From the NCBI GenBank assembly GCA_012521875.1, contig JAAYLN010000062.1, positions 1-33,719 on the forward strand: a DNA stretch of 33,719 bases, given 5' to 3'. Positions 1 through 33,719 of the stretch are shown here, piece after piece. This stretch comes from Lentisphaerota bacterium. Lineage in GTDB: Bacteria; Verrucomicrobiota; Kiritimatiellia; RFP12; JAAYLN01. The position numbers and the translations under genes were made by a program. Each line of letters opens with the position of its first letter. The first letter of the stretch is position 1. The notes beneath the pieces were generated by a model. The model ran no database searches and was not told the origin of the DNA. It was given only the letters and a program-made list of their open reading frames with translations.

Positions 1-1331
1 ATGCGGCCCTTGTAGATGCCGGGCGTGGCGTCCTTCGGCGCATGGAAGACGAAGACATACTGCTGGTTGCGTCCGGCCTCGGGGACATCGACCGGCTGGA
101 GCGTGTCGGCATCCAGCAGCGGCACGCTGCGGTCGAAAACCTGCACGGGCGCGGCGGGATCCGAGATGTCGGCATAGACCGTTCCCTCCGGGTAGGAGAG
201 CCGCATGTAGTTGCGGCAGCGGAGTTCGTCCACCTTGAACATGGCATCGTCGTTGACCAGCAGGTTGGGCGTGAGGATGCGCAGGCGCGGATCGCGGTGG
301 TAGGTCATCCACGCGCCGCCGGTCTGGTAAACGCGCTTCACGAGCTTGACGTCCACCGCGCTGCCGGGAATCCTCTTGTCGCCGCAGACGAGATCGGAGA
401 CGCGCACGGTCAGGCGCCGGAGGGGGCTGAAGGCCCAGACGAGCAGCGAGCCCGTCTCGTATTCGCCCCTGGCCGCCGCGATGCGCATCCGGCCGGAGAG
501 CTCGCCGTTCTCGGGATAATGATAGGGGAGGAACATCTCCTGGGACAGCGGATCAACGGTGAAGGCGACGGCAGGGCCGTTGGGCTTGTAGCTTTTGCCG
601 GCCGCCAGCGCGGCGGCGATGCGTGCCGCGTGCCGCGCGTCGCGCCTGACCTCGAAAATCTCGCGCTCGGTGGTGCCTTCACCGGCGGCGAGCAGCGCGT
701 CGGCACGCGCCGCGAGCGACTCCGCCCAGCCGCGGAGATGGCCGATGGGGGATTTGCCGGCCGCCTCGGCATCGGCCTTGGCCGCCGCCGCGTCGGCCTC
801 GAGTCGGTCGGCGGGGCGCAGGTAGTCCGAGGTCAGCGCGATGTCGTACATTCTGAAGCACTTCGTTCCGCCGTCAAAGCCGACGGTGGCGACTGTGCCG
901 AAGCCGGTCTGCGGCAGCCATTGGGTGTTGTTTTCAAACTGCAATTCGCCGTCCAGATAGAAGGCGTAGCGGCGTTGCTGGCGCGAGAAGTTGAAGGCGA
1001 CGTGGTGCCAGGCCTTCCGTTTTACCGGCTTGAGGGAGCGGAACTCCATGTCGCCGATCAGGTCGTCCGGCGCGGCGGGGATGGTCAGCGTCAGGTAGCC
1101 CTCCTTGTCCGCCTGCAGTCTGAAGAACGCGGTCGGCGAGCCGCGCGACGGCAGCCTGTCGAACCTCACATGGAAACCGCAGGAGGCCTCGCCGCTGTTC
1201 AGTGCGGCGAGTGCGGCGTCATCCAGTTTCTGTACCGCGTTTGTCGCCAGCGGCATGGGCAGCGCCGCCGGCGCCACTGCCGCCGCCAATGCCGCGCACA
1301 GGACGGCGGCTGCTCTTTTGTATCTCATCAT
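1..1331 (-). CDS. Exported protein with LamG/concanavalin-like domain (C-terminus runs off left edge)
   Basis: Minus-strand open frame absent from the ORF track because it has no stop in the window; reads MMRYKRAAAVLCAALAAAVAPAALPMPLATNAVQKLDD... (signal peptide) then ...KRKAWHHVAFNFSRQQRRYAFYLDGELQFENN..., typical of LamG-like folds. The plus-strand ORF 42..1463 is its antisense shadow. Confidence 0.6.
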   Translation of the reverse strand, partial: MMRYKRAAAVLCAALAAAVAPAALPMPLATNAVQKLDDAALAALNSGEASCGFHVRFDRLPSRGSPTAFFRLQADKEGYLTLTIPAAPDDLIGDMEFRSLKPVKRKAWHHVAFNFSRQQRRYAFYLDGELQFENNTQWLPQTGFGTVATVGFDGGTKCFRMYDIALTSDYLRPADRLEADAAAAKADAEAAGKSPIGHLRGWAESLAARADALLAAGEGTTEREIFEVRRDARHAARIAAALAAGKSYKPNGPAVAFTVDPLSQEMFLPYHYPENGELSGRMRIAAARGEYETGSLLVWAFSPLRRLTVRVSDLVCGDKRIPGSAVDVKLVKRVYQTGGAWMTYHRDPRLRILTPNLLVNDDAMFKVDELRCRNYMRLSYPEGTVYADISDPAAPVQVFDRSVPLLDADTLQPVDVPEAGRNQQYVFVFHAPKDATPGIYKGR

Positions 1332-1393
1332 CACTCTCCAGATGTGGCAAAGCCGCAAAGCGCCATCAGAAAACCAACGCACAGCTTTTTCAT
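1331..1393 (-). CDS. Possible short leader ORF (20 aa, MKKLCVGFLMALCGFATSGE) overlapping the next start as TGATG
   Basis: AGGGAGA Shine-Dalgarno-like sequence upstream; the stop TGA shares its A with the ATG of the downstream exported protein. Confidence 0.35.
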   Translation of the reverse strand: MKKLCVGFLMALCGFATSGE

Positions 1394-1488
1394 GCGAGTC
1401 TCCCTAAAGTTTAACCGTATACATGGTAGCATGGCCGAGAATTGCCGTCTATCGCTAAGCTAAGTAATCGGTTTTGTGTAAAGCGGAA

Positions 1489-1518
1489 AAGAAAGCGCGT
1501 CCGGGGCCGCGCAGTCAA
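1489..1518. repeat. Repeat copy GAAAGCGCGTCCGGGnCCGCGCNGTCAA
   Basis: About 28 bp shared with approximately 9957-9988 (gaaagcgcgtccgggtccgcgcactcaa); contains GCGCG/CGCGC inverted arms. Confidence 0.6.
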
Positions 1519-1625
1519 TGTTCTTATCTGATGCCACGGCGACGAACGGAGCGATTCGCGTTGATTCGTCCATTCGCGGTTACCAAATCTTGGCGAGCTT
1601 GACGTCTTGGCGGTTCAAAAACCGT

Positions 1626-2996
1626 CTAGGCTTTAGCCACCACTTCCTCACCATCGGTCGGCAGGCGGTGGATGAGGCGCCAGGCCATGATGAAGGCGAC
1701 GACGCCGGCAATGACATCGCTCGCGAGGCGGGCCCAGAAGAGGGCGGCAAGGCTGCCCAGCACCATGGCCAGCAGCGAGAGCGGGATGTGCAGACCGGCA
1801 ATGCGCAGCGCCTTGAGCATGGCGTCGGTATTGGGACGGCCACAGCCGGTGAATGCGAAGCCGCAGAAGCGGAATATCTCCACCATGAAGAGACCGTAGG
1901 GGACGATGCGCAGGTAGAGGATCATGATCTCCTGCACGCTCTGCTCCGGCGTGAAATAGACGACAATGCGCGGCGCGAAGATGATGAAGACAACGCCCAT
2001 GGTGATCAGGAAGACCGCGGCGGTACCGATGGCGAAACGCAGGCATTGGCGCACGCGGCTGTACATCCTGGCGCCGTAGTTCTGGGCGATCATGGGCATG
2101 AGGGTCATGCCGACGGCCATTGGGAAGACAAAGGCCACGCTCTCCAGACGGCTGGCGGCGGATACGGCCGCGACGGCTGTGGTGCCGAAGGTGGCGGTGA
2201 TGCGCGTCGTGACGGCGTTGCCGACGGGGAAGAGCAGCATGCCGAGGGTGGCGGGGATGGCATAGCGGATGATCATCTGCCACGAGCGGAGAAGCACCGG
2301 CATGGGCATGCGGCGGAAGTGGAGCAGCCCGGCCCGGTTGAGAATGAAGAGGATGGTGACTGCGGCGACCATCTGCGATACCACTGTGGCGATGGCGGCA
2401 CCACGGATACCCATGCGGGGTATGGGGCCCAGACCGAAGATCAGGATCGGGTCGAGGACAACATTGATGAGCATGCCCAGGATGGTCATGCCGCTGGCGC
2501 TCTTCGGCTTGCCTGCGGCTATGAGCGCCTTGTTGCCCTCCATGCTCAGTCCGGCCGTGATGCAGCCGAAATACCACACGTCCATGTACTGGCGAACCTG
2601 TGCCAGCGTTTCGCCCTCGGCACCCAGGGCCGCAAAGAGCCAGTTGGCGCTGGCAATGCCGAGGACGGCCAGTATGAGGGCGACGATGCTCGTCAGCAGC
2701 ATACCGGCGCCCACCAGCCGGGCGGCGTGCCTGGGGTTGTCGCGGCCCAGCGCATGGGCCATGTTGGCCATGATGCCGCTGCCGATGCCGTTGAAGATGC
2801 AGCCGACGAGCATGACCACCGGAAAGGTGAAGCCCATGGCGGCCAGCGGCTCCTTGCCGCCGAGCCGGCCGACAAAAAAGGTGTCCGCGATGTTGTAGCC
2901 GGTCATGGCCAGCGTGCCGGGTAGCATCGCGATGGCGGTCTTCAGCATGGTCTTGCCGACGGAACCGCGGACGTATTCTGCTTTTGGGGAACTCAT
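1626..2996 (-). CDS. MATE family efflux transporter
   Basis: ORF from MSSPKAEYVRGSVGKTMLKTAIAMLPGTLAMTGYNIADTFFVGRLGG...; multi-TM, two MATE-like halves. The longer ORF start at 3473 lies inside feoB and is rejected. Confidence 0.85.
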   Translation of the reverse strand: MSSPKAEYVRGSVGKTMLKTAIAMLPGTLAMTGYNIADTFFVGRLGGKEPLAAMGFTFPVVMLVGCIFNGIGSGIMANMAHALGRDNPRHAARLVGAGMLLTSIVALILAVLGIASANWLFAALGAEGETLAQVRQYMDVWYFGCITAGLSMEGNKALIAAGKPKSASGMTILGMLINVVLDPILIFGLGPIPRMGIRGAAIATVVSQMVAAVTILFILNRAGLLHFRRMPMPVLLRSWQMIIRYAIPATLGMLLFPVGNAVTTRITATFGTTAVAAVSAASRLESVAFVFPMAVGMTLMPMIAQNYGARMYSRVRQCLRFAIGTAAVFLITMGVVFIIFAPRIVVYFTPEQSVQEIMILYLRIVPYGLFMVEIFRFCGFAFTGCGRPNTDAMLKALRIAGLHIPLSLLAMVLGSLAALFWARLASDVIAGVVAFIMAWRLIHRLPTDGEEVVAKA

Positions 2997-2998
2997 GC

Positions 2999-5308
2999 TT
3001 ATATCAGCGGTATTCGCCTGTAGCGTCCCATGAGGTGGAAGCCACCGGCCATTGCCAGCAGCAGGGCGCAGGGGGTGGCCATCCAGATCCACTGGTGGGC
3101 CACGGTGATCTGGTAGTAGAGGGTGGCCACGCACCAGCCGAGTACCGTCAGGTACACCATCAGCACCACACCGTAGAAGTGGCCCAGTTCGCGGAGGGCG
3201 GCGCCCATGGCGGCAATGCAGGGTACGTAGAGGAGCACGAAAAGCAGGTAGGCAAAGGCCTGGTGGCGCCCCTTGGAGAAGGCGCCGCGCATGGCGATAA
3301 ATAGCGACTCGTCGGCCTGGCAGGGCACTGCGGCGGCCGCGGATTCCGGCTCCGCCTTTTCGCAGCCGAAGAGCCGCTTCAGCGGGCATAGGATGGCACC
3401 GAGGTTCTCCGGTATCGTGCGCCACGCCGCGACGACTCCCCGCCCGACAACCAGCCACAGGTTCTGCCCGCAAGGCCGCTCCCCCGCCGGTATCTCCTCG
3501 CGCGAGGTGTTCTGGCCGTAGATGCTGTTGAGAGTGCCGATGACGGCCTCCTTGGCGAAGAGCCCCGAGAAGATGGCCACGGTGGCGGGCCAGTTGTCAC
3601 GCTCGATGCCCATGGGCCCGAAGACCGGGGTCATGGTTACGCCCACCGAGGTCAGCAGGGAGTTGCGCGTGTTCTCGTTGCCGAGCGTGCCGTCGCGCCC
3701 CAGGGTGTTGAGCAGCCCCAGCAGCAGCACCATCGGCACGATCACCTTGCCGGCGCGGAAGATGAACGAGCGCAGCCGGTCCCAGACGTTGAGCAGGATA
3801 TACTTCATGCGCGGCAGGTGGTAGGGCGGCAGCTCCATGATGAAGTGCGAGGGGGCTCCCGTGAAGAGCGTGTGCTTCAGCAGCAGGCCGGTCAGGATGC
3901 CCAGCACCATGCCCGTCACATAGATGCGGAAGACGAGGCGTCCGGGATTATCGGCGAAGAAGGCCGCGCCGAAGACCACATAGACCGGCAGTTTGGCACC
4001 GCACGACATGAAGGGGATCATGAAGATCGTCAGGAGGCGGTCGCGGCGGCTCTCGAGTGTGCGTGTGGCGAGGATTGCCGGCACGCTGCAGCCGAAGCCG
4101 ACCAGCAGCGGCACGAATGACTTGCCGGGCAGTCCCAGCCACTTCATGGCCCGGTCCATGACGAAGGCCGCGCGGGCCATGTAGCCCGAATCCTCCAGCA
4201 GGGCCAGGCAGAGGAACATGAAGAAGATCGGCGGCAGGAAGGTGGCCATCGTCTGCAAGCCGGCCCCGAGGCCGTTGGCGACCAGGGCGATGACCACGGG
4301 CGGCGCGTGCAGCCGTTCGAGGATCAGGCGCGGCACCTCGACAAAGAGCGTGCCGCCGAGCAGGTCGAAGGCGTCGATAAAGGCACCGCCTACCGTCTGC
4401 GTCAGCCAGAAGACAATGAACATCACCAGCAGGAAGAAGGGGATGCCGAGCCAGCGGTTGAGAATCCAGCGGTCAACCCGCTGGGTGGCATAGACGCGGG
4501 CGTCGTGCCTGGTGATCACGTCGCTGCAGAGGCCCTGGATGACGGCATAGCGGCCGTTGGCGAAGGCTTCGTCGGAGAACTCACCCGAAGCGGCCTTGAT
4601 GCGCTGCTCGGCCTCCGCCAGTTCGGCCTCGGTGACGGCGCTCTGCATCCGCGCCACAATGGCTGGGTCGGCCTCCAGCAGTTGGATGGCGAGCCAGCGG
4701 GCGGGCAGTTTCAGGCGGTCAGAGGCCGCCTCGCAGACCGGCGTCAGGCGCGCGATCTCCTGCTCGACCACGGGAGAGTAGGTGACCGCCAGCGTAGGCG
4801 GTGCGGGGTGGGCGAGCGCCTCCTGCAGTTTAAGCATCAGCGTCCGGCCGCCCGCGCGGTCGCGCAGGTCCCCCGCGAAGACGGGGGCGCCCAAGTGGCG
4901 TTCGAGGTGCTGGAGATCGATGGATATGCCACGGTCATCCGCGATGTCCATCATGGTCAGGACATGCAGCGTCGGCACCTTGAGCTCCGCCAGCAGCAGC
5001 GTCAGGTAGAGGTTGCGCTCGAGGTTGGAGCCATCTATGACGTTAATGAAGAGATCCGCGCCGCCGCTGACGATGAAGTCTACCGCCACGCGCTCGTCCT
5101 CGCTGGCGGCCATGAGGGAGTAGATGCCGGGCAGATCAACGACGGAGAGGCGCGTACCGTCGGGCAGCAGGCAGAATCCCTCCTTGCGCTCGACTGTCAC
5201 GCCCGGCCAGTTGCCAATGGTCTGGCGTGCCCCCGTCAGGGCATTGAAGACGGTCGTCTTGCCGGCGTTCGGATTTCCAACAAGGGCGACCGTGAAGCTG
5301 CGTTGCAT
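2999..5308 (-). CDS. feoB: Ferrous iron transport protein B (GTPase + membrane permease)
   Basis: GNPNAGKTTVFNALTGARQTIGNWPGVTVERKEG and DLPGIYSL G-motifs; Gate-type TM segments (LVGFGCSVPAILATRTL, MIPFMSCGAKLPVY). Confidence 0.97.
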   Translation of the reverse strand: MQRSFTVALVGNPNAGKTTVFNALTGARQTIGNWPGVTVERKEGFCLLPDGTRLSVVDLPGIYSLMAASEDERVAVDFIVSGGADLFINVIDGSNLERNLYLTLLLAELKVPTLHVLTMMDIADDRGISIDLQHLERHLGAPVFAGDLRDRAGGRTLMLKLQEALAHPAPPTLAVTYSPVVEQEIARLTPVCEAASDRLKLPARWLAIQLLEADPAIVARMQSAVTEAELAEAEQRIKAASGEFSDEAFANGRYAVIQGLCSDVITRHDARVYATQRVDRWILNRWLGIPFFLLVMFIVFWLTQTVGGAFIDAFDLLGGTLFVEVPRLILERLHAPPVVIALVANGLGAGLQTMATFLPPIFFMFLCLALLEDSGYMARAAFVMDRAMKWLGLPGKSFVPLLVGFGCSVPAILATRTLESRRDRLLTIFMIPFMSCGAKLPVYVVFGAAFFADNPGRLVFRIYVTGMVLGILTGLLLKHTLFTGAPSHFIMELPPYHLPRMKYILLNVWDRLRSFIFRAGKVIVPMVLLLGLLNTLGRDGTLGNENTRNSLLTSVGVTMTPVFGPMGIERDNWPATVAIFSGLFAKEAVIGTLNSIYGQNTSREEIPAGERPCGQNLWLVVGRGVVAAWRTIPENLGAILCPLKRLFGCEKAEPESAAAAVPCQADESLFIAMRGAFSKGRHQAFAYLLFVLLYVPCIAAMGAALRELGHFYGVVLMVYLTVLGWCVATLYYQITVAHQWIWMATPCALLLAMAGGFHLMGRYRRIPLI

Positions 5309-5316
5309 ACGGCGCT

Positions 5317-5544
5317 TTAGACGGCGTCCACCTGTACCACGGCCGCCTCGTCCTTGCGCAGCGAGACGTTGAACCCACGCACCTCAAGCTGAACCGGATC
5401 CCCGAGCGGCGCGGTATTGACCAGGCGGATCGTGGTGCCGCGCGTCAGTCCCAGCGCCAGGAGCTTTGCGCGGTAGGCGCGGTTGCCTGCGTCATAGCCC
5501 GTGATCCGGGCGCACATGCCTGGGGAAAGATTGCTGATGGTCAT
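5317..5544 (-). CDS. feoA: Ferrous iron transport protein A (SH3-like)
   Basis: MTISNLSPGMCARITGYDAGNRAYRAKLLALGLTRGTTIRLVNTAPLGDPVQLEVRGFNVSLRKDEAAVVQV; directly upstream of feoB. The internal Met at 5544 is preferred over 5586. Confidence 0.92.
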   Translation of the reverse strand: MTISNLSPGMCARITGYDAGNRAYRAKLLALGLTRGTTIRLVNTAPLGDPVQLEVRGFNVSLRKDEAAVVQVDAV

Positions 5545-5586
5545 CGTAAGTCCTTGCGATGCGACTGGTGTCCTGTTAACGCGCAT

Positions 5587-5615
5587 AGAATATTAGACTA
5601 GCCTAACTTTGTCAA
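5587..5615 (-). promoter_or_regulatory. Predicted sigma70-type feo promoter (TTGACA-17-TATTCT) with a DtxR/IdeR-like palindrome TTAGGCTAGTCTAA in the spacer
   Basis: Minus strand reads TTGACA AAGTTAGGCTAGTCTAA TATTCT; palindrome at 5593-5606; about 43 bp upstream of the feoA start. Confidence 0.6.
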
Positions 5616-6403
5616 TGCCCATCTGCATACTTCAGAACTATGTCGCGCGCGCGCAGCATATCGTCGCGCCCCTTGTAGTACTCGAGGATGAAGTAGGGCA
5701 CGTTGCAATAGGTCTTGAGCGCGCCGATATAGGCCTCGTAGTCCAGCTTGCCGGAACCGGCCGGGCCGTAGCCGGCCACGGTACCGTCGGGGTTGAAGTG
5801 CGAATCCTTGCCGTGGGCAATCACGATGTCGTCCGCCAGCATGCGCACGCAACGGACAAGCGGGGTGCGGTCGGGCGCGATATTGGCGGCGTCGAGGCAG
5901 ACGCGCAGGGCCGGCGAGCCCACCTTGTCCTTGATGCGCAGGAAGCCTTCGGCACTGCCGACGCTGCCGTTGCGGGTCATCTCGACCGCGACATCCACGC
6001 CGACCTGCTCCCCGGCGGCGCACATCTGGCGCAGAGCCCCGCACAGCCCGTTGAAGACGGCGGCGTCATCGGTGTCGGCGGCCTCGGGGTAGCCCGACGG
6101 GTGCCAGACCAGGATGGGGCGGGGGGTGTCGCCGCACAGGCCCTTGAAGGCCGCGGTGCGCCTTACCATGCGCACGGCCCGGTCGGCGTCGGCCTGCACC
6201 AGGCCGCGCGGGTTGACCAGATCGATGTGGAGGGTCATGGCCGCCAGCGCCAGCGGGCCGGGCTGCAACGCCTCCCGGACGGCGTCGTCCGACGGATCGG
6301 CGTCGTCATCCTGGCGGTTGGAGCCATAGAAGAGCTGGATGGCTTCAAAGCCCAGCTCGCGCATCTCGGCCGGGGGTGTCCCCGGCATCAGTCCCAGTTT
6401 CAT
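5612..6403 (-). CDS. Sugar phosphate isomerase/epimerase (TIM-barrel, AP-endonuclease-2-like fold)
   Basis: MKLGLMPGTPPAEMRELGFEAIQLFYG...VDVAVEMTRNG...LRVCLDAANIAPDRT...AHGKDSHF...DYEAYIGALK... Confidence 0.75.
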   Translation of the reverse strand: MKLGLMPGTPPAEMRELGFEAIQLFYGSNRQDDDADPSDDAVREALQPGPLALAAMTLHIDLVNPRGLVQADADRAVRMVRRTAAFKGLCGDTPRPILVWHPSGYPEAADTDDAAVFNGLCGALRQMCAAGEQVGVDVAVEMTRNGSVGSAEGFLRIKDKVGSPALRVCLDAANIAPDRTPLVRCVRMLADDIVIAHGKDSHFNPDGTVAGYGPAGSGKLDYEAYIGALKTYCNVPYFILEYYKGRDDMLRARDIVLKYADGH

Positions 6404-6421
6404 GCATTTCTCCTGTGTAAC

Positions 6422-7240
6422 TCAGCTATCCATTGTGATGCGTGCCGATGGGGCGGGGGGATAGATGCCGTCGAGGGCGTTCTGGACGATCCGGCGGGTG
6501 TCCATCGGGAAGTCGCCGCGCAGGATCCACTTGAGATAGCCGGGATCCGTGGTGACCAGATCCTTGACCCGCTCGCCCTTCTTCTTGCCGAAGTTGATCG
6601 TCAGCTCCCCGTCAACCCAGCGCAGACGACCGCTACGGTCGGCATTGAAGGGATCGGTGGCGTTGAACTGGCGATCAAGCGTCTCCATGTCCCGCGGCAG
6701 ATCGTCGTAGCGGCGGAACTGGCCCTTGATAACGTCCAGTGTGGCTTGTGCATCGGCCTCGGCGCCGTGGGCGTCGGTATGCTCGCGTCCGCAGAAGAAG
6801 CTCAGGGCCGCCGCCAGATCGCGCGGTTCACGCTGGTGGTAGATGCGCTGCGCGTCCAGCACACGGCGGTCGTCCACCTTGAGATCCAGACCGGCCCGCA
6901 GAAACTCCTCGCCCAGCATCGGGATGTCGAAGCGGATCACATTGTAGCCGCCCAGGTCGCATCCTTTAATAAAGGCATCCACCTCGTGGGCGATCTGTGC
7001 GAAGGTGGGGCAATCCTTGACGATGTCGTCGGTGATGCCGTGTACCGCAGTGGTCTCCACGGGGATGGGGATGGTCGGGTTGACGAGCCAGTTGCGGCTG
7101 GTCTCGCTGCCGTCGGGGTCAATCCGGATGACCGCCAGCTCGATGATGCGGTCGGCACGCGGGCTGGTGCCGGTCGATTCGATGTCGAAAATGGCCAGCG
7201 GGCGGTCAAGTTTGATGGGAAAATGTGCTTTGGAACTCAT
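6422..7240 (-). CDS. 3'-5' exonuclease, DNA polymerase III epsilon-like (DEDDh)
   Basis: LAIFDIESTGTSPRADRIIELAVI, VHGITDDIVKDCPTF, GYNVIRFDIPML, HTDAHGAEADAQATLDV exonuclease motifs. Confidence 0.88.
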   Translation of the reverse strand: MSSKAHFPIKLDRPLAIFDIESTGTSPRADRIIELAVIRIDPDGSETSRNWLVNPTIPIPVETTAVHGITDDIVKDCPTFAQIAHEVDAFIKGCDLGGYNVIRFDIPMLGEEFLRAGLDLKVDDRRVLDAQRIYHQREPRDLAAALSFFCGREHTDAHGAEADAQATLDVIKGQFRRYDDLPRDMETLDRQFNATDPFNADRSGRLRWVDGELTINFGKKKGERVKDLVTTDPGYLKWILRGDFPMDTRRIVQNALDGIYPPAPSARITMDS

Positions 7241-7330
7241 GGGGTTGCATTATGCCATGAATTTGGTATTATTGACAATTCATTTTGGCCGCCGGAAGGT
7301 TTACAGGCGGCACATCACGAGAGAGTCCCT

Positions 7331-7486
7331 ATGAGCCAGCATCGCAGTCTAAGAGGATCAAGCAAGATCGTGGCCAAGCGCAACGTCTTGAAGCGTTTCG
7401 AGCGCATCAACCTGTTGAAGGATCGCGGCCAGTGGAAGGTCGGCGACCGCGGTTTCGGTCTGCGCAAGACCAAGCCCGCCGAGTAG
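7331..7486 (+). CDS. Small basic protein of the Chlamydiae/Verrucomicrobia type (51 aa)
   Basis: MSQHRSLRGSSKIVAKRNVLKRFERINLLKDRGQWKVGDRGFGLRKTKPAE; buried in the larger ORF 5609..7486, whose upstream part is antisense to the exonuclease and isomerase genes. Confidence 0.85.
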   Translation: MSQHRSLRGSSKIVAKRNVLKRFERINLLKDRGQWKVGDRGFGLRKTKPAE

Positions 7487-7503
7487 TCGCCGGAGGGGTC
7501 GTC

Positions 7504-8541
7504 ATGGCCTCTGCCCGTCACATCGGAGTGCTGGTGCTTCTTGCGCTGGCCTCCCGTTACGCAACGGCGGCCCCCCGTAGCATTATTGTCACGGGTGACC
7601 GCGTCTGCCTGCGGGCACGCCCATCCCTTGAATCCGAAATCGTCGGTCAGGTGATGACCGGCGACCTGCTGACCACCCCCGATGACGAGACCACGGAAGA
7701 TTGGGTGCGGGTGGTAGCGCCACCGTCCGTCGACCTGTGGGTCTATAGCGAACTGATCCGGGACGGACGCATCACGGTGAACAAGGCCCAGGTGCGTGGC
7801 GGTCCGGGGCTCCAGTTCCAGCGTGTCGGCGAGCTGATACGCGACACACCGGTCGTTACCCGCGGCGCGCTGGGCGACTGGACGCGCATTGCGCCCACGT
7901 CCGAGTGTTATCTGTGGATCAGCCGCGAGTTCACAACCTCCGTACCGTCAGCCGCCGACGCACCGCCCCCCGACGCGCCGCCACCGGCGGTGGAGCCTGA
8001 GCCCATCACTGTTGCCGCCGTGCCGCCCCCTGCTCCCGCCCCTGTGGAAGAGGTGGTGACGCCATCCGTGCCGCCGGCGGTTCCCGTGGCGCTACCGGAT
8101 GAGCCCGCCCCGGCGCCTGCGCTGCCGGAGCCGCGTGTGGTGGTGCCACCCCCGCAAGCTCCGGCCACTCCCGTTCCCGTCGCGCCGCCGGCCCCTGCCG
8201 TGATTCCTCCTTCGGCCATCACCTTGCCGGGCCTGCCGCCGCAGCTCGCGGGCTACACCCCCGATGCGCGCCGCCCGCAGAACCGGCAGGTGCGTTTTTC
8301 AGGACGTCTGGAGCGAATCCCCTACGCTAAGGGTCCCGGCTATAGCGGCTACCAGCTTGTCGCCAACACCCCCCGCCACGTCTGCAGCGAGCCGGTCTGC
8401 CGCCTAATCGGGCTGGAGGGGCAGTTGAAAGCCCTCGTAGGATGTCAGGTGGAGGTACAGGGCGCCGTCTGGCATCTCGCCGGGGAGCCCGTGCCCGTGC
8501 TCGATGTGCGGCGGCTACTGACTCTCGAACCGCCACCCTAG
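7504..8541 (+). CDS. Secreted protein with bacterial SH3 domains and a Pro/Ala-rich region
   Basis: Signal peptide MASARHIGVLVLLALASRYATA; SH3-like segments IIVTGDRVCLRARPSLESEIVGQVMTGDLL and ITVNKAQVRGGPGLQFQRVGELIRDTPV; long PPP/AP stretch. Confidence 0.75.
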   Translation: MASARHIGVLVLLALASRYATAAPRSIIVTGDRVCLRARPSLESEIVGQVMTGDLLTTPDDETTEDWVRVVAPPSVDLWVYSELIRDGRITVNKAQVRGGPGLQFQRVGELIRDTPVVTRGALGDWTRIAPTSECYLWISREFTTSVPSAADAPPPDAPPPAVEPEPITVAAVPPPAPAPVEEVVTPSVPPAVPVALPDEPAPAPALPEPRVVVPPPQAPATPVPVAPPAPAVIPPSAITLPGLPPQLAGYTPDARRPQNRQVRFSGRLERIPYAKGPGYSGYQLVANTPRHVCSEPVCRLIGLEGQLKALVGCQVEVQGAVWHLAGEPVPVLDVRRLLTLEPPP

Positions 8542-8582
8542 TCCGGGGCTCCCTAAGGCACGCCGGAGCACACCGGCATAAC

Positions 8583-8698
8583 CACCCCCACTTAAAAGCC
8601 CACTTAAACCCACTCTTAAACGGTACACTTCATCCATCCGCTTACTCTTTAGCTTTCGACAAAGTTTGCGACAAAGCTCGCGACAAAGAGGGGTTCTA
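8583..8698. repeat. Composite intergenic repeat: CACTTAAACC block + three GACAAAG iterons (12-bp spacing)
   Basis: cccacttaaaacccactcttaaacggtacactt-type block, then cttactctttagctttCGACAAAGtttgCGACAAAGctcgCGACAAAG; related to 10207-10400 and 10636-10826. Confidence 0.75.
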
Positions 8699-8723
8699 CG
8701 TTCCTTTCCAACTGACAACTGCC

Positions 8724-9560
8724 ATGAAAATCATCACCACTCCCAGTGAAATGCAGGCCTGGTCGCGCGAGCGGCTAATTGCGGGCGAACGCATTGCCTG
8801 CGTGCCCACCATGGGCTACCTGCACGAGGGCCATCTCTCGCTTGTGCGCCGCGCCCGTACCGCGGCCGACCGTGTCGTGCTGACCCTCTTCGTGAATCCG
8901 ACCCAGTTCGGCCCCGGCGAGGATTACGCCATCTACCCGCGCGATCCCGGGCGCGACCGGGCACTCTGCGAGGCCGAGGGGGTTGACGTGATTTTCATGC
9001 CCACTGCGGCTGAGATGTACGCACCCGACGCCAGCACGGCGGTGGTCGAGGAGGCGCTCTCGCGACGCCTCTGCGGGGCGTCGCGCCCCGGGCACTTCCG
9101 CGGGGTCTGTACCGTGGTGTCCAAGCTCTTCAACTGCGTGCGTCCCGATGTGGCCGTCTTCGGCCAGAAGGACGCGCAGCAGGCGCTGGTCATCAAGCGC
9201 ATGGTGCGCGACCTCAACTTCCCGATCGAGATCATCGTCGCGCCGATCGTGCGCGAGCCCGACGGTCTGGCGCTGAGCTCGCGCAACGTGCGCCTCTCGG
9301 CGGAGGAGCGCAAGTCCGCGCTGGGCCTCTCCCGCGCGCTCGGCATGGCGCGCGAGGCTTTCGCCCGCGGCGAGCGCGATGCCGCCACCGTGCGCCGCCG
9401 CATCGAGGAGGAACTTGCCGCCAGCGGCCTGCGTACCGACTATGTCGAGATCGTGGATACCGGCACGATGGAGCCGGTGGCGCAACTGGCACCGGGCGTG
9501 CTCGTGGCGCTGGCGGCCTTCGCCGGCCAGACGCGGCTGATTGACAACTGCGAGTTGTAG
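8724..9560 (+). CDS. panC: Pantothenate synthetase
   Basis: CVPTMGYLHEGHLSLVRRAR, LFVNPTQFGPGEDYAIYPRD, VFGQKDAQQALVIKRMVRDLN, DGLALSSRNVRLS. Confidence 0.96.
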   Translation: MKIITTPSEMQAWSRERLIAGERIACVPTMGYLHEGHLSLVRRARTAADRVVLTLFVNPTQFGPGEDYAIYPRDPGRDRALCEAEGVDVIFMPTAAEMYAPDASTAVVEEALSRRLCGASRPGHFRGVCTVVSKLFNCVRPDVAVFGQKDAQQALVIKRMVRDLNFPIEIIVAPIVREPDGLALSSRNVRLSAEERKSALGLSRALGMAREAFARGERDAATVRRRIEEELAASGLRTDYVEIVDTGTMEPVAQLAPGVLVALAAFAGQTRLIDNCEL

Positions 9561-9572
9561 TTGGCGTTGGTT

Positions 9573-9597
9573 GATCATACGACTCAGTCGTATGATC
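9573..9597. terminator. Hairpin GATCATACGAC-TCA-GTCGTATGATC downstream of panC (terminator-like, no U-tract)
   Basis: Perfect 11-bp inverted repeat with 3-nt loop, 12 nt after the panC stop. Confidence 0.5.
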
Positions 9598-9717
9598 GAG
9601 GAGTGTAAAAGGAGAGGGGACGCGTGGATGCGGAGAGGGATGCGCGCTACCCGCCGTACCGTGATGCCATTGCGGTCGGGCTTGCGGGGCTGGCGGTACA
9701 GTTTCTGCGTGGGTGCC

Positions 9718-9858
9718 GCAGTCGCGTCGGAGTACCGGCTTCAGCCGGAAGCCAACAAGGGCCTTCAGGCCCGCGAAGCCCTTTTTCCTTTGGAAAAAGG
9801 GTCATGGGAACGGGGCTGAAGCCCCTGAACCACTTCCGCCTGAAGGCGGTACTGTGGC
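9718..9858. repeat. Train of short palindromes with CTTCAG/CTGAAG cores
   Basis: CCGGCTTCAGCCGG, GGGCCTTCAGGCCC, CCCTTTTTCCtttGGAAAAAGGG, GGGGCTGAAGCCCC, CCGCCTGAAGGCGG in succession. Confidence 0.8.
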
Positions 9859-10206
9859 CAGGAGGACAGGCGTTTTTGCAGCCGGCACGAGCTGCGATGA
9901 CTGTACATCCGTCCCGACCGTGCCGGCCGAATCGGCATATGCCGCCGCAAGCGGCGGGAAAGAAAGCGCGTCCGGGTCCGCGCACTCAAAACCGCTTGCG
10001 CACGTAGTGCGCTGCGCGGGGTGACCGAACAGACCGTTTCGCATCAGTACCGGGCGTCCGGGCGGGAGGGAGGGACGAGCGTCTGCTCGTCCTCGGAGTT
10101 GCGGGCAAGCAGACGCTTGCCTCTCTCGGCGGCAGTTCCGGTAGTACCGGCAGTTCCGGGCTCGAGGACGAGGACGAAAATCCGCCCATCAGCTTTCCTG
10201 CTGCAT

Positions 10207-10400
10207 TCGACAAAGCGTAGGGACGAAGTGAGGGGACGAAGCGTATCCGACAAAGCGTGGGGACAAAGTGCGTGGACAAAGTGTTGGAGCGGAGCACCCA
10301 CTTAAACCCTCTCTTAGTCTCACTCTTAATCGGTACGCTTAAACCACCCGCTTACTCTTCCGCCTTCGACAAAGTTATTGGCAAAGCTCGCGACAAAGTT
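10207..10400. repeat. Composite intergenic repeat: six GAC(A/G)AAG iterons (13-14 bp period) + CACTTAAACC block + three GACAAAG-like iterons
   Basis: cgacaaagcgtagggacgaagtgaggggacgaagcgtatccgacaaagcgtggggacaaagtgcgtggacaaagtg...gagcacccacttaaaccc...cggtacgcttaaaccacccgcttactc...cgacaaag...ctcgcgacaaagtt. Confidence 0.85.
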
Positions 10401-10405
10401 ACTGA

Positions 10406-10494
10406 AAGCCCTGAAGGGGCGCGATATACCAGGCCCAGGGCAACGCCCTGGGGAATGAAGCTAAAAACGACTAGCCCTGAAGGGGCGGGACATA
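10406..10494. repeat. REP-like palindromic repeat (AGCCCTGAAGGGGC ... CCCAGGGCAACGCCCTGGG ... AGCCCTGAAGGGGC)
   Basis: Direct reading of the palindromes; related arrangement at 22824-22916. Confidence 0.75.
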
Positions 10495-10635
10495 ATTACC
10501 TCCCACACCCATGATGCTTATGATAACTATTCACGCCGTGAATGATTGTCATTCACACTGCAAAACTTGGCGCCTTGGCGGTTAGTTGCCTGTGTACGGC
10601 TCGCCGGCGGTTCCGTTCGCCATCCATGCGCTCTC

Positions 10636-10826
10636 CAATACACCGCGGAGACCGCGGGCTCCATGGCGCATCTGGAGCGAACTGGGAGCCGGAACTCTCG
10701 CTTGCTCATTCGCTTTCGACAAAGTGTGTAGACAAGGTGTGGAGACAAGGTGTAGTGCGGAGCACCCACTTAAACCCACTCTGAAACTCACTCTTAATCG
10801 GCACACTTAAACCACCCGCTTACTCC
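10636..10826. repeat. Composite intergenic repeat with CCGCGGAGACCGCGG unit, GACAA(A/G)G iterons and CACTTAAACC block
   Basis: First ~110 bp match the reverse complement of 29174-29316; last ~65 bp match 10293-10357. Confidence 0.85.
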
Positions 10827-10863
10827 ATTTTCGCGTGCATACTCGCCCATTCGCGGCTCCCCT

Positions 10864-11034
10864 TTCGCGCTTTTCGCGTTTTTCGCGGTTAAAATAACAC
10901 CATCAATTCGCGTCCATTCGCGTCCATTGGCGGTTCCTGTTCTCCGCGCCTCTGTGCCTCCGTGCCTCTGTGAGAGACTACCATCTGCATTCGACGAAGG
11001 CGACAAAGTTACCGACAAAGCTCGCGACAAAGTA
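10864..11034. repeat. Intergenic repeat: TTCGCG tandem words, CCTCTGTGCCTCCGTGCCTCTGTGAGAGA, then GACAAAG iterons
   Basis: Second half includes cgacaaagttaccgacaaagctcgcgacaaagt; the CCTCTGTG... segment recurs inverted near 22413-22440. Confidence 0.7.
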
Positions 11035-11193
11035 GCCATCCCAACTTCCTACTGCCACTGCCTGCTGCTACTGCCGCCGCCCCGCTCCGGGGCTGCGGCC
11101 CCCCCTGTCCCCTGTCTCCTGTCTCCTGTCCCCCGCGCCCCCGCTCGCCGTGCACCGCCGTGCGCGCGGGGCAGCACAGGGCGCGCGCGGGGC

Positions 11194-11222
11194 TTGTATT
11201 AGCTGGCGGTTAGCCGTATAAT
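11194..11222 (+). promoter_or_regulatory. Predicted rnf promoter TTGTAT-17-TATAAT
   Basis: TTGTAT at 11194-11199, 17-nt spacer, TATAAT at 11217-11222, upstream of rnfA. Confidence 0.55.
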
Positions 11223-11260
11223 CCGTGCTTCATGTTTTCATTGGCGCGTTCGGAACTAAC

Positions 11261-11839
11261 ATGACCTCATATATTCTGCTCGTGCTTGGCGCAGTCCTCG
11301 TCAACAACTTCGTCCTCAACCGGTTTCTGGGGATCTGCCCCTTCCTTGGCGTCTCCAAGAAGCTGGAGACCTCGCTCGGCATGTCCGGCGCGGTGATCTT
11401 CGTGATGACCTGCGCGGCGGCGGTGACGTGGTGCGTGGATCACTACCTGCTGAAACCCTACGGGCTCGACTATCTCCAGACCATCGCCTTCATCCTGGTG
11501 ATTGCCGCCTTCGTGCAGCTTGTCGAGATGCTGCTGAAGCGTTATGTGCCGCCGCTCTACTCGGCCCTCGGCATCTACCTGCCCCTGATCACGACCAACT
11601 GCGCGGTCTTGGGCGTGGCGGTCATGAACGTCCAGAACAAGAGCGGCTTTGTGGAGTCGACCGTCTTCGCCTGCGCGGCAGGGTGCGGTTTTGCCCTCGC
11701 GCTGACGATCTTTACCGGTCTGCGCGAGAAGATCGAGCGCGCCGATCCGCCGCGCGCCTTCCGCGGCGTGGCGATCGCGCTGGTGACAGCCGGCCTGCTG
11801 AGCCTGGCCTTCATGGGATTCAACGGACTGGTAAAGTGA
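11261..11839 (+). CDS. rnfA: Rnf electron transport complex subunit A
   Basis: MTSYILLVLGAVLVNNFVLNRFLGICPFLGVSKKLETSLGM...LITTNCAVLGVAV; first gene of an rnfABCDGE cluster. Confidence 0.95.
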   Translation: MTSYILLVLGAVLVNNFVLNRFLGICPFLGVSKKLETSLGMSGAVIFVMTCAAAVTWCVDHYLLKPYGLDYLQTIAFILVIAAFVQLVEMLLKRYVPPLYSALGIYLPLITTNCAVLGVAVMNVQNKSGFVESTVFACAAGCGFALALTIFTGLREKIERADPPRAFRGVAIALVTAGLLSLAFMGFNGLVK

Positions 11840-11855
11840 GCAGGGCACGCAAGCT

Positions 11856-12635
11856 ATGATTACCTCCATTCTTGTGGTTTCAGGCATCGGTCTGGTCTGC
11901 GGTGTGGCGCTGGCCCTGGGCGCGCGCTACCTGAGCGTCGAGGAGAACCCCCTAATCGGGACGGTGACGGAACTCCTGCTGGGTGCCAACTGCGGTGCCT
12001 GCGGCTATGCGGGCTGCGGCGGCTATGCCCAGGCCATCGTGGCCGGCGAGGCGCCCCCCAACCGCTGCCCCTCCTGCACGCCCGAGGCGCTGGCGCAGAT
12101 TTCCGCCGCGCTGGGCATCGCCCCCATCGAGGCCGCCGCGCGCGAGGTGGCACTGGTGCTCTGCCGCGGCGATGATGAGCAGGCGCAGAAGCGCTTCGTC
12201 TACGACGGCATCACCGCTTGCGCCGCCGCGGCGGCCGTGGGCGGTGGCGACAAGGCCTGCCGCTACGGCTGCCTAGGCTACGGCACCTGCCTGCGCGCCT
12301 GCCCCGCCGGTGCCATCGAGATGGTCAACGGCGTGGCGCGCGTACACCCGGAACTCTGCATCAGTTGCCGCAAATGCGTCGCCGCCTGTCCGCGCGGCAT
12401 CATCCGCATGGTGCCGGCGGCCAGCCACACCCACATCTTCTGCAGTTCCAGGGATCCCGGCGCCACGGTACGCAAGGTCTGCAAGGTCGGCTGCATCGGC
12501 TGCCGCATCTGTACCCGCCTCGCGGAGGGCGCGATCACGATGGACGGCACGCTCGCCGTCGTGGACTACAAGCAGCCCCTGGACAACGAGGAACTCCCCG
12601 CCAAGTGTCCCGGCAAGTGCATTCTCAAGGTCTAG
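11856..12635 (+). CDS. rnfB: Rnf electron transport complex subunit B (Fe-S)
   Basis: LGANCGACGYAGCGGYAQAI cluster motif; CxxC ferredoxin motifs (CISCRKCVAACP, CIGCRICTR). Confidence 0.95.
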   Translation: MITSILVVSGIGLVCGVALALGARYLSVEENPLIGTVTELLLGANCGACGYAGCGGYAQAIVAGEAPPNRCPSCTPEALAQISAALGIAPIEAAAREVALVLCRGDDEQAQKRFVYDGITACAAAAAVGGGDKACRYGCLGYGTCLRACPAGAIEMVNGVARVHPELCISCRKCVAACPRGIIRMVPAASHTHIFCSSRDPGATVRKVCKVGCIGCRICTRLAEGAITMDGTLAVVDYKQPLDNEELPAKCPGKCILKV

Positions 12636-12636
12636 C

Positions 12637-13995
12637 ATGAAAGTCTCACCGGCACCATTTCTCTTCCGCGGCGGCATCCATCCGCCCGACTCCAAGACGG
12701 CGACCGCCGCGCTGCCCCTCAAGGATTTGCCGCTGCCCGCGCGGCTGGAGGTCTCGACCTCCCAGCATCTGGGCGCCCCCGCGGCACCCTGCGTGGCCGT
12801 CGGCGACCGCGTGACGGCGGGGCAGCTCATCGCCAAGGCCAGCGGTTTCATCTCGGCCAACGTGCATGCGCCCGCCGCCGGCACCATCGCCGCCATCCGG
12901 GAGGCGCCCACGCCGACCGGACGCACCGCCACCGCCATCATCATCGAGACGGATGCCGACGCACCCGCCGGCGAGCCGCCCTACAAGCCCATCCCCGACT
13001 GGCGCGAGCAGGCGCCGCGCAGCCTTCTGGACCGCGTCGCCGAAGCCGGCATCGTCGGCATGGGCGGCGCCGGCTTCCCGACCCACGTCAAGCTCTCGCC
13101 CCCCGGCGACAAGCCGATCGACACGCTGATCCTCAACGGGGCCGAGTGCGAACCCTTCCTGAACAGCGACAACCGCCTGCTCATCGAGCGCGCGGAACAG
13201 GTCTGGGAGGGCTGCCAGATCATCCGCCGCATCCTCGGTGCCGGCACCATCCGCGTGGCCATCGAGGACAACAAGCGCGAGGCCGCCAAGGCGCTCGCCG
13301 CCGCCATGGAGTCCGCCCCGGACGACGCCCATATCCACCTTCTCAAGACCCTCTACCCGCAGGGCAGCGAGAAGCAGCAGATCTACTCCGTCACCGGACG
13401 TACCGTGCCGATGGGCGGCCTGCCGATGGACGTGGGCTGCGTGGTCGAGAACGTCGCCACGGCCTACGCCGTCTGGGATGCCGTGGTCAACGGACGCCCG
13501 CTGACCGCGCGGGCCATCACGGTCACGGGCGATGCCGTCAACACGCCCACCAACTGGTTCGCCCCGGTCGGCACCTCCTTCGCCGATCTGGTGGCCGCCT
13601 CCGGCGGCGCGCGCGATAATCTCGCCAAGCTGATCGCCGGCGGCCCCATGATGGGCTTCGCGCTGCCCTCGCTGGAGGTGGCCATGAGCAAGACCTCCTC
13701 GGGTTTGCTGCTCTTTCCGCGGGAGTGCGTGCGTCCCTACCGCTCGATGGCCTGCATCAACTGCGGACGCTGCGTCGAGGCGTGTCCGCTGGGCCTCATG
13801 CCGAACGAGCTGAGTCAGGCGGCCGAGGCCGATGATATTGACGAGGCGGAGAACCGCCATGTGATGGATTGTTTCGAGTGCGGCGCGTGCGCCTACGTCT
13901 GCCCCGCGCGCCGTCCCCTGGTGCAGCACATGCGCCGCGCCAAGGCCGTAATCACCCAGCGCCGCCGCGCCGCCGCGCAGCAGAAAAAAACGTAA
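12637..13995 (+). CDS. rnfC: Rnf electron transport complex subunit C
   Basis: FRGGIHPPDSK, GMGGAGFPTHVKL, NGAECEPFLNSD, CINCGRCVEACPLGLMP, CFECGACAYVCPARRPLVQHMR. Confidence 0.96.
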   Translation: MKVSPAPFLFRGGIHPPDSKTATAALPLKDLPLPARLEVSTSQHLGAPAAPCVAVGDRVTAGQLIAKASGFISANVHAPAAGTIAAIREAPTPTGRTATAIIIETDADAPAGEPPYKPIPDWREQAPRSLLDRVAEAGIVGMGGAGFPTHVKLSPPGDKPIDTLILNGAECEPFLNSDNRLLIERAEQVWEGCQIIRRILGAGTIRVAIEDNKREAAKALAAAMESAPDDAHIHLLKTLYPQGSEKQQIYSVTGRTVPMGGLPMDVGCVVENVATAYAVWDAVVNGRPLTARAITVTGDAVNTPTNWFAPVGTSFADLVAASGGARDNLAKLIAGGPMMGFALPSLEVAMSKTSSGLLLFPRECVRPYRSMACINCGRCVEACPLGLMPNELSQAAEADDIDEAENRHVMDCFECGACAYVCPARRPLVQHMRRAKAVITQRRRAAAQQKKT

Positions 13996-14007
13996 AGGGA
14001 GAGACCG

Positions 14008-15033
14008 TTGAATACCGAGCAGCAAAATACAGCGGCGGGCCCGGAACTGGTGGTCGGCGTCTCGCCGCATATCCATTCGGGCGCCAGCGTCGAGCGCATC
14101 ATGCTCGACGTGGTGATCGCCCTCCTGCCGGCGGTCGCGGCAGCCCTCTACTTCTTCGGCCTGAATGCCGCGCGGCTGATAGTCACCTGCGTGGCCACCT
14201 GCCTGGCCACCGAGTGGATCTGCCGCCGCCTGATGGGGCGCAACAACACCCTCGGTGACTTCAGCGCCCTCGTCACAGGGCTGCTGCTGGCCTTGAACCT
14301 GCCGCCGGGCCTGCCCACCTGGATGGCGATTGCCGGCGGTGTCTTCGCCATCGCCGTCGCCAAGCAGGTCTTCGGCGGACTGGGCTACAACCCCTTCAAC
14401 CCGGCGCTGGCCGCGCGCGCCTTCCTGCTGATCTCCTTCACCGGCCCGATGACCACCTGGAGCGCCTCGTGCATCGACGCCACCAGCACCGCGACGCCGC
14501 TCGGCATGGTCAAGGAGGCCTTCAAGGCCGGCGCGCCCGCGCCCTTCGCCATGGATGGCGGCCTGACGCTCGACTTCCTGCTCGGCAACATGAACGGCTG
14601 CATCGGCGAGACCTCGGCCATCGCGCTGCTGATCGGGGCGCTCTACCTGCTGTACCGGCGCGTCATCACGTGGCACATACCCGTCGCCTTTATCGGTACC
14701 GTCGCCATCTACGCCGCCATCCTGCACGCCGTCAACCCCGCCGCCTCGATGCCCGTCCACTTCCATCTGCTGACCGGCGGACTCATGCTTGGCGCCTGCT
14801 TCATGGCTACCGACATGGTCACCACGCCCACCACCGCGCGCGGACGCCTCATCTTCGGCGTCGGCTGCGGCCTGCTGACGATGGTGCTGCGCACGGTCAA
14901 GACCGGCGCCTACCCCGAGGGGGTCAGCTTCGCCATCCTGATCATGAACGCCTTTACCCCGCTGATCAACCGCGCCACCCGCCACCGCATCTTCGGCGCG
15001 GCCGAGGCGGCCAAACGGGAGGCCCGCAAATGA
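14008..15033 (+). CDS. rnfD: Rnf electron transport complex subunit D
   Basis: VGVSPHIHSGASVERIMLDVVIALLPAVAAALYFFG; TSTATPLGMVKEA flavinylation-like motif; multi-TM. Confidence 0.95.
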   Translation: MNTEQQNTAAGPELVVGVSPHIHSGASVERIMLDVVIALLPAVAAALYFFGLNAARLIVTCVATCLATEWICRRLMGRNNTLGDFSALVTGLLLALNLPPGLPTWMAIAGGVFAIAVAKQVFGGLGYNPFNPALAARAFLLISFTGPMTTWSASCIDATSTATPLGMVKEAFKAGAPAPFAMDGGLTLDFLLGNMNGCIGETSAIALLIGALYLLYRRVITWHIPVAFIGTVAIYAAILHAVNPAASMPVHFHLLTGGLMLGACFMATDMVTTPTTARGRLIFGVGCGLLTMVLRTVKTGAYPEGVSFAILIMNAFTPLINRATRHRIFGAAEAAKREARK

Positions 15034-15599
15034 AAGAATACCTGCGGCTCATCTTTGTCCTAACCATCACCTGCCTGGTCTGTACCGCCCTGCTGGCGAC
15101 CGTCTATCACCTCACCCTCGAACCCATCGCGGAGGCCCGTCTGCGCCAGGAGCAGAAGGCCATCAGCGAGGTTCTGCCGCCCGGATATGCCAGCGTCAAA
15201 CCCATCGCCGTGGGCGGCATCACCAACTACGTGGCCCTGGATGAGGCGGGACAGATGGTCGCCGCCGCGGTCAAGGGCCACTCGGAAAAGGGCTACGGCG
15301 GCGCCATCTCCCTGATCGCGGGCTTCGCGGCCGACGGACGCCTCTACAACTTCAAGGTGCTGCAGGCCTCGGAGACCCCCGGACTCGGCTCGCGCATCGA
15401 CTCGGACGAATTCAAGACCGGCATCCGCGGACGTCCCGCCGACACCCGCTGGGCAACCACAAAGGATGGCGGCGAAATCGACGCCGTCACTGCCGCCACC
15501 ATTTCATCGCGGGCCGCGCTGGAGGCCATCAGCGCCGCCTCGGCACAGTTCCAGGCTATCCGCGAGGCCGTGCAGAAGGGAGTGCAAGCCACACTATGA
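15030..15599 (+). CDS. rnfG: Rnf electron transport complex subunit G (FMN-binding)
   Basis: MKEYLRLIFVLTITCLVCTALLATVYHLT...KGHSEKGYGGAISLIAGF...ETPGLGSRID...DAVTAATISSRA; 4-nt start/stop overlap with rnfD. Confidence 0.93.
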   Translation: MKEYLRLIFVLTITCLVCTALLATVYHLTLEPIAEARLRQEQKAISEVLPPGYASVKPIAVGGITNYVALDEAGQMVAAAVKGHSEKGYGGAISLIAGFAADGRLYNFKVLQASETPGLGSRIDSDEFKTGIRGRPADTRWATTKDGGEIDAVTAATISSRAALEAISAASAQFQAIREAVQKGVQATL

Positions 15600-16276
15600 A
15601 GAAGTTCTTTTCCAACCTGACCCGCGGCATCATCCGCGAGAACCCCACCTTCCGCCTGGTGCTGGGCATGTGCCCCACGCTGGCCACCACCACCAAGCTC
15701 GAGAACGCCATCGGCATGGGGCTCTCCACCACCTTCGTGCTCTGCTGCTCGAACATGGCCATCTCGGCTGTGCGGCGCGTCATTCCCGACGCCGTGCGCA
15801 TCCCCTGCTACGTCGTCATCTTCGCTGCCTTCGTCTCCACCGTGGAGATGCTGATGCAGGCCTACACCCCCATGCTCACGGAGCGGCTGGGCATCTTCAT
15901 TCCGCTGATCGTCGTCAACTGCATCATCCTCGGCCGTGCCGAGGCCTTCGCCAGCAAGAACGGCATCGTGGCGAGCGCCGCGGACGGCCTCGGCATGGGG
16001 CTCGGCTTCACCATGTCCCTCTCGCTGATCGCCTCGATCCGCGAGATTCTGGGCACGGGCATGCTGACCGTATGGGGCGACTTGAAGTTCACACTGCCCG
16101 TCCAGCCCAACATGCTGCTCTTCATCCTGCCCGCCGGCGGCTTCATCACCCTGGGCTGCCTGCTCGCCCTGATCAATCACATTCAGGCGCGCGCCGCCGT
16201 GCGTGCCGGCAAGGCCCTGCCACCCCCGCTGCAAATGAACTGCCGCACCTGCTCGCTTTGCAAGTTCGGTTCCTAA
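15596..16276 (+). CDS. rnfE: Rnf electron transport complex subunit E
   Basis: ENPTFRLVLGMCPTLATTTKLENAIGMG...PLIVVNCIILGRAEAFASKN; ATGA overlap with rnfG. Confidence 0.95.
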   Translation: MKKFFSNLTRGIIRENPTFRLVLGMCPTLATTTKLENAIGMGLSTTFVLCCSNMAISAVRRVIPDAVRIPCYVVIFAAFVSTVEMLMQAYTPMLTERLGIFIPLIVVNCIILGRAEAFASKNGIVASAADGLGMGLGFTMSLSLIASIREILGTGMLTVWGDLKFTLPVQPNMLLFILPAGGFITLGCLLALINHIQARAAVRAGKALPPPLQMNCRTCSLCKFGS

Positions 16277-16295
16277 GACTCCCTGTCGGCACAAC

Positions 16296-18086
16296 ATGAA
16301 GCCACCCGAGATACCAGGTCTGCAATTCACCGCCTTGCTCGCCAAGGGCGAGATGTTCACGACGTGGAAGGCCACCAAGGAGTCGCTGCAGCGCGAGGTG
16401 GATGTACGGGTGCTGAACGAGGGTGTCCCGCCGGAGCAGGCGGAACACCAGCTCGCCATGGCGCGCACGCTTGCGCGGCTGACGCATCCCGGACTGGCGC
16501 AGATCCACGACGTGATCACCGAGGGCGACGCCACGCATGTCATCATGGAGCATGTCGAGGGTGCCAGCCTGGCGGAGATGGTGGCCGGTACCGGCCGGTT
16601 GAACTCCGCACAGGCGCTGCGGCTGGCGCTGCAGCTTGCCGAGGCGCTGGACTATGCCTGGACGCAGGCCCAGGTGGTCTTCCGCAGTCTCAAGCCCCAG
16701 AACCTGCGCGTCAATCGCCAGGGCACCCTCAAGATCTCCGAGTATAGCCTTGCGATACAGGTGAAGCCGGGCGAGAACCCGCTGGAGGCCGACCAAGGCC
16801 ATGTCATCGGCACGCCGCACTTCATTGCGCCCGAACAGGCCGCGCTCAGCCCGGCGATCGATTTCCGGGCCGACATGTACTCGCTCGGCACGGTGCTCTA
16901 TTTCATGCTGACCGGCACGTCGCCGTTCGAGGGACGCGATAACTACGAGATTCTCGAACAGCAGGTCGGCGGGCAGATTCCCCATCCGCGCGATATCGTC
17001 GGCAATCTCCCCATGCCGGTCTGCCAGTTCGTCACGCGCCTGATGATGAAGCTGCCGCAGGACCGCTACGCCCAGTGGTCCGATGCGATCCGCGACTTGC
17101 GGCAGTTGCTGGCCAACCGCCCTCTGGTGGGGCGGCTCCCCGATGGTGTCAGCACGATTGCCTCCTTTGCCGGCCGCGCTGCGGTACGTGGTGCTTCAAT
17201 CAAGCGCGGTAGCCTGACGACGACCGCCGGCACGGCGATGCGTGCGCCCCGGCGCGGCGGCGGTGCCCGCGTGTTGCTCTGGCTGCTGCTGATGGTCTGG
17301 TTCGCGTGGCTGGCCAACGAGCGCCTCGGCAACCCGCTGTCGCTGCCCCCCGCGCTGGTCGTTGATATCGGGCTGCCCGATCTTAACCTGTCGTGGTTGC
17401 GCAAGGCCGCGCCTGAAGACGGGCAGCCGCCCGCCACGCAGCCTTTGGCGTCCATGGAAACCGGGACGGCCGCAATGCCGTCGGGCGAGGAAACGGCAGG
17501 GGCTCTTCCTGCCGACACCGCCGCGTCCGCAGCGGATACTGCGGTAGGGACTGCGGCGGAGCCCGATCCAGGCAGTACGGCTCCGGTTGTGGCCGCTGCC
17601 GCCGCGCCCGGTCTGGCCGAGGCCGCCTCCCTGCTGGCCGCCGGCGACAAGGCGGGCGCGCTGGTCAAGCTCGAAGAACTGCTGGCGGCGTCCCCCGACG
17701 CCACCGGCATCGCGGCCATCCGTGACGCCCTCAAGACCCTGCCATCGCCGCAGCCCGCCGTCGAGGCCGGTCTGATGGCGCAGCGCGGACAGCAAATCGT
17801 GATCCGTTATCAGGGACGCGAGCGCAAGATCATGCCCCGTGCGATTGTGGATGGCAAGCTGCAGGCGGAGTTCATCGCCGGCGAGGGCATCAGCCGCCCC
17901 GTGGTCTTCCAGATCGACAAGCTCGACGCCGCCGAGCAGTTGCGCTGGCTCCCCGAGCCGCAGACGCCGGTCGATCACGCCATTGTATGCCTGCTGGCCC
18001 TGCAGGCGGGCGACAAGGAGCGCCTGCGCGCGCACAGCGCGCGGGCAGGCGCCCTTGCACCGCTATTCGCGGCCGTTAATCCTTGA
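16296..18086 (+). CDS. Ser/Thr protein-kinase-fold protein, predicted pseudokinase, with one TM segment and a C-terminal extension
   Basis: Kinase fold recognisable (GTPHFIAPEQA, ADMYSLGTVLYFMLTGTSPFEG) but VAxK->VDVR, HRDLKPxN->FRSLKPQN, DFG->EYS; TM WLLLMVWFAWLANE. Confidence 0.85.
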   Translation: MKPPEIPGLQFTALLAKGEMFTTWKATKESLQREVDVRVLNEGVPPEQAEHQLAMARTLARLTHPGLAQIHDVITEGDATHVIMEHVEGASLAEMVAGTGRLNSAQALRLALQLAEALDYAWTQAQVVFRSLKPQNLRVNRQGTLKISEYSLAIQVKPGENPLEADQGHVIGTPHFIAPEQAALSPAIDFRADMYSLGTVLYFMLTGTSPFEGRDNYEILEQQVGGQIPHPRDIVGNLPMPVCQFVTRLMMKLPQDRYAQWSDAIRDLRQLLANRPLVGRLPDGVSTIASFAGRAAVRGASIKRGSLTTTAGTAMRAPRRGGGARVLLWLLLMVWFAWLANERLGNPLSLPPALVVDIGLPDLNLSWLRKAAPEDGQPPATQPLASMETGTAAMPSGEETAGALPADTAASAADTAVGTAAEPDPGSTAPVVAAAAAPGLAEAASLLAAGDKAGALVKLEELLAASPDATGIAAIRDALKTLPSPQPAVEAGLMAQRGQQIVIRYQGRERKIMPRAIVDGKLQAEFIAGEGISRPVVFQIDKLDAAEQLRWLPEPQTPVDHAIVCLLALQAGDKERLRAHSARAGALAPLFAAVNP

Positions 18087-19074
18087 GGATCTCGTCAATC
18101 CGGCTAAGCTCCCCATCCGTCAGCGGTGCTGCGGCGAGGCCGGCGACGTTCTCCTCGATCTGGGATACACGGCTGGCACCGATCAGCGCCGAGGTCACGC
18201 GCGCATCGCGCAGTACCCACATCAGCGCCATCTGGGCCAGACTCTGGCCGCGCGCCTTGGCCACCTCGTTCAATGCCCGCACGCGCGCCAGCTTCTCCGG
18301 CGTCAGCGTCTCGCGCTTCAGGAAGGTGTTAGGCTTGCCGGCCCGCGAGTCGGCGGGAATGTCATCCAGGTAGCGGCTGGTCAGCACCCCCTGCGCCAGG
18401 GGACAGAAGGCGATCATGCCGATGCCCTCCTCCTCCAGCACGTCCAGCAGTCCGCTGGTTTCGGGGGCGCGGTTGAGCATCGAGTAGCTCGGCTGGTGGA
18501 TCAGGCAGGGCGTGCCGAGGCCGCGCAGGATGCGCGCCGCCTCGCGCGTCTGCTCGGGCGTATAGGAGGAGATGCCCACGTAGAGCGCCTTGCCCTGGCG
18601 CACCATGGTGTCCAGCGCGCCCATGGTCTCCTCCATCGGCGTCTTGAGGTCGGGACGGTGCGAATAGAAGATGTCCACGTAGTCCAGCCCCATGCGCCGC
18701 AGGCTCTGGTCGAGGCTCGCCAGCAGATACTTGCGGCCGCCCCAGTCGCCGTAGGGCCCCGGCCACATGCAGTAGCCGGCCTTGGTCGAGATGACCAGCT
18801 CGTCGCGGTACGGCGCCAGATCCTTGCGCATGACCGCGCCGAAGGTCTCCTCGGCGGAGCCGACGGGCGGGCCGTAGTTGTTGGCGAGGTCGAAATGCGT
18901 GATCCCCAGATCGAAGGCGCGGCGCAGCATGGCGCGGCTGTTCTCGAAGATGTCGACCCCGCCGAAGTTGTGCCAGAGGCCCAGCGAGAGCTGCGGCAGT
19001 TGCAGGCCGCTCCGGCCGCAGCGGTTGTAGGCCATCGGGCCCTTGTAGCGTTCAGGGTTGGCTTGGTAGCTCAT
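18076..19074 (-). CDS. Aldo/keto reductase (YghZ / L-glyceraldehyde 3-phosphate reductase-like)
   Basis: MSYQANPERYKGPMAYNRCGRSGLQLPQLSLGLWHNFGG...FDLANNYGPPVGSAEETFG...DYVDIFYSHRPD. Confidence 0.9.
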   Translation of the reverse strand: MSYQANPERYKGPMAYNRCGRSGLQLPQLSLGLWHNFGGVDIFENSRAMLRRAFDLGITHFDLANNYGPPVGSAEETFGAVMRKDLAPYRDELVISTKAGYCMWPGPYGDWGGRKYLLASLDQSLRRMGLDYVDIFYSHRPDLKTPMEETMGALDTMVRQGKALYVGISSYTPEQTREAARILRGLGTPCLIHQPSYSMLNRAPETSGLLDVLEEEGIGMIAFCPLAQGVLTSRYLDDIPADSRAGKPNTFLKRETLTPEKLARVRALNEVAKARGQSLAQMALMWVLRDARVTSALIGASRVSQIEENVAGLAAAPLTDGELSRIDEILKD

Positions 19075-19096
19075 TGTCTCTCCACTTTTGAATTCT

Positions 19097-19119
19097 GCGA
19101 TTCAACACGGTTGAATCGC
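19097..19119. repeat. Inverted repeat GCGATTCAA-cacgg-TTGAATCGC
   Basis: Perfect 9-bp arms; related imperfect copy GTGCGTTTCAACCAAGTTGAATCGCAC at 30105-30131. Confidence 0.7.
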
Positions 19120-19156
19120 ACTAGTAATCGGTTGGCGACAGGGGGGGCAACAATAC

Positions 19157-19330
19157 ACTTTGTCTCACCACTTTGTCTCCACGCTTTGTCCCTTTACGCT
19201 TCGTCCCCGCACTTTGTCTCCACACTTTGTCGAAAATTTCGCGGCTGAAGCGATTCCGACAAAGCGTAGGGACAAAGTGATTGGACGAAGTGTAGCCGAC
19301 AAAGCGTAGGGATAAAGTGTAGGGACAAAG
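19157..19330. repeat. Head-to-head array: six CTTTGTC/CTTCGTC units then six GACAAAG/GACGAAG/GATAAAG units
   Basis: Six units on each arm (19157-19231 and 19257-19330) around a ~25-bp centre (gaaaatttcgcggctgaagcgattc). Confidence 0.85.
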
Positions 19331-19376
19331 AGAGCGAATTCTTCGAGAGCACCCCTGTCACTAGCCGATAATCGCA

Positions 19377-19994
19377 CTATGCCTCCTGGCGCCCGCCCAG
19401 GGCGCGCTTGAGGGTTAGCGGGTCGGAATAGCCCACGCCGCTGTCGACCGGCAGGCCGAAGGCCAGCCGCGTGACGCGGACCGGCCTTCCGCCGCGCAGC
19501 AGTTCCTGGACATAGGCCGCCGTGGCGTCGCCCTCGAGATCGGTGCTGACGGCCAGGATGATCTCGGTCACCGGTTCGCGCGCCACGCGCTCGGCCAGCG
19601 CCTGCAGGCGCAGGTCGGCGGGGCCCGTGGCGCGGGCGGCGGAGACCTTGCCGTGCAGCGCGTGGTAGCGCCCCGTGAAGACCCCGGCGCGCTCGATGGC
19701 CAGGATGTCGCCCGGCTCCTCCACCACGCAGATCGTGGCGGCATCGCGGCGGGGATCGGTGCAGAGCGGACAGGGGTTGGCGTCGCGCACGGTGAACCCG
19801 CCGCAGACATCGCAGCAGCAGACCGTCGCCCGGGCGTGCTCCAGCGCCGCCAGCAACTCCTGCAGCAGTCCCGTGGGACGGCGCACGAGCGCCAGCGCGG
19901 CGCGCTCGGCCGAGCGCCGGCCGAGCCCCGGCAGGCGCGACAGCACGCGGATCAGATTGTCAAGCGGTGGCTCCATGCGGTCAGCTTCAGCCAC
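19377..19994 (-). CDS. recR: Recombination protein RecR
   Basis: LIRVLSRLPGLGRRSAERAALAL; zinc finger CCCDVCGGFTVRDANPCPLC; Toprim ICVVEEPGDILAIERAGVFTGRYHALHG. Confidence 0.96.
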   Translation of the reverse strand: MAEADRMEPPLDNLIRVLSRLPGLGRRSAERAALALVRRPTGLLQELLAALEHARATVCCCDVCGGFTVRDANPCPLCTDPRRDAATICVVEEPGDILAIERAGVFTGRYHALHGKVSAARATGPADLRLQALAERVAREPVTEIILAVSTDLEGDATAAYVQELLRGGRPVRVTRLAFGLPVDSGVGYSDPLTLKRALGGRQEA

Positions 19995-20307
19995 CCAGCA
20001 TCGAGGCGAGGTCGGAGCCCTGCATCATCTTGGCCATGTGCTCCTGCGTCCTCTGCTTGACCGACTTGATGGCGCCGTTGACCACGTTCGTCAGCATGGT
20101 CTCGAAGCGGTCGGGCTTGCCCGCGACAACTTCCGCCAGCGCCTCGGGCGCGACCTTGATGGACATCACGGTGAAGTCGCCGCGCACGACGGCGGTGATA
20201 CCGCCATTGGTATATTCGCAGGTGATCTTCTCGATCTCCGCCTGCATGCGCTTGGCCTCCTTGCGCATCTGCATTGCCTGCTTAACTTGTTCAAACATCT
20301 TGGCCAT
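19987..20307 (-). CDS. YbaB/EbfC family nucleoid-associated protein
   Basis: MAKMFEQVKQAMQMRKEAKRMQAEIEKITCEYTNGGITAVVRGDFTVMSIKV; between dnaX and recR. Confidence 0.92.
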   Translation of the reverse strand: MAKMFEQVKQAMQMRKEAKRMQAEIEKITCEYTNGGITAVVRGDFTVMSIKVAPEALAEVVAGKPDRFETMLTNVVNGAIKSVKQRTQEHMAKMMQGSDLASMLGG

Positions 20308-20366
20308 GGGTTCTGCTCCTCTGCATTAGGGGGTTGAAGAAATGTGGAAACGGAGGTGACCCGCCC

Positions 20367-21974
20367 TCAGGATTGGCGCGGCTCCTCGACCTTGAGAATA
20401 TGTCCGTCAAAGAGACTCAGTGCGGCCTTGACGCCCTTGTCCTCCGCCGGATCGCGCGGCTGGGGCGGCGGATTGCCGGAGGCGGCGGTCGCCGGGGGGA
20501 CAAGGGCGGGGATGGCCACGGGCGGCACGGCGGCGGTCGCAGTTGCGGGTGCGGCGGCGGGGGTGGCGGGTGCCGCCGGCTTATCTGTCGTTGCGGCAGG
20601 GCGGGCGGCGGGTGCGGCAGGCTGTGCGGGCGGTGGCGTGGGTCGTGGCGCGGCTTCGGCCACCGAAGGGGTGGGGGCCGCGGGTGCCGGCGCTGGTGCC
20701 GGCGCGGGTGCCGGGGCCGCTGGGCGTGACGGTGCAGCCGCTGGTGCGGATGCCGGTTGTGGCGGTGCAGCCGCCGGGCGCGATGGCGCCGCCGCCGGTG
20801 AGGCTTGGGCTGTCTGCCCCGGGTCGCCACCCTCGGTCGCCTGCAATTCGGCCAGTTGCCGGATGAGCTGATCAATGGTGGCGGTGGTGGCGGCACGGCA
20901 GCAGCGCACCAGTGTCGTCTCCAGCAGCGTGCGCCGCGAGAGTGCCTGCCGGATGCGTCCCTCGAGCTCGGCGAGGTGCTCCGCCACGCGCAGGACGCGC
21001 GCCGCGTCGGCCAGTCCGGCCTGCTGCTCCAGCACCTCCAACTGTCCCGGCGTCACATCCAGCGCCGTCGTGTCGCCGCCGAGCTGCTGATAGACCAGCA
21101 GGTTGCGGAAATGGTTGAGCAGTTCCAGCACCAGCCGCCGCAGATCCTTTCCCCCGCGGTCAAGCTCGTCGATGATCCGCAGCCCCTCGGCCATGTCGCC
21201 CTTGAGGATAGCGGTAGCCAGCTTCTCGAGCTGCCCGCGCGAGACGAGGCCGAAGATCGCCAGCACATCCGCCTCCGTCACCGGCGAACCCTTGAAGGAG
21301 ATGATCTGGTCCAGCGCGGAGAGCGCGTCGCGCATGCCGCCCTCGGCACCGCGGGCGATGGCCAGCAGGGCATCATTTTCCGCCTCGACCTGCTCGCTGG
21401 CCGCTATGCGCTCCAGGGCGTTGACGATCAGCCCCGTCGGTATGCGGCGCAGGTCGAAGCGCTGGCAGCGCGAGATGATCGTGGCGGGCAGCTTGTCGAC
21501 CTCCGTCGTTGCCAGGATGAACTTGGCATGCGGCGGCGGCTCCTCGAGCGTCTTCAGCAGGGCGTTGAAGGCGCCTGTCGAGAGCATGTGAACCTCGTCG
21601 ATGATGTAGATCTTGAAGCGCGCCTGCGCCGGGGCGAACTGCACCGCCTCGCGCAGACTGCGGATGTCATCCACGCTGTTGTTCGAGGCACCGTCGATCT
21701 CGATCACGTCGAGGGAGTTGCCGCCCATGATCTCGAGGCAGAGGTTGCACGTGTCGCACGGCTGCGCCGTCGGCCCCTGCTCGCAGTTGAGCGCCTTGGC
21801 GAAGAGCCGCGAGAGGGTGGTCTTGCCGATGCCGCGCGGTCCTACAAAGAGATAGGCATGCGCCACGCGGTTGCTCTTGATCGCGTGCGCCAGGGTGCGG
21901 GTGACGTGTTCCTGCCCGATGACGTCGGCAAACTGCCTGGGACGCCACTTGCGTGCTAGTACTTCATAGGCCAT
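20367..21974 (-). CDS. dnaX: DNA polymerase III gamma/tau subunit
   Basis: MAYEVLARKWRPRQFADVIGQEHVTRTLAHAIKSNRVAHAYLFVGPRGIGKTTLSRLFAKALNCEQGPTAQPCDTCNLC (Walker A, zinc motif), then a long Pro/Ala-rich linker. Confidence 0.95.
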   Translation of the reverse strand: MAYEVLARKWRPRQFADVIGQEHVTRTLAHAIKSNRVAHAYLFVGPRGIGKTTLSRLFAKALNCEQGPTAQPCDTCNLCLEIMGGNSLDVIEIDGASNNSVDDIRSLREAVQFAPAQARFKIYIIDEVHMLSTGAFNALLKTLEEPPPHAKFILATTEVDKLPATIISRCQRFDLRRIPTGLIVNALERIAASEQVEAENDALLAIARGAEGGMRDALSALDQIISFKGSPVTEADVLAIFGLVSRGQLEKLATAILKGDMAEGLRIIDELDRGGKDLRRLVLELLNHFRNLLVYQQLGGDTTALDVTPGQLEVLEQQAGLADAARVLRVAEHLAELEGRIRQALSRRTLLETTLVRCCRAATTATIDQLIRQLAELQATEGGDPGQTAQASPAAAPSRPAAAPPQPASAPAAAPSRPAAPAPAPAPAPAPAAPTPSVAEAAPRPTPPPAQPAAPAARPAATTDKPAAPATPAAAPATATAAVPPVAIPALVPPATAASGNPPPQPRDPAEDKGVKAALSLFDGHILKVEEPRQS

Positions 21975-22823
21975 AAGCCATCCCGCCGTATCCAAAATCA
22001 AACTTCATCATAGCCCTACCGTGGTGGCCGCCGCCCATGGCGGCCGGCCCGGAAAATCAATGCGGCTATTCTAGCCGATTTCTGTTCTAACTTCCATTGC
22101 ATTCTGATTTTAGACTGCCGCGCGGCTGCGCCGCGAGAAAACCATGGAGCAACTGCGACAAAATGTCCAAGTTATAGGCAAGATTTGTGATTTGGGATTT
22201 GTGATTGGGGCTGCGCGCGGAAGCATGCGTGGTGCGGTGGCGGAGACTGGTTTTTTGAATCAGGAACTCAGGAAAGCAGGAATTGTTTGTTGGGGGGAGC
22301 TGCGCGCTGAAGCATGAGCGATGCGTTGGCTGCGACGGGTTATTTTAGCTACGGATGTCCTGCTTCGCAGGCGCATATGTCGCGGATTTGCGCGGAAGGC
22401 TGCGGGGAAGTCTCTCACGGAGGCACGGAGGCGCGGAGGGGGCGCGGGTGATTTGAATTGGTTTAACCGCCAGATTGGCGCAGATGTCCGCAGATTTGAT
22501 CGGGGGCACAGGCGGGATGGTGATGGGGGGCGATGCCGTCGGCAATCAGCTTCGACGGGGGTCGACGGGGGTCGATTGGGGTCGGGTGTTTGGGGTGTTC
22601 TTGCAAAAGCGCGCCAGCACAGGTGGGGCGACGCCGTCCCGGCAGTGATGGAGCGTGGCAGTGTGGGGCAGGTATTCCTGCCTGCCCGCGGCTACGTGCG
22701 CAGACAGGAATGTCCGCGCCACATTGGGGCAGCATTCGGCGATAATCGGTGATCCTGTCGCCGCCTGTCGATACCTGTCGCTACCCGCCGGCAGTTCCGG
22801 TACTGCCGACAGGTATTGAACAC

Positions 22824-22916
22824 ACCAGCGCCAACGGCGCGCCCTATCCCAGCCTAGGGTGAAGCCCTAGGAAAGCACGGCAAAGGGAAACAAGGGCTGA
22901 AGGCCCGTCCTATCAT
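22824..22916. repeat. REP-like palindromic repeat (CCAGCGCCAACGGCGCG ... CCTAGGGTGAAGCCCTAGG ... AAGGGCTGAAGGCCCG)
   Basis: Three consecutive palindromes, same architecture as 10406-10494; abuts the 3' end of the toxin gene. Confidence 0.75.
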
Positions 22917-23221
22917 CCGGCAGACAAACCTTTTCTCAATGCAAGCCGGATACGGGCAGGATCCTGCCTAAGGTCGAGCACTCGCCAAACAATCACCGTG
23001 TCCTCTTCCAAGGCGTAGTAGATGGCGTAGGGAAAGCGCTTAGATAGCATGCGGTAGTAACCGTAGACCTTGGCGTGGATTCCAGCATACCGGGCTAAGG
23101 AATCGATGTCCGAAAAGAGAGAGTCAAAAAAATAAGCACCTATACCTTTGGCCTGTCCCTCATAGAACAGACGACCGGCGTGTAGATCAGCGACTGCCGA
23201 GGCGAGGACTTTGATCTTCAT
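22913..23221 (-). CDS. RelE/ParE-superfamily toxin
   Basis: MKIKVLASAVADLHAGRLFYEGQAKGIGAYFFDSLFSDIDSLARYAG...KRFPYAIYYALEEDTVIVWRVLDLRQDPARI; overlaps the antitoxin by 4 nt. Confidence 0.85.
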   Translation of the reverse strand: MKIKVLASAVADLHAGRLFYEGQAKGIGAYFFDSLFSDIDSLARYAGIHAKVYGYYRMLSKRFPYAIYYALEEDTVIVWRVLDLRQDPARIRLALRKGLSAG

Positions 23222-23436
23222 TCAAAGCGCTCTCTCAGCTCCCGTTTTGCTGTATCCCAGTCCATTATCGGCTCCTCACCGGCAGCGACACGCGCCTTGG
23301 TCTCGCGTAGGGCATCGGCGTGCCAGACCGGCGATTCCACATCCGTCTCGATCTTGGATAGATCCGCCCAGAGAGCTTCGAACAGTTGAAGCTTTTCCGA
23401 GTGTGACATCTGCTTAATCTGAACCGCAGTCACCAT
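23218..23436 (-). CDS. Addiction module antitoxin (putative addiction module component family)
   Basis: MVTAVQIKQMSHSEKLQLFEALWADLSKIETDVESPVWHADALRETKARVAAGEEPIMDWDTAKRELRERFE. Confidence 0.83.
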   Translation of the reverse strand: MVTAVQIKQMSHSEKLQLFEALWADLSKIETDVESPVWHADALRETKARVAAGEEPIMDWDTAKRELRERFE

Positions 23437-23442
23437 GATGAT

Positions 23443-23471
23443 ATTATACTCTATCCACTATGGTCGTTCAA
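23443..23471 (-). promoter_or_regulatory. Predicted TA promoter TTGAAC-17-TATAAT, likely giving a leaderless transcript
   Basis: TATAAT at 23448-23443, 6 nt before the ATG at 23436; -35-like TTGAAC at 23471-23466. Confidence 0.5.
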
Positions 23472-23530
23472 TCGTTCTTTTCGCGTAACTAGTGAATAAT
23501 GAATATCATTCACCATAGCTCGCGACAAAG

Positions 23531-23559
23531 TTGCCCCTCCGGCGTAGTTAACGTATAAT
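23531..23559 (+). promoter_or_regulatory. Predicted promoter TTGCCC-17-TATAAT for the DUF58/vWA operon
   Basis: Spacing exactly 17; 17 nt upstream of the ATG at 23577; directly preceded by repeat word GCTCGCGACAAAG. Confidence 0.5.
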
Positions 23560-23576
23560 CACGCGCTGGAAACCCA

Positions 23577-24455
23577 ATGGCCTCTGATCCCTCCATCCAT
23601 GACGGCCTGCTGCGGGGAAGCGCGCTGGGACTGCGCTACCGCCTGGCCCTGCCACGCGCCGCCCTGCGCGGACGCAATGGCGTGCGTCTCGGCGTGGGCG
23701 CGGGCTCCTCGCTCGATTTCCATGACTACCGCGACTACCACCCCGGCGACGACCTGCGGCACCTCGACTGGAATGTCTATGCCCGCAGCGACCGTGAGGT
23801 GATCAAGCTCTTCCGTGAAGAGGTGGCACCGCATCTCGACCTGGTGCTGGACCGCTCGCGCTCCATGGCGCTCGAAGGCACCCCCAAGGCGGGCGCCGCC
23901 GCGATTCTGGCCGCCGCCTGTGCCACGGCGGCGGAACAGGCCAACTGCACCCGTACCGTCTGGCTGGCGGGCGAGCGCATAGACGCCCTGCCCAATTCAA
24001 GCGACGACCCCGCCGTCTGGCAACGCTTCGAGTTCGAGGCCTGCACGGCACCCGGCGCCGCTTTGCTCCACCGCGCCCCCGCCTGGCGTCCGCACGGCGT
24101 AAGGGTGCTGATCAGCGACCTCATGTGGCCTGCCGATCCGGTGCCGCTGCTTAGCCGCCTGGCGGGCGATGCCGCCGCGCTCACGGTCATCCAGGTGCTG
24201 GCGGACGAGGAGGAGTCGCCCGCACCCCGCGGCGCCTGCCGCCTGGAAGACGTCGAGAGCGGCGACTATGCCGACCTGATGATCGACACGACAGCCTGCG
24301 CCGCCTATGCCGCCGCCCTGGCGCGCCACCGCGAAAGCTGGTCGACGGCCTGCCGCGCCTGCGGCGCCTCCTTCGTGGCGGTCACGGCGGAGCAGTTCGC
24401 CGGGGCCGGGCGTCTCACAGCCCTCGAGACCTGTGGTCTGCTGGAGGTGGTGTGA
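23577..24455 (+). CDS. DUF58 domain-containing protein
   Basis: GAGSSLDFHDYRDYHPGDDLRHLDWNVYARSDREVIKLFREEVAPHLDLVLDRSRSM. Confidence 0.88.
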   Translation: MASDPSIHDGLLRGSALGLRYRLALPRAALRGRNGVRLGVGAGSSLDFHDYRDYHPGDDLRHLDWNVYARSDREVIKLFREEVAPHLDLVLDRSRSMALEGTPKAGAAAILAAACATAAEQANCTRTVWLAGERIDALPNSSDDPAVWQRFEFEACTAPGAALLHRAPAWRPHGVRVLISDLMWPADPVPLLSRLAGDAAALTVIQVLADEEESPAPRGACRLEDVESGDYADLMIDTTACAAYAAALARHRESWSTACRACGASFVAVTAEQFAGAGRLTALETCGLLEVV

Positions 24456-24456
24456 G

Positions 24457-26253
24457 ATGCTCTTCTCCTTTCCATACGCGCTGACAGGATTGGCGGTCGT
24501 GGCGGGCCTCGTGGCCGTCTATACCTTCCGTGCGCGGTTCCGGCGGCGACCGGTCTCCAGCCTGATGCTCTGGCGCCAGACGCAGCGTCCGCGCCTAGGC
24601 GGCGCGCACCGCGACCGGCTGCGCCTGCCGCCGCTCTTCTACCTCGAGCTGGCGGTACTCGCAGCCCTCATACTGGCGGCCCTCAGCCCCCACATCCGCC
24701 GCCCCAATCTTGGCACGCTGACGGTGGTCTTCGACACATCCGCCTCGATGTCGGCACGCGACGAGAACGGGCTTACCCCCCAGATCCGCGCCGCGCGGGC
24801 ACTCCAGGGCACCATCCGTCAAGCCGGCCATGCCCGTGTGCGGCTGCTGCTGGCACGCGCAACCGGCCCCGAGAGCGCCAGCCCAGCACCGCCGTCCCAG
24901 AGCGCCGCGCGCCTGCGCCAGATCCCGTGCCACGATCCCGGCGATTCGCTCTCCGCCAGCCTCGCGCGCGCCAACGAGTTGTCGGGCCCCGCCGACGAGA
25001 TCCTCGTGCTGACCGACCGCGCCCCCGATGCCGTCACGCATCTGCGTCCCGGTGTCCGCTGGCTCGCCTTCGGCAGGCCGCAGGTCAACCGGGCGCTGAC
25101 CACAGCGGAACGCACGTGGAGCGGGCAGGGGCGCGAGAGCCTGCTGATCGAGGCCGTTGACTACGGCGCCGTGAAGGAGGAGATTCCGCTGCGCGTGGCA
25201 CCGCTGGCCGCCGGCGGCGCGCCGCTCTTCGAGGGGCGTCTCGCGGTTGATGACCAGGGACGCGCGCGGCAGCGTCTCGACCTGCCGCCCGGCACGCCGG
25301 AACTGGTGGTGGAACTGCCGCCGGACGCCCTGGAACTCGACAACCGCGCCATCCTGCTGGCCGATCCGCCACGGCCGGTGGCCGTCGCGGTACAAGTCGA
25401 AAACGACGCCCAGCGGCGCGTCGTCGAGCGCGCGCTGGATGCCACGCAACGCGCCCGCCGCGACGCCCCCGCACCGCATCTGGTCATCACCGACCGCCCA
25501 TCCGCCGCAGGCAACACGCCAGGCGCGCCCTGGCACTGCATCCTGACGGCACCCCAGGCACCGCGCCTCGTGCGCGGCCCCTATCTGGCCGACCGCGCCC
25601 ATCCGCTGCTGGAGGGCGTCTCCTTCGAGGGACTCACCTGGAGCGCCGGCACCAACCAGTTGCCCGGACGCGTGCTGCTCTTCGCCGGCAACCTGCCGCT
25701 GATAAGCCTCGACTCGCCGCCGCGCGGCTCCCCCACCCTGCACATCGTCAGCGCCGGCGCCGGCGACGCCCTCTACCGCGCGCCCGCCTGGCCGGCGCTG
25801 GTCTGGAACCTGTTGCAGGCCTGTGCCGACGTGCAGCCCGGCCCGCCGCGCCGCAACCTGCGGGCGGGCGTCGCGGCACGCTTCGCGGCGGAACCGCAGC
25901 AATCCCTCGTACACATCGAGACGCCTAACGGCAAAGAGCAACTGCGCGCGCGCGGCGGCCATGCCGACTGGATGCCCATGGAGCCCGGCCTCTACCGGAT
26001 GCGGCTCGGCGACAACCGTACCGAGCCGTTTGCCGTCAACTTCCAGGCACCCGCCGAATCGGATCTGCGTTTGCGGCAGCAAGGGACGTGGGGCGAGATG
26101 GCCGACACGGAACATCTGCGCCGCACGCACCGTTCCGTCGCCTGGGTGGCCGGTCTGGCGGCCCTGCTGCTGGCAGGTCTGCATCACGTCATCCTGGGCG
26201 CGGCCTGGCGGCGCGGCGGCATGCTGAAGGATGAAGGGAGTCGCGTGGCATGA
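24457..26253 (+). CDS. BatA-N-like / vWA domain membrane protein
   Basis: MLFSFPYALTGLAVVAGLVAVYTFRARFRRRPVSSLMLWRQTQ...; MIDAS TVVFDTSASMSARDE; N- and C-terminal TM segments; follows the DUF58 gene. Confidence 0.82.
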   Translation: MLFSFPYALTGLAVVAGLVAVYTFRARFRRRPVSSLMLWRQTQRPRLGGAHRDRLRLPPLFYLELAVLAALILAALSPHIRRPNLGTLTVVFDTSASMSARDENGLTPQIRAARALQGTIRQAGHARVRLLLARATGPESASPAPPSQSAARLRQIPCHDPGDSLSASLARANELSGPADEILVLTDRAPDAVTHLRPGVRWLAFGRPQVNRALTTAERTWSGQGRESLLIEAVDYGAVKEEIPLRVAPLAAGGAPLFEGRLAVDDQGRARQRLDLPPGTPELVVELPPDALELDNRAILLADPPRPVAVAVQVENDAQRRVVERALDATQRARRDAPAPHLVITDRPSAAGNTPGAPWHCILTAPQAPRLVRGPYLADRAHPLLEGVSFEGLTWSAGTNQLPGRVLLFAGNLPLISLDSPPRGSPTLHIVSAGAGDALYRAPAWPALVWNLLQACADVQPGPPRRNLRAGVAARFAAEPQQSLVHIETPNGKEQLRARGGHADWMPMEPGLYRMRLGDNRTEPFAVNFQAPAESDLRLRQQGTWGEMADTEHLRRTHRSVAWVAGLAALLLAGLHHVILGAAWRRGGMLKDEGSRVA

Positions 26254-29033
26254 TCGAACTGCACCAGCCGGCCCTGCTGCTCCTCTTCCTGCCCGCGCTG
26301 GGTGCGCTCCGGCTCTGGCGCCTGCCGGGGCGCTATCTCACGCCGTTGCGCCTGCTGGTCTATACGCTCGTGATCCTGGCCTTGTCCGGACCGCATCTCA
26401 TGCGGCAGCGCGGGGGCGGCACGCTGGTGGTCGTCGCCGACCGCAGCGCCTCGCTGCCCGCCGGCGCCACCACCCGCCAGGAGAGCCTGATCCGCGCCAT
26501 GCAGTCGCACCGGCGCGCCGACGACCGCATCGGCGTGGTCTCCTTCGCCACGCGCGCGGCCATCGAGCATCCGCCGCAATCGGCCGCCTTTGGCGGTTTC
26601 ACCGCCGAACACGATCCCGACGCCTCGAACCTCGCCGAGGCCATGCAGGCGGCGCTGGCGCTGATTCCCGCGCAGCAGCCCGGACGCATCCTGCTGCTGA
26701 CCGACGGACGCTACACCGGCACCGATCCGCGCGGGGTGGCGGGCGCGGCGGCGGCGCGCGACATCGCCATAGACTACCGTATGCTGGCGCGCGGTACAGC
26801 GGGCGACCTGGCCATCGAGCGCGTCGAGACCCCGCAGGAGCTGCGTCCTGGCGAGGCGCTGCTGGCGACGGCGTGGATCGACGCGCCGTCCGACCAGACC
26901 ATCACCTACAGCCTGCGCCGCGGCGCCGTGCTGGTGGCGCAGGGCCGCCGCGCCATCCCGCGCGGCCTTTCTCCGCTCGTCTTCCGCGACCTGCCCGGCG
27001 GCCAGACGGGTGCCGTGCATGGCTATCTCCTCACCGTTACCGGTACGGACGGCAACGATCCGGTGACTGAGAACAACAGCGCGCGGTTCCTGGTCAGCAC
27101 CGCCGGCGACAAGCCGCTGCTGTGCGTCCCCGCCTCGCCGGCCTCGCGCCTGCCGGCGCTCCTCGCCGCGGGCGGACGCGAGGTGAGCGTATGCACGGCG
27201 GAAGAACTGGACGGGCGAATCGAGGCGCTGGCAGGTTATTCCGGTCTGGTGATTGAGAACACGCGCGCCGACCAGATCGGCCCGATGGCCCTGCAGACGA
27301 TCGCGGCGTGGGTGCGGCATGCCGGGGCGGGGTTGCTGATGACCGGCGGACGCAACGCCTTCGGCGTCGGCGGCTACTACCGCTCGGCCATCGAGCAGGT
27401 GCTGCCCGTCTCGATGGAATTGCGCCGCGAGCACCGCAAGTTCTCCATGGCCATCGTGGTGGCACTGGACCGCTCCGGCAGCATGTCCATGCCGGTAGCG
27501 GGCGGACGCACCAAGATGGACATGGCCAATCTCGGCACGGCCGAAGTCCTGCACCTGCTGGGTGACCAGGACGAAATGGGCGTCATCGCCGTTGACAGCC
27601 AGGCGCATGTGGTGCTGCCGCGCATGCCCGCCAATGCGGCACGCGCGCAGGAGAGCCGCATCCTCGGCATCCAGTCGATGGGCGGCGGTATCTTCATCTA
27701 CGAGGCGCTCAAGGCCGCCGCCGCGCAGCTTGCCGGCACCAAGGCGGGCGTGCGGCACATTCTCCTCTTTGCCGACGCATCCGACTCCGAGCAGCCGGAC
27801 GCCTACCGCGTGCTGCTGGCCACCACGAGCGCGGCGGGCATCACCGTGAGCGTGGTGGGCCTCGGTAAGCGCAGCGACTGCGATGCGGCGCTGCTCGAGG
27901 AGATTGCCGCGCTGGGCGGCGGACGCTGCTTCTTCACCGACAACGCCCACGAGGTGCCGCGCCTCTTCGCCCAGGATACCTTCATGGCCGCGCGCAGCAC
28001 CTGGATCACCAATACCGTTACGCCGCAATTCACGGTCGCCCTCGCCGAGTTGTCCGACTCCCTGCCAGCCACCGCGCCGCCCATCGGCGGCTACAACCTC
28101 TGCTATCTCAAGCCCGGCGCGACAGCCGTGGCACTCTCGACCGACGAGCACACGGCACCGCTGGCGGCGCTGAACCGGCACGGCACAGGACGCGCCGCCG
28201 TCTTCACGGGCGAGGCCGACGGCGCGGAGGCGGGTCCCTTCGCGCAGTGGTCCGGCGCAGGCGAATTCTATGGCGCGCTGGCGCGCTACTGCGCGGGCCC
28301 GCTGCGCGATAGCGCCGATGGGCTGCTGGCGATGCAGCAACCGGTTCCCGGCGGCGTGCGGGTGACGGTACACGTGGATCCCGGCCGCCCGGCCCTGCGC
28401 GGGCTCGACGGCGTGGCCATCGATCTACTGCGCCACCGCGCGGGCGAGCCGCCGCAGGCCTCACGCATTCCCCTGCCCTGGCGCAGCGCCGACACGCTGG
28501 CCGCCGACCTGCCGCTCGAGGGCGGCGAGACGCTGCTGGCCACCGTGGTCTATCCCGACGGACGCACCACGGGCCTGCCGCCGGTGTGCCTCCCCTACTC
28601 GCCCGAGTTCGCCCCGGACACGCGCCAGGACGGCGCGGCCCTGCTGGCGGATTTGGCCGAGGCGACCGGCGGTGCGGCGCTGGTGGATGCCGCCGAGGTG
28701 TGGCAGCGTATGCCGCGCGGCCGGCGTCCCGTGCCGCTGGCACCCTATGCCTATCTGGCGGCGGCGCTGCTCTTCCTGGCGGAGATATTCGAGCGGCGCA
28801 CGGGAGTGCTTGATGCGCGCCGCCGCCCACGCGTGAAGGCGGCTGCGGCGGAGGCGGACGCGCCGCAGGAACCGCCGCGCGGACGCGAGGTCGGTGTGAC
28901 GGCGGCCGAGACGCCAACGGTACCGCTGCCAACCGCGAAGGGGAAGACGGAGGCGGCGGATGTACCGCCGCCGCCAGAGAGTCCGCTGGCGCGCGCCAAG
29001 CGCCGCGCGCAGGAGCGCACGCAGAGGCGGTAG
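26250..29033 (+). CDS. Large membrane protein with two vWA-like MIDAS motifs (927 aa)
   Basis: VVVADRSASLPAG and VVALDRSGSMSMPVAGGRTKMDMA; N-terminal TM pair, C-terminal TM; ATGA overlap with the previous gene. Confidence 0.83.
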   Translation: MIELHQPALLLLFLPALGALRLWRLPGRYLTPLRLLVYTLVILALSGPHLMRQRGGGTLVVVADRSASLPAGATTRQESLIRAMQSHRRADDRIGVVSFATRAAIEHPPQSAAFGGFTAEHDPDASNLAEAMQAALALIPAQQPGRILLLTDGRYTGTDPRGVAGAAAARDIAIDYRMLARGTAGDLAIERVETPQELRPGEALLATAWIDAPSDQTITYSLRRGAVLVAQGRRAIPRGLSPLVFRDLPGGQTGAVHGYLLTVTGTDGNDPVTENNSARFLVSTAGDKPLLCVPASPASRLPALLAAGGREVSVCTAEELDGRIEALAGYSGLVIENTRADQIGPMALQTIAAWVRHAGAGLLMTGGRNAFGVGGYYRSAIEQVLPVSMELRREHRKFSMAIVVALDRSGSMSMPVAGGRTKMDMANLGTAEVLHLLGDQDEMGVIAVDSQAHVVLPRMPANAARAQESRILGIQSMGGGIFIYEALKAAAAQLAGTKAGVRHILLFADASDSEQPDAYRVLLATTSAAGITVSVVGLGKRSDCDAALLEEIAALGGGRCFFTDNAHEVPRLFAQDTFMAARSTWITNTVTPQFTVALAELSDSLPATAPPIGGYNLCYLKPGATAVALSTDEHTAPLAALNRHGTGRAAVFTGEADGAEAGPFAQWSGAGEFYGALARYCAGPLRDSADGLLAMQQPVPGGVRVTVHVDPGRPALRGLDGVAIDLLRHRAGEPPQASRIPLPWRSADTLAADLPLEGGETLLATVVYPDGRTTGLPPVCLPYSPEFAPDTRQDGAALLADLAEATGGAALVDAAEVWQRMPRGRRPVPLAPYAYLAAALLFLAEIFERRTGVLDARRRPRVKAAAAEADAPQEPPRGREVGVTAAETPTVPLPTAKGKTEAADVPPPPESPLARAKRRAQERTQRR

Positions 29034-29173
29034 CAGGTGCCGCGCCCTGCGGGGCGGCGGCAGTAGCAGTAGGCAGTGGCAGGAACGATTATTGCGACCA
29101 CACAGTGGCTCGCAATTTAGAGGGTAAAAGCGCTGCGCTGCCCTTCCGCCGCCCGGTGGCAAAACATCTCACG

Positions 29174-29316
29174 CACCTTGTCTCCACACCTTGTCCCCAC
29201 ACCTTGTCTCCTGCACCTTGTCTCCACACCTTGTCGAAAGCGAATGAGCAAGCGAATGTTCCGGCTTCCCGTTCGCTTCGGATGCGCTTTGGAGCCCGCG
29301 GTCTCCGCGGTATATT
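29174..29316. repeat. Composite repeat: five CCTTGTC iterons (13-14 bp period) + CCGCGGAGACCGCGG unit (inverted relative to 10636-10755)
   Basis: Reverse complement reads ataccgcggagaccgcgggctccaaagcgcatccgaagcgaacgggaagccggaacattcgcttgctcattcgctttcgacaaggtgtggagacaaggtg. Confidence 0.85.
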
Positions 29317-29874
29317 GATGCGGCGCATGAATAGCGAACGATACCGCCGTGGACGGCGGGCTCCAGCGTTCCGGCCTCTCCGTTCACATTCGCTGGCGCC
29401 TGTACCGAACCGCCCTGCCCGCCGCGCCGGTACAAGATCACGGCACAGCAACCGAAAGGTAGGGCGAGCCGTCCCTGTCTGCCGCTACGCGGCATGACCG
29501 GCGAGCCGCACACAGGTGATAAACCGTCAAGACGACAAGAGCGCAAGGTTAAGTCAATCTTCCGACTAGCCATCACGGCCGGAGTACCGCCTTCATGGAA
29601 TGTTGATTTATTCCAAGCGCGGATTAATCAGGAAATCAAGGAAAGCAGGAAGGATGGAGGAATGCGCGGGTTTCACAACAAATTCCAGATTTCCTGTTTT
29701 CCTGATTCAAAAAAACAGCAGGGATCCGCAATAAGTCAACACTCCCTGAAGCCGGTACTCTGACGCGACTGCAACCCTCATGCCGGGACTGTACCGCCAT
29801 CTCCGCCAATATCAGTGGGTGCTCCGCACCTGCACATGAGCGGCTCTTGCAGTTGTGGGCTTGCAGTTTTCCCG

Positions 29875-29905
29875 CCGGCAGTACCGGCAGTTCCGGCAGT
29901 CCCGG
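29875..29905. repeat. 9-bp tandem repeat CCGGCAGTN
   Basis: ccggcagtaccggcagttccggcagtcccgg; related words at 10130-10160 and 22788-22810. Confidence 0.7.
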
Positions 29906-29925
29906 CTTCATCGGTACTACCAGCC

Positions 29926-29957
29926 GGGTGCGCTCCACAATAGTGGATGCGCACCCA
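29926..29957. repeat. Strong hairpin GGGTGCGCTCCAC-AATA-GTGGATGCGCACCC
   Basis: Near-perfect inverted repeat with a 4-nt loop. Confidence 0.65.
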
Positions 29958-30200
29958 GAATTCAGAATTCAGAATGAAAAAGCGCCTCCTTTTGCTTCCC
30001 TCTTTGTGTCCATGCAATTGGGACACACATCCTGAATGGACGGCAAAACACTCAAATTGTTGCCTTGCAATATTCTGGATACCGGATTCTGGATTCTGGA
30101 TTCTGTGCGTTTCAACCAAGTTGAATCGCACCCCTACCAGCCTTGCCGGGGTCTTAAGTCCATCGCCAGCCACTTGCAGCGCGCGAGCTCAACCGCGCCC

Positions 30201-30695
30201 CTACCTCTCCGAAGGCGACACGACAATTCCGCAAATCATCAGATATAGAGAGTAGAGCATCCCGGCAAAACCCACGACTATCAGCATGATGAACAGCGGC
30301 GTGGGGCGTTCGGTTTGCAGCAGCGCCGGATTGGCAAACAGTACGGCATATCCAATCAGGGCTGTCACGATGCGCGGAACGAATGAGTAGCCGTTGATAT
30401 TCAGAATCTTGACTACCGAGAGCCGCTTGCCGAACAGCTTCAGGAACTGCCGCATGAGCCAGCCGCCGACAGGCAGCATCACCACGCCAAGCGCGCAGAC
30501 GAACAGCACAATCTGTATGTCCCCGCCAAGTTTTTCGCGTAAGAGCGCGTAGTTCCGCGGCTTGAAGGCACGTACAACACTAAAATAGAGTGGTGCAATG
30601 ATTGACAGCACATAGATGCGGGTCGAGGACAACTGCCGCATTGTGCGCTTCGGACTAGTGAAGACACCAAGTATCGCCGTGAGCTGCTCTTTCAT
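30201..30695 (-). CDS. Small multi-TM membrane protein (YIP1-like)
   Basis: MKEQLTAILGVFTSPKRTMRQLSSTRIYVLSIIAPLYFSVVRAF...VKILNINGYSFVPRIVTALIGYAV; start at the internal Met after an SD-like GGGAAAG. Confidence 0.6.
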   Translation of the reverse strand: MKEQLTAILGVFTSPKRTMRQLSSTRIYVLSIIAPLYFSVVRAFKPRNYALLREKLGGDIQIVLFVCALGVVMLPVGGWLMRQFLKLFGKRLSVVKILNINGYSFVPRIVTALIGYAVLFANPALLQTERPTPLFIMLIVVGFAGMLYSLYLMICGIVVSPSER

Positions 30696-30711
30696 GGTCT
30701 TTCCCGTGTGA

Positions 30712-30720
30712 TTATAGCAA
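30712..30720 (-). promoter_or_regulatory. Extended -10 element TGCTATAAT upstream of the YIP1-like gene
   Basis: Minus strand reads gctttttgctataatcacacgggaaagaccATG. Confidence 0.5.
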
Positions 30721-30727
30721 AAAGCCG

Positions 30728-30896
30728 GGTCTGGTTTCCCAACAGCGGTCCAATTCCGCTGAGGTGGAAAACCAGACCAGGCAAAAAAAAGTGACCGATC
30801 CCCTCTTACAGCTATGGCTTGGCGATGGACAGGCACCGCCAAGGTGGAATGCACGCGACAGAGTGCTCCACATTTTTTAAAGATGGGGATCGGTCA
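30728..30896. repeat. Nested inverted-repeat element, predicted branched structure
   Basis: GGTCTGGTTTCC/GGAAAACCAGACC enclosing AGCGG/CCGCT, then TGACCGATCCCC/GGGGATCGGTCA enclosing CTTGGCG/CGCCAAG and TGGAatGCAC/GTGCTCCA. Confidence 0.75.
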
Positions 30897-31032
30897 TTTG
30901 GAAGAGTATCATAGGGCAGATAGAAAAGAAACCCCAAAATTTAAAAACCCCAAAATTCAAAAATCATGGTATAATATGCCCATGAACCGCCAGACACCAA
31001 GGATCTGGCGCGGCAAACGGAAAGGAAACGAC

Positions 31033-31968
31033 ATGCGGCGTAAAGTACTGGTATTCGGGGCCACGGGCGAGATTGGCGGACGCATCGCGCGTCTCTGCGC
31101 GGACGCCGGACACGAGGTCATCGGCGTGAGCCGCGGCACGAACACGCGTCCGATGGTGGATCTGACGGGCGTGGAGATGCTGCAGGGCAACAAGCACGAC
31201 TCCACCTTCCTCAAGGAGGTCTGCGCGCCGCGCAGGCCTGAGGTGGTAATCGACTCCGTGCCCTCGATCGACGCCGCCAACCAGCTTTGGAAGCACTTCC
31301 CGGGCGCCGGGAACTTCTTCTTCTGCGGCTCGACCGGGCGCTATGTGCCGCTGCAGTTCCTGCCGGCCGACGAGTCGCACCCGTGGCGGGAGGAGACCCC
31401 GGTCAATTTCTACCGCCAGTGCGAGATGGACATCCACTTCCTCGACCTCTGGGAGCGCGAGAAGTTTCCGGTGACCATCTTCTGCCCCACCAACATCATC
31501 GGCGAGCACCGCATACCGCTCGAGCTTTGGGGCGGACGCGACATCGGGTTCTTCAAGCGTCTCAAGGCGCACGAGCCGGTTCCCATTCCACCCTGCGGGA
31601 ATGTGCTGGTGCAGTCGGGCTACAACTGGGATCTGGCCAGCGCCTTTGCCCTGGCCGTCGATCATCCCGATGCTGTCCGCGGCGAGACCTTCATCATCTC
31701 CTGCAAGCACGCCATCACACTCGGACGCTACCTCGAGACGGCCAAGGCGTTTCTCAACAGCCGCTCGGAGATCGTGACGGTCACACCCGAAGAGCTGGTC
31801 GAGACCATTCCCGGCGTGAGGATACGCCACGGACTCGATTTCCTGCTTGAGCACATGTGCTTCGACATCGGCAAGGCCGAGCGCATGCTGGGCTATGCCC
31901 CCACCCATACCACGGAGCAGGGGCTGGAGAAGGCGCTGGCCTGGTGCGAGGCCGCCGGCCTGCTATAA
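31033..31968 (+). CDS. NAD-dependent epimerase/dehydratase family protein (SDR fold)
   Basis: MRRKVLVFGATGEIGGRIARLCADAGHEVIGVSRGTNTRP...; SDR-like FFFCGSTGRYVPLQF. Confidence 0.85.
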   Translation: MRRKVLVFGATGEIGGRIARLCADAGHEVIGVSRGTNTRPMVDLTGVEMLQGNKHDSTFLKEVCAPRRPEVVIDSVPSIDAANQLWKHFPGAGNFFFCGSTGRYVPLQFLPADESHPWREETPVNFYRQCEMDIHFLDLWEREKFPVTIFCPTNIIGEHRIPLELWGGRDIGFFKRLKAHEPVPIPPCGNVLVQSGYNWDLASAFALAVDHPDAVRGETFIISCKHAITLGRYLETAKAFLNSRSEIVTVTPEELVETIPGVRIRHGLDFLLEHMCFDIGKAERMLGYAPTHTTEQGLEKALAWCEAAGLL

Positions 31969-31972
31969 AACC

Positions 31973-32002
31973 GAAACCCGCAGCGTTTCCACTGCGGGTT
32001 TC
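31973..32002. terminator. Bidirectional terminator-like hairpin between convergent genes
   Basis: Perfect 11-bp stem GAAACCCGCAG-cgtttcca-CTGCGGGTTTC immediately after the stop at 31968. Confidence 0.75.
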
Positions 32003-32026
32003 GCTCTGTGTCAATCGGTCGGCCGA

Positions 32027-33719
32027 CTACTCCGCATAACGCATTTGGACGCAAATCCGGTAGAAGCCGCGCGGGCCAATGTGCGGGATCGCGAGCAGCA
32101 TCCTGCCGTCCGGCACATTGCTGTCGGTTGCCATCCTGCGGGAGCCTTCGGTCCACTCACCACGGAGGTCGCTGGTGAAGAGAACCGAGTAGTAGAGGCC
32201 CTTCCTCGCCGCGACAAAGACAGCCGTGTCGTTGGTCGCCGCGACGGCGAGCGGGATGTCCCTGATGGCCTGGTTGACAGCCGCCCGGACAGCATCCGAG
32301 GTCGCCTCCGTCATCACGACCGCGACAAACCAGTTTCCGCCGCGCTGGATCACCACGCCCTCGAACATGTTCTTGTAGGCATCCTGATCGGCGACTGTAT
32401 CCGCGACGGCGGCCGGGATCGCGATGATGTTGTTGCCGCCTGCAGCCGCAAGCACAGCCTCGGATTCTTCCTTTGATATCGTGCCGAACGACTGCCCCGG
32501 TTCAAGCTTTAGTGGCACATTGAAGTAGGCCGTGGGAACCGAAACCGCGACGGGCGCTTCCGTCTGGACGAACGCCGCGTTCGACAGATGGTATGTCCCG
32601 GCGGGGATCGCCGATCCGGCGCTCGCCGTACCCGCATACCAGAGCGTGGGCCATTCCCGCTCGTCGGAAGGCGTCGGGACAGCGGACGGAACCGCCAGGA
32701 CCGTGTCGGCCGTGAACGTCTCGGTCACGCTGGCGACCACGAAGGTGTTGACGCCCTCGACCCATGTGCCCGGATCGCGGATGTCATCCGGCGTCATCGT
32801 CGGTGCGAAGATGCGCAGTTCAACCATCATCTCGGTGCCGACGTTGTCCTGGCTCAGGTTGAAGCCGCCACACTTGAACGTGCCCACGGTCTCGCGGATC
32901 TGCCGGTAGGTCCAATTGCTGAGCGTCGTCAGGTAGTTGAGCAGCGGCACCCTGACCCCGGCCGGGATCGCGTCCTTCGCGAAGAACCCGAGCCTGGCAT
33001 CCCCCGTCATGAAGAACGGGCTATCCTCGGGAATGGTGTAGTTGCCCGTGAGCCCCATCGAGTTGCGCGCGACGTCGCGGCTGAATGAGACCGTGTAGTC
33101 CACGTACCAGTCGTCCAGGGGCGTTGCGCCGCCCTGGGCCTCAAACTTGTAGTAGAACGTCGGCTTGAAATCGCAGACGTACTGCGGATGATCCACATCA
33201 TCCGTGAGTTCGACGACGAGGAAGGGATCTTCGGCCGCGATTTCAGCGTCAGACAGCTTGGTCACGGCGCACGGCATCCCGAAATAGGCCGTAGGAACCG
33301 AAACCGCGACTGGTCTTGTCGTCCGGACGAACTTCGCGTTCGAAAGATGGTACGCCCCGGCGGGGATCGCCGCTGAGGCGCTAGCTGTGCCCGCATACCA
33401 GAGCATGGGCCATTCCCGCTCGTCGGAAGGCGTCGGGACGGCAGCCGGGATCATCTGGATCTTGTCGGCAGTGAACGTCTCGGTCACGCTGGCGACCACG
33501 AACGTGTTGACGCCTTCGACCCATGTGCTCGAATCGCGGATCTCCTCCGGCGTCATCGTCGGCGCGAAGAGGCGAAGTTCGACCGTCATCTCGGTGCCGA
33601 CGTTGTCCGTGCTCAAATTGAAGGCACCGCATTTGAACGTGCCCACGTTCTCGCGGACCTGACGGTAGGTCCAGTTGCTGAGCGTCGTCAGGTAGTTGAG
33701 CAGCGGCACCTTGACCCCG
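32027..33719 (-). CDS. Repeat-containing, probably surface/exported protein (N-terminus off right edge)
   Basis: Open frame continues past 33709 (GTG-initiated in the track). Two copies of a ~253-aa unit starting VPLLNYLTTLSNWTYRQ(V/I)RE.VGTFKCG.FNLS; C-terminus ...GFYRICVQMRYAE. Confidence 0.7.
   Translation of the reverse strand, partial: GVKVPLLNYLTTLSNWTYRQVRENVGTFKCGAFNLSTDNVGTEMTVELRLFAPTMTPEEIRDSSTWVEGVNTFVVASVTETFTADKIQMIPAAVPTPSDEREWPMLWYAGTASASAAIPAGAYHLSNAKFVRTTRPVAVSVPTAYFGMPCAVTKLSDAEIAAEDPFLVVELTDDVDHPQYVCDFKPTFYYKFEAQGGATPLDDWYVDYTVSFSRDVARNSMGLTGNYTIPEDSPFFMTGDARLGFFAKDAIPAGVRVPLLNYLTTLSNWTYRQIRETVGTFKCGGFNLSQDNVGTEMMVELRIFAPTMTPDDIRDPGTWVEGVNTFVVASVTETFTADTVLAVPSAVPTPSDEREWPTLWYAGTASAGSAIPAGTYHLSNAAFVQTEAPVAVSVPTAYFNVPLKLEPGQSFGTISKEESEAVLAAAGGNNIIAIPAAVADTVADQDAYKNMFEGVVIQRGGNWFVAVVMTEATSDAVRAAVNQAIRDIPLAVAATNDTAVFVAARKGLYYSVLFTSDLRGEWTEGSRRMATDSNVPDGRMLLAIPHIGPRGFYRICVQMRYAE

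Follow-up and report, generated by a model that had tools for sequence, protein, structure and literature searches.

GACAAAG repeat arrays in a Kiritimatiellae genome: probable inverted arms of a dispersed mobile element with an IVP/S23 gene in its coding form

Repeat arrays at the locus

The window, i.e. the whole stretch of DNA that was analysed (33,719 nucleotides), belongs to a Kiritimatiellae MAG of 3.96 Mb in 469 contigs that is 93% complete. An initial annotation had listed seven runs of GACAAAG-like words and a single such word, all of which are present (the word lies at 23524), and had assigned them to one family with a 13-14 bp period. They are not all of one array type, since the runs at 8657-8688, 10367-10400 and 10991-11034 belong to a different 12-bp type (GACAAAGTTACC / GACAAAGCTCGC), here called array B. 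Upstream of panC, an inverted arm M of diverged GTTTAAG/GATTAAG units with the leader TCTTTAGCTTTC (8587..8656, minus strand, delimited from the sequence and including a two-unit minus array at 8603-8621) is followed by an array B of three GACAAAG units at 12-bp spacing (8658..8688, plus strand), 36 bp from the gene. A fuller composite begins with an array A of six ordered units (CGTAGG, TGAGGG, GACGAAG-CGTATCC, CGTGGG, TGCGTG and last; 10209..10281, plus) and continues with the tail hairpin GAGCGGAGCAC, which has a GNA-type loop (10287..10297, plus), an arm M of GATTAAG/GTTTAAG units (10301..10344, minus) and an array B at 12-bp spacing with the leader CCGCCTTC (10368..10398, plus). The same arrangement recurs nearby as a three-unit array A (10718..10750, plus), the hairpin GTGCGGAGCAC with its inverted arm M (10755..10830, minus) and an array B with a GACGAAGGC leader unit (10993..11032, plus). 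The single GACAAAG, within AGCTCGCGACAAAGTT (23524..23530, plus), is a remnant of array B. The run reported at 29174-29235 is an array of the A type, on the minus strand, with five GACAAGG units and the leader GAAAGCGAATGAGCAAGCGAATG (29176..29235).

In composite elements, ordered GACAAAG units are followed by inverted GATTAAG units, in many cases with a GCGAAGC-type hairpin between the two, and then by the 12-bp array B. Over 52 copies of array A the order of units is fixed (CGTAGG, TGTGGA-like, the 14-bp GACGAAG-CGTAGCC, CGTGGA, TGTGGG, last). The inverted stretch M, of diverged GATTAAG/GTTTAAG units, follows array A in about half of the copies, and ahead of M there is often a short GNA-loop hairpin (GTGCGAAGCAC and its variants). 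Array B follows in about a quarter and has units of 12 bp. Adjacent arrays within 70 bp are inverted in 32/34 pairs here and in 26/29 pairs in relatives.

The run at 19157-19330, beside recR, had been read as one and consists of two arrays, on the minus (19158-19231) and plus (19258-19330) strands. They form a 249-bp inverted unit (19124-19372) in which two six-unit arms pointing apart lie inside the terminal repeats GTAATCGGTTGGCGACAGGG. From left to right, the left terminal inverted repeat GTAATCGGTTGGCGACAGGG (19124..19143, plus), the left arm of six units (19158..19231, minus), a 26-bp centre between the head-to-head arms (19232..19257, delimited from the sequence), the right arm of six units, one decayed to GATAAAG (19258..19330, plus), and the right terminal inverted repeat CCCTGTCACTAGCCGAT (19353..19369, minus) can be distinguished. 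The direct repeat AATCGCACTA occurs immediately outside, at 19114..19123 and at 19370..19379, the recR stop codon forming the final three bases of the right copy. It is only a putative target duplication, because the left copy also belongs to another repeat, GATTCAACNNGGTTGAATCGCAC. The latter is a REP-like palindrome separate from the arrays, present in the window at 19098-19121 and 30106-30132.

Other tandem words share these spacers (CCGGCAGTACCGGCAG, CATTCGCGTCCATTCGCG, CTCCGTGCCTCTGTG, ACTGCCTACTGCC, CCTGTCTCCTGTC, TCAGGAANNCAGGAA and CAGAATTCAGAATTC, at 10130-10159, 10863-11133, 22258-22282, 29626-29651 and 29875-30105), and in 345 kb the words for which counts were made hardly occur within CDS; ACTGCCTACTGCC is similar to the sequence flanking an IVP gene of the source genome on contig C16. 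A palindromic cassette, CCCTGAAGGGGCG...CCCAGGGCAACGCCCTGGG, lies directly after array B at 10404-10490 and also follows several other arrays. Two small ORFs at 22920-23440 on the minus strand have, by eye, the look of a ParE/RelE-type toxin-antitoxin pair. The window contains no match to Rfam families and no tRNA.

Number and placing of the arrays

Counted genome-wide, as the initial annotation had proposed, near-matches with at most two mismatches to the 20-bp two-unit probe GACAAAGYGTRGRGACAAAG number 702 + 713 = 1,415 in the MAG, far above chance, and the reversed control gives 0. In a 345-kb sample with self-trained gene calls, GACAAAG occurs 362 times per 100 kb of spacer and 10.5 times per 100 kb of CDS (~35x), and GATTAAG 99 and 0.4 times. 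The proposed confinement to intergenic spacers is borne out by 98/102 sampled arrays; 40/85 spacers of at least 150 bp hold an array, and no orientation bias relative to flanking genes was seen in this sample. Extrapolation from a 611-kb sample gives an estimate of ~920 arrays in the genome. Array counts are to be read as lower bounds, since the genomes compared are mostly fragmented MAGs whose contigs are broken by the repeats.

The arrays are not CRISPR, in which identical repeats alternate with unique spacers; here the 5-8 bp between heptamers are conserved and in fixed order. Nor are they classic REP sequences, in agreement with the initial annotation. No description of this repeat class was found in the open-access literature, and phage origin was set aside with one match in IMG/VR. 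The arrays do not match plasmid-type iterons, which would form one or a few direct-repeat clusters beside a rep gene or origin; no rep gene was found among the Pfam-scanned neighbours of arrays. The role in replication or segregation that had been suggested is not supported, because the ~900 sites are dispersed, mostly inverted arms, are absent from the sampled congener and are tied to a mobile-looking gene family. Protein binding, which had also been suggested, is plausible.

The IVP partner gene

Proteins encoded near arrays in other genomes were compared all against all, without bias towards any family, and one recurrent partner emerged. This largest recurring family, seen in four genomes from four families, is a two-domain four-helix-bundle protein of the '23S rRNA IVP'/S23 type (PF05635/TIGR02436). 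In the source genome a single two-domain IVP gene is present (G000:C236:716-1459), and it lies between GACAAAG arrays. Its inverted-flank score, for which the 200 bp before a gene are aligned locally to the reverse-complemented 200 bp after it and the best alignment is taken, is 52. The arrays immediately adjoining this gene are decayed and the nearest good arrays point away from it, whereas in relatives they point toward the IVP gene; since the direction is opposite, the palindromes of the window are not simply internal deletions of the present IVP copy.

A search of the class with the four two-domain proteins returned full-length relatives in ~15 other genomes, and almost every two-domain IVP gene in the class lies closely enclosed between inverted arrays built from units of 12-14 bp. 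The array words are subfamily-specific (GACNAAG, GGGTAAG-like, GACGAGGATCGG-like and GACAAAGCTCGC). The subfamily with GACAAAGCTCGC ends, represented in G346 (L281) and G324 (L280), carries the word of the window's array B; no IVP gene of this subfamily was found in the source genome, and array B may be what remains of an IVP element that has since been lost. Among genomes with a two-domain IVP gene, those matching the GACNAAG probe are over-represented (odds ratio 12.6, p = 2e-9, for a gene list cut by score and uncorrected for relatedness). Genomes G476 and G478 have many arrays and no two-domain IVP match, which may reflect incompleteness or loss.

The association extends to IVP genes of any kind, with 29/47 scoring at least 20 compared with 1.0% of 792 control genes. 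This threshold was reached by 18/26 IVP genes in the class set (mean score 25.7, against 11.4 for mismatched pairs) and by 11/21 in genomes from other groups, for the most part other phyla, that were reached via RecR loci; no clear inverted flank is present at about a third of IVP genes. The single-domain IVP genes of the source genome adjoin inverted tandem words (scores 19, 30 and 16), two of which recur in other spacers, and one of the proteins weakly matches the Avd model. The tie between IVP genes and arrays is statistical and positional. Literature searches limited to open-access papers brought up no earlier account of tandem arrays beside IVP genes. Weak IVP-like domains are also present in longer proteins of 228 and 281 aa at loci L252 and L253, with GGGACGAATGGGACA repeats around L252.

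Distribution among relatives and empty sites

RecR of the source genome is 84% identical to that of a Lentisphaerae-labelled MAG. The exact probe had no match in the congener G001 or in sampled family members, and at most two in any other of 390 phylum genomes, so that it is essentially confined to the source genome. Degenerate cousin arrays (GACNAAGNGT / GACNAAGNGTNNNGACNAAG) are present in 34/346 class genomes, with controls near zero, and have the same unit types in the same order (CGGTTC/CAGTTC, CGTAACC, TGTGG, TGT), as well as the inverted layout. The element is therefore common to members of the class, through descent or transfer, and its expansion took place in the source genome.

Sites that are empty in relatives can be identified. 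The spacer between recR and the AKR gene measures 302 bp in the window and 22 bp in G001, and in G476 two genes that nearly adjoin in three congeners, the second resembling murJ, are separated by a ~490-bp block with the element. In a genome of another class (L148, G230), 11 GACGAAGTGTAGA and 10 GACTAAGTGTATAA units lie at opposite ends of a contig, pointing inward, and both break the assembly.

Mobility, terminal repeats and target duplications

In genome G475 the same single-domain IVP element is present four times, each time in an unrelated context, with 98.6-99.6% identity between copies over ~480-520 bp; near-identical copies at unrelated loci indicate that IVP elements move. They end in GGCGCATGGCAGTTCTG and TAATCG arrays, and their left ends are constant. 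A direct repeat of 9 bp accompanies the copy in which both ends are present; one of 11-12 bp is found at a related, decayed element in G010 (another family), and one of 8-9 bp at a two-domain element in G003. A 90%-identical relative of the G003 element in G011, again of another family, has none. Direct repeats accompany 3 of the 4 IVP elements with identified terminal repeats in relatives. Direct repeats of at least 8 bp were found at 4/10 terminal-repeat units compared with 8/2,601 random placements. Separately, loci L347 (G589) and L349 (G599), from different families, share 93% DNA identity over 973 bp comprising an IVP element and the first part of the gene after it, a similarity suggestive of recent horizontal transfer.

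Within 611 kb of the source genome there are six units bounded by terminal repeats, all with arrays, and 14 unpaired repeats; most arrays lack terminal repeats. The window unit has a duplication of 10 bp and the other five have none. A general target duplication was rejected, as none of at least 8 bp occurs at any of 41 sites (0/41) where no inverted repeat was found outside the arrays. It follows that duplications are restricted to units with true terminal repeats, or else the terminal repeats are a second mobile layer. No transposase was seen inside a pair of terminal repeats in 611 kb, nor beside arrays among 10 scanned neighbours.

Interpretation and alternatives

Arrays occur in inverted pairs, the source genome's own IVP gene lies between arrays of the same word, IVP genes are bracketed in many genomes, near-identical elements occupy unrelated loci and the spacers are empty in relatives. 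We propose, with a probability of about two in three, that a dispersed mobile element has GACAAAG arrays as its inverted arms of ordered units and, in its coding form, encodes an IVP/S23 four-helix-bundle protein, and that the copies in the window are gene-less derivatives. The initial annotation had held that identity with a known insertion-element end would speak against a new repeat class; this comes near the answer, except that the element itself is not a known one.

With regard to mechanism, we know of no catalytic activity or site in IVP proteins, so that a separate copying enzyme would be needed. An IVP oligomer may recognise the phased heptamers of its own family and recruit such an enzyme in trans, whereby gene-less copies could spread, by analogy with REPINs and RAYT. 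The gene-less arms of IVP elements have probably been amplified in the source lineage. One candidate catalyst is a DDE transposase acting on terminal repeats, a route favoured for some units by duplications of 8-12 bp beside such repeats; the other is a reverse transcriptase, a route made conceivable by the IVP relative Avd. The source genome has three reverse transcriptases, which look like the group II intron type and lie on other contigs. IVP proteins assemble into rings made of five four-helix bundles (2gsc, 2rld; a reference cited in PMC10053308), and Avd is a PF05635 homologue that works with a reverse transcriptase (PMC10053308).

Alternatively, the units could be ordinary MITEs of a DDE insertion sequence, whose transposase acts on ~20-bp terminal repeats (GTAATCGGTTRGTGACAGGG here, with candidate ends GTAATCGG...CCGATTAC, and GGCGC... 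in relatives), the arrays and the IVP gene being passengers. A GTAA start with a duplication of ~8 bp is reminiscent of the IS66 family. The direct repeats of 8-12 bp beside terminal repeats at the window unit and in G003, G475 and G010, and their excess over random placements, favour such a reading; nevertheless, most arrays and most IVP elements lack a terminal repeat of this kind, duplications are missing at 5/6 units in 611 kb of the source genome and no transposase was seen within terminal-repeat pairs there, and we regard it as unlikely. Growth of passive minisatellites by slippage and their spread by template switching in repair, with IVP genes merely lying in such spacers, would fit both the mosaics of many tandem words and the gain of a whole mosaic block in G476. 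It would account poorly for non-identical, ordered units kept across families, near-universal inverted pairing, the specificity for IVP genes relative to control genes and the four identical elements with constant left ends, and is accordingly less probable still.

An RNA role, as terminators or processing sites, is suggested by the very strong folding of the window palindrome, one strand of which folds 13 SD better than shuffles (z = -13), and by rRNA intervening sequences of the same protein family that are RNase III substrates (PMC4990558). However, the composite element folds close to shuffles (z -1.78 and -0.06), and the arms differ at the fourth heptamer base in several relatives, leaving mismatches; sequence, not pairing, is therefore conserved, a covarying hairpin was rejected and RNA hairpins are a very improbable explanation. 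Least probable of all is the idea of the initial annotation, that a nucleoid, segregation or regulatory protein of the host uses the arrays as its sites. Phased, conserved heptamers in large copy number do resemble protein sites, but the arrays are missing from the congener and sampled family members, are inserted between genes that adjoin in relatives and show no preferred orientation.

If the IVP reading is extended, IVP genes with gene-specific inverted arrays would form a widespread, unrecognised class of mobile elements, gene-less remnants of which would make up much of the intergenic tandem-repeat mosaic in many environmental bacteria, with 23S rRNA intervening sequences as one special insertion site; for this broader proposal the balance is about even. 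Many environmental genomes encode IVP/S23 proteins, for which structures have been solved (2gsc, 2rld) and no function is agreed, and mobility of rRNA intervening sequences through their ORF has been hypothesised only (PMC4990558). As the pairing recurs in other genera and phyla, the long-debated role of IVP becomes testable. An inverted array specific to each IVP gene offers a concrete substrate, in a family tied to Avd of diversity-generating retroelements, and IVP elements offer one cause for unexplained mosaics of short tandem repeats between genes. Such a system would resemble REPINs while depending on a protein for which no nuclease activity is known.

Comparison with known systems

Diversity-generating retroelements share a PF05635 homologue, Avd (PMC10053308), and differ in that neither a template/variable repeat pair nor an adjacent reverse transcriptase was seen here. 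MITEs are likewise gene-less units with inverted ends and occasional target duplication, but most copies here lack classic terminal repeats and duplications, and the relative that was found codes for IVP, no transposase-coding parent having been found. REPINs/BIMEs with their RAYT (TnpA-REP; PMC2817692, PMC3116915) are similar in being short, inverted intergenic repeats in hundreds of copies and alternating orientation, and in having a cognate gene flanked by the same repeats, which here is the C236 IVP gene between GACAAAG arrays and not RAYT. Unlike REPINs, the arms are arrays of phased 12-14-bp units rather than single palindromes, and the partner is a four-helix-bundle protein. A Y1 (HUH) REP-associated transposase as the mover was rejected, as PF01797 had 0 matches in the 93%-complete MAG and was matched in 5 control genomes.

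ORF-less intervening sequences of 23S rRNA are known. Those with an S23/IVP ORF, as in Leptospira and Coxiella (PMC4990558), involve the same protein family (PF05635, TIGR02436), place the ORF between inverted repeats and have long been suspected of mobility. No insertion within a 23S rRNA gene was seen here, the flanks being protein-coding. In contrast to the rRNA intervening sequences, the elements described here lie between protein genes, end in tandem arrays, reach a very high copy number and include one two-domain form.
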